Shown in pieces: positions 1 to 64,000 of a DNA stretch of 64,000 nucleotides (positions within the stretch are counted from its first letter, which is position 1; the number at the start of each line of letters is the position of its first letter). This stretch comes from Caprimulgus europaeus. Its lineage: Eukaryota > Chordata > Aves > Caprimulgiformes > Caprimulgidae. Both the position numbers and the translations under genes were made by a program. The notes below the pieces were generated by a model. The model was given only the letters and a program-made list of their open reading frames with translations, searched no databases and was not told where the DNA came from. The stretch covers positions 2,160,001 to 2,224,000 of the forward strand of contig OU015550.1 of NCBI GenBank assembly GCA_907165065.1. The letters run 5' to 3'.

Positions 1-2639
1 TGTGTTGCTGTGGGGAAAGGGAGTGAGGTGGTGCTAAGGGGAAGATGAGGTTGGGTTTGCTCTCCTGGAATGGTGGAACCAGGAATTTGCCCTCCCATCT
101 CCAGGAGCTGAATGAGTTAAATCAGCAGATCCTCTTACCCATGTTGGGACCATGTCCTCTTCTGCCTTGAGGGACCTCTGAAGGGGCTTTGCCAGGGGCA
201 GGTTGTCCCCAGTCCACGGTATGGGAGCAGAAATGCTCTAAGAGGACATGAGGATGAAGGTGACCACTGAGGATCACACTGCAGACCCCTCCTGTCTTGG
301 TTTGCCTGTTGGCCAATGTAGAGGCAACAGCCACAAGAGTCTCCCATGGAGAAGAGACCAAAAAGTTGATGTTCTCCTTTTATTTTCTAGCTCAGCAAAT
401 CTCCCCTTCTCCCCTTCCTGCTGTGTCTATCCTGGAAACTTGGAGGAAAGAAGAAAAATCTTAGTTCTTACTAGACATTTCTCCTGCCTGGCCCCAGCAC
501 TGTGGTCAGGGCTCATCTCAACTGGTGTGGTGACAGTGTTGGGTGGCAAAGTGGGTCAGCATGTAGAAAACTCGGTGCTCCCAGGCTGGCACTGGAGAAG
601 ACTTGGCAAGAGAGACCCAGGGGTGGCTGGTCTGCAGCAAGGAGAGGAGCATTTGCTTGTCCTAACAACCACAGGATGGTCTGTGGCCTCATTTGGTGGC
701 ACCCTTGGAGATATTGTGTTGATGGGGATGTGGACTTGGGTTGTATGCTGAACCCCAGAAGCTGGTCTCTCCTCATATGATCTCCAGCAGTGGGGCCCTG
801 CCTTGGTCATGAGTTTTCAAGCAAGCCTCATCCTTGGCCCCACCAAGATCTGAGCTGGAGTTGAGGCATTTCCTCCCTTTACAATGATGGGACTTTTCCA
901 TCCATGTGGTGACCCAACATGCAGGAACCCAGGAAACCCCACCTGGGACCACCTGTAGCTGCCACAGGGGTAGCTGAAACCAAGCACCATGGTATAAAGC
1001 ACAAAGCACAGGCCAGCCCTTGGAGTGGCCACCCCCACCATGACCTCCTTGAATGGGGCTGCTGGCTCTGCAGAGACAGATCTGTGGGTGAGGTGTAACG
1101 TGGTGCAACTTCTCAGCAGGGTTGGGATGGATCCCTGGGAGGGATAAGCTGCTTCTGGGAGCAGAAGGGCTCTCTAAAGCCAGAGTTTCCAGTGAGATCT
1201 TGTCCTACAGCAGGATCAGGGGCTCCATGGAGAGATGGAGCAGAGATCTTTGCCAGAAGATCATAGACAGACACAAGCCACCAAACCCATGGTGCAATCA
1301 GGTACCTCCAGGCCACGTTCTCTGCAACATGGTTTGGTTTTTTATTTTTCAAGCAGTCAAGAGCAGCCATGGTTGAACAAATCTGCTCAGTTTCAGAGTT
1401 GGTGTCTTCCCATCCTTCACCTGGGGGGGAAGAAATGAAATCCCATCTGCAGAAAAAATGTCCTTGGTTTCTCCAAGGCTTTCTCATTACAAGAGAAATG
1501 GACATTGCAAACCCCAGGTCCTCTGAGCAAAATCCAAGTTGAGAACTTGTACCCAACAAAATGACTTTTTCCTGCAGCATTTCTCAGCCTGATTGATGAA
1601 TGGTTTTTATGCCCAAAGAGAAGAGTTTCTGTGAAAAAGCTTCTTTTGATCTCAAAACTGTTGTCATCAGCTTCTTCTAATTGAAAAACCTCCTTCCATT
1701 TGCATTAAGAGCTGTTCTACCATCGCTGTACTCAGCCTGCCTGGAACAGCTCCTATCCAAGGGGTTATTTTCCAGGGTAGGAAACAGCCAACACCATGGG
1801 CTTTTATCTATGTTCACGGTGAATTTAGGTGGACTTGTTCTTATCCAGGCTGTGCTCAGAAATTGGCCCATTTTCCTTCTTCTCAATAATAAGAGGGGAA
1901 AAAAAAGTCATTTTTCAGCCTAGCTCCTTGTTTTTGTGTAGTCTTGGGAATTGTTTTTCTCCATGGAGTCAAGTGGGTGTTACTAGAGGGATGTTGGTGT
2001 CTGAGGTTGATGGTTCAGCTCTTGGATCTTGGTGTTGGCCAACACTTGGCATGGGTTAGTAGAGGACTAACACCCCAGAGCTCATGATGCTGCTGGATTT
2101 GGAGGCACCTGTTCAACTGGGGTGTAAGATGTAACCTGGGTACCTGGGTATGGTGTCACACCATGGCAGGAATGTCCCAGGGGGTCCCCTGTGTCCTTGG
2201 GGTTGGAGACCAGGTGCTGGGGTCATACTCTTAACCCTGCCAGATGCTTGGTGGTAACAAGAGGCTTTTTGGTGTGTGTGTCTCAGAGGCTGCATGAAAC
2301 ACATGGAAATGGATCTCCTTTTTTCCCTACTAGGGCTGCTCCATCATCAGCCTTTGTTTTCTCCTGGGCTGAGCTGGTCTTCATCTTTGCTTTCTGCTCA
2401 CAGAAATTGGTATTTGTGAAACAGCCTGCAGCAAAAAAACCCAACCCAAACAAAACAAAAACCCCACAAAACCCCCCCAAACCTCCAGGTATCTATTGAC
2501 TTTATTTCAGTAACCTGGCTGAGTTCTCTGTAGGACCTTGTGGGTCTCCTCTGGGAGATGATGACTTGTGTAGCTTCATTCCCAGCACCCATGGGAAGCA
2601 GGGATGAGGTGGGCAGTGCATGGAGAGGGGGGGTGATAT
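1..2639. other. No gene recognised
   Basis: Unique-looking sequence without a recognisable gene, repeat family or CpG island. The longest frame (248-751, plus) has no recognisable domain. An A/C-rich stretch lies at about 2430-2487. Confidence 0.5.
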
Positions 2640-2976
2640 CATAGAATGTCATGGGCTGGTTTGGGTTGGGAGGGACCTGAAAGCTCATCCAGTCCCAAGC
2701 CCCCTGCCAGCAGCAGGGACACCTTCCACTAGACCAGGTTGCTCAAAGCCTCATCCAACCTGGCCCAGAACACTTCCAGGAAGAAGCAGCCACAGCTTCT
2801 CTGGCCAACCTGGGCCAGGGTCTCACCACCCTCACACCAAAGAATTACTTCCTCACATCTCAGCTCCATCTCCCCTCTGCCAGTTTCAAGCCATCACCCC
2901 TTGTTCTGTGACTGCCCTTGGCCAAAGTCCCTCCCCAGCCTTCCTGGAGCCCCTTCAGGTACTGGGAGGCCACTAG
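2640..2976 (-). mobile_element. CR1 LINE 3' fragment
   Basis: Reverse complement of a CR1 3' end. The plus strand reads GGTTTGGGTTGGGAGGGACC, then CTCATCCAGTCCC, TAGACCAGGTTGCTCAAAGC and CACCACCCTCACACCAAAGA. Severely 5'-truncated. Confidence 0.9.
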
Positions 2977-5900
2977 AACATATTATAAACCTCATCTTGA
3001 TGGGAAGCATCACCTGGTTTGCAGTAGAGCATTGTGCCCTGCCTTGTGCCCAGGGACCACCAGAGGCATGGCCAGGGGTGGGCAGGAGAAGCCCTAAGAG
3101 CAGTTTGCACTAAGGATGCTCTGATTGCTTCCAGCTGGAGTAAACACCATCTCCTTCCAGCCTGGGGGCAAAAGGAAAGTCACCCATGTCTGAGCAGCTT
3201 TGCCAGGTTGTGGTGGCACCTCACAAGGTCATTGTCCCCTTTAAACACGTTCCCTTTCTCCCTACAACCCCCCCAGTCTCTGTGGGGACCCCCCCCACAC
3301 TCCAACCTCTGCTTTGCTCTTCACGCTGCCATTTGTGGTTCTTTTGTTATTTTTCTGCTGTTCATTTAAAAACAAAGCTGCTGCCATCATCTCATCCTTG
3401 GTGGAAGGAAACTATTTAGGGACATAACAAGTGACTTTTGGAGAATTTACCATAATGGGAGAACTGTGGTTCCTTCCAACCTTGCATCTGCTCAGCTCCC
3501 TGCCAGCCCCTTCTGCTTAATGGGATGTTTTTAATGAGATGTTAATGACTCAAAAAAACCTTCAAACCCAACAAAAAAAATACCACAGAGCAATTTCTGA
3601 GCAGAATAATTGGGAGGCAGCTGGAACTGGGGATTCTTGGTGCTTCCCAAGGCTTTGTCCCTCTTGGAGAAGGACGTCACACTCATGGAACTGGTTTAAA
3701 CTTGTCCTCCGTGCTGAGTGGGGTGTTGAAAGCCAGGGTGAGCTGCTGGGCTTGGCAGAGCTGGGTTTTGTGGGGACAAATGGCCTTTTAAGAAGCTGGG
3801 ACTGAACTGAAACAATCCCTCCCTCAAAGCAGCACTTGGGAAGTGATTAAGGAGAAGCTGGGAGAGGTGGAAGTTCTTCTCTCTGGTTTTGGTTGTGGTT
3901 GTGATAGGGGGAAGCATGTTGGCTCTGTGTGGTGGAACAAGGGCTGCTGTATCCTGGAAAATGATGGGTAGAAATTAGGGGTGGATGATGAGGAGACCCC
4001 TTGGTGGCCTCCATCCTCTGCTAAAACCCATTAGGAGACACCATGGGTGCAATGCTCCTGGTTGTGGGGCTGCTGCTCCCTTCTCAGGCAGCATCCACTG
4101 CTCCTTACTTACAATTTATGGCTTGGTTTTGGGTTTTTTTTGCTTCTAAATGTAGCCTTTTTGGGGCAGGAGGGGTCTGGAGGAAGGTGGATGGAGGAGA
4201 AGGAGGAGGGGAAGCATTTTTCTCTCTGAATCCATTGTCTGATCAAAGAGAACTCAACTTTAAAGGCTTCCCGTTCGGCACGGCGCTGCCGGGGAACAAG
4301 CATCATTAAAAATGTTCAAGTGCCTCCGTTCCTCAGCCCCTCTTTGAAACCAGTGGTGGCTGCACGGCCTCAGCATGGCAGGAGGGAGCTGCCAGCCCCA
4401 TGGCAGAGCCACCTTGTGCCACTCTCAGTAGCTCCATTGTCACTTCTCATCCATACCAGCCCCTGGAACCGCGATGGGGATCGGGCTCCTATCAAAAGGA
4501 ATTTAAACCCAGGAGCTCTCTGGGCTGCAGGCATCTCCCCAGCCCCAAATGCTGCACATGTGCTGGGAATTGTCCTGTTTGCACCTTCATCTCCTGTCCC
4601 CATTTCCCTCTGGAGTTGTGCAGATGTTAACCAAGCCAGTTAGATTTTTTGGGGGTAAACCAGCTCGCTTTGGTCCCAGGGATGCTTTTCTCTCTTTTTT
4701 TATCTCAGAAAACAGCTTTATCCTACAAGAGCTGTACCCAAAAAGCTCAGCCAGCAGGAAGGAGGTGATGAGTGTGTCAAGGCTCAGCTCTCAAAGCTAC
4801 AGGGTGTATGTGGGTCAGTTCTACCTTGGGATGGGGGTCAACACAGGGCCAAAATGCTCTGCCAAGGGATCTGCTGGTGGCTGAGGGGGGTGAGGTGGGG
4901 ATATGGAGGCTGGGAGGGAGCCAGGGAGTTGGTGGGTGCTCTGGTCTGCTCAGAGAAGCATGAGGAGCCCACACTGAGGAGGATGCTCTTGGCAAATCCA
5001 TGTTAATCCTGTTGTCTCTGCTGCAGAGATGGCACCACCCCAGCAGCTGGGGGCCATGGGCTGGGCAAGGGGGTGAGCTGAGTGAAGGTGTAAATCAGGA
5101 GGGCTCATGTGTGGGACCCTTGGGTCCCTCATTGCTGCTGGGTGATCCTAAAAGAGGTGCAACAAGGGATTCCCAACTTGCACAGTGGGCAACCTTCCCT
5201 GTGCTGGTGAGGGAAGGTCTCCTGCCACTCATGGCCAGGGTCTGTGCTTGTCCTTCTCCAAACCTCACCAGGAGGATGGAAAAAAGAGAGGTTTCTTAGT
5301 GAGCCCCATCACCTTTGTTCCTGGCTCATCTCCCCACGTTTCCTTGCTGGTTTTACCCTCCAGGTTTCAAGTCTGCAGGACAAAACCATCCCCTCCATGG
5401 CTGCTCTCCACCCTGCCACCCCATCCCACCTCAACACCCTCTTGCTGGCTGCACTCCCATGGGATCAACATCTTCCCAAGATGCAAGAAGAAGTCTTTTT
5501 CTGAGTTTCTCCCAACAAATTTCCCCTGTGGAGGATGCAGGTGGCTGGGTTTTGCTTGGTCTGATTGAAATTCAGCTCAAAGCACCCTGGCTGGCTATCA
5601 GCCCTGCTCATCACCCCCTGAGCTGTGGTAAAGCAGCTGCTCCATGCTGATACGGCACCGAGCAGCTCCCCAAGACCCCCCAGCCTCGGTGGAGCCGTGC
5701 AATGGTGCTGGAAACAGGGCAAAATCATTGGGGCTGGGGGGGTTAATTAGTCTAATGGGGGAGAAAGTTGCTGGGGGGGAGATGGGAATAATCCAGCTGC
5801 ATTTGGCATAAACCCATCGTGTGTGAAGCTCATGGACATGGGTGGGAGAAGAGCAAGTGGCCAGCGATGGGTTCTGCCACCGATGCACTTAGCCTTGGGC

Positions 5901-6932
5901 ACATCATTTAATTCAGCTTTGATCACCCAAATCCAGGCTGTCAGCGTGATCTGCTGCTTCCAAAAAAGCTTCTTTATCTTTTGTTTAGTTTTTTTTTTCT
6001 TTAGGTTATGCTTCTTTTTGTGGCTAGAAGAGCCCATTGTGTTCAGGAACTTGGACTTCCTGCATGAGCCAAGACCATCAAACGCTGCGTGGTGCTCGGC
6101 TTGATGATGAGCACTTATGACTGTGGAGGGAACAGGCAGGGAAAGCGTGGCTCCATGGGTGGGGAGCTTTTTAAAGCCATCACCTACGGCCACACAACCT
6201 GTTCTGCAATCTCTCTGGATAACCAGGATGGATTTGTTCTGTGCACAGGGGGGGATGTGGGTAATGATAGGACAAATCACCCTCTCTTGACAGCTGAGAG
6301 CCTGTTGTGTGTGTTCTGGACATTAAAGGGGTTGGTGTCGTTGTTGTAGGTGTTTTCTCCCTCATCTCAGGGTTGCTTGGCTCGTGCAGGTGGGGATGGT
6401 GGTGGTTGGCAATCCAAGGTGGTGTGTTTGCTGCTGTGGTGCTTGCCTGGAGCAGGGCTGGCTGCTGGGCTCTCCTGGTCAGCACGAGGAGCTGTGCTGG
6501 GTTAATCCTTGGGTAGGAAAGAGCAGCGTGGAACCGTTCATCGTGCCTTTGCCTGGTCGTGATCTGTGTTCACCACTGGGTTCTGGTGATGGTTTCAGCT
6601 CAGATCTACCTCCTCTGCCCCTGCTGACCAACGTGGCCAAGAGGGCACTGGTGGTTTTTAGCACTGGAAGCTCCAGCCTGGGCAGGACTTTGCTGTGTGA
6701 GGGGCTTGATGGGCATAAAATGGGACCTGGGTGGCTAAAGCCTGAGGAGGTTTTGGGTTTGGGAGGAAGGCAAGAGCCAGGAGGTGCCCTGAGATGAGGA
6801 AAGACCTTGGGATGGAGAAGAGCTGGAGTAGTGATGAAGCCTTGGGTGGAGGTGCAGTCTGGGGAGCACAGCTTAGAAGGGATTAAGGGGCACCATGATT
6901 GCTGGGACATCCCCAAGGAGCAGGACAGGAGG
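2977..6932. other. No gene recognised
   Basis: No CR1, tandem array or credible coding exon seen. Frames are short and without domains. Confidence 0.5.
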
Positions 6933-7165
6933 AGAATCACAGAATCATTAGGGTTGGAAAAAACCTCTAAGATCATCCAGTCCAACCATCAACTCATCAA
7001 TCACCACCATGCCCACTAAACCATGTCCCTGAGTGCTACATCTGCACGTTTCTTGAGCACCTCCAGGGATGGGGACTCCATCACGTCCCTGGGCAGCCTG
7101 TTCCAATGTCTGACCACTTCTTGGAGAATACATTTTTCCTGATATCCAACCTGTGGAAGGGGTTT
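6933..7165 (-). mobile_element. CR1 LINE 3' fragment
   Basis: Starts with GAATCACAGAATCATTAGGG (reverse of the CR1 terminal ATTCTRTGATTC), followed by AAGATCATCCAGTCCAACC. Minus-strand translation ends in the common CR1 tail motif ESPSLE...LRDMV. Confidence 0.9.
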
Positions 7166-10100
7166 AGCCTGGTACATCACAGCAGCTGCAGTCCCTTTGG
7201 TCTCTATCCCTCCTTTCTTCTGCTCAGCAGCTTCCCCACATCCATCTCCCACCCCAGCAGGTTTCTCCTTAACTCTACCCACCTCAGCTCCTCCCTCCCC
7301 ATCGCTGGCAGGACACCCTCTGCTCCAGCACTCCTTGGGGCACAGCACTGCTGGGTGACTGTGCCACCACCTCTAACCACACCAATTCCTGTCATCACTC
7401 AACACAACCCCTCAAGGTGAAGATCTCAAGAGCTTCTGTAGACCAAAAGGACTTGCAAAGGGTCTTAGGGGAGGTTGGCATTTTTCCTGCACTTGGATAT
7501 ATTTTTTTCTCCCTCCTGCACAGTGAAGCTCAGGGAGGAGAAAGGATGAAAGGACCTGAGGAGCCTTTGGGGCCAAATCCAGCCCTGCAGCAGGGTGCAA
7601 GGTGGGGACCTTACCTGCTGCTGGAGAAGGGCAGTGCAGGGAAGGGGAGAGACAGGAGAACAGGCTGAACTCATCAGCATTCACAGAGTGGCTTCCCTCC
7701 TCTCTGGTTTTGTTTAAATTAAGCCATCTGCCCACACTAAATAGTGAATTATCTCCGCTGCTGCCTGTCTCCCTGTGGGGACAGTGGCCAGAGGAGCAGG
7801 GGGAGAAGGTGAAGGCTGCAGGGCTGCACCCCTGGACCTGAGGAATGTGTGGTTCCTCTGGAGGTGGGTGTCATCTCCCCTTCTGCATCCCAGAGATCAG
7901 CCCCAGGCAAAGGGGAGCTGGTCCCCTGGGAAGATCACAGCCCTGCTCTGCTGGCCTCGGAGGAGGGTGAGGAACTGGTCTCTGATCCATCTAATGAAGC
8001 TGAGCGTGGTGTGACCTTCCTTGGCTGGTGTCCTTGGGAGTCCTTTTCCAGGTGGCAGCGCCTGCTGGAGCGATCAGAGCTCTCACCATGATGCTGCAGG
8101 TTGGAGAAAGGAAGGGATGGGGGGTACCAGGACAGGGGCTGGAGCTGCTGTGGGGAACAGGAACCCAGGGCTGAAGCAGGACCTGGATTAGCTCAGGGTG
8201 GGGTTTTGCTTGATCTTTGCAAGTGGCACCTGCAAAGAGGGGAGATGAGCACTGAAGCAGTTAGGGTCTCCTCTCCACATCTCAGTGGTCTCCTGGGGCC
8301 AGGTCCCCCGTCTTAGAGGCATTTTGGGGCATCCCACCCCATCTGTACTTGGTCTCCATGTGTCAGGCCACAGCACATGGGTGCTGCTGAGCTCCTAACA
8401 CAGAAGGATCCTGGATCCGTCCTGTGCTGAAATATGGATCCAGGAGTTGGTCAGGCTGTTCCACCAAGGAGCAAGGGACAGGACAAGAGGAAATGGGCTC
8501 CAGTTGTGCCCAGGGCAGTTGAGATGGGATGTGAGGAAGAATTTCTTTGCTGAAAGGGTTCTGAGGCATTGGAAGGGGTTGCCCAGGGCAGTGGTGGAGT
8601 CCCCATCCCTGGAGGGATTGAAGAGTCGTGTGGACACAGTGCTGAGGGACAGGGGTTAGAGGTGGATTTGGTGGTGTTGAGTTTATGGTTGGACTCAATG
8701 ATCTCAGAGTTCTTTTCCAATTGAAGCAATTCTGTGATTCTGAGTCAATGGGGCATCTCCTGAATGTGCACCAGGACTTTGGAAGGACCTTGAGTGAGAA
8801 GGAGTTTTACAGTAAGCCACACAGCTTCCCCTGTCCTCAGCTCCTCTGTCCCATCTCCCAGCCAGAACCTGGGGAGATTTTTTCCAACAAACAGACAAAT
8901 ATTCCCAGCAGCTCCAGCCTGTGTTTGACTGAAGTGTGAGAAACAACCTCAGTGCCAAACCTCGACCATGTAGCAAGCGCTTGGGGAGGAAGGAGCTGCT
9001 CCAGCTCACACAATGGGGTTTGTTGTGAAAGCTCTGAGAGTGTTGGTGATGGTTATTGCATCTCAGCGGGGTGATGGTAACCTGATTACCATCAGCCTTC
9101 ATCTTGGGGTCATTAAGCACCAGGAGAAAGCAACTGGAGTCTCTTAAAGCTTTCTGGAGACATTTGGACTAAAACTGAAGCTCTAAGTGTCCTCAGGCTC
9201 TGAGGTGGTTTTGTTCCTCTATCTGTGCTTCTCCAACTGCTTTGTGGGACAGTTTGGAGGAGCCTGGGTGAGAAATCCAGGCTGGACCCTGGTGGCTAAA
9301 TGTCACTGGTGAAATACTGGGGCTGCTCAGCCAGGATGATGCAGACACAGGTTAAAATCCTGCCCTGGGGCTGGGGGAGCTCCCCAGGTGGAACCTTGGT
9401 AGGGATCCAGGTGGGACCTCAGCATTTCTTCCCTGGGATCCTCATTTTCTGGTTTACTCTGTGCTCCCATCTGTATTTTCTGAGGGATCCCAGTGAGTCA
9501 GCACTGCTCAAGGGTTGGAGGTGTCTGAGCAGCTGGGGAAGTGTCAAAAAAACCCCAAAAAACTGAAGGTGGGTTGCAGGTGAGGAAAACTGGGAGGGAA
9601 GACAAGGATGGAAAGCCATGGAGGAGATACAAGGAGCATTTCCCCCCCTTTTCTGCTGGAAGGCAGCAGGGAATCCTGCTGCTTCCCACTCAACTCACCC
9701 AGAGGAGCCAGACAAAATCCCTTTGACCACCTAAGAAATGCCCAAACCAAAGCAGTCAGGATGAGGGGGAGATGGTCACTGGTGGGTGAGATGAAGCTTA
9801 ATGTTGGGAATTAATTGCCTGTGAAAAGGCTGGATGGAAAAGATGAGGGGTAAAGCTTGAAGGGCAAATCACACCTGCAGGGAAGATGAACGAGCTGATC
9901 ACCCAAGATGAACAATGGTGGCTTCTCAAGGGCACCAGCCAGAGGAGGACAGGGCAGGAGGCTGTGGCAGAGATGAAAGGGTTAATATAACAAATCTCTT
10001 TCTCATCAGCAACAAAGACTTGGGTTTGTGTTTCTCTCCTGGCAATGTTTAGGTGCAAGAAACCCAGGTGTTGGCCTTCCCCTGAGGGCTGCCTTGGAAA

Positions 10101-12040
10101 ATAACCTCTTCCATCTGCAGGGTCTGCCATGGCTCCTGGCCAGGAGGCACCGGGGGCCTGATGAGCTCCAGGGATGGGTGATTATCCACAGGTGGCAGAT
10201 GGGAAAATGGAGATGGAAAGCAGTGAAATGCTTTGGCTGGAGGTGGAAAGTCAATTGGATTTGGGGTCATGGATGGACCTGCTGTTTTCTTGCAGCAAGA
10301 CCCCCCACTTTTAACCTGGGACTAAAGATTGGCCCAAAGCATCAGGACTCTGAGCAGATCTTGTCCTTACTGTGTATGTTTAATCTAATTTCAGACTACA
10401 GAGGGGCTTAAAAGCTCTGTTGGGTGCCTGGGCAGGGCTGCAGAGGGGAATATCTCCCCCTGGTTGCTCTTGGCTGGTGATCAGCAGCACCCTGAAGCAA
10501 GAGGGGGAACGGACCCCACCATGCTCTGCTCTAGGTGAGCCCCAGCTGCTGGATTTGCTCAACCATGTCTGCTCTTTTTTGGACTGTTTTTTTGTCATCA
10601 GCCAGCCAGGCACCCCCTCTCCCAGACAGGAGAAATGAAAATGAGCTCTCGTCCTCTGTGGAGGAGAAGATCAGGAAGAGACACGGAGGAAAAGTGAGGG
10701 AAATTAAGCAGAAATAGCTTCAGGGGTCATTTAAAAATATCCCCACGACTCCCTTAAATATATATTTAGCAAGAATTCATAGTCCATGGCTGAGGGAGCT
10801 CCAGGCACCAAATGTACAGAGTGGTTTTTGATAAAGACCCACAGGATCTAGCAGAGCTCAGAGGAGGAGGTTTGTGGGATGGAGATGGGGGAGATCCTGG
10901 GCCAGGAGGCTGCAGGGTGGCTCTCAGCCACCCTCCCACGCCCATGAACTGCCCCCACGCTGCATAAAGCCACGTGTTGTGCTTTTTGGGTCTCTAAAAT
11001 AAGATCCTTTTCCATCAAGGTCTATCAGCAGGCCAAATCCAGGACCCTTGTTGATGGGGTAGGGATGGCAACACAACCCTTGGAGACCCTGTGGGCTGCA
11101 GGCTCTCACCAAGCCTGTGTGTGGCAAGTTTGTGGTGCCACCACCCCGTCCATCGTGGTTTTCCTCCTTCAGGAGTAACCTGTGCTGGTCCCTCTGCCTG
11201 AGTGAGGACAGCCTGGCTTGGATCCTTGTCCACCTGAAGGCTGGGAGCAGATGAGGAGGTGTTGGACTGAACTCAGCCCTTCTGGAGAAGGGAACTGCTG
11301 ATGGATCAGCTAGAGGGATGGCATTAAATCTGCAACACAAAGCCCATGAGGAGACACGAGCAGCAGGTGTGGTCCCATGGGAGGAAGAGTATGGAGCCAC
11401 CATGGGACTGATGTTTGGTGAGTGTGAAGCACCAGGAAAGCCAGGAGCAGCACCTCACGCTACCCAGCCCATCAGCATCGAGATCCCAAAGTGTTTTCCA
11501 GCTCCCAGTCCTTTAGGAGTAAGAACTCCTCGTTACAAGGAGCATCCTGGTCTAAAGACCCCATCCCAGATCTGCCCCAGGAGCTGTGTGATCAGCCAGA
11601 GCCCATGAATTATTCACTCTGTGATCTTCTGTGGTGCAGAGGATCCTGTTACACCCTGGAGAAGGGTCTCCTTGAGCAGCAAAGCCTGGCCCAGGGCTGT
11701 CAGCTTGGAAACCCAAGAGCTCGAGGGAATTCAACTCGCACGTTCCCTCCTCGAGCCCGTTGTGGAGCTGACAGCCAAGTCAGGCGAGGGTTTGACTTTG
11801 AGGCCCTGACTGAAGGTTGGTGGGTGTCTCCTTACAGACCTGTGGGCTTTATTGATTGTCTCCTGTCCAAGTTCCCACCCCTTCCAGATGCCAAACGGAG
11901 CTGCCAGTCTCTGATTTATTTTAATTACTGTCATTCCCTCCCGCTGGTGACCTGAAGAGACGATGAACATGCACTGGAATATCTGAGCTGGGGTGTGCTG
12001 GGGGGCATTTGGTGCTTGGTGGAAGCATTGTCCATCCCCA
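7166..12040. other. Intergenic, one CR1 (8448-8744) only
   Basis: Outside the CR1 nothing is recognised. An AT-rich patch at 10730-10790 (TTAAATATATATTTAGC) stands out slightly. Confidence 0.5.
8448..8744 (+). mobile_element. CR1 LINE 3' fragment, sense orientation
   Basis: Contains GATGTGAGGAAGAATTTCTT, GTGGAGTCCCCATCCCTGGA and ends in ATTCTGTGATTCTGA, the CR1 3' terminal repeat. The translated tail reads VESPSLEGLKSRVDTVLRD. Confidence 0.92.
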
Positions 12041-12165
12041 GACCAGGCTGGATGAGGCTTTGAGCAACCTGGTCCAGTGGAAGGTGTCCCTGCTGCTGGC
12101 AGGGGGGTTGGGACTGGATGAGCTTTAAGGTCCCTCCCAACCCAAACCAGTCTGGGATTCGATGA
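12041..12165 (+). mobile_element. Short CR1 3' end
   Basis: Begins GACCAGGCTGGATGAGGCTT and continues through CTGGTCCAGTGGAAGGTGTC and GGACTGGATGAGCTTTAAGG to GGGATTCGATG. Confidence 0.9.
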
Positions 12166-14340
12166 AATTTCACAGCATGGGGAAACTGAGGCACTGGAGC
12201 TGGTTGGAAGGAAGTGGGAATTGTGGGTGATAGGGAGGAGAAACTGGTGTTGGGCTGCCCATGTGTGGCAGGGGATGGTAGGGTGGGGAAGGGGGATGAC
12301 TATGACAAAAACCCCAGAATTCTGTGGTCAGCACATGTGTCCTCAGAGCAGAGGGGTCCCTGGCACCTCCTGGCCTCCTTGCCTGTCAGATGAGGTGATG
12401 CATTTCAGCATGAAACCTTTTTTTTTGTTGCTTGAGAAGGTGTTGGAAGGGGTGGGAAGATGTCATGAAGACTTGGTCCTTTCTCATCTAGAGCTGTAGG
12501 CAGAGATGTGCTGATGGGACAGGAGAGGACGTGCTGTTCGGCATGACGCGCTCTGCTCCCACCGCGGCTGGAGCGTGTCACGGGGAAGAGCTGCCAGACG
12601 TGACACACGCCACCCTGACGGCCACAGGGAGATGGATGGGGGACCTCTGCATCTTTGTGACAGTTTGGCACAGCAGGAGCGAGTTTCTGATCCTTAGCAG
12701 GGTGGAAGAGAGGCACAAGGTGCCTGGGAGCTGCTGGAACATGGGGACATCTCCTTGGTCCCCTTTGTGTGATGTTGGGCTCCCTGTGGGCTCCTGCCCA
12801 GCTTCCCTCCTTGCCCAGCTTCCCTCCTTGCCCAGCTTCCCTCCTTGCCCAGCTTCCCTCCTTGCCCAGCTTCCCCCCTTGCCCAGCTTCCCCCCCTGCC
12901 CAGCTTCCCCCCTGCCCAGCTCCTTGTGCAAGTGGTTGGGAAATGTCTTTTGCCACTGGCCATGTCCTTGTTTTCTTCTTGCTGGGACACAGGGAAAGGG
13001 TGCAGGTCTCAGCTGCTGGGAGCTGGGCACTGGTGCCACCAGTCAGCTTTTCACAGCATCTCTGTCCCTCCTGGAGCAAGTGCCACTCATCCTACAAAGA
13101 TGTCACACTTGGTGGTGACATTATAGCTCAGAGCAGAGATTGGGGGGTGTCTCCCCCTCATATTCCCTCCCTCTCCCTATCCAAGAAGAATCCTCCTCCA
13201 TCAAAGCACTCAAGAGCTCTGGTTGAGAGCAGGCAACACCTGAGGTGTTTGGGTCATTTTTGGAGCTCTGTGGTTCCGTGATGTCCCCCCCCTCCAGAGC
13301 TGCCACCTGTTTGCCGTCTGCCCAGTATGACCCAGCTCAAGTGAAGCTGCTGCAGCGCTGGCTGGCTGTGGCAGTGTGTCACCACGCGGTGACATGGCAA
13401 TGCTCGAGCGGAGGCTCCCGCGTTTAAAGGCGCCTGTCTGTCGGGGCGGTGGCGAGTCTTGTCCCTGCGTGAGGACAGAGGGGCTGAGTTCTTCTGGGCT
13501 GGGCTGCTCCTCCCTGGGAGGATGGCTTTGTTTTCCTCATGTTCTTGGAGAGAGGAATGGAGGCGTGGAGGGATGATGGACCAGGTCACCACCTCTCTGA
13601 GCAGAGTGGGATGTAAAATTGGGCTCCTCAGAGCACAGGTAGCTTTGGGAAGGTGAAGGCACCAGCTTGCAGGGGGCAGATGGACTGGAGATGATGGACA
13701 TCAGCCAAACCACCTGAAGCCCATGGATGTATGCAGCTTCCCAGGGTGTTGCTTGGCTCCCTTGGGCTGCATCCTGGTGGGCACCCAAAATCAAGGGTCT
13801 CCATCCCCTATGGACACCACTGTCCTGAGTGGGACCATCCTTGGCATGTCCCTGGGAGAGCAGCTGGGGACTGGAAGGGCCAAGAACATGGAGAGTCCCT
13901 GGGTGCTCAGATCTTTGTCATTCTGGACTCACATCCATGCTCCAGCCATCCTCAGGACACAGGGCTTTGGTGAAGGATGTTGATCCCAGATCCCCGATCC
14001 TGCCTTCATTCTCTCTCTACTTTGGGGGTTTATTCTTTCCCTTTCCATTAATCTCTGAATATTAGGTGGAAAGCGAACAATTACTGTGCTAATGGTTCCA
14101 GAAATTCCTTCATTACTTATTAAACTCGAGCACTCCCCGTGCAGGGGAGGAAAAGAGATGAAATGGAGAAGAAAAGGGAGCACAGGGGGGTTAGGAGAGG
14201 CTGGACCAGGGGCAGAGGGCTCAGCTCCTGCGGCAGGACCTGGGCAGGGCTGCGGATCCGGATCGGGCCCTGGCAATTCCTGGGCTGTCGCTGCCCTCTG
14301 CTGACAGCGGGACAGGCAGGGGCTGCCTGAAACCAACTGC
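12166..14340. other. Intergenic, contains the 17-bp minisatellite
   Basis: No gene seen on either side of the minisatellite. A locally CpG-containing stretch at 13330-13460 is too short to call an island. Confidence 0.5.
12796..12925 (+). repeat. 17-bp minisatellite
   Basis: About seven and a half head-to-tail copies of CTTCCCTCCTTGCCCAG, the last ones with C for T changes. Confidence 0.9.
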
Positions 14341-14525
14341 CTGTCCTACCCGTGCTGCTTGTCCTACCCGTGCTGCTTGTCCCACCCGTGCTGCCTGTCC
14401 CACCCGTGCTGCCTGTCCCACCCGTGCTGCCTGTCCCACCCGTGCTGCTTGTCCTACCCGTGCTGCTTGTCCTACCCGTGCTGCCTGTCCCACCCGTGCT
14501 GCTTGTCCTACCCGTGCTGTCTGTC
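14341..14525 (+). repeat. 18-bp minisatellite
   Basis: About ten copies of CTGTCC(T/C)ACCCGTGCTGC. Because the unit is six codons, long frames without real coding content (PCCLS repeats) run through it. Confidence 0.92.
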
Positions 14526-14624
14526 CTGCCTGTCCTGCCTGCAGGCAGAGCCCTGGGCTGGGGTCTCTGGGCAGGAGGCTGGGTGCCAGGATGCTCTGAG
14601 GGGGTTGACAGGTGGAACAGGGCA

Positions 14625-15215
14625 TGGAAATATAGAATTATTTTGGTTGGAAAAGATCTTTAAGATCATCAAGTGCAACCATAAACCAAACATGACCAAG
14701 TCCATCACTAAATAATGTCCCTCAGCACTGTGTCTACACGACTCTCCAATCCCTCCAGGGATGGGGACTCCACCACTGCCCTGGGCAACCCCTTCCAGTG
14801 CCTCAGAACCCTTTCAGCAAAGAAATTCTTCCTCACATCCCATCTCAGCTGCCCTGGCCACAACTGGAGCCCATTTCCTCTTGTCCTGTCCCTTGGTCCT
14901 TGGTTGAACAGACCCACCCCCACCTCTCTGCACCCTCCTTGCAGGGACTTGGACAGAGCCAGAAGGTCTCCCCTCAGCCTCCTTTTCTCCAGGCTCAGCA
15001 CCCCCAGTTCCCTCAGCCGGGAACTCAGCACACTTGTGCTCCAGACCCTTCCCCAGCTCCGTTCCCTTCTCTGGACACGCTCCAGCACCTCCAGGTCCTT
15101 CTTGGAGTCAGGGGCCCAACACTGAACCCAGCACTTGAGCTTTGACCTCACCAGTGCCCAGCACAGGGGGTCAATCACTGCCCTGGTCCTGGTCACACTA
15201 TTGCTGATCCAGGGA
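14625..15215 (-). mobile_element. CR1 LINE fragment (about 590 bp)
   Basis: Minus-strand CR1 with a longer piece of the terminal ORF2 region; its frame reads [19 protein letters not shown] ... VESPSLEGLESRVDTVLRD. Nearly identical to the element at 58126-58800. Confidence 0.93.
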
Positions 15216-17912
15216 CCCTCCTGCTTGAGGAACTGCTGCAAAAGCTGTCCCCAAAGCCTTGGGGGATGGAGCTGAGCCAGGGGGAAGGGAGCCTGGCTTT
15301 GGGCAGTGATTAACTTGAGGAGAGGCACAGGGCAGGGTGAGGAGTCTCAAAGTTGACCCCAGCATCCCCACGTGGCTGCCAAGGAGCGCTGGGTATCGCT
15401 TTCCCAGCTGCAGGAAGAAATCCGCTCTCTCCTGGTTTTCCTCGAGGTGCTGGGAGCTGCCTCATGGTTCCTTGCCAAACCTCACCAGCATCCCACAGGG
15501 TGGATGTTCTCCAGTTTTTATTTTGTTTTTGTTTTGTTTTGTTTTGTTTTTTTCCACTGGTGAATGTGAGGTCTGGGCTGCAGTGGAGATTGTTGTGAGA
15601 ACGACAGCGACCGTTCAGAGGAAGCTTTTTTGCCTCTTCTCCAGGTCAGAGTGCGTAACAGCTCACTTCTGAGCTGGCAGCTCCCATCCCAGGAGGGCTC
15701 TTGTGGCCTTGCCTAAGTGAAGCTAATGGATTTCGACGTCTCTAATGGCCAGCTGGGATACAAGAGCATCTCCAGGAAGAAAAGCAGCTGCTCTGAATGC
15801 AGAACTGCAAACAAGCAAACGCCTCCTTAGTCAAGATGCTCAAGAGTCGTCTTCTCGTGTCGATCAGCGGGGGATCAGAGCTGGGGGAGCTTCAGAACGT
15901 CACTAGGGAGCTTCAGGATGTCACCAGAGAGTCTTCTTCGTGTCTCCTCCTCCATCAGACTGAGTTCTGCACTCATCTCCATCCAGGCTTTGAAAAGCAG
16001 ATGCACAATTAAACCCCTAGAGAAAGGGTTTTTTTTGGTAGGAAAACAGCAAGTTTCTTTGGTTCTACAAGACTCTGAGATGAACCCAGCTCTGCAGAGG
16101 GACCTGGATGCCCAACTCCCATGGACACCAAATGTAATTAGATGTTTATATCTAGGCCAGGGGCTCAAGGGCCATCTGGCACCTTAATTATTCATACACA
16201 TATCTATAAGCTCAGCCAGAGCGTGCTTTATGGAGCCTGGGTCTGGGGAGAGTTCCTCATGGCCTGTCAAAGTGGGATCTCCTCCAGGGTTGGTTTCAGG
16301 TGCTGTGTTACCATTTCCCAGTGCCAAACCCCCCCTCTAAAACACACCAGTGCTGCTGAACCGGGCGCTGCAGAGATCCACGTCAACAGCAGCTGATGGA
16401 GAGATGGAAAAATCCAGGAGGAGAAGAGTCCTCCCCTTGGAAAGAGGAGATCAGGGCTGAAATCAGATGAAATGTCTGTCAGGAGGGTTTGTCCCTGATG
16501 TGATGTGGCCCAGTGCTCCCCCAAGGTGTCTTTTAAGGTGTGACTCATCAGCTGAGAACTCATCAGCTTGTTTCCCAAGCTGAGGAAACAGTTTGGACCT
16601 TGGCAGATAAAAGTCTCTGTCACCAGTTGCTTCAAGTGATGCATTGATGTAACCTCAGAGATGAAGCTGAAATATGGCAAAATAGGGTTTTCCCCCCACA
16701 ATTTTCTCTTATCTAGTTGAGGAGTGATCCCTCAGCTCCTCTGAGAGACACCAGGGGAGATGCAGGAGGGGAGCTGGGGCTGTGGGTCCATCTGATCCAG
16801 ACCAAAACAATGTGCTTTTGAAATGGTAAATTGGGATATTCTGCTTCCCAAAGCTGCCAGCTGAGTCTCCTTCCCATCCCAGCCTCTAGAGAAACCTTTC
16901 TCACAACCTTAGCCCTGGAAATGAGATATTTCTGTTAAAATTATTTGAGAAGAATAGCTTTTTTTTTTTCCTAGGGGGAGATGAACTCCTGAGCTCTCTC
17001 CTTCAGTTGTGTCTCCCCAGGCAAGCAGCTCAGCCCCAGCCAAGAGCAGTGGCTGTGATAAGCCTGTCTGACAGACTCCCTGTCTCACTCAGCCCAGGCT
17101 CCTCCCTCACATACCTTTGTATCACTTCATCTGGATGATCCACAGCCACCTAATTGTATCTGCCTGCCATATACTTAACGCTAATTACATCCACATGAGC
17201 CAAGGGGCTGTGTCTGATCCGCCTGGGAGGTGAACTCAGGGTTGTTACATAGGAGGATCTCATTTTTCAGCAGCTCCAGTTATATTTCAAACATCATTTT
17301 TTTTATCACTCTTAGGTCTATATTTAGATAGCAGCTATTTACCCACCACTGCAAACCCACCCACAATTTCTCTGTGTACTCTCTGTGTCAGAAGGAGATG
17401 ATATGACGGGGAGAAATGCAGTCTAATGGACTGCTATTAAAAAATATAAAATAAAATAAACCCCCAAATTGATTCAATTCTCCTTCTGTTGGATTCAGAC
17501 GTTCCTGGGGAGCGATCTGATTTCTATGGGGTGACAACAGAGCTGCAGGGACATTTCACTCAGCCAGGGAACATTGTGCTTTCTGCTCTCCTGATTTCAA
17601 ACCACTTAGGCTGTGATTATAAAACACGACTCAGGGGGGCTGTAGCCTCGCTGGGTTAAATGAAGTTCTTCCTCTGCTGCAGTGTGCTTGCAGGGTTGGG
17701 TTTTGGTTGGTTTTTCCTCCTTTTTTTCTTTCCTTTTTCCAGGTATTGCTCTATGTGTTTCCATCCAGCCAAGAAGAAGGAATGGATAATTCTTCAGATA
17801 TTCTCTATATTCACACCTGGGGGTGTGAAATTAGGGTTTAGGGGGGGTGATTTATGGGATAGGAGGATGCAGGGCAGCAGGGTCCATCCCTGCCACAGCT
17901 TTCTCACCTTTT
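15216..17912. other. Intergenic with two AT-rich, possibly regulatory patches
   Basis: No exon recognised. 16125-16215 and 17100-17460 are rich in TAATT/TAATTA, GATA-like and ATTTA motifs and free of repeats, which is the look of conserved non-coding elements; conservation cannot be tested here. Confidence 0.4.
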
Positions 17913-18098
17913 CACAGAATCCCAGACTGGTCTGGGTTGGGAGGGACCTGAAAGCTCATCCAGTCCCAACCCCCCTGCCAGCAGCAGGGACACCTTCCAC
18001 TAGACCAGGTTGCTCAAAGCCTCATCCAACCTGGCCTGGAACACTTCCAGGGAGGAGCAGCCACAGCTTCTCTGGGCAACCTGGGCCAGTGTCTGGAA
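17913..18098 (-). mobile_element. CR1 LINE 3' fragment
   Basis: CACAGAATCCCAGACTGG, then the usual reverse-strand CR1 3' end through CTCTGGGCAACCTGGGCC. Lies directly upstream of the RBM15 CpG island. Confidence 0.9.
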
Positions 18099-18891
18099 CC
18101 TTTGAATGTTTTTTTTTCCCTTCTATGCTAGGCTGGGGAGGGAAAAGTGGAGCAAGAGGACACGGCAGCACTTGGAGGAGCAGGATCCTCAGAGGGATCA
18201 GAGCTGCTTCTGCTCAGCAGGGACCGGGTTTCCCTGACCTGGAGGTCGCAGCAGCTCCAGACCTTTGTCTCAGAGGAAGATGGAAACCAAAGCTGCTCTT
18301 TCCCATCCCTGAGCACCTCTTGAGCTCCAGCTCCTGTATGTAAGATGAGAACGCTGGTGGAAAGTGGAACTACATCAGCATAACCAGCGTTTTCTGTGAT
18401 GGGGAACGCTGCCAATGGTTTGAAGGCCTCGAGTGAGGCGGGAACAGGGCGAGGTGTGACCGTGACAGGCAGACAGTCCCCGGCTCTGCCCCCTGCTCCT
18501 CCCCAGGCTCTGACACCCAGGAGAGGAGTGCTAGGCCCCGGGGCTGACCCCGCACGCTGCTGGCCCAGCAACCTGCGGGGCCCCGCAGCCGCCCCGGGTG
18601 GGGTTTCAGTGTTCCCGGTGCGGGCAGACACAGGCACCGACTGGAGGCCGCGCTGTCGCGACCCGCTTGAACGCTCTCCCCTTCCCCCTCCGCCCTTCCC
18701 TCGGGTGATGGCGAGCCCCAGCCCACTCCGCTGCTGTTTATCCCCGGGCTGTTCGCGCGTTTCTGCGGGCTGAGGCGACAACCGGAGCGCGCACACGCAC
18801 AACCTCCGCGCCGCAGCCCGGCGCGCTCTGAGCCCCCAACCGCGGCCGCACGGCGAACTCTGCTGGGGAACCGCCCTCTTCACCGCTGCGA

Positions 18892-19581
18892 CCAATCAGA
18901 TTCAGAACAAGCATGACTGATCTTCCCTTTAGCCTATCCGCAAGCTAGCTGGCTGCACCCAATCAGATGCCTGGGGAGCTTTTTCTCGCCCAATGATGAA
19001 CGAAGAAGGGAGCTTGGGCAGTAGCCCGCGCTTCTTCGGGAGCGGCGTAGGCTTTAACCAATCAGAGCAGCGCAGGAAAGGTTACCCCTGGCCAATGAGG
19101 AAAGGGGGCGGGGAAAAAGCAGCTCGCGAGAATTTGAGAGGGACGACGGGAACCCGCGTCTGAGCGAGTGGGCCAATGGGGAAAGGCGGGGCGGGGCCGC
19201 AGCAGGACCATTATAACTGACAGGTAAGCGAGCCAATCAGAAGGAGGAGATAAGTTCGCCCCAATGGCCAATGAGCAAGGGAAGTTCTCCCATGGTTGAA
19301 CTGCTGTGATTGACAAGGGAGAGCCCCCAATCAGAAGGCCGCGCCCTTTTTAAGCATCCAATGAGCGAGCGGGGCGGGGATGAGTGTGTGTGTGGGGCAG
19401 CTCTTCCCGCCCTCTCCTCGCAGGCGCGCGAGGCCGGCCGGCTGAATGACAGCACGTTGAGCCAATCGAAAAGGGTAAAGAGAGGAAAATGGGCGGGTCT
19501 TCCGCCCGGCGGGGGGCGAGGGGGTGGGGGTGAGGCGCTCGGTGGCCAACGAGGGCGGCGATCCGGCGGCGAGCAGCCAAT
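18892..19581 (+). promoter_or_regulatory. Array of 13 CCAAT boxes (candidate NF-Y array) upstream of RBM15
   Basis: CCAAT pentamers start at 18892, 18959, 18990, 19058, 19092, 19173, 19233, 19261, 19268, 19327, 19358, 19462 and 19577, all on the plus strand. No ATTGG (the reverse orientation) was seen in the interval. Every copy is followed by C or G and then A or G, matching the NF-Y preference CCAAT[CG][AG]. Many neighbours are 28-35 bp or about twice that apart, a spacing known from NF-Y-driven promoters. The array ends about 140 bp before the RBM15 ATG. Role inferred; motif counts read directly. Confidence 0.75.
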
Positions 19582-19621
19582 GGGCGCCGAGGGGGCGGGG
19601 CTCGTTACCGCCGCGGCTTCC

Positions 19622-19632
19622 AAGATGGCGGC
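19622..19632 (+). promoter_or_regulatory. YY1-type motif AAGATGGCGGC
   Basis: An exact AAGATGGCGGC lies about 90 bp upstream of the RBM15 start codon. It matches the YY1 consensus often found just downstream of the transcription start in CpG-island promoters. Its position suggests that transcription starts at or slightly upstream of it. Confidence 0.6.
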
Positions 19633-19642
19633 GGGTGCGTGA
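19625..19642 (+). other. Short upstream ORF (5 codons) in RBM15 leader
   Basis: ATG GCG GCG GGT GCG TGA. The ATG lies inside the YY1-type motif and the ORF ends 78 bp before the RBM15 ATG. If the transcript starts upstream of it, this uORF could modulate RBM15 translation. No start site can be read from the sequence, so it may lie outside the mRNA. Confidence 0.4.
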
Positions 19643-19720
19643 GCGCGGCGGTCAGTCAGTCGGTGAGGCCGCCGGCGGGAGCAGGGCCGGGGGCGGGAGG
19701 GGGCCCCGCCGCCCACCGCC

Positions 19721-22636
19721 ATGAAGGGCAAGGAGCGTTCGCCGGCCAAAGCCAAGCGTTCGCGGGGCGGCGGGGGCGGTGAGGACTCGGCGTCCTCCTC
19801 CTCTTCGGCGCGGGGTGAACGGAGCAGCAAGAAACCGAGCGGTTCCGGCGGCTCTAACGGTAGCGGCGGGAAAGCGGCGGCAGCTGCGGCTTCTAACGAC
19901 AGTAACAGCGGGAGCAGCCGGCGCGCTCCGCACCCGGACAAGACCGGCCGAGCCGGCAGCCGCGAGTACGAAGCCGGGGCAGCAGCAGCAGCAGCAGCGA
20001 CAGCGGCGGGAGGCGGAGGCAGCCGGCACAGTTACGGCAGCGGCAAAACCGCGGAGGCGTCACGGAGCAGCAGCAGCCGCAGCGGTGGGGGTGAGTCCCG
20101 GGCACCGGCAGCGGCTCCGTCTTCCTCTTCTTCCACCGAGTCGGGCGGTGGGGAATACAAGACGCTGAAGATCAGCGAGCTGGGCTCGGCGCTGAGCGAT
20201 GAGGCGGTGGAGGACGGGCTTTTCCATGAATTTAAACGTTTCGGAGATGTAAGCGTTAAAATCAGCCGCCTCCCGCCCGGTACCGGCGCTACCGATGAAC
20301 GCGTGGCCTTTGTTAACTTCCGCCGCCCCGAGGACGCCCGCGCTGCCAAGCACGCCCGCGGCCGCCTGGTGCTCTACGACCGCCCGTTAAAAATCGAAGC
20401 CGTTTACGTTGGAGGTGCCGGAGGGAGCAGCCGACGCCGCAGCAGCCGTTCCCCGGCCTTACTGGATAAGGAATCTCCCTACGGCACGGCAGCCATAGGG
20501 GTGGCGGCCGCGGCGGCAGCGGCTGTTCGACACCCACCGACCGGAGCGACTCAACGGGCTTTGTCACCTGCCGGTAGCGGCGGGGCTCTGGGTTATCGAG
20601 ATTACCGGTTACAGCAGCTCGCCCTGGGCCGTTTGCCGCCTCCGCCCCCTCTCCCCAGGGAGTTGGAGAGGGAGAGGGATTACGGGGGGTTCTACGAAGC
20701 GCGAGTGCGGCCGGCTTACGGGCTGGAGCGGGTGGCTGGTGTGGCGGCTGCCGGGGGTTTTCGTGGAGGAGGAGGAGGTGGTGGTGGTGCTGGTGCTGGT
20801 GGTGCTGGAGCTGCTGGTGAGGAGGAGATCAGCCCTGAGGATGACCAGAGAGCCAACCGCACGTTATTCCTGGGGAATTTGGACATCACCGTGAGCGAGT
20901 CAGATCTCCGGCGAGCTTTTGACCGCTTTGGGGTCATTACGGAGGTGGACATCAAACGGCCGGGGCGGGGGCAAACCAGCACCTACGGCTTTCTGAAGTT
21001 TGAAAACCTCGACATGGCTCATCGAGCCAAATTGGCCATGTCAGGAAAAGTGCTTTTACGTAACCCCATCAAGATTGGTTATGGGAAAGCCACCCCAACT
21101 ACCAGGCTTTGGGTGGGTGGTCTTGGGCCTTGGGTGCCCCTGGCTGCCCTAGCTCGGGAGTTTGATCGCTTTGGTACCATTCGTACCATTGATTATCGCA
21201 AAGGTGATTCCTGGGCCTATATCCAGTATGAGAGCCTGGACGCGGCGCAGGCAGCCTGCACCCACATGAGGGGTTTTCCTTTGGGTGGCCCAGATCGTCG
21301 CCTCCGCGTTGACTTTGCTGACACTGAGCATCGGTACCAGCAACCCTACCTACAGCCTCTGCCTTTGCCACCTCCTGCTCACTACGAGCTCGTGGCGGAG
21401 GCGGCTGCTTTTGGGGCTCACCGAGGTGCCCCACCTGATCCTTTACGGGGGGCTCGGGACCGGACACCACCGTTACTCTATAGAGACCGTGATAGAGACC
21501 TTTATGCTGAGACAGAGTGGGTGCCCCCTCCACCCCCTGTACGGGAGAGGAGTAACCGGGCAGCTGCCTATGACCCACTGGAAAGCCTCGAACGCCGCCG
21601 GGATGGTTGGTCCTTGGAAAGGGACCGAGGGGAGAGGGAATTGGGCAGCAGTAGCAGGGATCAACCTAGGAAACGGAAACTGGCCGAGGATGGAGCCCGG
21701 CATTTAGACCGTTCTCCAGACAGTGAACGTTCTTCTTCCTCCCGAAAGCGTCACTGTTTAACCACAACCTCTCCACCAGACCGCAGCCCCGAGCTCCTTG
21801 GAGGGAGGGAACGTTACAGTAGTGACCCTGAACGTTCATCTTCCCGCTTGCTCCTCTTGGAGCGACCGTCACCTGTCCGGGAATCGCGGAGGGGGAGCCT
21901 GGAACGGGGTCAAAATGAAAAGCGCGACCGTAAGAATTCCGCCGAACGGGAGCGGAAACATCGCGCTTCTGCGGCAGCCGCTGCCCAGGAGTGCAAAAGT
22001 CCAGCCAAAAAGGATGAGCGGGCTCCAGAAGGAGCTGGTGGAGGTTCCCGCCTGAAACCTCCTCCTCAAAAACAGCAGCAGGATGGAGCAGCTCAGGCCG
22101 GGGGAGCTCCCAAGCTGTGCTTGGCTTGGCAGGGGATGCTCCTGCTGAAGAACAGCAACTTCCCATCCAACATGCATCTGCTTCAGGGGGACCTCGGTGT
22201 TGCCAGCAGCCTCCTGGTGGAAGGAGCGACTGGTGGGAAAGTAGCTCAGCTCAAGATCACCCAACGGCTTCGTCTGGACCAGCCTAAGCTGGACGAGGTC
22301 AATCGTCGCATCAAGGTGGCGGGGCCCAACGGCTACGCCATCCTTTTGGCTGTGCCTGGCGCATCGGACAACCGCTCCGCGGCCGGAGCTGCCGATGCTG
22401 CCACCACCTCCACTCAAAGGCCCCTCAGGAATCTGGTGTCCTATCTAAAGCAAAAGCAGGCTGCTGGGGTGATCAGCCTCCCCGTGGGGGGTAACAAAGA
22501 CAAGGAGAACAGCGGGGTCCTGCACGCTTTTCCACCCTGTGATTTCTCCCAACAGTTCCTGGACTCCACGGCCAAGGCGTTGGCTAAATCAGAGGATGAC
22601 TATCTGGTCATGATCATTGTCCGTGGGGCATCCTAA
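19721..22636 (+). CDS. RBM15: RNA-binding motif protein 15 (SPEN/Spenito family), intronless CDS
   Basis: Single open frame of 971 codons. SPEN-family RBM15 acts in the nucleus: it binds RNA through its RRMs, recruits the WTAP/METTL3 m6A writer to targets including Xist, and its SPOC domain binds phospho-peptide and chromatin partners (family knowledge). Seen here: a low-complexity Ser/Gly/Ala N-terminus; RRM1 at about 147-229; a Gly/Ala-rich linker; RRM2 at about 379-454 with RNP2 'LFLGNL' and RNP1 'TYGFLKF'; RRM3 at about 462-535 with RNP2 'LWVGGL' and RNP1 'SWAYIQY'; an Arg/Ser/Glu-rich middle; and SPOC at about 798-971, ending 'VMIIVRGAS'. The start is the ATG in context CCGCCATGA, opening 'MKGKERSP', as in vertebrate orthologues from memory. 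The paralogue RBM15B has the same domains, but the SLC16A4/LAMTOR5/PROK1 neighbours identify RBM15. No frameshift is seen. Mammals also make spliced C-terminal variants; no convincing downstream coding exon was found here. Confidence 0.96.
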   Translation: MKGKERSPAKAKRSRGGGGGEDSASSSSSARGERSSKKPSGSGGSNGSGGKAAAAAASNDSNSGSSRRAPHPDKTGRAGSREYEAGAAAAAAATAAGGGGSRHSYGSGKTAEASRSSSSRSGGGESRAPAAAPSSSSSTESGGGEYKTLKISELGSALSDEAVEDGLFHEFKRFGDVSVKISRLPPGTGATDERVAFVNFRRPEDARAAKHARGRLVLYDRPLKIEAVYVGGAGGSSRRRSSRSPALLDKESPYGTAAIGVAAAAAAAVRHPPTGATQRALSPAGSGGALGYRDYRLQQLALGRLPPPPPLPRELERERDYGGFYEARVRPAYGLERVAGVAAAGGFRGGGGGGGGAGAGGAGAAGEEEISPEDDQRANRTLFLGNLDITVSESDLRRAFDRFGVITEVDIKRPGRGQTSTYGFLKFENLDMAHRAKLAMSGKVLLRNPIKIGYGKATPTTRLWVGGLGPWVPLAALAREFDRFGTIRTIDYRKGDSWAYIQYESLDAAQAACTHMRGFPLGGPDRRLRVDFADTEHRYQQPYLQPLPLPPPAHYELVAEAAAFGAHRGAPPDPLRGARDRTPPLLYRDRDRDLYAETEWVPPPPPVRERSNRAAAYDPLESLERRRDGWSLERDRGERELGSSSRDQPRKRKLAEDGARHLDRSPDSERSSSSRKRHCLTTTSPPDRSPELLGGRERYSSDPERSSSRLLLLERPSPVRESRRGSLERGQNEKRDRKNSAERERKHRASAAAAAQECKSPAKKDERAPEGAGGGSRLKPPPQKQQQDGAAQAGGAPKLCLAWQGMLLLKNSNFPSNMHLLQGDLGVASSLLVEGATGGKVAQLKITQRLRLDQPKLDEVNRRIKVAGPNGYAILLAVPGASDNRSAAGAADAATTSTQRPLRNLVSYLKQKQAAGVISLPVGGNKDKENSGVLHAFPPCDFSQQFLDSTAKALAKSEDDYLVMIIVRGAS

Positions 22637-25600
22637 GGTGTTCTCTGTACCCAACCCTACCTACTCCTCCTCCCACACAGCCCCTCCAGCGTGTGCCAGG
22701 TGCTATGGGATACAGCCTTAGCCAGCCCTGTCATTATTTTAAATTAGATCTTTTGTTTATAGGTGATTTTTTTTTTTTTCCCCCCTTTGCCCATTTTTTT
22801 TTCCTGTTATAATGTTGTTTGTTTTTTTTTTCTATCAAGTTAGAAGCCAGAAAGGTTGGTTAGCTGGTTAGTGTGAATAGGATATTTTGAGAATTCCCCC
22901 ATCAGGGGGGATAGCAGGGAGGCTAGGCCTGCTTTGATTTCCAAAAAAAAACCAAAAAAAAAGAAAAAAAAAGGAAAAAAAAAAAGATATGAGAAAAAAC
23001 AAACAAAACAAAAACTGGGGGAGGGAGGGAAGGGGAAAAGAACAAACTCCCATCTTCTTCATTTTGGATTGGTGTCCTTTTTTCATTTCATGTCTTTTAA
23101 AGCTCATCCTCAGTAGAGTTCCAAACCTAAAAGACCAGATTTAAAGCACTCAGTTGGAATGGAAAACCACCCACTCACCAGCCTGGTGTCAGCCCACTTT
23201 GGGGTTTGGTTTAGTTTCTTTTTTCCTTGAAATTCCATGACAGCCTCAGGCCAGTGGCCCTTTGGCACAAGGGGTTAATCCTTTTCCTCAGGAACCTGAA
23301 TGTTTTACCTTTGAGTTTCATGACTCAAAGTGAAATGTTTTTCAGGTGACCAGCACCTGCTTTGGGGTACACCACAGAACATTGAATTCCTTGATTGAAT
23401 GGTTGAGAAATTCATCCAGCCCCTCAAAAATGCATGCACTGAAAGTATGCTTTTTGGGGTTTTTTTAGGTTTTTTGTTTTTTCTTTTAAAAACCAGGTGT
23501 ATTTCTCCTATTTCTCTGAGTTGTATCCCATAGATGCACTTTGGGTTTGTAGCAGTGCCAATGTTTGATAAATAGCTGAGGACTTTGTTACAAACCATGA
23601 ATGTCTTGTGCTTACTCTGGTATGCAAGAAACAAGGAGGTGCTTTAAGAATAACTTCAGTTCTATTGTGGGTTTTTGTTTTTACTGCCTTTTCTTTGTTT
23701 ATTTTTGTTTTTCAAGGAGTTGCAGGTACAGTGGGGTCTGGTTCCACAGTGCAAATGTGCTTCTCTCCAGAGATGGTTTTAATTCTGTGATAATTTAATT
23801 ACATCCAAGTTCTCATTAACTTTTTACCTCTTTGTTAATAGCAAGAAACTGCTGTCTGCTTAGGGACTCTTCAGGTACAGTACAGTGGGCATTACATGAG
23901 GTTTAGCATTTTATAGGCACCTGGAGTAAAATGTTTTTTAGCATCTTGGAGAAGTATTAAAAGTACTCAGAGATGCTGAGGTTTGAGCTCTGTTTCCTGT
24001 GATTCTAGAAGGAAACAATTCACTTTTTTCCCCAAGAACTTAGTTCATTTTATTTTATTTTTATTTTTTACACTTTTTCCCCCACTCACTGGGTGCTTTT
24101 CTCCAGCTGTCTTGGCCACCTTGCAAATACAAGAGGGAAAAAGGGATTTAAATCCCTTTTGTTTTATTTTAACAACCAAAAGGCTGTTGCAGCGACCTAA
24201 AACTGAAGTGTCAGTCTGGCTGTATTTACAGGCCCCCAAAATATAAACCTTGCACTTAAACCCAGAATGTAATCTTGCACTTAAACCACATTTTCAGAGA
24301 CTTGGGTGATGTAAAAACGTTTCTGCTTCACTCAATCCATCCTCCCCTCGATTCCTGGGGCAGTTGCTCCAGGGCCAAATCGATTTCTGTTTCAACTTAA
24401 AATATTCCACGAAGGAGGAAATGTCTTGAATGTATTTTTTTGGGCACAGCAGTTCTAAAGTGAGACTGAACTTGCTTGAAATTCACTGTCCACAAAAAAA
24501 AAATAGTAAAAAAATCTGAATTTCTGGAATGCTGCTTTCCTGAACCACTCCTCAGAGAGAGTTTTGGTTTCAGTGGGCTTTGATTTTTCTTCACCAGTAG
24601 ACCCCAAGCATTGCAGTGAATGGAGAATTTGAATGTGGCAGCCTATCTTGAAAAGAGATTTGGGTTTTCTAGCTACTTTTCTTTCTAAATGGAAACATCC
24701 AAGCCTCATTTAATGCTCTTAAATGTTTTAAGGGTAAAAATCCAGGATTTCTGGGTTGTCCTTCAGTGTGAATGTAATCGATGGCAGAATTCAGCTGTTC
24801 CTCTTCCTATTAACAAGGAGAATTTTTCCAAATGACACCCATAATGCAATTAACCATGTTGTAGAAGATACAATGTATTTACCACCTCTTGTAAAAGAAT
24901 GTTTTAATTCTGGCAGGTGTCTGTTGTGTGTCAGCAGGTAACAACGCTGCCCCTAACTCCCTCCGAGTGCTGCTTGCAATTTGCAGTGAGTTTTCTCCTT
25001 GAATTGGAGTTTTAAAGGCAAAAAAACAAACTTTCACTGGGAATTCAAATCTACCCTAAACCAAAAACATAATAATAATTTAAAAATAAATAAAAATAGC
25101 AGCACTGATGTTTGTATTCAACCCTTAAACTCGCTGGGAACAGCGTTTGTTACGCTGAGACGCGGTAGGCACCTGGTTTTAAACCCCATAAAACTTGGGG
25201 AGTCAACATAGTTTGTCAAAGCAAACACAGTGTGGGAAGCCTTTTGGAAAGAGCATCCTGGTGCACTTCTGGATTGTTTATTTTTTATTTGTTTGGTGTT
25301 TTTTTTCCTTGTAAAATAGCAGTGGTTCTACCTGCCCCAGGCTTTTATGAATCAAAGTTGTGCTGCGCTGGAGGGTCACGAGGAACAGGCGAGAGGCTGT
25401 GTTTGACTCCAGGTTTTCTGGTTCCTTCTTTAAATCTGGTTTATTTGTGGTTGCTGCTCTGTTTTGGAAGCAAGGATTTTAACACCCTTTGAGGGTTCTT
25501 AATGTCAAAACATAATTGACTGGCAACTTTTTTTTTTCTTTCTTTTTTTTCTTTTATTTTTCATGCCAGCACTTAAGTTCCGATGCTGCCATCGAGGCGG

Positions 25601-27458
25601 GTACAACGTGCTGGGCTGGGCTTTTTCTCTTAGGCTCTGAAATGTTCACCATTGGAGTCACTGTCCACTAAAAATGGTCTTGCCCAGGGCTGAAGATGAG
25701 TTGGAAATCCATGTGTGTATAGAAGCAAAAGCAGATGTAGCAGACTTTTGTGGTTGGCATTACGAGAGCTCAGTGTTTCTTCGAGCGTTGTGTGCAGCTG
25801 ATGTTCCTCTGTTTCATTAGTTTGTTGAATTAATGTGGAAAACAAACAAAAAAAGGATGTCCTTTTCCTGCATCATTTCATAGTTGTGCTTTATGCTTTG
25901 GGGAAAGAACCTCAAATGACTCATACTTTGGTTTTTTGGTATTTTATTTTATTTTTTAATTGGAAACTTTATGCAACTTCCTTGGCTGCTGGCCAGTGGC
26001 TTTGTTTTCTCCTGTCTAGTCACTGAGCTGCTGTTCACTGAGATTGTGGTGCAAACCTTGATGTTACCCTCAACTCCAGAGGTTTCAGACTCTGGGGTTA
26101 CAAATACCAACACATCCTTGTAAAATATGATAGAGAGAGAGAAGGACCTGAATGTGCCAGGCAGATAAATCTTACCCTCTCTCTTTTTTTAAATGGTATT
26201 TTTTGTTCTTCTTGTTACAAGGATGTTAAAGGATTGAAAATGTTTTGGTGACAACTTGCTCAACCTCCTGTGGAGGGCAGAGAAGAGAGTTTTGGATGTC
26301 TTATGTTGGTCAAGGAACCATCTGGTTGATGGTAACTGAGGTGAAAAGCCTGAAGTATTCATGAGGAAGAGGAGTAAATCAAAATTGTGAAGACAGGTTT
26401 AAAAATTCTTGAGGACTCAGGGAAAAAATGGCTTGGGAAATCAAAATTCCTGGCTTTAAAAAAAAATAAAAAGAATAAAAAGCAGTGTTGAGGGCAGTGC
26501 TCCTGGGGAGTCTGCTGGAAGTGTTTAACAGAAACAAGAGTGGGAGAAATTATTGCCATGTGACTCTGAGAGCTTTTGGGGTTCTTTCCCTTTTGTCTCC
26601 CCCACCCCCCCTTTATTTTTTGCTTACTTTCTGCAGATAGCACCCAAAGGTCAGATATTCCACTGATTTATAAACTGAATAATGAGATAATTTTTGCATT
26701 AGGCTTAAAGCAGGACTGTATGGTTCAGAGAATGGTTAATGGAATATTCAGTTTGGATTGTGTGAAAACAGCTGATGAGAAATCTGAGTTGGAATAGTAA
26801 CAATTTAAATTGAGATGAGGTGTGTCTTGGATTTGACCTTTCTCTTTCATAGTGGAGTTATCTGCTGGTAGAATTATGCAGCAAAATGAGAACAAAAATG
26901 AAAGGTGGAACACTACATTTCATGTTGTTTTCTTGATAAATTGCCTTCAGGAAATATTCCTTGAGGAAAATCAACTGAATTATCCAGAATTCTGTTGGTT
27001 TTTCTCAGGGTTCCTTATTTTGCTGTGTCCCATGAACTGTTATTGCAAGTTGAAGGACCTTGGTCCAAAAAGAAGCCCTGCACTACTTGTTATGCATCTA
27101 TACATCAAAGGTGACTTCATTTCAAGGTTTCTTTGCCCCTTGGGTGGTATTGGTGCTTTTTTTTGAAGTCTAAGTAGAATATTCAGAAAGACCTTGTAGC
27201 TCTTTATGTTCATCTGTATAATGTAGGGAGGGGAAAAAAAAAAACCAAACCAAAAATGTTGTCTACATTTATTTGTATTGAAATAACATTTTCTTTTCTC
27301 CTGCAAAACAAAGCTGGTGGACTTGCAGAAGACAACCAAACTCTAATGGACCTTTGGGAAAAGCAGCTGTGGCTGAATATGGAATTTACTTGGGCCTCTT
27401 GATGGAAGAAAGCTTATCTGTTTAAAAAAAGTATTTGTGCATTTTACTAAAATGGCAG

Positions 27459-27462
<4 letters not shown>

Positions 27463-27496
<34 letters not shown>
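27463..27496 (+). repeat. A34 homopolymer
   Basis: Thirty-four consecutive A residues in the presumed RBM15 3' UTR, preceded by GGCAGCTTT. No flanking target-site duplication is obvious, so it looks like a homopolymer run, not a retrocopy tail. Confidence 0.9.
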
Positions 27497-27499
<3 letters not shown>

Positions 27500-27703
27500 G
27501 TGTATCTGCTATTTGTGATGCCAATGCCCGTGTTTTAAGTGGAAAAAAAAAAAAATTGACCTCTTTGCTTTGTGCTGTGTACACAAGATTGCTGGAAAAA
27601 AAGTAAAAGGAAAATACCCTTTTTAATGGCTCCCACAGCTTAAAAAGTAGCTGTCACTCAAAACCATGCGCTCACAGTTGAGCTGATTTTGTTTCATTCA
27701 TAA

Positions 27704-27709
27704 ATAAAT
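27704..27709 (+). terminator. Candidate RBM15 poly(A) signal AATAAA
   Basis: AATAAA followed within 5-15 bases by a GT/T-rich stretch (GGTTTCTTTTG). One of several possible RBM15 polyadenylation signals. Confidence 0.35.
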
Positions 27710-27793
27710 GGTTTCTTTTGAAGAAAATGGGTTTTCTGCCTGGAAATGAATTGACAACAACGGTTTTGACCCCTTTGTTTGCAGCAGAGGGGT

Positions 27794-27820
27794 TGCTGCT
27801 GCTGCTGCTGCTGCTGCTGC
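27794..27820 (+). repeat. (TGC)9 trinucleotide repeat
   Basis: Nine uninterrupted TGC units in the presumed RBM15 3' UTR, equivalent to CTG repeats on the sense strand. Confidence 0.95.
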
Positions 27821-28357
27821 CGTGTTTGAGCTGATAGTTGTGGGTCTTGAGCAAGAACCGACACTTTTAACGCGTTGACCGACTTTTGGGTTGTACCAAA
27901 TCTGAAGAAATTCTAGTTGATTCTCTGGCTGTGACCTCCCACACTTTTGCTGTGGAAAAAAGGAGGGGGTTACTTGTTGTTTTACTCCTCATCTTGACGA
28001 GGAAGCGGTGGCTGATGCTGGCATGCAAGGAGCAGGGGAAGCACCACCCTGCATCTCAGAACGGTTTCCAAGTCTGGGGGCTTCGCTGGTTTGAAGAGCT
28101 GGAGTTCCTGAATTTTATGTTTCTGATTTATTTTGTTCACCCAACATGGTTTGGCTTTTTAGTTTTGATTATTTTTTCCTTGTTGTGGTTTAATTTTTTT
28201 TTATTTTTTCTATTTTTTTTTAAGTTTGAAGAAAAAGTTTGAAATTCCTTTGAATCTTGCACGTTAAAACCTTTGGCACCAGATTGTCAAAAGGAAAACA
28301 AAACAAAAAACCAAAAAAAAAAGAGAAATGAGTCTTTAGAAGTGTTTAAATGCTGTT

Positions 28358-28363
28358 AATAAA
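28358..28363 (+). terminator. Candidate distal RBM15 poly(A) signal AATAAA
   Basis: AATAAA in the context TTAATAAAACC, after which base composition becomes less AT-biased. Possible distal end of the RBM15 transcript. Confidence 0.35.
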
Positions 28364-28380
28364 ACCTTTGCTGACATACC

Positions 28381-31300
28381 TGAGGCCCTCCTCCATCTCC
28401 AGGGGCTTTTCAGCTGTTGGGTTTAGTGCTGAATGGATGAAGAGTTCCCAAGCTCTAGAGTTGGTTAATTTAAAAACCTTTACCTTGGTGTCTCACTACC
28501 TTATTTTGACCTGTTTTGAAGCAAATGGTTCCACACTCCTCGGATGTGCATGCAACCCTGATCGTGTCCCAGGTACGACTGCACGTTTGCTTGCAGTCCC
28601 TTCACTCTCTAGTACAGATGGTGAGAGGAAAATAATAATAATAATTAATAATAATAATGATGGAGGCAGCTGGAAAAAAAAAATATGGTGTAGTTGCTAC
28701 GTTCTCCTGTATTGGAGGCTCCTGAGCTGTGGAAGGCTGTTCCAGTCCAGGAGTACAACTCCATGGTTGCTGCAGGAGACTTCACGTTTGACCACCTCAG
28801 ACATCGAGAAGAAGCTAACACTGCTGCATCGTTGGCTTCAGCAACCTTGTGGTGTTATTGCTTGCTGCTCTGTTAGAATTAATGTGACGTTGCAGAGGAA
28901 GAGACATCTCTGAAATGCAAGTTTGTGCCCTGGTTTGCCTTTGACATACTTTAAACATCCTGTGGATAATGAACCTAGTGCTGTCCTGCAGCCGTGCAGG
29001 ACCATCCTTTGGACAAAAGGATGCCGTGGTTACGCTCTCCAAAGTGTTCCTGGGGCAAAGAGCTGTGTAAATCCCTACAACAGGTAAGGGGGTTTAAGAG
29101 GTTCAACTGAATTTTAATGTAAAAGAAGATGGTTTTGTTGTTCATCTATCTTTTTGGTCATGATTCTCCAGTCTACTAACATTTATGAATGTGTTTGTGT
29201 TGGTCAATGTGCTGTTCCCATCCTCTCTGGGGATGGGGGAGAAGGAACAAACTCTTCCATGTAGCTTCTTGTGTTTGCTTTTGGGGGGTTCCCCGCTAAG
29301 GAACGTGAGGTTTCTCCACGTGCAAGATGCCACACGTGGCAAACTAGGAGTAAAACTAGAGTTGTTACTATGACTTTGTGAATGATTTGGAATTAACAGT
29401 GCTTTAACCCAGAATGTTCTTTCTCATTTGTATATGTTGCTATGGCAAGGCAAGCCCAAGCTTTGTGTGTTTATGGGATGCTGGTGTCAGGATTTCAATT
29501 AAGCTGTTTCTTGTAATTGGGAACAATTGTAGATATTACTGGTGATGAGAGAAGGGAAATGGGGAGGGGAGACTCTTGAAAAGTCGCCTTTTCTTCCCAA
29601 AGGTGGTGTTTGTAGTTAAAATTTGTGGGGTTTTTACAATGTATTTGATGTTCTGCTGAGATACTGGATCGGGTGTAATTGGGAGCGTTGGTCGGAAGGT
29701 TTGGGGCTGGGGGCAATAACGGGGGGCACGTTTCAACCAGCTGGGTGGTTGATGCCAAGAGGGGATGAGTGATGTGTTAGTGTAATCCAGATGAAGGAGA
29801 TGATGATGGGTTTGATAAGCTGGTTATTAACCACTGGGGTAACTGGGTTGTGTGCCAGGGGTTGAGCACTCTCCCACTTTTTGGCTTTCCTTTGACTTGT
29901 TGCATTATGGCAAATGGGGCCATCGGAGGCTCTTCCAGAAGAGATTTACCTCTCTGCCTCAGATTTTACTGTGTATTTAAGTGTGAGATTGTTCCCTGTC
30001 TCCTTTACATCACATATTTATTCCAGAGGCTTGGAGTTCTGGTGGGATGTAGTGTGGGATGGTTCTCCTACGGTTGCTTTGTCATAGCGAGTTGGTTTTC
30101 GTGTGCTGGATCTGCCCCTCTGCTTGCTGAATTGGTTAGAGAGATGCTGCAGCTGCCCAGTAAAGCCAGGCTTTTGTTAAAACTAGTCTCTTTAAAGGGT
30201 TAAAAGTTCTTTATATGCATCAGATTAATTGGGCTAATGAGACTGTTGGGGAAAGTGGATTTATAAAGAGGACCATTTAATTAACTGCGCTGCAGTAGAA
30301 GGCGATGCGAGTCGATTAGAGGAGGGACTGTTATTTGAATTCACACTTTGTTTTTAATTTTAATATTTTAATTTTTATTTATTTTTTTAGAATTGTGCTT
30401 TTATCAGCCACAGCTGAATTAATAAGTGAGTTTAAAACATCAGATGGCCCAGATTGTGCTGCTAATAACGAGCTTATGTTCGCCTCGTGCTGCTGGTTTA
30501 CTACGAAACAGCAAATGCTCTTTGAGGAGAAGGCTCTCACCATGTGTCCTGGGGTTGGGTTTTTTCTGGTGCAAGTTGATCAGTCAAAGCATCTGCAGAA
30601 AAACCAGGGAGAGAAGTGGGAAGTGTCTTGGGTTGATGGTTTTGTGATTCCTATTGTCTGTCTCTGTCTAGGAGTTGTGTGCCTGAGTTTAATTATAGCT
30701 GGCTTGAGAACTGGGTGAAGGAAACTCTTAAGCTGCTGAAGGACTCGGTGTGATGGGTTACTCAGGGATGATTAAGAGGAGCCTGCTGGTGCTCATCCTC
30801 TTTGTTCATGTGCTGCTGGAGTAGAGGTGCTCCTAGCAGGAGCAGAGAGTGTGTACATGGTGGCACAAAGGTCCACAACTGTGTCAGTTCCTTATATCCC
30901 GCTCGGGGATGTGCTCGTTAAACGTGGGTGAAGAATCGAGGTATGGGTGCTGTCAAACCTGATGGTGTTGCTGTGGGTTAATGAGTTGCCACCTCCCAGC
31001 CCAGCTCCTGTACCCATGTTTTTAGCTTGGAGCTCCTGTGTGTGATCCCAGGATCAGGATGGGTTGTGTGTGCCTGTGGTTGGCTTCCACAGCTGAGCGG
31101 ATGAGCTGGAGGTTAATTGTGGGTAACGGATGTTTCATCTCCTTATCTCCCTACCTTGACCTTCATACCGAGTTCTGCAATCGGATCTGGAGACTGGTCT
31201 GTAGATGTTGAGCTATCTGCAGCATTTCCTGTCCCCAGATCTAGTGGTAGGTCAGGCTTTTAGCAACATGTACAACCTCATCCAGCCTCCTGCCCCGAGC

Positions 31301-31414
31301 TGGCAGTTTTCCCTGTCATTTCTGCCATTTGTAGCAGGTGAGCACTTAGATCCTTCAGTCGGTGTCTGCTTTCATGTGCAAGTGCTGTGGTTCAAGCCTG
31401 TAAAATCCCAGAAG
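28381..31414. other. Gap between RBM15 3' UTR and first CR1
   Basis: AT-rich unique sequence; an (AAT)n run at 28636-28658. No splice-bounded frame with recognisable content. Some of it could still be RBM15 3' UTR. Confidence 0.4.
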
Positions 31415-31912
31415 GGAGTGGAAGGGTTGGAAGGGACCTCAGGAGCTCATCCAGTCCAACCCCCCTGCCAAAGCAGGGTCCCTACACCAGGTTGCACAGG
31501 AAAGTGTCCAGGTGGGGTTGAACATCTCCAGAGATGGAGACTCCACACCCTCTCTGGGCAGCCTGGCCCAGGGCTCCGGCACCCTCACAGGAAAGAAGTT
31601 TTTCCTTCAGTTTGTCTGGAACTTCTGGTGTCCCAGTTTGTGCCCATTGCCCCTTGTCCTGGCACTGGGCACCACCCAGAAGAGCCCGGCCCCATCCATT
31701 TGCCCCCACACTTCAGATATTGATCAGCATTGATCAGATCCCCTCTCAGGCTGCTCTTCTCCAGGCTGAGCAGCCCCAGCTCTCTCAGCCTCTCCTCACA
31801 CAGGAGATGCTCCAGGCCCCTCAGCATCTCTGTGGCCTCCCCTGGACTCTCTCCAGAAGATCCCTGTCCCTCTGGAACTGGGGAGCCCAGAGCTGGAGGA
31901 CACGTGTAGGGC
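31415..31912 (-). mobile_element. CR1 LINE fragment
   Basis: Minus-strand CR1 of a different subfamily (contains CACCAGGTTGCACAGGAAAG and ATCTCCAGAGATGGAGACTC). Forms an inverted pair with the copy at 32215. Confidence 0.9.
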
Positions 31913-32214
31913 GCAGAAGGATTTTGAGTTAAGGGAAGCCAATAAGATCTCATGAGGGTTGTTGTTAATCTCTTGTTGCCATTTGAGGACCACGGTGGTG
32001 TTTGCAGCCCACTTGGCCAAGCAATAGCTTTGGGTTGTTGCCCACAGTGTTGGCAGGATGGCATCGGGTGCTTCAGCTCTGAACCCAGCACCATTGCCAG
32101 CCTGGGCAGAGGTTTGGTGCTGGATGAGCTCTGGGACCACCCTGTTGTTGGGTCTCATGGGGAGGGCACAGCGATGAACACAGCATTTCACATCTGCCAG
32201 CCCAGTTTGTTCTC

Positions 32215-32427
32215 TTGCACTAAGGAAAAACTTCTCACTGTGAGGGTGCCGGAGCCCTGGGCCAGGCTGCCCAGAGAGGGTGTGGAGTCTCCATCTCTGG
32301 AGATGTTCAAACCCACCTGGACACTTCCCTGTGCAACCTGGTGTAGGGACCCTGCTCTGGCAGGGGGGTGGGACTGGATGATCTCCTGAGCTCCCTTCCA
32401 ACCCCACCAGTCTGTGATCCTGTGTCG
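32215..32427 (+). mobile_element. CR1 LINE 3' fragment, inverted relative to 31415
   Basis: Sense CR1 with GAGTCTCCATCTCTGGAGAT and GGACTGGATGATCTCCTGAG, ending at CTGTGATCCTGTG. Confidence 0.9.
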
Positions 32428-33544
32428 GTGTAGATACGTTCCCAGCTGGCAGATGTACTTTAAGAAGTGCCTTTGCTCTCTTCCTCATGGACACAGGCTC
32501 CAGTCCCAGCCATGGCTTGAGACTGGGAGAGCCCAATCCCAGATCCCTGTGACCACCTGGATCTCAGCCAGCGTGGCCGTAGCTCTGTCACTGCTTCATC
32601 AAAGGCTGGGGGGTTGGCAATCAATTTATTGGTGTTCTATCAGTCCCTGGGGTGCTGTAAAGACGCCCTTTGCCTCCCCCGAGCCAGGGTGCAATCCTCA
32701 CCTTCTCTTGGCCACGTGAGAAACATCTCCAGGAGAAAGTTTTGCAAAGCTTGGTGATGACTTTAGGAGGCAAAGTCTGGATCGCTTTGGAAACGGAGAC
32801 TTTGACCCTTGAGTTCCTTCTGAAACTGGCCATGGCCATGAGCGAGAGCTCCCATCTCCTTGGTGGCTACCACAGGCTTGAAAGCTTTTCCCCTGAGAAT
32901 CTCTGAGCTGATGCTAAAACTTCTGTTTTATTTCAAAGATTTGTTTTAATTTTGATTTATTTTTTTTCATTAGAGTAGCTCATCCATTTGTATTGACTTC
33001 AGTGAAAATAATTATGAGATTTTATTAAAAAAAATAATATTTTTATTATTAAATATAATTTATATTGTGGAGAAATTTATCCACCACTCCCTGCCTCCTC
33101 TGGAGGTTTTCAATCTCTTTTTGGAAATGAAACTTTGGAATTCAGGCTTTGCTAAATTTCAACCTAAAAAACCACTCTGCATCACAAACGTGGCTGTGGG
33201 ATTTTTTTCCAGGCAGGGAGGGAAAACAACCACCAAGAAAAATGAAATAAAAACCCCAAAACCCCTGAGTTTTCCTGTTATCAGCGTGTGTAAGGACAAA
33301 CAACCAAGCACACGGGTGCAGGAAGAGCAGTGTGTTTCCTGTTGCTGGAAGGTTGTGTTCTCACATCCTTACCCAGCTATTTTAAATTTATTTATTTATA
33401 TTTTTAAATTATTTAATTTTTTTTTGCTTTTTTTCCTGTGGTTTAAGGTAAAAACAGAAAACTCGGGAGCGTTGGTAGGTGGAGCAGCTCGTTTGGGGTG
33501 TGTGGTGTTACCTGTGCTGGTTGCAGATGTGAAAAAGCTTCTTG
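32428..33544. other. Intergenic, nothing recognised
   Basis: AT-rich near 32930-33060. The frames present, for example 33067-33555 on the plus strand, run through homopolymers and look fortuitous. Confidence 0.45.
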
Positions 33545-33852
33545 TTCTCCTTTAAAATCTGAATTATGTCAATTTTTATCCCCCCTCCTTTGGTTAATGA
33601 GTGTTCTACAAAGCTGATGTTCTCCTTTAAAATCTGAATTATGTTGATTCCCCATCCTCCTTCCCCCCTCCTTTGGTTAATGAGTGTCCTGCAAAGCTGG
33701 TGTTCTCCTTTAAAATCTGAATTATGTCAATTTTTATCCCCCCCCCTCCTTTGGTTACTGAGTGTCCTGCAAAGCTGATGTTCTCCTTTAAAATCTGAAT
33801 TATGTCGATTTTTATCCCCCCCCTTTGGTTACTGAGTGTCCTGCAAAGCTGC
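33545..33852 (+). repeat. Tandem repeat, four units of 75-83 bp
   Basis: Units start at TTCTCCTTTAAAATCTGAAT at 33545, 33620, 33703 and 33781. They differ mainly in the length of a C run and in TTAATGAG versus TTACTGAG. Confidence 0.9.
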
Positions 33853-34150
33853 TGTTTCTCACAGTGTTGCTGTGGGTGAGACTCTTGCTGTGGTTTTGGG
33901 TGTAAAGCAGCCGAGGTGCCAAGAACGTGGCAACCTGAGATCCCAGGTGATGGGTTAAACCCCAAACTTCTTGTCCCTCACCCTGGTCTCAGACCTTCAC
34001 GTGGCTTTGTGATTCCTGGTTGGCTCTTCAAGCTCCCCCAGAGCTGGGGTTGGAGAAATGGCTGAAATGCTTCCAGCCCAGCCCTTGGAGGGGATTTGAT
34101 TTTGTTTTATCATTTTATTAATTTTTTAATTTTATTATTATTTTCTTTTA

Positions 34151-35013
34151 CTCTTTTTTTCTCCTCTCCTCTCCCTCTCCCTCTCCCTCTCCCTCTCCCT
34201 CTCCCTCTCCCTCTCCCTCTCCCTCTCCCTCTCCCTCTCCCTCTCCCTCTCCCTCTCCCTCTCCCTCTCCCTCTCCCTCTCCCTCTCCCTCTCCCTCTCC
34301 CTCTCCCTCTCCCTCTCCCTCTCCCTCTCCCTCTCCCTCTCCCTCTCCCTCTCCCTCTCCCTCTCCCTCTCCCTCTCCCTCTCCCTCTCCCTCTCCCTCT
34401 CCCTCTCCCTCTCCCTCTCCCTCTCCCTCTCCTCTCCTCTCCTCTCCCTCTCCTCTCCTCTCCTCTCCTCTCCGTCCTTTTTGCCTTTTTCTTTTCTTTT
34501 CTTTTCTTTTCTTTTCTTTTCTTTTCTTTTCTTTTCTTTTCTTTTCTTTTCTTTTCTTTTCTTTTCTTTTCTTTTCTTTTCTTTTCTTTCCTTTCCTTTC
34601 CTTTCCTTTCCTTTCCTTTCCTTTCCTTTCCTTTCCTTTCCTTTCCTTTCCTTTCCTTTCCTTTCCTTTCCTTTCCTTTCCTTTCCTTTCCTTTCCTTTC
34701 CTTTCCTTTCCTTTCCTTTCCTTTCCTTTCCTTTCCTTTCCTTTCCTTTCCTTTCCTTTCCTTTCCTTTCCTTTCCTTTCCTTTCCTTTCCTTTCCTTTC
34801 CTTTCCTTTCCTTTCCTTTCCTTTCCTTTCCTTTCCTTTCCTTTCCTTTCCTTTCCTTTCCTTTCCTTTCCTTTCCTTTCCTTTCCTTTCCTTTCCTTTC
34901 CTTTCCTTTCCTTTTCTTTTCTTTTCTTTTCTTTTCTTTCCTTTTCTTTCCTTTTCTTTCCTTTTCTTTCCTTTTCTTTCCTTTTCTTTCCTTTTCCCCT
35001 TTCCCCTTTCCCC
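34151..35013 (+). repeat. 863-bp polypyrimidine satellite tract
   Basis: Only C and T except for G at 34474 and 34483. Blocks: CTCCCT hexamers (about 34172-34430), TCTCC-like pentamers, CTTTT pentamers (34491-34590), CTTTC pentamers (about 34590-34912), then alternating CTTTC/CTTTT. The complementary strand is pure purine. Confidence 0.95.
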
Positions 35014-35770
35014 ATTATTTTCCTATTTTAATCACTTGGGATCAGCTCTCTCTGTATCTCTCCTGGGTTTTTCAGTTGTTGGCATCAGTGAGGAGCGGTG
35101 GGGAACTCCCAGCCTTGGTTATTAGTAGATTTGAAATTCTTTTTTCTTATTGAGGAGGGAGCCTGACCATGCAGAGAGGTTTATTTTGTGTCCTGAGGAT
35201 TGGTTAAATCCATGGTTTAAAATCCCTACCCTCATTTTCAGTGAGCCAGAGCCACAAATACAGGATGAGGAAGGGGAACCTCTATCTCACAGCCAGGGGT
35301 GTACTTTGGATGGATAAAACAGTGATATAAAATAATCCCAGCGTGAATTAAGGACTTGGGCAGTGTCCTTCTTGATGTGCTCTCTGATGGCACCATAGCT
35401 TTGATAGACCTGAGCTGAGTCTGGGCAGCTTTTTAGCCTGGGTTATGTAAAATGAGTGGAAATGGGGATTATGATCCAGCAGGTGCCCACCCTGTACGTC
35501 CTCCTGCCAAAATACCTGGCACAGGTGCTGGAGGTGGGTCCCAATGGGTGACAGAGGCTGTCCTGGCTCTTCAGAGCAGGGCTGAGATGGCAGCAAAGCC
35601 CCAGTGCTCTTGTGTTACTGTTCAATCCCTTTTTGGCTGAAGATTCAGCTCCTGATTGCCTGGAAATAAATCATTGAATAATGATGGGAAAGTATTTTCC
35701 CTCCTGTAGCTCCCGGGAAGGACGGGAGCATCGCGGCCGAGTTGTTTGGACAAAACAAACCCAGGAATAA

Positions 35771-36465
35771 CGAATCCCAGAACCCCAGACTGGTTTGGGT
35801 TGGGAGGGACCTGAAAGCTCCTCCAGTCCCAACCCCCCTGCCAGCAGCAGGGACACCTTCCACTAGACCAGGTTGCTCAAAGCCTCATCCAACCTGGCCC
35901 AGAACACTTCCAGGGAGGAGCAGCCACAGCTTCTCTGGCCAACCTGGGCCAGAGTCTCACCACCCTCACACCAAAGAATTTCTTCTTCAGATTTAATCTA
36001 AATCTTCCCTCTTGCAGTTTCAAGCCATCACCCCTTGTTCTGTCACTCCCTGCCCTTGGCCAAAGTCCCTCCCCAGCCTTCCTGGAGCCCCTTCAGGTAC
36101 TGGGAGGCCACTGGAAGGTCTCCCTGGAGCCTTCTCTTCTCCAGGCTGAACAGCCCCAACTCTCTCAGCCTGTCCTCACAGCAGAGCTGCTCCAGCCCCC
36201 AGATCATCCTCGTGGCCTCCTCTGGGCTGGCTCCAGTAGCTCCATGTCCTTGTGCTGTTGGTGGCCCCAGCACTGGAGGCAGCACTGCAGGGGGGGTCTC
36301 AGGAGAGCGGAGCAGAGGGGCAGAATCCCCTCCCTGGCCCTGCTGCCCACGCTGCTCTGGGTGCAGCCCAGGACACGGTTATTGGCTCTGTGCTGCCAGC
36401 GCTCGTTGGGGCTCATGTTGAGCTTCTCCTCCACCAGCACCCCAAGTCCTCTTTGTAGCTGTGTT
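35771..36465 (-). mobile_element. CR1 LINE fragment (about 700 bp)
   Basis: Longer minus-strand CR1, from GAATCCCAGAACCCCAGACT through the 3' end into the region corresponding to TGGCTCTGTGCTGCCAGCGC and CTCATGTTGAGCTTCTCCTC. Confidence 0.92.
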
Positions 36466-37156
36466 GTTGTGTTGGAGAAGTCAAATTCATGTTTTCTTCC
36501 CATTTTTCTTAGTCTCATGGTCCTAAAATTAATCAGGCATCAGGCTCACAGGTCCCCGTGCACCAGTGCTTGGAAAACTTTATCTAAAGGACGTGGAGTT
36601 TTGTTTTGGAGGTGTTTGGGGGTGCTGCACCGGGTTTCTTTTGGGATACAGTGAAAATTGGAGGTGGGTTCTTTGAGCTTCTTGTAAAAGCCTTTTGTCC
36701 CTCCAACGCTTTGCTGGTGAGCTCTGGTACCTGTGTGTCACTGTGTCTTTTGGAGAGATCTTTGATGTTCACTTTCTCTGTGTCATCTTCCTGGTGTGAA
36801 TTTTAGGAAGGTTTTCAAACCAAAGAATCTTTGGTAAAATGCTTCCAAATTGGGTTTCTTATCCAATTTGAAGAGCAGCTCAGCCTGTCATAGCACATTC
36901 ACCCATGTGAAAGATGAGCTTGGGGCAGGAAAACGTTCCATCAAGTGACTGGAGACAAAGCCCTGAGGTTGTTGTTAGCTTTTAAAGTTTATTTTCTTTA
37001 TTATTTTTTTATTACAAGTGAAATTGTGTTCTTGGAAAACATCTCTAGGAGATTGGTAGTGAATTTTTTTTGGCCAATACAAAGCAAAGGGCGGAGATGA
37101 TGCTCGAGGGGTACGTGCAGGTGGGAAAGCACAAGGGAATCCAGTTCTCCCTTTTC

Positions 37157-37216
37157 CCAGGATCAGGGAATTTCCCAGGATCAGGGAATTTCCCAGGATC
37201 AGGGAATTTCCCAGGG
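37157..37216 (+). repeat. 18-bp tandem repeat, three copies
   Basis: CCCAGGATCAGGGAATTT repeated three times without change, then a partial copy. Confidence 0.9.
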
Positions 37217-37631
37217 TTGAAACACAACTTTTTCCACGCTGAAGATCATCTTAAGCCCTTGCTGCTCATTTGTTTTCTACCTTGTATTCTGTGGTTGAGT
37301 AAGGGAGCAGCACGGAGAGGATTTGCTTGTCAACCAAAGAGATTCCAGCTAAATTACTTCTAAACTTATGTCCCAGCAAATCCTACTTGCTTCTTTATCC
37401 AAACAGATTTGTTTTTTTTACTGTACAAAAAGTGCCTTGAGGAAGTTATTTGCAAGATGACTTCAATGGGATGGAAGAAAAATAATCTTCCTCCAGGCAG
37501 ATGCTCCCATGGTGGTTGCAGTTTGTTTCTCTAATTGCATGTGTTAAGGTGTATTTTTGTAAATAAATGCCTTTAGTTTTTAGAACTTGCAAGGAAAAAC
37601 TAAACCCTCTGTTCTGTGCTTGCCTTCTCAG

Positions 37632-38000
37632 CAAGAGGTGTGAGAGGAGAGAAGCAGATCTGACTGCTGGAGATGATCCTGAGCCTGCTCCTTGCACACA
37701 CAAAGGCTTGAAGACTCTTCTCCCACCTCCCAGGCTGATGGTAGGACTGTGCAGGGCAACTGGGAGGACTTTCTTATTATGGGGACTGTTTTCCTCAACC
37801 TCTCTTGATAGATAAGAGGTGATTTGGGCTACAGAGAGGTACTTGGCCCCTGCAGAATTATTTTTGGGGCAAATAAAGGCTGGTGGTACCCATCTGAGGG
37901 GTAAGATGCTGTGGGAAATGGGAGCTCCTGAGCTGTTTGCTCCTTTGCAGAAGGCAAGGGTGGGTATGAGCACTTGGGAGACCCATTTTTCTAAATCAGG
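37632..38000 (+). other. Two exon-like segments (37632-37740, 37951-38000)
   Basis: 37632-37740 follows CTTCTCAG and precedes GTAGGA; 37951-38000 follows CTCCTTTGCAG and precedes GTAAGG. Each has an open frame, and the frames join in phase with each other and with a possible acceptor at 39147. No homology recognised. They could be chance. Confidence 0.2.
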
Positions 38001-38492
38001 GTAAGGAATTGGTGGCCTCTGTTACTCTGGAGAGGACAGGGGAGGACTCTCCTCCTTAAAAACCTGGAGCTTTTAAAGGGAGCCCATTTGTTGGAGCAGA
38101 TGGGATGGGAGGTGTGGACACTGCATCCCACTCCACCTTGTTTCTTGGTGGCAAAAGAGGTGAAGGGCTTGTGTGGGAAGGAGGATGGTGTTGATCAGAG
38201 TGGCTTTATGGGGAGAGGAAGAGATCAAAGCATGGGAGTAGGTGCTACAAATGGTGTAGAGTGAGAGCAGTGGGACAAGGATCTGGTGTGTTGGCTCTTC
38301 TTCATCCCCACGTTGCTTTGGTCACTGGGTCTCACACTGTTAATAGTGAAAAACACTACTGGGCTCAAACACGTGTGAGATCTGAAATATGGGAGTTTTT
38401 AAGCTTTTGGATTGGAAAAGCTGAAGCCAAGTGTTCCTCCTCCTGTTACAGCAGCAAACCAAGTGCTGCTGGTGGGTGGTCTTGAATTTCGT

Positions 38493-38806
38493 TGAATCCC
38501 AGACTGGTTTGGGTTGGAAGGGACCTTCAAGCTCATCCAGTCCCACCCCCCTGCCAGCAGCAGGGACACCTTCCACTAGACCAGGTTGCTCAAAGCCTCA
38601 TCCAACCTGGCCAAGAACACTTCCAGGGAGGAGCAGCCACAGCTTCTCTGGGCAACCTGGGCCAGGGTCTCACCACCCTCACACCAAAGAATTTCTTCCT
38701 CACATCTCAGCTCCATCTCCCCTGTTCCAGTTCCAAGCCATCACCCCTTGTTCTGTCACTCCCTGCCCTTGGCCAAAGTCCCTCCCCAGCTTTCTTGTAG
38801 ACCCCC
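38493..38806 (-). mobile_element. CR1 LINE 3' fragment
   Basis: GAATCCCAGACTGGTTTGGG through GTCTCACCACCCTCACACC to CAAAGTCCCTCCCCAGC. Same subfamily as the 35771 copy. Confidence 0.92.
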
Positions 38807-39888
38807 TGTTTGGTCAGTGGGAGAGTGATGAACTGTGATGTTTCAGGAGGTGAACACTCAATTTTGCAGCTGAAAGCTTCAGCCTGACTGCAGAAGGTCT
38901 CAGCCCCCTTAGTGTGGGGATGGCTTAAGCCAAATTACAGGGTCCCCACTCGCCCCTCTCGAGCTCCCAGTGCCTTAAACGCTGCTTAAACAGTCTTATC
39001 TTCAACCCCACTTGCTCTGGAGGTGACCCACTAGAGATCTTCTCATGGGGACAGATATTAACTGGTACAACTGCATCACATCCATGTGTTCACTGCAGTG
39101 GTTTAGGTGGAAAAGGAGAATTTCCACAGTTCTTTGCTGCTTGCAGATTCCTGCAGGAGTTTGATGAAGCTGTGAAGCAGCAGATGAGAAATGAACCACT
39201 TGGTAGAACTGATGTTCTCCATCTACTGCAAATTCCAGGCTACATTTTTTTCCTTCCCATTTAAGCACCTCTAGTTTCTTTGGCATTGTGGAGTTGGTGG
39301 AACTGCTGAATTTAACCCATGATCTGCCAGGGAAGTCTCTTACCTGCAGCAATGTTTTAGCTCCTTAGTGCCACTGTAATGTTCTGGAGCTTATTATTAA
39401 ATATAGACCACTTCATTTCGTGCTTATATAATAGAAATAAATATATAAATATATAAACTAACCTATTTGATAGTTTGAAGGAGTGTTTCTATACAGGAAA
39501 CAACAGTCTTGTTGGTTTAATATTAAAAAAAAAAAGAGAGAAAGGGAAAATAAAGGATAATGCCAGTGACTGGGATGGTTGTGTGGAAAACCCTTATGAT
39601 GTCCCAGATTTGTGTAATAATTTCAAATATCTGCTGATAATGTAAAAAAACCTGCAACTTCACTACTGGAAAGAAAATCAAAGCAGCTGTGTTACATCTT
39701 GCCCATCCAAATTCAGCTCTCCAGGGTGCTGGTTGGATATGGGGTCAGTGTTGTTGCCTTTGTGTGTCTGTTGAATCCCAGGGAGTCGCTGGGTGATTGG
39801 GAGGGTGGGGAGAAGGGGAGAGGAGTCAGAGAGATGAAATTTGCTATATTGTGGTATTGACTTTAATTAGAATTGGTTTGCTTTCCAG
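38807..39888. other. Intergenic, nothing firmly recognised
   Basis: A good acceptor at 39146 (CTTTGCTGCTTGCAG) is followed by a 38-codon open frame with no clear donor. The rest is AT-rich. Confidence 0.4.
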
Positions 39889-40124
39889 GTCCCCTGTGCT
39901 GTGACAAATAACATTGTGCCCAGGAGAAGGAGTGGCAGCATCCTCAGGGAAAAAGAGGTTTTTATGGCACCACTGTTCTCCGTGTCACCGCGGCAGTTCA
40001 GTCCTCGCCTCTCTGCACCATCCCTGTCCTCACCTCCCTCCCCGAGGCTCGTGATTTCCAGTAAGCTCAAATCTCCTGCTGTGCTTGGACACTTTGGAGG
40101 TCCTTGGCTGCCTCATCCCAAGAG
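39889..40124 (+). other. Exon-like segment A of a candidate plus-strand gene
   Basis: 236 bp between a good acceptor (TTTGCTTTCCAG) and a consensus donor (AAGAG|GTGAGT). One frame is open throughout and reads Ser/Pro/Arg-rich (RRRSGSILREKEVF; SPRLSAPSLSSPPSPRLV), with several CpGs. Product unrecognised. It continues in phase into 40416-40511. Confidence 0.3.
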
Positions 40125-40310
40125 GTGAGTCAGCTTTGCTGTCTGGTGGTGGCTCTGTGCTGGGGGACAGAGCACAGGGCGGGGAATGGGACAGACAGAA
40201 GGACACAGCTCAGGAGCAAAGTCCAAGTGAAGCCCGTCACCACCCAGACCATGGGTCTTATTTTTTTCCCCCATCAAATAACTCTTTCCACTCTGTATTT
40301 CTCAGATGGC

Positions 40311-40316
40311 TTTAAT
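40311..40316 (-). terminator. Candidate SLC16A4 poly(A) signal ATTAAA
   Basis: ATTAAA on the minus strand about 170 nt after the SLC16A4 stop. No AATAAA was seen on this strand nearby; another ATTAAA lies at 39862-39867. Either could end the transcript. Confidence 0.3.
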
Positions 40317-40415
40317 CACATACACAGGAGGAATATCTAGAGAGACAAACTGAATCAATCTGTCACCTAAAAATCCCTATTCTTATTTTTGCTGCTGTTT
40401 TGATTCCTGGTTCAG

Positions 40416-40511
40416 AGCAATTTGGGCCAGCGATCGTGGCTACAACCAAAGAGCATCCTTTAAAATTTCCACTGCAGGATGGCTTCAGCCAGGCATGGGG
40501 CTGTTGTTCAG
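40416..40511 (+). other. Exon-like segment B, antisense to the SLC16A4 last exon
   Basis: 96 bp after a strong acceptor (TTTTGATTCCTGGTTCAG), with a weak donor (CAG|GTTGGC). Reads in phase from segment A as AIWASDRGYNQRASFKISTA. Overlaps the SLC16A4 stop codon on the other strand. Confidence 0.25.
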
Positions 40512-40639
40512 GTTGGCTTTTTTTAACTTCCATTTCTGGGCTGAAGGTTCAAAGAAGAAAGAAATAGGTGAGATGAGAGCACAGGCACCAGCAAAGAGGA
40601 AAGAGCAGACGTATGTCTGGGTGTAGTCATACAGCCACC
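40485..40639 (-). CDS. SLC16A4: SLC16A4 last coding exon (TM12 and C-tail)
   Basis: 155 coding nt after CTCCTGCAG. Encodes [17 protein letters not shown], the rest of TM12 and a basic tail ending MPG, with TGA at 40487-40485. It is separated from exon 8 by a 4.7-kb intron containing a CR1. Confidence 0.95.
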
Positions 40640-43600
40640 CTGCAGGAGAAAAAAATTGGTATTAAAGTTGTTGGCTTTTTCTCACTGAAAAAAAAGAAAA
40701 AATCATTTTGGGAGGTGGGCAGGAAGGAAAGGATGTGTGATCTCATTTAAGAATTCCTCAGATATTTTCTTTTTAAGTTCTCTTAACTCTTTGTGTGCCT
40801 GCTGCTGGGCAGTTGGGACTATTGCTCTTGGTATAAAAGACAAACCTGTAGATCATCCTTCCCAGAGCTAACTTCTGATCCTTGCAGTGGGCATGGCTTT
40901 TAATTTGATTGACTTTAATCCTTGATTTATTTATTTTTTTTCCTGTTTTAAAGAAGTGGGCCAAAAGTAGCTGCTGCAGCAGATGGAAGATCCCATTGGA
41001 CTAATGAGCTGACTTAGATCTGTTCACAACATCTGGGCTGCAAACTCCACATTCTCCAGCCTTGCCTTCTTGTGAGCAGACCCAATTTAATGTGACCTGT
41101 CTGATATGAAAAATCCCAGGCCAGGAGCTTGAACTGAACTTGCTTAAAAGTAACTTTGGGAGCACTTAAAAGGAAAACCCAAATTCCATAAAGACTCAGG
41201 AATCTGCCAGGGGGGCCAGGTCACCTTTCAAAATGACCTCGACGTGTTTGGTTTCTTTACGGCGCATCGTCTCGTGTCTACACAGTCCTTTTAAAGGTGG
41301 AGAATTCCTCCATTTGAATCTAAAAATCTATAAAACAATGGGAGCTGCTGCTGCACATCATAAAAACTTTGAATATATTCCCAAATCTGGGTTGGATGGC
41401 TGAGGTGGCTTAGTGCTGAGCCACATCTACTGCTGGCATCGAATGTATTTCCTCCGGTGACATCCCTGGACTTGCATGATTGACCCAAACAGGAGATCTG
41501 GCTTAAATTTGACATTCTTCAAACCAGCTCTGGTTAGGAAGGGAAATATCATCCCCAGAGATGCTGGTTGTGGCCATGCAGGAGCCTTGCTGCTGCTGTT
41601 ATCAGAGGTGTTCACGTTTTCCTCGCCGTGGATTCACACGGCCACGGGAGGGTTTAATGAACCAGAGGAAAGGCTGCAGGCTGCTCTGCTCTGCCCTGGT
41701 TTCAGTTTCTGTTGGCTCATGCCTTTCTCCAGGGGAGTTTCAGCTCTAGTTTTTATTTTTCTCAGGGATATCATGTGAGCTGTGGTGCAGCTGAAGATGG
41801 AGCTGGCTTTGGAAAGGAGAATCCCGTGGCGCTGGACTGGGTGACGTGGGTGACTCTCCCATGACCTTTCTATTTTTGCACAGTGGTTTATTCTCCAAGG
41901 TGGGAGCTTTTTTTTTTTGACTGTCTGAAAGTGTCTGGGATTTGGACAGGAGGAGGGATGCTCACGTAGTTGTTTGTAAGATGTACAGGACAGAGTGTTC
42001 CAGTTGAGCTCTGATTTATTTATTTACAAAATATCCTTCAAGAGATTTTTATTTAATTTTTCTGAGGTTTTTTTTGGCACTGAAAGAGCAGCAGCACAGC
42101 AATTGCCTTCCATGCATGACACCCCAGCTTTTTAAAGCACATACAGTATCTGTGCTCCCATTCCCCATCCTGAAAAAAACCAATTATTTTTGCTGCAGAA
42201 AGCTGAATTTGAAGCTCCCGCTGTGCAAACTCCAGCAAAGCAGTGGTTTTCTAAGCAATGCTGGGAAATCCCTGGCACCTAAGTGATCCAAACTAAACAT
42301 CCCCAGCACACACTCGTGCTGAGGGCTGTGGTCAAAGCTGTTTAAATTGTGCTGCTGATCTGTAATCAGAAATGTTATTTGTTTTATTTATTCCTGCTGC
42401 AATAGTAGCAATACCTAGTGTGAAAATACAGGGGAAATTGAGATGAGAGCAGGTAGCAGCACAGATTTCAAATGGTTTGATCCTCTCCCCCTTTTACCAC
42501 TCAGATTATCTGGGGTTGGAGTTTTTGTGTGTTGGTTGCTGGAATCTGTTTGCTCATCTTGGATGATGGGATTTGTTTTTTCTTTCACAGTTTGAGTTCC
42601 TGATTTGTACTGGGGGAAAAAAAAAAACCACTTATCTCTCCTTGGCTCACTTATATGTCAAAATAATGTTTGTTTTGGTTTGGTTTTCATTTTTAAGGGT
42701 TTTTTTTTTTCAGCCTGGCAGAAGCATCCAGCAGTGCTGGAGGATGAGGAGCTACAAAGGAGCCTTCAAGCTTTTCACCCTGGGCTTTGGGTCCAGCCAG
42801 CTGCCTCCGGATTTAAGGGCTTGTAGTTAAACAGATTTGCAGGTAAGTCACCTTTTCATTGTGTTGTGATTAGGCTTTGGTCTGAGATGCAAAATAAGCA
42901 ATTTTAAGCTTTGCAGTTCTCATTGTGCTTTGGGTTTCACTGCGTTAAAAATGTTTGTGTTGTATAAAATTGGGTTTAAGGAGGTCAGCAGCAGTCAGAG
43001 GCACTAAACCCCAGGGTTTTATGTAGCATTTAAATGTTGTTCTCTATTTTGTAAGGAGAAGATGCCTTTGGACACTTAATCAATAGCTTCTGGTCATACT
43101 CAGTTTTCCAGTATTGGAAGAGCAAATTGCAGAATTTATCTTGGATCCCAAACCTGAACTGGGAATTATTTACCTCTATGGTGACAGGGATCAGCCAGAG
43201 TTTTGCTTCTTGGCTTAATTTACTCTTTATTTATCCCACCAGTATGAAGATGACTGATGTCTGTGGAAGGATTTTTGCTTTACAAAATCCAGAAACATTC
43301 CCAGGGTGAGTGGTTAGCAACTTCCAGAAAGCAAAAAGCTTCTCATTAGCAAAAATATATTGGAAGGGGATAAAAGTGTAACTGCTATTTTAGCAGCTGT
43401 GATGCCTGGATAAAAGAGAGCCAAATTCTTTTGCTCTTTTTATTCCTGTGTAGGAGAATTTACTGTGATGGTTGCACAGGGATTGCTTTCTGGTGGCTGT
43501 ACATCTTGTATCAGCAGAAGAGATCTTCTCTGATATAGGCTATGTGTCAGTGTAAAGCACGCTGTCCATGAAATGCTTTAGTGGCTTAAAATTGCTTCCA

Positions 43601-46600
43601 AATACAGAGTTTTGCCAACCTAGAAATATTGAGGAGGGAAATCAATTTTTTTTTTCACATGTTGGTGGTGCTAAAACTTGGCACAGAGCTGGGATTTATA
43701 GAATCCTGAGCAGCTTTGAGCAAAATGCCTCTGCGGGCCAGGGGCAGCTGAGAGCGGGGGGCAGGATGCAGGAAATGATGAACAGGAGGAGATTCAGGGC
43801 AGCCCCCAGCACAAATCAAGGCTGGGTGGAGAATGGCTGGAGAGCAGCCCTGAGGAGAAGGACTTGGGGTGCTGGGGGAGAAGCTAAACACGAGCCGGCA
43901 CCGTGCGCTGGCAGCACAGAGCCAAGAACCGTGTCCTGGGCTGCACCCAGAGCAGCGTGGGCAGCAGGGCCAGGGAGGGGATTCTGCCCCTCTGCTCCGC
44001 TCTCCTGAGACCCCACCTGCAGTGCTGCCTCCAGTGCTGGGGCCACCAACAGCACAAGGACATGGAGCTACTGGAGCCAGTCCAGAGGAGGCCACGAGGA
44101 TGATGCCAGGGCTGGAGCAGCTCTGCTGTGACAGGCTGAGAGAGTTGGGGCTGTTCAGCCTGGAGAAGAGAAGGCTCCAGGGAGACCTTCCAGTGGCCTC
44201 CCAGTACCTGAAGGGGCTCCAGGAAGGCTGGGGAGGGACTTTTCATAAGGGCAGGGAGTGACAGAACAAGGGGGGATGGATTTAAGCCAAAAGAGGGGAG
44301 GTTTAGATTAGGTATTAGGAAGAAATTCTTTGGTGTGAGGGTGGTGAGACCCTGGCCCAGGTTGCCCAGAGAAGCTGTGGCTGCTCCTCCCTGGAAGTGT
44401 TCTGGGCCAGGTTGGATGAGGCTTTGAGCAACCTGGTCTAGTGGAAGGTGTCCCTGCTGCTGGCAGGGGGGTGGGGACTGGATGAGCTTTCAGGTCCCTC
44501 CCAACCCAAACCAGTCTGGGGTTCTGTGAGTTGCCAGGTGTTATTCAGGATGCATTTGTGATGGGACATTGTTTATGATGATGATGGGACATTGTTTATG
44601 ATGATGTTTGAGCTTACAGCTGTTTCCACTTTTCTTGCATTGTGAGGACCTGGGAAGAGCTCAGACACCGTTTCCAGCTCTGAGGTATGGCTAAAGGGTC
44701 ATCAGAGAAAGGAAAAGCTTTGTCCTGGCCAAGGTGTTTGGAGAACAAGTCCCTCACTCATAAGCAAAGACTGGAGATGCTTCTTAGCACTTGGAATCTG
44801 CCAGATACTCAGAACCCTCGTGGTTTTCTGGCAGAGAAGAGGAAAAGCTTTTCATCCTCCTTATCTGTGGGCCCAGGAGCTCTTGTGGTTGAGCTGTGTA
44901 ATCTTCTTCAAAACAAGAGATTACTGAGACTTCTCTTTATGTTTCAGTGCCTCTGCTTGGTCCCATCCTTGCTGCTGAGCCCATCCTTGCTTCACCTCCT
45001 CCTTGTCTCCCCTCCAGTCCCTCTGTTCCAAGTCCACTGTGACCATGTTCAGTGTTAAACCCCACGGTGACGTGGGTGTTATTCTCCTGCTGTGGTCAGG
45101 GTTAAAATATGTGTGTGGAGGGGGGGTTAATTTTCTTTTTTCCACACAGTTTTTTGTTTTTACTGAGCAAAATCTTGCCTGTGTAGGATATGGTTCTCAA
45201 ATATGGTTTTTTGGGGGTTTTTTGTTGTTTTTACTTGGACAGAGGGACCATTATTGGCTGCACCTGGGTGGGACAGTGAAGCAGGAGGATGTTTTAGGTG
45301 AGTATCTCTTACCTGCTAGAGGAGGTCCACCCATGGCTGTTATCCCAGCAAAGAAGGAAGCAAACCCCAAGTAGCTGTGAAGTTTTTGCACACCCACTAG
45401 ATCTACCTGTTTGTAAAACAAAAGGGGTAATTATTGATCACAATTATTGATCACAATTAATTATTGATCACAATTATTGATCACGAGTCTGTGATTCTGA
45501 GTTCATGTGAATGCACAAGATTTTCATTTTGATTTATTTTCTGGGGAGTTTCCTTTTCAGCTACAGTTTTGAAATTACTTTGTACCTCTAGGTCTGATCC
45601 AGCCTGGAATTTGCTCACCTCCTTCAGGCCAGCATGGAAATTATTGGCATGTGAGATGTTTTTCTGCCTTCCAGCTGCTTGGGCATCTCTTGTGAAACTG
45701 GGAACGTTGCTAAAACTTTGAGGAAAATGTTTTAAACTCTGATTTCCTCCCCAGAAAGAAATGCTAAGTTATAATGATACCTCCCTACCCAGATCCTGGT
45801 CTGTATGAGCTATAGATAATTCTGGGATCAGGAGCAGATACACACAAGCCTCTGTCTCAGCATTAGTGAGATAGGAAATAAATGGATTCATCCTGATGCC
45901 TGGAGCAATCTCCTTCAGAAAGGAGGGGGTGGAAGGTAATTAGCAGAGCCAGGTCATTAAAAATCACTAATAAACTCCCAATATTTCTGTTGTATTTGGG
46001 CTGTGAGTACCAGTAAGTGAGTTGGAGGGGAAATGTGGAGCTCTCCAGTGGCTCAAACTGGGAAGGCTGGAGGGGGAGAAGCTTCATTCAGGTCTGCAGC
46101 AGGCCCAGGTTGTCAGATAATTTTGGGATATTGTTGGAAATGCCACATATTACATTTTGGTTTTATATGAAATATTCTACTTACCAGCACAGGGAGGACC
46201 AGAGCCAGGAACCCACCACAGAAGATGGCAAAGGCCACCACGTAGGTCATGAGGAGCGGGAAGGTGGTGGCCAGGGGACAGAGCAAGTTTGTGATGCCGC
46301 CGAGGACAAGGTAAGCCACGTGGTAGTGATACTTCTTGGTCCAGTTCTGATCAGCAACCCAGCCTGAGAGCAGCTGGCTGAGAGTCTCTGTGACACCTGC
46401 AGGGAAGAGGAATTCATTGGAACCTCAAAGAAGACTTTTGAGTTGGGTTTTTGGGAGGTTTTTTTTGCTATTTGACATTGTTTTGCTCTGAAACACATCC
46501 CAGTTCCACCTGCTGCTGGCTGGAAATGAGCACAAAGGGCTGCAGTGCTGGGAAGTTACAGGAAAGTGGGTTTAGGCTGTTGGAAAATTCATACTTTTTT

Positions 46601-49600
46601 TTTTTAATTATTATTTTTTTTTCTCTGCTTTGGTGCCTGCCATTGCCAAGTGCCTGTGGCTGCACCAAAGTGGTCTGGAAAAATTCAATTAAGGGCTGTG
46701 GAACTCAGCAGAAAACTCTTGAAATGCCTTTCAGTAAAAATAAGAGAGAGGAGTTTGCTGTTTGATCTCTTTTTCTTTTTCAAGCTACAGAAAAAGCAGA
46801 ATATTAAGAAGAAATATGCTTCAGAGATTTTAATTTTTATAAAGGGCAGAAGCCCAGTGGTTTTGGGATTTTTTTTAAAGGTTCAGCACATTTTTGATAC
46901 TCAATTTTTACATTTCTCAACAAGTTTTTATGAACTAAAGATCAGAGGAGCACTCAGTGGCAGCTGATGTCTTGCTGACCACTGTGTCCCTCCTACTCTT
47001 CATTGAAAATGTCAGGTTCATTGCTGCTCTCTCCTTGATGGCTGATGTCATTTCTCAATGTTATCCAGCACTCTGGAAGTCACTTTTATTTTTGTACAAT
47101 AAAATATTTTATAATGACTGAGGTTGGAGCTGCTTTCTTAACTCAAGGTGACTTTAGTCTTTAATCCCTGTTTATAATCAGGCATATTTTAATTTTTTTG
47201 GGGGGGGTTATGGGTTGGTTTTTTCCCACCTTGGAGATGAATGTGCCCAATCTAAATAGCTAGATTCAATTTAATATGTTTGTTTTCCCCAATATTGATT
47301 TTTTTTCTCTCTCTACACCCATTCCTGGGTCAAACTGGAGCTTTTTGAATGCTGAGTGACTGGATTCCTGTGGTTTGTGGGTTGAAGCTGTGGTGGGGAG
47401 GCTTTAGGAGGACAGATAGCACTGATGTAGCTGGAAATGTGTGTGTGTTCGGTGTGGTGAGGCTGTGGGATCATCTGGCTGAGGCTGAGAGAACCACCCA
47501 CCATGTGAGAGAGACTCTGAACAGCTACAGAAGGCAACTCTCTATATAGAGAAGAAGGGGAAGGGCTGGGAGCTCCACCTCTTCCATGAAGATTTATTCT
47601 AGGACCTATTTCTTGACAAGATTGGTGTTGCTTTCCTTTCCTTTCCTATTTTGGTATCTTTGGCATTAGAAATGAATTGAAAAGATTGTTCTTTTTTTTG
47701 CCTACCAGCCACTGCAATGAGGTAAGAAGCATCCATGCTGCTGATGCCCAACGTCCTGGCTCTTGCTACCAGGTGGAAGATGGGCACGAAGTAAGCCAAG
47801 TGGCTGAACAAAAAAGACCAGGTGAAAATGAAGAAGATGGGATCTTTCAGTGGGGAGAAGTCAAGGAGAGGCTGTGAATTTTCTTTTTCAGGCAGTGGAA
47901 GGGCTTTGTAGCTTCTTTTGGCCTTGGTGGCTATTTCTGGTGAGCAGCTGTCCATGGGGGGTTTCTCAAGCCCTTCCAAAGCTGATGTATTTATGGAACT
48001 GGAGACATCTCTGCCATGGGACATCATGAGTCTCTCTCTGGGCTGAAGGTCCTGTCCACTGCAAAGCTGTTTTTCCCTGTCAGTGGTCTCATCTAAGCAT
48101 CCATCAAGGGTTTCTGAGTCTGTCTTTGCCATTGAAGACCCATGGTCTTGGTTTTGAGCAGAGGAGCCTTGAGGCAGTCGGGTGCTGGCGGGTCGCAGCA
48201 GCATGCTGGAAGGCACAAGGTTTAACATGATGCCCCCAAAAATCAGGAGGGTACCTGAGGGAAGACAGGTGATATTTTGGTTTGGTTTGGTTTGGTTTGG
48301 TTTGGTTTGGTTTGGTTTGGTTTGGTTTGGTTTGGTTTGGGTTTTTTTCTTGGCATGAGAAAGGAGGAGCAGTAGGAAGTGATCTTTCTAGATCTAGGGT
48401 GTAGTTTGTGTTGGAAGTGGAACAAGCTCTGTCTTAAGGAGGAGGTATCTTACAGGAGCTTTTATTCCTGTTTTTCTAGCTGGAAGTCCCTTTCACTGTG
48501 ATGCACGTGACAAACCCAGAGCTCCTTCTGGGATTTGGGAGCTCATTTTGTTTTCCCTCATTAGAAAAGTCCATGACACGTGATGGACCTTCGAGATAGC
48601 CTGAAACAGTGTAGTCAAAATAGGGATTTTCAGTTTTGGTTTTGGTTTCTGAGGTCTCTGTTTTGACTCTGACTTAAGTTTAATGACTGACTCAGTGTTT
48701 AATCATTAACCAGATGTCCCCAAACCATCCTAGAAGAGGCAGAGTTGTTCCTTGGTCCATCCAATCTTAACACCCTCTTAATGCTGGTGAATGTGGGTAG
48801 ATGGGAGATGTCCTCACCTTGCCAACCATAAAAATCAATGAGGAGTTGAGTGAAGGGCGCTATGAGAAATGTCAGACCCATCCCGGAGCGGGCGATGGCG
48901 TTGGAGAAAGCCAACCGCGTCCTGCAGCGCTTGGCCATCGTCACCGCGGCCGCCTGGTAGAGGCAAGCGAACCCCATCCCTGCAGGAAGGGGAGAAATGA
49001 GATGTCCATGCCCCAGAAGTGGCTGCTTCATATCATGAGCTTCAGGGATTCAAAGTCACATCATCTCAAGCTCATTGTCCCCATAGGATATGTCATCTCC
49101 AAAGTGTCCTGTCCTCCAACACCCCCAAAGTCACATCATCCCAAGCTCGTTGTCCCCATAGGACATGTCATCTCCAAAGTGTCCTGTCCTCCAACACCCC
49201 CAAAGTCACATCATCCCAAGCTCGTTGTCCCCATAGGACATGTCATCTCCAAAGTGTCCCATCCTCCAACACCCCCAAAGTCACATCATCCTCATCTCAT
49301 TGTCCCCATAGGATATGTCATCTCCAAAGTGTCCTGTCCTCCAACACCCCCAAAGTCACATCATCCCAAGCTTGTTGTCCCCATAGGATGTCATCTCTAA
49401 AGTGTCCCATCCTCCAACACCCCCAAAGTCACATCATCCCAAGCTTGTTGTCCCCATAGGACATGTCATCTCCAAAGTGTCCCATCCTCCAACACCCCCA
49501 AAGTCACATCATCTCAAGCTCATTGTCCCCACAGGATATGTCATCTCCAAAGTGTCCTGTCCTTCAACACCCCCAAAGTCAAACCATCCCAAGCTTGTTG

Positions 49601-52600
49601 TCCCCATAGGATATGTCATCTCCAAAGTGTCCTGTCCTTCAACACCCCCAAAGTCACATCATCCCAATCTCATTGTCCCCATAGGACATGTCATCTCCAA
49701 AGTGTCCCATCCTCCAACACCCCCAAAGTCACATCATCTCAAGCTCATTGTCCCCACAGGATATGTCATCTCCAAAGTGTCCTCCAACACCCCCAAAGTC
49801 ACATCATCTCAATCTCATTGTCCCCTTGCTGCTCTGCAGGGTTCATGGGCTGGAAGTGGGGGGACTTTTGGTGTTGCAGGCAGTGGAGAATTGAGATTTC
49901 ATGGGTGGTGTTTAGTATCTGGGGTTTTGGAGGCACTTTTAGTGAGGGATTTGAAAAGGCCAAGATTCCTGTTGGATCTGGGAAAAAAATCAAGGTTAGT
50001 TGGGTCTAGTGTGTTGAAACTGGTATTTAATGTTCCTGAGCCTGGAGAAGAGGAGACTGAGAGGAGATCTCCTGGCGGTCTGGAACTTCCTCCCCAGGGG
50101 CAGAGGAGGGGCAGGCGCTGAGCTCTTCTCTCTGGCCACCAACGCCAGGAGCAGAGGCCATGGCAGGAAGATGTGGCAGGGGAGGGGGAGGTTGGCCATG
50201 AGGAAAAGGTTCTTGAGGCAGAGGGTGGTGGAGCACTGGCACAGGCTCCCCAGGGAGGTGCTGATGGCCCCAAGGCTGACAAGATTCCAGCAGCATTTGG
50301 CCAAGGCCCTCAGGGACATGGTGTGAGTGTTGGGATTGTCCTGTGCAGGGACAGGAGCTGGACTCCATGATCCTTGTAGGTCCCTCCAACTCACAACATC
50401 CAATGATTCTGTGGTTCCATGATTCTAAGCTTTGAGTTTTCAGACAACATCTCATAGAAAGGAGCTGGGGGTGCTTTGCTATCAGAGGTTTAACATGCAA
50501 GGAGCTGCTTTTACCCATCATGCAGAGGAAAATCTCTGCCCAACTGTAAGTTGCAGGCTGCTCACCTGGGAGGAGTCCCATGGAGATGCAGAGGAAGGGG
50601 ACACTGGTGGCCTGTGTGCTCAGCAGACAGCCCCCTGCGACCAAGCCAGCCCCGATGATGGAGGTCGGCCGCTCGCCCAGCCTCCTGCAGACCATGGCCA
50701 CGAGTGGGGCTGGAAGGGAAAGGAGGGAGAAATCTTGAGCTGAAGATGACAAATGAGACTTTGAAGGACTTGGGGACTTGTACTGGGGTCGTGGCATCTG
50801 GTGCTGTGGTGAGTGGCCCGTGTGCCACCCTGGGGAGGGAGGGGGTGACACAAGACATTCAGGATGGGTTAATACTGAGGAGAGCAGCCAAGAAACCTTG
50901 CCTCATACCCTGGGAGCTCAGGGGACAGGGCAGGGGAAGGAATCAAAGCCCAAGCTTCCAGATGTCCTCAACCTGCTTCCTACTGCTCAGCTGCCAGGAA
51001 TTATTCAGCAACTGGTTTGCCTGGAGATGTTCCTACTGGTTTTTGGGGTGAGGCTTTGCTCTGCATGTAGATAATAACCCTGCTACAGGGAGATGTGGTG
51101 ACACACACGGTCCCTGTCCTGCTAGGACACCTGGGTACCAGCCATGTCCAGCTTCCAGCACTCTGTGATGGACATGGGATCTGCAGAACATCCTCAGTGT
51201 CCCTGAGAGCAAAGCAAATGGGTTGGAGGTTGAAGTGCTGTCCCCATCCCCACGGCTGCCACCTCACCTCCCAAGAAGCGCAGAGAGGACATGATGGAGC
51301 CGATCCAGCTGATTTGCTCCGAGGAGCCTCCCACCTCCTCTTGGAAAGCCACAAAGAAAATCCCAAAGGTCTTGAGCATCCCCATCACGAGTACATTGAC
51401 CTGCAGCAGAAGCAGATGGAGGTGAGATGCCAAAGGGGGTGGTTGGGCAGGAGGAAAAAGCTTTTCATTCTGCCTTTTTTTTTTATTTTAATAGAAATTT
51501 CTTGGATAATATTTAGTGTTTGGGGAAAAACTGGGACAGGTTAACTGGTGTAGAGTGTGTTGGGGAAGATCAGCAGGATGGACTTGTGGTGGCCATGCTG
51601 CAGTTTCATTTTAACAGATCCTCAAAAAAAACCTGTGCAAAGTGGCTTTTCCAAAGAAAAAGAACAAAATATCCCTGCAGCCTGACTCTTGTAGGGGGTC
51701 TTTTTGCTCTGTAGGTTATTTTTTTAATACTAAAAAATAATCTAAATGGATCTCAGCACTCTGAAACATCACTAGGAGGTGATGAGGTGTTGAGTGGAGC
51801 AAGGATGGACATTAGCTGCTGTGGTTTCCCAGGCTTGTCCTGCCATGGGGGCAAAGGACAGTTTGTGTCCTCAATTTTAACCCCCTCCCTCCTCCCTGGT
51901 AGCGGGTGGTTAATAATTGGCAGCCAGTTGGATGGAGTGGAACTGGGGAAAGCTCTCCTAGCTGGGGGGATGGTGTTGTCTTCCTCCCTGATGAAGATGG
52001 TGTCTGGTATTAAAGCCTGGAGCATGGAGAATTGGTGCCTTTAAGTGGTGCTGAAGTGTCTGGTCCTCCTGGGAGAGCAGAACCCAGTGTGCACGTGCTG
52101 CCTCACCTTGTGCTGCTCCTGCCATCAGTCCCTGGGGACCCATCTCAGCTCCGATCCTCTGCTGGCCCAGGATGGGATCTAACCCTTCCCAAAGGTACAA
52201 GACCCACCTTTGGGGTCTGACACCCCAGTGATGGTGTGTATGAGTAAGGAAAAATCATCTTGGCATTGCAAGCTGCCCTTTGGCCCTGAGCTGCAGGTTG
52301 GACACCTCCATTTCTGTCAGTTGAGATGTCTCCAGGTGGCATTCCCAAGGGGAAGGTGTGTGACACAGGTAATTTTTGCCCTTAGCTCGGTGGGATCAGC
52401 CTGTCCTGTCCTCTGCTCCACGTGAGTGAGACTCCAGACTTTCTCTCTGCCCCAGCTTCAGGAGGGTTGAGGTGAATTTGTTCTCTGCTTACCAAGAAGA
52501 AGTGGAACACCACTGCCCACGCCCACCCTCCGTCTGCAGCTCTGGTGCCTGGGCTCCTCCTGGCTGCCGGAGCCTCCGGATCTTCCTCTTCCCTTTCCCC

Positions 52601-53160
52601 TGGAAATAAGAATTTCAGGACTTATAAACAAACAAACTGCCTTGCTGTTTGAATTTACCTGCAGAAATGGCTCTGGTGGGAGCAGCAGCTGCCTCTGAAC
52701 CCTTCAGATTCTTTGTTGTGACTGAGGTAGGCACCAGGATTTCACGTTCAACTTGGAAAAGCTTTTGAGGGTGGGTGAAGCTTTGACCAACCTTTTTGCC
52801 AGCAGATGTGAAGTTGCACATGGTCACTGCCTGCAAACAGCTGAATATCCTTTGTCTTTCCTACCAAATTACTGGAACCACTTCAACTTTTAAGAGATTT
52901 TAGGTGACAAGCACCTTACTGTCACTTTAGGGTGGATAGGTTGGTTTCTGCCAGAACTTGGGGGGTCACCATCTATCTGTACCCATCTTGGAGCTCTGGT
53001 GGGAAGCTCTCCCTTCCCCATCCTTCTGTGCTCATCTCCCATCCTCTCACCCATCCCAGACCTCTGGCAGCAGCAGGATCTGGCCCGAATGAGCAGCTGG
53101 ATCCAGGAGCAGTTGGAGCTGATGAACCCGAAACGTTTTCTTACCGCTTTGCTGCTGCAT
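40485..53160 (-). CDS. SLC16A4: Monocarboxylate transporter 5-like (SLC16 family), 9 coding exons
   Basis: Coding exons in transcript order: 53160-53145, 52599-52493, 51400-51268, 50709-50566, 48979-48818, 48254-47706, 46396-46185, 45406-45313, 40639-40485. All introns are GT-AG and phases join without a shift, giving 1572 nt and 523 aa. The family is MFS-fold plasma-membrane transporters with 12 TM helices; MCT5 is an orphan with no settled substrate. Seen here: an acidic N-terminus, then the SLC16 signature 'DGGWAW' leading TM1; '[19 protein letters not shown]' in TM2; an 'ARSGMG' segment in TM5; a long Ser/Glu-rich cytosolic loop between TM6 and TM7 carried by the 549-nt exon; and TM12 with a basic C-tail. 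The identity rests on this architecture plus position between RBM15 and LAMTOR5. Human MCT5 is a little shorter (about 487 aa, from memory), probably because of loop and tail length. The Arg typical of TM8 in MCT1-4 appears replaced by Gln. Confidence 0.95.
40954..41017 (+). other. Exon-like segment C, possible terminal exon
   Basis: Strong acceptor (TTTTTTTTCCTGTTTTAAAG), then an in-phase frame [20 protein letters not shown] ending in TAG at 41015-41017. Lies inside SLC16A4 intron 8, antisense. Confidence 0.25.
41018..43809. other. SLC16A4 intron 8, distal part
   Basis: Intronic. Two splice-bounded plus-strand segments, 42714-42840 and 43110-43306, have good acceptors and donors, but the first has stops in all frames and neither shows a known domain. 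Confidence 0.4.
43810..44528 (+). mobile_element. CR1 LINE fragment in SLC16A4 intron 8
   Basis: Sense CR1 with GAGAAGGACTTGGGGTGCTG, GAGCCGGCACCGTGCGCTGG and the full 3' end to GTCTGGGGTTCTGTGA. Antisense to the SLC16A4 transcript. Related sequence may start slightly earlier, from about 43700. Confidence 0.92.
45313..45406 (-). CDS. SLC16A4: SLC16A4 coding exon 8 (TM11)
   Basis: 94 nt between AAACAG and GTAAGA. Encodes [15 protein letters not shown] ... GGPPLAG, matching the conserved (V/L)DL-VG...GPP-G segment of SLC16 proteins. Found by looking for this segment between exons 7 and 9. Confidence 0.9.
45429..45485 (+). repeat. ATTATTGATCACA short tandem repeat
   Basis: Four copies of an AATTATTGATCAC-like unit in SLC16A4 intron 8, about 20 bp upstream (transcript sense) of the exon 8 acceptor. 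Confidence 0.85.
46185..46396 (-). CDS. SLC16A4: SLC16A4 coding exon 7 (TM8-TM10)
   Basis: 212 nt between CCTGCAG and GTAAGT. Encodes TM8 ([17 protein letters not shown]), a loop with a possible N-glycosylation sequon NWT (topology would decide), TM9 and TM10. Confidence 0.95.
46397..47705. other. SLC16A4 intron 6
   Basis: AT-rich intron with T homopolymers; no repeat family or nested gene recognised. Confidence 0.5.
47706..48254 (-). CDS. SLC16A4: SLC16A4 coding exon 6 (TM6, cytosolic loop, TM7)
   Basis: 549 nt, between CCCTCAG and GTAGGC. It starts with TM6 ([21 protein letters not shown]), continues with a loop of about 100 residues rich in Ser, Glu, Asp and Lys, and ends with TM7 ([19 protein letters not shown]) and the entry to TM8 ([11 protein letters not shown]). 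The upstream intron ends in an unusual CCAAA array. Confidence 0.95.
48276..48340 (+). repeat. (TTTGG)13, CCAAA array in SLC16A4 intron 5
   Basis: Thirteen perfect TTTGG pentamers. On the transcribed (minus) sense they read CCAAA and end 21 nt before the exon 6 acceptor. Confidence 0.95.
48818..48979 (-). CDS. SLC16A4: SLC16A4 coding exon 5
   Basis: 162 nt between CCTGCAG and GTGAGG. Encodes TM4-TM5, including the [19 protein letters not shown] stretch that corresponds to the second conserved MCT motif, then FLIAPF and LIDFYGWQG. Confidence 0.95.
49051..49826 (+). repeat. 75-bp minisatellite in SLC16A4 intron 4
   Basis: Units starting CAAAGTCACATCATC at 49051, 49126, 49201, 49276, 49351, 49424, 49499, 49574, 49649, 49724 and 49794. 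Most are exactly 75 bp and differ at a few recurring sites (CCCAAGCTCGT / CTCAAGCTCAT; CCTGT / CCCAT). The last unit is partial. Confidence 0.96.
50031..50426 (+). mobile_element. CR1 LINE fragment in SLC16A4 intron 4
   Basis: Sense CR1 with CTGAGCCTGGAGAAGAGGAG, a variable middle and terminal CCAATGATTCTGTGGTTCCA. Ends in the ATTCT(G)TGATTCT repeat. Confidence 0.88.
50566..50709 (-). CDS. SLC16A4: SLC16A4 coding exon 4
   Basis: 144 nt between CTTCCAG and GTGAGC. Encodes the TM2-TM3 turn with basic residues ([10 protein letters not shown]), TM3 and the start of TM4. Confidence 0.95.
51268..51400 (-). CDS. SLC16A4: SLC16A4 coding exon 3
   Basis: 133 nt between CTGCAG and GTGAGG. Encodes the rest of TM1, the extracellular loop and TM2 ([16 protein letters not shown] ... 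[19 protein letters not shown]), a strongly conserved MCT segment. Confidence 0.95.
51401..52492. other. SLC16A4 intron 2
   Basis: Unique intronic sequence without recognised repeats or nested frames. Confidence 0.5.
52493..52599 (-). CDS. SLC16A4: SLC16A4 coding exon 2
   Basis: 107 nt between TTTCCAG and GTAAGC. Encodes an acidic segment ([14 protein letters not shown]) followed by the SLC16 motif DGGWAW and the start of TM1 (AVVFHFFL). Joins exon 1 in phase 1 and exon 3 in phase 0. Confidence 0.9.
53145..53160 (-). CDS. SLC16A4: SLC16A4 coding exon 1 (start codon)
   Basis: Encodes MQQQS plus one base, then GTAAGA. The ATG has A at -3. It was chosen because it joins in phase to exon 2 and gives an N-terminus of expected length. 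Sequence just upstream (TTTTCCAG before the ATG) could itself be a splice acceptor, so the 5' UTR structure is uncertain. Confidence 0.75.
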
Positions 53161-54283
53161 GCTGGAAAATCCTCCCAGAACCACTCGGTGGCGAAGAAGA
53201 ATCGTCTCTTCATTTGCTCCAGAGACTGAATCCTCCCTTCCTGACCTGGCACCCCAAAGTTTGGTCCTTCATTCGCCTCTGTCCTTCTTGATGAGCCCCG
53301 AAGCAGGACATAGAGCCTGGGAAGTGCTGGGTGGACGGAGCCCGTCCTCCTCCTCCTCCTCCTCCTCTTCCTCCTCCTCCTCCTCCTCTTCCCCGGAGGC
53401 AGAGCCTGGCTTGTGGGGCCCCAAGGCCAGGAGTCCCTCCCCTTCCCCAGCCGGGAGCAGGAAACCCGGAGCTTTCAGAGCAGAGATCCCGTTGGGAGGA
53501 CAGAAGAGGGGGAGGCTGCAGGGACAGAGCTCCTGGAAAAGCCCTGGATTTTGCCAGGCAGTGAGCGGAGCAGAAGGTGGCAGTGATGGACTCCAGCCAA
53601 GCCTGGGGCTGCTGGTGGCTGCAGGGGAGCAGAGCCTGCTCCTGCCTGTCCTGCCTCTGCTGCACGGCCCTTTGCCCAGGAAAATATGTCCCATAAGAAG
53701 GGATTGTCTGGAAAGCTTTAGGTTTTTCCAGCTAAGATGCTCAGCAGCTGGAGAGGAGCAGCTGTGTGGCCACAGCCCTTCAGCAGAGGTTGAGTTGAGC
53801 AGGATTTGAGTTGGCTCCGTGCCTCTACTGTCAATATGCACAAAGTCCCAGGTAAATAAAGCCCTCACGCTTCCTCCTCCCCTGCTTTGGTTGACCTGTC
53901 ACCCCAGTTGGCATTCCTGAGGTCAGATACAGTTGGAGGATTGTGATACAGATCTCTGCTCCCCTCCCTGGGCAGAGAAAGCTGCAGGAGCCCAGAGGTG
54001 GACGTTGGAGCTTTCCCTATAGCAGGGCTTGTAAAAAATCTGCATGAAGCTTTTATTGAAGGGGAATGGGGGTTGCAGTGAGTGGGGTTTAAGGGTTGAA
54101 GGACAGGGGGGGCTCAGGGCCTGGGGGTGATGGCAGCAGAGGCAGCATCTGATGGAGCATCTGTCCTGGGAGCTGTTGGGTGTGTGGGAGGAAATGCTCC
54201 AGCTTGAGCTGCTCCCAGCTCTGTGGGTGCTCGGGAGAGGGGAGAACAGGGACCCTCCAGCACCACCACAGAGCTGTGAGGCC
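53161..54283 (-). other. SLC16A4 5' flank and probable 5' UTR
   Basis: Should contain the SLC16A4 first exon start and promoter. No CpG island or TATA box is clear, and a (TCC)n run lies 190 bp upstream of the ATG. The transcription start cannot be placed. Confidence 0.4.
53346..53396 (+). repeat. (TCC)n repeat upstream of SLC16A4
   Basis: About 17 triplets of TCC/TCT, close to the SLC16A4 start codon and possibly in its 5' UTR as GGA repeats. Confidence 0.9.
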
Positions 54284-54362
54284 ACATCATTAACACAGAA
54301 TTACGTCATTAACAGAGAATTACATCATTAACACGGAATTACATCATTAACATGGAATTAAC
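54284..54362 (+). repeat. Short tandem repeat ACATCATTAACACAGAATT
   Basis: Four to five copies of a roughly 18-bp unit (CATTAACACAGAATTA-like) immediately before a CR1. Confidence 0.85.
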
Positions 54363-54410
54363 AGCAACCTCCACAAGCACACGGGGCAGGCTCATCCCTA
54401 CTGCCCATTT

Positions 54411-55095
54411 CACAGAGTCACAGAGTGTCAGGGATTGGAAGGGACCTCGAAAGCTCATCCAGTCCAACCCCCTGCCAGAGCAGGAACACCCAGATGAGAT
54501 CACACAGGAAGGCGTCCAGGTGGGTCTTGAATGTCTCCAGAGAAGGAGACTCCACACCCTCCCTGGGCAGCCTGGCCCAGGGCTCTGGCACCCTCACAGT
54601 GAAGAAGTTCCCCCTCAAATCCAAGCAGAACCTCCTGTGTTCCAGCTCACACCCATTGCCCCTTGTCCTACCACTGGACACCACTGTGAAGAGCCTGGCT
54701 CCATCCTCCTCACACTCACCCTTCAGATATTGATCAACATTAATGAGGTCTCCCCTCAGCCTCCTCTTCTCCAAGCTCCAGAGCCCCAGCTCCCTCAGCC
54801 TTTCCTCATCAGGGAGATGCTCCACCCCCTCCATCACCTTGGTGGCTCTGTGCTGGACTCTCTCCAGCAGCTCCCTGCCCTTGAACTGAGGGGCCCAGAA
54901 CTGGACACAATATTCCAGATGTGGCCTCACCAGGGCAGAGCAGAGGGGAAGAAGAACCTCTCTGGACCTACTGCCCACAGCCCTTCTAATGCACCCCAGG
55001 ATGCCACTGGCCTTCCTGGCCACAAGGCACAGTGCTGGCTCATGGTCACCCTGCTGTCCACCAGGACCCCCAGATCCCGAGTGAACGTCACTGAG
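54411..55095 (-). mobile_element. CR1 LINE fragment between SLC16A4 and LAMTOR5
   Basis: Minus-strand CR1 beginning CACAGAGTCACAGAGTGTCA. Its frame reads [20 protein letters not shown] ... [20 protein letters not shown], the CR1 tail. About 685 bp. Confidence 0.92.
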
Positions 55096-55698
55096 GAGCG
55101 GATCTGCTCCGAGTAGTAAAGTCAAAGCAGTGTGAAGGTTGTTTTCTCTCTGCCCCAACCCTCTTTGTTAGCTCATGCTCTGCTCTGAGGCTTCCCTTCC
55201 CTTCAGCTGCAGGCCAGCTCTTTTATTTTTCAGGAAGCATTTGAGTGGAGCAGATTTTTTCACAGGGAAAGCTTTTCCCCAGGATGATTTCCCTGCAGCA
55301 TTTCAATTACTCCAATCTAGAAGAAGAAGGGAGACCTGGAGTTGTGAGGATGTTGTCCACATCCATTGATGATTCCCACAGGGACCAGGCAGCACAGGCA
55401 GGGTCAGCACATTTAGGTTTAAACTTCAATCCAAGGCAGACTTAGCAAGTAAATGTTGCACACAATATTAAACTAGAAGAGGCTAACCATTTCCTAGGAG
55501 AAACTCCTCAGCAAGTGTTTGTACCTTTTCCACTGGAGGATCCTCCATTAATTCAAGTCTTTGTACACTATTCCTCTCCTCTAGAAAAATGCTGATGAAG
55601 GAGGGACAAGGAGAAGTCACCTCACTTGGTTTGGACACAAGGCAAAGCAACAGGCAACAGCTTTGACAGCAGAAGCAAGGGTGTGTATTTGCAGGTCA
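55096..55698. other. Gap between CR1 and LAMTOR5 3' end
   Basis: Nothing recognised. Confidence 0.5.
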
Positions 55699-55704
55699 TT
55701 TATT
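55699..55704 (-). terminator. LAMTOR5 poly(A) signal AATAAA
   Basis: AATAAA on the minus strand, about 300 nt downstream of the LAMTOR5 stop. It is the first such hexamer on that strand. The 3' UTR would include a short CA/TG repeat. Confidence 0.65.
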
Positions 55705-55732
55705 GATTTCTCCAACAAATAAGGCCACACAA

Positions 55733-55751
55733 ACACACACACACACACACC
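55733..55751 (+). repeat. (CA)n in LAMTOR5 3' UTR
   Basis: Short CA dinucleotide run, (TG)n in transcript sense, just upstream of the LAMTOR5 poly(A) signal. Confidence 0.9.
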
Positions 55752-56001
55752 CCTCACAGGATATGATCTTTACACGAGCTTGGCAGTGGCCCACGTTTCA
55801 TCCTCAGCAACACAAGTGCTCAAATGTGAGTTGGAGAGCCAGGGAGCTGCAGAAGGAGCTGTTAAAGTGGAGAGGGAGAGCCTTCAGCCCAGGTTTGGTA
55901 CTACAAGCACGTTCTGTGCTGGAGCAGCAGAGGAGAGTGGTTGTCCAGTGAGGAGGAGCTGGGCCAGCGGTGGGAGTGGAGCGCTGCAGCGTTCCCAAGG
56001 G

Positions 56002-56062
56002 TCAGGATGCCAGCTTGTGCACTGCTACAGTGATGCTGTCGTGCTTCTGGATCATGATATTC
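56002..56062 (-). CDS. LAMTOR5: LAMTOR5 exon 4 (stop codon)
   Basis: 61 coding nt after TTCTAG. Encodes [19 protein letters not shown] and TGA at 56004-56002. Confidence 0.98.
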
Positions 56063-57954
56063 CTAGAACGAGACCAGTTGAGGCAGTTGAGAAGCCAGCT
56101 GTGCTGAGGAGAAGCTGATGTGGGTGGGGGGTGGATGGGGGTATTGTTCAGTGGGTGCAGAACCCCCCAGCTCTGTGCTAGACCTGGGGGTCGCTGCATT
56201 TCTTCTGTCCACTCCCATGACCAGTGCTGGAGAAGTCTTTGCCTACCACACTCACTGGCATGGGCTTCATCATCTGGGGGGATCCCAAGTGTGGGAGAAG
56301 CATCAACATCAGAAGGGCATGGACCTACTGGAGCCAGCCCAGAGGAGGCCACGAGGGTGATGTGAGGGCTAGAGCAGCTCTGCTGTGAGGACAGGCTGAG
56401 AGAGTTGGGGCTGTTCAGCCTGGAGAAGAGAAGGCTCCAGGGAGACCTTCCAGTGGCCTCCCAGTACCTGAAGGGGCTCCAGGAAGGCTGGGGAGGGACT
56501 TTGGCCAAGGGCAGGGAGTGACAGAACAAGGGGTGATTGGCTTGGAACTGGCAGAGGGGAGATGGAGCTGAGATGTGAGGAAGAAATTGTTTGGTGTGAG
56601 GGTGGTGAGACCCTGGCCCAGGTTGGCCAGAGAAGCTGTGGCTGCTCCTCCCTGGAAGTGTTCTCGGCCAGGTTGGATGAGGCTTTGAGCAACCTGGTCT
56701 AGTGGAAGGTGTCCCTGCTGCTGGCAGGGGGGTTGGGACTGGATGAGCTTGAAGGTCCCTCCCAACCCAAACCAGTCTGGGGTTCTGTGAATTCACATGC
56801 TTGTGGCAGTGACGACCTTCCCCCCACGACTTCAGGGCTTCCCCCACATTTGCCAGTTTAGCTGAAGATGAGAAGAGCTGCTCTAGGGATCTGACTGGGG
56901 AGGACACCAGGGCTTTGGGGAAAGGTGAACAGGGAGAAAAGCAGCACCCCTGGGCTGGAAACTCACCCGCTGTCCGACTCCAGGCACACCACGGGTGTAT
57001 CGGTCGGGTCGGAGGTGAGCTTGGCTGCCTGCTGGGCAAGGACAGAGATGATGCCAGCGTGCTCATCCGAGAGGGTCCCTCTGCCTGTGAGAGGTGGGAG
57101 GAGTTGGTTGAAGCCACACGTCCTGTAACAGCACTTTGTGTTGAAGCAACCACCCCGCCCAGGGCTGCTTGGGCCCCGTTGTCTCCCTTGGGGGCTGATG
57201 CAGCATTTCCTCAAATTGTTGCTCTCAGACCACCAAAAAAGTCCGAATTTAAGAGGCAGAAAGAGCTGGGCCCGTTTAATTCCTGTGGGGGGGGATGCAG
57301 AGTACTAGGGTGCAGGAGGGTGCCTGGGGGACCTTGGGGACCCCACTGAAGCGAGGGCAGGGGAAAGCTGCAGTAGGGCGGTGCCTGGTGTCCCCAAACT
57401 GGGTGGGCTCGGGCTGGTGTCCCCAGACTGGGAGGGCTCCCCATGGGGCAGGGCTCCCCATAGGGCAGACCCCAGTGTCCCCAAACTGGAAGAGCTCCTG
57501 GGCAGGGGAGGAGCAGGGTGGGCAGGGGCTGGTGTCCCCAAACTGGGAGGGCTCCCACAGGGCAGGGCCCGGTGCCCCCCTGCCCCCGGGAGTCCTTAGA
57601 GGGACCGGGCAGGCCCCGGTGCTCCCACCCCCGGGCTCTTCGGTAGGGCAGACCCCGGAACCCCCCTCCCGCGGCGGTGCTCGGTTACTTACAGCCCAAG
57701 TTGAGCCCCTGCGAGTCGGTGCACAGGACGCCCACCACAGCCGGGCTCTTCATGCTGCGGGGGGGAGACAGAACCGGTCAGCGCCGGGCTGGGCCCGCAC
57801 TCCCACGCCGGGCTTCGGAGCGGCCTAGACCCCGCTCCCCCCCGTACCCCCGCCCCGGCGGGACACGGCCCGGCCCGGCCAGCCCTGCCCCTGCCCCCCG
57901 TGTCCCCCTCGGTCCCTACGTGTCCTCCAGGTGCTGCTCCAGCGTCCCCTCCAT
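56002..57954 (-). CDS. LAMTOR5: Ragulator subunit LAMTOR5 (HBXIP), 4 exons, complete
   Basis: Exons in transcript order: 57954-57920, 57754-57693, 57084-56967, 56062-56002. All introns are GT-AG with matching phase, giving 276 nt and 91 aa, the usual length of the short LAMTOR5 form. The product starts [14 protein letters not shown] and contains [19 protein letters not shown] and [16 protein letters not shown], nearly identical to the mammalian protein as I remember it; the C-terminus is [16 protein letters not shown]5 has a roadblock/LC7-like fold and is one of five Ragulator subunits that anchor Rag GTPases on the lysosome and support mTORC1 activation. The promoter is CpG-rich and TATA-less. 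Intron 1 is only 165 bp; intron 3 carries a CR1. Confidence 0.98.
56318..56791 (+). mobile_element. CR1 LINE fragment in LAMTOR5 intron 3
   Basis: Sense CR1 with GAGGACAGGCTGAGAGAGTT and GGCTCCAGGGAGACCTTCCA, ending CAGTCTGGGGTTCTGTGA. Antisense within the LAMTOR5 pre-mRNA. Confidence 0.92.
56967..57084 (-). CDS. LAMTOR5: LAMTOR5 exon 3
   Basis: 118 nt between CTCACAG and GTGAGT. Encodes [18 protein letters not shown] through VVCLESDSG, the central helix and strand of the roadblock fold. Confidence 0.98.
57386..57568 (+). repeat. Diverged G-rich tandem repeat in LAMTOR5 intron 2
   Basis: Repeated CTGGTGTCCCCAAACTGGGA and GGGCTCCCCATGGGGCAGGG modules, at least four copies with substitutions and spacing changes. 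Confidence 0.75.
57693..57754 (-). CDS. LAMTOR5: LAMTOR5 exon 2
   Basis: 62 nt between CCCGCAG and GTAAGT. Encodes [21 protein letters not shown] plus the first base of Cys. Confidence 0.97.
57920..57954 (-). CDS. LAMTOR5: LAMTOR5 exon 1 coding part
   Basis: Encodes [11 protein letters not shown] plus two bases of a Thr codon, followed by donor GTAGGG. The ATG lies in a strong context (GGCGGGATGG). Confidence 0.95.
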
Positions 57955-58125
57955 CCCGCCGGGCCCCGCGCCCGCTTCGCTTCCGCCCTACCCGGCCCGT
58001 CCTGGCAGCGGCTTCACCCACGTGACCCGCGGGGACGGCGGCTCCGCGGAGCCAAAAGGCCTCGGTGAGGGGAGGCGCCCGCCTGGCTTCAACCGGGGCC
58101 TCCAGAGAGTCACGGATCGCAGCTG

Positions 58126-58800
58126 AGACTGGAAAAGATCTCAAAGATCGTCAGATCCAACTGTCAACCTCCGTGGCCGCTGACCCCTGTCCCTCAGCAC
58201 TGTGTCTGCACGGCTCTTCAATCCCTCCAGGGATGGGGACTCCACCACTGCCCTGGGCAACCCCTGCCAATGCCTCAGAACCCTTTCAGCAAAGAAATTC
58301 TTCCTCACATCCCATCTCAACTGCCCTGGCCACAACTGGAGCCCATTTCCTCTTGTCCTGTCCCTTGGTCCTTGGTTGAACAGACCCACCCCCACCTCTC
58401 TGCACCCTCCTGTCAGGGACTTGGACAGAGCCAGAAGGTCTCCCCTCAGCCTCCTTTTCTCCAGGCTCAGCACCCCCAGTTCCCTCAGCCGGGAACTCAG
58501 CACACTTGTGCTCCAGACCCTTCCCCAGCTCCGTTCCCTTCTCTGGACACGCTCCAGCACCTCCAGGTCCTGCTTGGAGTCAGGGGCCCAACACTGAACC
58601 CAGCACTCGAGCTGCGGCCTCACCAGTGCCCAGTGCAGGGGGAAGAGAACTTCCCTGCTCCTACTGGCCACACTGGTGCTGATCCAGGCCAGGATGCCCT
58701 TGGCCACCTGGGCACTCTGCTGGCTCATGTTCAGCCACTATGGACCAACACCCCCAGGTCCTCCTCCACCAGCAGCTCTCCAGCCACTCCCGGGGGCTCT
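58126..58800 (-). mobile_element. CR1 LINE fragment upstream of LAMTOR5
   Basis: Minus-strand CR1, near-identical over most of its length to the 14625-15215 element. It begins about 170 bp upstream of the LAMTOR5 ATG, so it bounds the promoter. Confidence 0.93.
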
Positions 58801-59080
58801 GTGCCCTAATCCAGGGGTGCTTTTGTGAATCCTGCACCCCTTTCCCCCCAGATCAGCCCTCCCTGAGTGCCCATTTCCCCACAGAGCAGGGGGCACAGTT
58901 GGGGTCCTTGAGGGTTTATTTTCCCCCTCCCCTTTCTCCACCATCACGCTCCTGAGTCGTTTATTCGTCTTTCCCACAGCAAAATGACATTCAAGGGATG
59001 TTTAAATGGTGGTGGCTCTACAGACCCTCCCCAGCCAGAGCATCCTCCCACAGCTGGACCACAGCTGTCCCACAGGATGC

Positions 59081-59608
59081 AGGGACACAGGGACATGGGG
59101 GGACATGGGGACATGGGGGGGACATGGGGATGACATGGGAGGGACATGGGGACATGGGCTGGATATGGGGGGACATGGAGACATGAGGGGGACATAGGGA
59201 TGACATGGGAGGGACATGGGGACATGGGCTGGACATGGGGGGACATGGGGGACATGGGGAACATGGGGATGACATGGGAGGGACATGGGGACACGGGGAC
59301 ATGAGGGTATGAGCTGGACATGGGGGGACATGGGGGACATGGGGACAACATGGGTGGGACATGGGGGAACATGAGGACATGGGGGACATGGGGACAACAT
59401 GGGAGGGACACGGGGACACAGGGACATGGGCTGGACATGGGGGGACATGGGGACATGGGGGACATGGGGACAACATGGGAGGGACATGGGGGCACGGGGG
59501 ACATGGGGATGACATGGGAGGGACACGGGGACATGGGGACATGGGGACATGGGGGACATGGGGACGACATGGGAGGGACATGGGGACACAGGGACACGGG
59601 GACATGGG
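59081..59608 (+). repeat. GGGGACATG minisatellite between LAMTOR5 and PROK1
   Basis: About 530 bp of irregular GGGGACATGG(G)GGACATG units with a higher-order pattern containing ATGACATGGGAGGGACATGG and GGGCTGGACATGGGGGGACA. G-rich on the plus strand, with many G3-G6 runs. Confidence 0.92.
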
Positions 59609-61661
59609 CTGGAGCCCACTATTTGCAGCAAGAAGGATCACACTGGCTTGGAACAATGATATCAGATGTGCAGGGGTGTCAGGACCCCCCTACCCCATTA
59701 TCCCAGTGCAGAGAGGTGTTAAAGTGTGATCAAGCTCAGCTTGATTTTCCTGCCAGGAGCTCCCCAAAACCCAGCCTGGTCCCCAGCAGGGAGGAGGAGG
59801 TGATTTATGGTGGGTGCATGGCAGAGCTCGGCAGCACTAATACGGTGTCAGCTGAAGCCGCTCCCAGCTGCGCCTGGCGATAGATCTGGGTTTGTCAGGT
59901 TGGAAAATTAAAATGTTATTGATGGGGGAAGTGAAATGCAATGTTTTGGGTTTTTTTTTTTTAATTTATTTTATTTTTCTTTCAACTTAATCAAGCTGGG
60001 AGCAGCACCAAGGGCTCTCATCCTGCCTGCCCAGGGGCTCCCCACTGCATCCCACCCTTCTGGGATGACTTGGATTTATATTTTGCCTTTTTTTTGAGTA
60101 ATTTTTAAAGTGATTTCTTCCCCCTTGAGGAAGAAATGCAGGATAAAAATACAAATATACCCTAGGCAAGCCAGGGGCTGCCTCCCTACCATCCCAGCAA
60201 CATCTTCTCAAGGAAACCTCCTCAAAACGACGGTTCCTGAGCCATTCCCAGCTGCAGGATTTCTAGAGGGAAGGATTTTTGGGAGAGTTGGGATTAATTA
60301 ATTCAAGCCCAGGTGGAGGAGGCTTTAGGGAAGCAGCAGAACAGCTGCCACATCAAAAGAAGTGCTGGTCTCCGGGCAGGGAAATGCCTGGGCTATTTTT
60401 AACTAATTAAAGAGATGATTTAGCACTGGACTGATACTCTACAAAAGAAATTAAAGGGGAAAAAAAAGCCCGATTCCACCGCGTGGCTCTGATCAAAGCC
60501 ATATTTCAAATCCCAGCCCATGTTTTCCCCCAGGGCTGAGCCCTCGTGCCTGCTCCCAGTCCCTAATTTGAACCCCCCCTGGACCAGCTTTGGGGAGGAT
60601 GCTCCATCCCCTTGGCAGGAGCCCCAAAATCAGGCTCAGGGATGTTTATTCCTGAGTGGAAAAAACCCAGAAAGGATGAAATTCCTAATGCTGGAGCCCT
60701 GACACCACAGGGATGGTACCTGGCAAGCTAGGACTGGAAAAATCCATCTTGCCAGGTCAGAATCTCAAACTTAACTTTATTTTTGAGGAAAAAAATGGAG
60801 TTTTATTTCCTGTCCTTGTTGTGCAAAGGATTTTACCCATGCAGAGCACAACTACGGGCACTGGGAGCTTGGTCCTGGGGATCCTTGGCTGGATCCAGGC
60901 TGGACCCTGGGAGCTCAGGATTGTGCATTGGCCATGGTCAGGTACTTAAATACTTATTTTTTTAATTTTTTTTATTTATTTATCTATTTCTGCACTCCCA
61001 AAGCAGCTGCATGGGATGAGGTGGCAGGTGACAAACAGCCCCAGCTCCATCAGGACATCAACGCCCACCAAGGCTGCAGAGATTCCTCGCTCCTCTCTCA
61101 CTGGATGGATGTGACCGTGGGGGCTGGTGGGGTTTTTATCCAGCCCCCCCTCATCCCTGAGCACATCGAGATGTTGTCCTTTGCATCCTCCCAGGATGTA
61201 CAAGTTAAAAAAGAAGCCATCAATTCCATTTTTTCCTGCTTTTTTAGCTACTTTCGCAATCCCTGATCTTATTCCTTCGTGCTCCCAGGAGCTGCGCCAA
61301 ATGCGGTTGGAGATATAGGGGATATACTCCAAGCCATAAATCAACACATTTACACATTAAATTCAGATACAAACATACCTTCATTACTGAAAAAAGATAT
61401 TATTCACTCTCTGCCTTCTTTTATTCGCAGAAATAAATGCAACTGAGGCTCGGTTCCTACAGGATATTTATCACGGAGCCGCGTTATTACACACGCGTTA
61501 TTACCAGCCGAGGACTAGCAGGCGAACTTTCTTCTTGTGTTTTCTTTTAGCTAAATAATCACCAATTCTTAATTTAATCCTTAAGTACACCTGTCAGGGA
61601 TAAATAGAGAGGTACCTGGAAAATCCAGCTGGGTTGGCTTCTCTGAAAAATAACCCTGGGA
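59609..61661. other. LAMTOR5-PROK1 intergenic sequence
   Basis: No repeat family seen. 60976-61347 is open on both strands for over 100 codons without recognisable homology. 61380-61620 is AT-rich with a direct repeat GCGTTATTAC (61481 and 61495) and may belong to PROK1 regulation. Confidence 0.4.
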
Positions 61662-61725
61662 GGTGGGTGCGGGTGGGGGAGGTGGGTGATGGTGGGAGAG
61701 GTGGGTGCGGGTGGGAGAGGTGGGG
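61662..61725 (+). repeat. G-rich 19-bp tandem repeat upstream of PROK1
   Basis: Three 19-bp units (GGTGGGTGCGGGTGGGGGA and variants) at 61662, 61681 and 61700, plus a partial fourth. G3 runs with 1-3 base loops on the coding strand make G-quadruplex formation likely. Confidence 0.85.
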
Positions 61726-61857
61726 TTTTTCCTCCCTTCCTTCTTTATAATTAATATTTTCTTTTATACCATTAGAGATTCAGGTCTCATCTGCTTGTTC
61801 TGAGATCATCAGGGGATATAAAAAAAAATAGCCCAGGGTGGTGGAGCTGGAAGGGGT

Positions 61858-61863
61858 TATATA
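61858..61863 (+). promoter_or_regulatory. PROK1 TATA box
   Basis: TATATA (context GGTTATATAGGGG) 61 bp upstream of the PROK1 ATG. This predicts a start near 61888 and a leader of about 30 nt. A second TATA-like GATATAAAAA lies at about 61815. Confidence 0.65.
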
Positions 61864-61918
61864 GGGGGAGAGGCACGGGGCTGCTGCAGACCTCAGCGGT
61901 GGCTCCTGCCCCAGCACC

Positions 61919-61990
61919 ATGGGCCCACTCCTGCAAACCCTCTGCTTCCTCCTGCTCATCACCTCCTGCCCCTGCGCCGTCATCACCGGG
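61919..61990 (+). CDS. PROK1: Prokineticin 1, exon 1 (gene continues past the window)
   Basis: Encodes 24 residues: a hydrophobic signal peptide (MGPLLQTLCFLLLITSCPC) followed by AVITG, the invariant N-terminus of mature prokineticins that is needed for receptor activation. The donor GTAAGT follows directly in phase 0, which matches the known break of the family after AVITG. The Cys-rich exons were sought to base 64000 and not seen, so the gene is cut by the window edge. PROK1 versus PROK2 is decided by position next to LAMTOR5. The product is a secreted ligand of PROKR1/PROKR2 acting in gut motility and endocrine-gland angiogenesis. Confidence 0.9.
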
Positions 61991-61999
61991 GTAAGTGCT

Positions 62000-62520
62000 G
62001 GGCCCATCCCCAACCTGGGAGGCTTTTAAAAATTATTTTTATTTTTAAATTTGTATTTTTATTTTATTTTAATTTTTTAAAAAATTGTATTATTATTTAA
62101 TTTATTTTTATTTTTATTTTTTGATTTCTATTATTATTTTATTTTTTTAAATTTTTATTTTAAAATTTCTATTATTATTTTATTTTTTATTTTTTATTTG
62201 CATTATTATTTTATTTTTTAATTTCTATTATTATTTTATTTTTATTTTCATTTTTATTTTAAAATTTCTATTATTATTTAATTTAATTTTATTTTTATTT
62301 TTTAATTTCTATTATTATTTTATTTTTTAATTTTTATTTCTTAATTTGCATTATTATTTTATTTTATTTTAAAATTTGTATTATTATTTTATTTTTATAT
62401 TTTTGTTTTTATTTTTATCTTTATTTTTATCTTTATCTTTGTTTTTATCTTTATTTTTATCTTTATTTTTATCTTTATTTTTATCTTTATTTTCATTTTC
62501 ATTTTTATTTTTATTTCATT
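62000..62520. repeat. AT-rich low-complexity block in PROK1 intron 1
   Basis: About 500 bp composed almost only of T and A in ATTATTATTTTATTTTT-like units, passing into TTTTTATC/TTTAT units at 62400-62510. Begins about 40 bp after the PROK1 donor. Confidence 0.85.
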
Positions 62521-64000
62521 ATTTTGGGAAATTACACCGGAATCAGTGCCTTTCTCTATTTATTTCAGGGATTTCCCCCCATTTCTTACTCACTTTTCTG
62601 CTGTGTGGGTGCTGTTCCCGCAGCTGACACGAGTGCAAAGTCCCACTGCCGAGCTGCTCCTCCTGCTCCTCTTCCCAGCACCCTGTCGGACCCAGGGAAA
62701 CGGGGCATTTTAGGAAGTTTTCAACCAGGGAAAAAATAATATATCAGTATGAGCATCTCCCAGGGCATGTTCCCACCCGGGACAAGGGCTCGAGCACCCC
62801 AGATTTCCTTTTTTCCCCCCAAATTAAGAGCAATCATGAGAAGAAAGGGGAGATGTCGGGGTGGGAAGGAGGGGCGCGGCGCTTCCCTGCTGCATTAATG
62901 GGCTTTCGGACCTCAGCATCTCGGTGCCGAGCCGGACCGAGGCTGATGCTAAAAGCAAGAGGAGCAGCAAGTTTTTGGGGACAGAATCCAGGCTTTTGTG
63001 GTGCCCCAGGAACCAAGATGCAGGTTTCAGCAAAGCCAGGTTTGCCTGAACCCCCCTTTTTTTTCCCCCTGGCAGCGAAAAATCTGTTTAAACCCAAGAC
63101 GAAGCGTTTGCATCCCGGCTGCTTCCCAGCTTTTCCCAACCACTGGGAATTTTGGGGTTGACTTCAGCTGGCTCTTGGCTCCTCTTTTCCCAGACACCCC
63201 TTTTTACTCAGACTTATTTTTTTCCAGCCTGGGATTTTTTTTGCCTGAATTTTCCCAACCCCTACACACCCCCAGTTCCCTGCAGCCCCCATCAGCCCGC
63301 CCAGAGTTTGATGGTGAGGTTTTATCGTTGCTAAAATCTGATTTTTAACCTTATCCGAGTGTTGTAAGGTACTTTGGATGCTTGGGGAGAATTGGATTTG
63401 CTTCAGGAAAGGGAAGACTCTGCAAAATACCTTTATTGTCCCCCTGCAAAAGAGTTGCACCCCAAAATTACCCTGCTCTAGCCATTGCCCTCGTGTTTTT
63501 TTCCCCAGTTGCAATTTCCATTCCTCTTCATCCATGTGAGTGATGTGCTCAGGGCTGGGAGATCGCAGGAGGGAGATTCAAGACTCAGTGCTTGGACCAG
63601 GGATGGAATTGACTCCAGATTTACTCCCTTTTCCTCTGCGTTCCCACCAGCACTGGGGAGTGATGAGCTCAGCGCTGTCAACGCTGCAAAACCTGACGTG
63701 ATGGCTTTTAAATATGCTGGTGGCCAAAGGGACAGGTCCTTATTTAGGGATCTCCCAGCTTGCAGGATGCTTGGAGGTGTCCTCAGGATGGGGTGACCCC
63801 AGTTTGGGGTGAGCTCCATCCATGCTTCCCAACCCAACATCAGGAAAATGGGGCAGAGGAGGGGTTGGGGTGTGATGAGCTGCTCCAGTGATGGCCAACA
63901 CAGTCTGGGGGAAAAATGGGCTCAAGAGCATTTGCTTGGTGCTCAAGGTGCCCTTGTCCACCTCGTCTTGACACCCTCATGAGCTTCCAGGTGTGGTGGT
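62521..64000. other. PROK1 intron 1 to window edge
   Basis: Searched for the Cys-rich second exon of prokineticin (CERD...CCA...LR.C) and not found. Moderately GC-rich unique sequence. Confidence 0.5.

Follow-up and report, generated by a model that had tools for sequence, protein, structure and literature searches.

Thirteen CCAAT boxes on one strand upstream of an avian RBM15 gene: a probable extreme NF-Y promoter array

Introduction

What would read a promoter in which thirteen CCAAT boxes all face the same way, and how could such a promoter arise? The question is raised by the genome of Caprimulgus europaeus, in a 64,000-nucleotide stretch (the window, meaning all of the DNA analysed here) where the boxes are crowded into 690 bp upstream of RBM15, the gene for an m6A-writer protein acting in blood-cell fate (PMC6540575, PMC4775220). 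An earlier note on this DNA had counted the boxes and offered three readings: a large NF-Y platform, an element that keeps the island free of nucleosomes, or the tandem expansion of a promoter module. Among the matches listed for RBM15 with NF-Y, CCAAT or promoter, no title or abstract opening describes such an array, which falls short of proving its absence from print.

Results

The gene downstream of the array is a single plus-strand open frame of 971 aa (19721..22636) with three RRM stretches and a SPOC domain, the latter matching the solved RBM15 SPOC with an E value of 5e-101. It has the RRM-plus-SPOC make-up of SPEN-family RBM15 and is distinct from the paralogue RBM15B, which bears out the name first given to it. 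In the 1.18-Gb genome that contains the window, which all own-genome searches below also cover, the search recovered RBM15 itself; beyond that, one relative on C12 was hit in two pieces, with 56% identity across its best stretch, and a short match with 34% identity came from C29. We take the C12 relative to be RBM15B; a frame ending just upstream of it is presumably MANF. The genome_contigs and viral_contigs collections, in which the window's own genome is the sole vertebrate, gave 69 and 9 pattern matches, respectively, and 0 relatives.

A CpG-rich region, seen as two overlapping runs of 200-bp windows, extends over the promoter and into the early part of the coding region (18521..21040). Within it, a motif scan placed AAGATGGCGGC at 19622..19632 on the plus strand, which we take to be a YY1-type motif of the kind typically found near start sites; the pattern occurs 810 times in the genome vs 18 for its reversed form. 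This motif is taken to mark the start-site region, from which we infer the start site itself. Purine bias of the coding strand is strong at 19001-20000 (GC skew 0.20, AT skew 0.27), covering the promoter and the 5' end of RBM15. Elsewhere in the window, a second CpG-rich island (57501-58500) never exceeds one CCAAT in 700 bp, C/T-rich simple repeats extending over about 1 kb (34066-35031) are open in several frames, and minisatellites at 48801-50121 and 58944-59689 can be read as repetitive open frames, one of them of PMSPCP type. Human RBM15 is listed as a candidate DREAM/CHR target in Table 1 of PMC4705690. A scan for the CHR in the form TTYRAA within 18400-19760 found a single site, at 18419, some 1.2 kb 5' of the YY1-type motif, and none near the start, so we set aside CDE/CHR control of RBM15 through p53-p21-DREAM for that form of the motif. 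The AP-1 motif TGASTCA, which c-Fos does without at direct CCAAT dimers (PMC4982600), is absent between 18400 and 19760.

Recounting the 690 bp from 18892 to 19581 gave exactly the 13:0 ratio that had been claimed, with plus-strand CCAAT starting at 18892, 18959, 18990, 19058, 19092, 19173, 19233, 19261, 19268, 19327, 19358, 19462 and 19577 and none on the minus strand; ATTGG, the minus-strand form, does not occur anywhere across 18401-19800. One more plus-strand CCAAT, the 14th, is found at 18412, 480 bp 5' of the array. All 13 boxes fit CCAAT[CG][AG], again as first described. CCAATSR is the NF-Y consensus with its flank preference, and every one of the 13 satisfies it. Over 5000 dinucleotide shuffles, the plus strand of a 690-bp stretch averaged 0.71 boxes with a maximum of 5, in line with the chance expectation of about 0.7 given at the outset, and the minus strand averaged 1.05; local composition therefore accounts for neither the number of boxes nor their strand. 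With starts from 18001 to 19700 left out, the densest 690 bp of the window holds 5 boxes, on both strands. Only 7 bp separate the boxes at 19261 and 19268, so that they overlap sterically; since two bound NF-Y complexes are reported to need at least 24 bp between them (PMC4982600), at most 12 of the array's boxes could be filled simultaneously.

The spacing of the boxes is uneven, with successive start-to-start gaps of 67, 31, 68, 34, 81, 60, 28, 7, 59, 31, 104 and 115 bp, yet four adjacent gaps fall at 28-34 bp vs 0.95 expected under uniform placement with fixed ends (p 0.011). In all four of these pairs CCAATC stands upstream and CCAATG downstream (permutation p 0.006). Two pairs have boxes 31 bp apart, CCAATCAG then CCAATGAT at 18959..18994 and CCAATCAG then CCAATGAG at 19327..19379, the second followed by the GC box GGGGCGGGG 13 bp 3'. 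Another, with 34 bp between CCAATCAG and CCAATGAG, also has GGGGCGGGG 13 bp 3' of its second box (19058..19113). The remaining one (19233..19272) joins CCAATCAG to the two boxes at 19261 and 19268, of which only one could be filled, at a spacing of 28 or 35 bp. All four lie on the plus strand, as does a degenerate fifth pair at 19546..19600, in which CCAACGAG, one base off (CCAACG at 19546), sits 31 bp before the most proximal box, CCAATGGG at 19577, with GGGGCGGGG 15 bp further on. The array thus contains same-strand pairs near 31 bp, with gaps of 31, 34, 28 and 31 bp plus the degenerate 31, of the direct-dimer class for which PMC4982600 reports a peak at 31 bp and human maxima at 31 and 41 bp. 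Over the array as a whole, neither helical phasing (p 0.66) nor a 34-bp long period (p 0.15) was significant, and gaps below 24 bp were depleted just marginally (p 0.065).

Partner motifs keep to similarly narrow distances. All four GGGGCGGGG boxes of the promoter (19105, 19188, 19371 and 19592) stand 13-15 bp 3' of a CCAATG box (p 6e-5), one of them beside the single CCAATGGG box at 19173..19196 on the plus strand, 15 bp from it; all three TGACA occurrences in 18860-19580 (19218, 19311 and 19447) stand 15-16 bp 5' of a CCAATC box (p 4e-4). Both p-values are post hoc, the offsets having been noticed before testing. The three upstream sites, all on the plus strand, are TGACAG, the Prep/Meis HEXA motif as named in PMC6023610, 15 bp 5' of CCAATCAG (19218..19237); TGATTGACAA, which matches the Pbx:Prep DECA motif except in its last base, followed after a 10-bp gap by CCAATCAG (19307..19331); and TGACAG 15 bp 5' of CCAATCGA (19447..19466). 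All three therefore show the TALE/NF-Y composite arrangement, in which a DECA or HEXA motif precedes CCAAT by about 10 bp; their gaps are 9-10 bp, and the DECA departs from the consensus in its last base. When any 6-mer recurring at a fixed offset was scored, with no offsets chosen, the observed score was reached in 15 of 245 cyclic shifts, so that on the RBM15 promoter alone the order is suggestive at most. Two of 774 shifts retained all four GC boxes together with all three TGACA, and shifts by plus or minus one base must do so by arithmetic.

The same arrangements recur elsewhere in the genome. Two boxes followed by GGGGCGGGG occur 18 times, vs 0 for the reversed pattern, with two of the 18 in the RBM15 promoter; in the other 16 (13 loci) the boxes are 30-32 bp apart in nine (a single local tandem repeat, L159, supplies three of these) and 42 bp apart in three. 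TGATTGACA followed by CCAATSR after 4-18 bp occurs 39 times vs 16 reversed, and 23 of these 39, five of them copies of two repeated sequences, have start-to-start distances of 18-20 bp among 15 possible distances; in the RBM15 promoter the distance is 20. The box spacings of 30-32 and 42 bp come close to the human maxima of 31 and 41 bp (PMC4982600). The geometries published for NF-Y/TALE sites and NF-Y dimers are thus present in this bird's genome, and the RBM15 array conforms to them. CCAATSR triplets were hardly in excess genome-wide (324 forward and 506 reverse vs 295 and 476 in the reversed control), a count that we left unused, many of the places among those listed being repeats.

How unusual the array is was gauged on promoters anchored on AAGATGGCGGC, a motif assumed to mark them: 80 loci from the first 100 of the 810 places, from C1 to C3, extended by 60 loci from 76 places of a longer AAGATGGCGGC form. 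Of these 140, one was dropped with the wrong side fetched (L050) and one was not orientable (L116), leaving 138. In the 760 bp upstream of the motif, every sampled place has at most four same-strand boxes, against 13 at RBM15. Counting both strands, 88 places have none, 47 have one to three and three have four, in agreement with the earlier statement that NF-Y promoters usually carry one to three; the maximum among the 103 CpG-rich places is also four. The RBM15B promoter has one box, on the minus strand.

A further 20 loci, picked for CCAAT triplets or composites, yielded comparable arrays. The closest is a CpG island on C20 (L160, G000:C20:886716-887317, positions 446-1047), whose densest 690 bp carries 12:0 same-strand CCAAT with irregular gaps, the boxes being non-tandem; it has one box-box-GC-box composite and a perfect TGATTGACAG 19 bp 5' of a CCAAT. 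A minus-strand open frame in the neighbouring L178 is, we presume, NLK; the array occupies the other strand from that gene and is 1.2-1.8 kb away from the start codon presumed for NLK. Two other loci carry 10:0 boxes over 2 kb (L155) and 7:1 (L173). Larger counts occur in CpG-poor DNA. One tandem repeat (L174, G000:C33:1113980-1115078, positions 580-1678) has 31:0 CCAAT, 26 of them CCAATCAG, with 24 of 30 gaps at 28-34 bp and strongly diverged flanks. A minus-strand frame in L176 (2634-2918) looks to us like MAP2K7 exon 1, and the repeat may lie in the first intron of MAP2K7; L176 carries 14 more CCAAT on the same strand as that repeat and 0 on the opposite one. Another array (L175, G000:C26:1813430-1814176, positions 530-1276), on the contig that also carries the RBM15 array and about 365 kb away from it, has 24:0 CCAAT; 21 are CCAATCAG, and part of the array consists of 24/32-bp tandem repeats. 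At G000:C45:61259-62754 there is a 31-bp satellite in which nearly all units among those listed carry CCAATGAG, and whose period equals the favoured NF-Y dimer spacing. Given the arrays on C20, C33 and C26, the RBM15 array is extreme among the sampled promoters and not unique.

The suggestion that a promoter module had expanded in tandem did not hold up. A tandem repeat search found none over the array, a repeat-family search found short families containing the box itself, and a genome search with the 761-bp array, which skips simple repeats and very common words, matched the array itself and nothing else; the array thus shows neither the tandem unit nor the several genomic copies of an LTR12-like element or minisatellite. 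Mean identity of the box flanks was slightly raised (0.298 vs a null mean of 0.270, 95th percentile 0.294, 99th 0.304), with the best pairs within the null, and we put this down to purine-rich 3' flanks and the GC boxes. A masked self-comparison of the array reached a best score of 11 (null mean 11.7), and gapped alignments of the spacers gave p 0.27, 0.37 and 0.53. One-mismatch boxes stand at background, with 4 seen against 4.5 expected when the cores are removed and 9.4 when they are kept. Tandem module expansion was therefore rejected, with one possible exception: 19171-19196 and 19090-19113 are 88% alike over 26 aligned positions (E 0.015), so a 26-bp unit may have been locally duplicated once. 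That the cores are intact while their flanks show no clear kinship suggests boxes gained separately, or kept for long by selection, and not copied recently.

Discussion

Taken together, these observations lead us to regard it as probable that the proximal promoter of avian RBM15 is a CpG-island promoter with an extreme homotypic NF-Y/Sp/TALE array that holds a long nucleosome-free region; the array is best accounted for as an extreme case within a known promoter class. The NF-Y platform first proposed for this DNA is supported by the agreement of the boxes with published dimer and TALE spacings, by the nearby GC boxes and by the recurrence of dimer-plus-GC-box and TALE-CCAAT arrangements across the genome. 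Up to 12 NF-Y trimers would occupy about 690 bp, several of them as direct dimers about 31 bp apart, with Sp1/Sp3 at the GC boxes 3' of four boxes and Pbx/Prep at the TALE sites 5' of three. NF-Y would then keep nucleosomes off the region, recruit Sp2, Sp1/3 and coactivators, and fix initiation near 19.6 kb, giving RBM15 transcription that would be robust, ubiquitous and proliferation-linked, with the boxes mutually redundant.

Several of these steps have parallels in published work. In mouse, NF-Y is reported to maintain nucleosome depletion at promoters and to fix start sites, and promoters that shift their start on loss of NF-YA carry more CCAAT (PMC6624317); by analogy with that work it is a reasonable inference that the RBM15 array keeps its island nucleosome-free, as had been suggested. 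NF-Y recruits Sp2 at tandem CCAAT (PMC4368557), Sp1 synergises with NF-Y (PMC7793273), and sites with a TALE motif 10 bp from CCAAT are co-bound (PMC6023610, PMC11802806). Counting against our explanation, the most distant boxes stand about 600-700 bp 5' of the YY1-type motif, vs a median of 94 bp between NF-Y sites and the start in mouse (PMC6624317).

Comparison with known systems shows where the RBM15 array belongs and where it departs. It resembles the c-Fos/NF-YB promoters of human cells in the 31-bp distance between boxes of one strand and in the GC boxes close to them, in a setting where direct repeats are reported to be far commoner than inverted ones, with one exception among region classes (PMC4982600); the dimer is the unit there, whereas a single promoter at RBM15 combines four dimers with a degenerate one and additional boxes. 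It is also similar to the Sp2/NF-Y promoters of mouse fibroblasts, with tandem CCAAT about 35 bp apart and the strongest Sp2 peaks holding several pairs; Sp2/NF-Y occupancy is reported for those (PMC4368557), while the RBM15 array is read from sequence and has TALE sites and GC boxes interleaved. Like the TALE composites (PMC6023610, PMC11802806), it places TGATTGACAA 10 bp from CCAAT, and its two TGACAG keep almost to that register with a gap of 9 bp, but its DECA ends in A, not G, and it belongs to a gene promoter as opposed to a zebrafish developmental programme. The NLK-side island shares its one-sided (12:0), non-tandem, CpG-rich character, a TALE-type site and the box-box-GC-box composite; unlike the RBM15 array, it lies on the strand opposite to the adjoining gene, 1.2-1.8 kb from the presumed start codon. 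Human LTR12/ERV9 U3 likewise gathers many NF-Y sites in a promoter/enhancer, built however on a repeated tandem unit of about 41 nt with GATA/MZF1 motifs (PMC11853044), and no second copy or tandem unit of the RBM15 array was found. The minisatellites on C33 and C26 are one-sided CCAATCAG arrays too, there mostly at a 24-34 bp pitch, but differ as tandem repeats in CpG-poor DNA.

Two further readings of the boxes as NF-Y sites seem to us unlikely. One is that most boxes are redundant, one to three near the start being functional and the distal ones weakly selected by-products of site gain in a CCAAT-tolerant promoter. This would agree with the 135 of 138 sampled places that have 0-3 boxes, with the mouse median of 94 bp from the start (PMC6624317), and with the alligator AURKB promoter, in which a box at -1.4 kb is reported to be without significant effect and two proximal boxes to have one (PMC13274144). 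However, the distal boxes share in the 13:0 strand bias and in the spacings of pairs, GC boxes and TALE sites, and drift should yield boxes on both strands together with near-miss boxes, which stand at background (4 vs 4.5/9.4). The other, bolder and just as doubtful, is a one-way NF-Y ladder: repeated modules of a TALE site, CCAATC, about 31 bp, CCAATG and a GC box, facing the gene, would form one long directional platform, taking the place of three to four nucleosomes and setting both direction and level of RBM15 initiation. With the NLK-side array, it would be one of a small avian class of CpG-island ladders, distinct from promoters with one to three boxes.

We find it quite improbable that the array is a decayed minisatellite or LTR with a CCAAT unit of about 32 bp, retained through NF-Y binding. 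Such material does exist in the same genome, in minisatellites mostly of 24-34 bp pitch (31 boxes on C33, 24 on C26) and the 31-bp satellite on C45, and human LTR12 consists of 5-17 repeats of about 41 nt with NF-Y sites (PMC11853044); several gaps of the array lie near multiples of 32, and the two segments beginning at 19090 and 19171 are 88% alike. Yet no tandem repeat covers the array, its sole genome match outside simple repeats and very common words is itself, its flanks, once masked, resemble one another no more than shuffled ones do, despite a slightly raised mean identity (0.298 vs a null 95th percentile of 0.294), its 34-bp periodicity is not significant (p 0.15), and it is CpG-rich where the C33 and C26 arrays are CpG-poor.

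Other proteins that bind CCAAT-like sites include CUX1, NF-I and C/EBP-type factors, and it is very unlikely that one of these is the main reader of the boxes. NFIC motifs overlap CCAAT, and CUX1 falls in a cluster of factors co-associated with NF-Y (PMC7793273), but a core that does not vary, followed by C/G (position 6) and A/G (position 7), the pairs at about 31 bp and the TALE and GC-box partners fit NF-Y better than a palindromic NF-I site. Chance or the composition of a purine-rich CpG island can be dismissed, the coding strand around the promoter being indeed purine-rich but composition slightly favouring the minus strand, with none of 5000 shuffles exceeding 5 boxes and none of 103 CpG-rich sampled places exceeding 4 in all.

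If NF-Y does fill the array, RBM15 would be under strong NF-Y control, and the promoter would be a natural experiment on how the dose, orientation and spacing of NF-Y determine nucleosome-free length and the direction of transcription, its value as such stemming from a number of boxes far above that of the sampled promoters. More generally, comparison within the same genome shows that NF-Y spacing rules known from human, mouse and zebrafish are legible in bird DNA as well.
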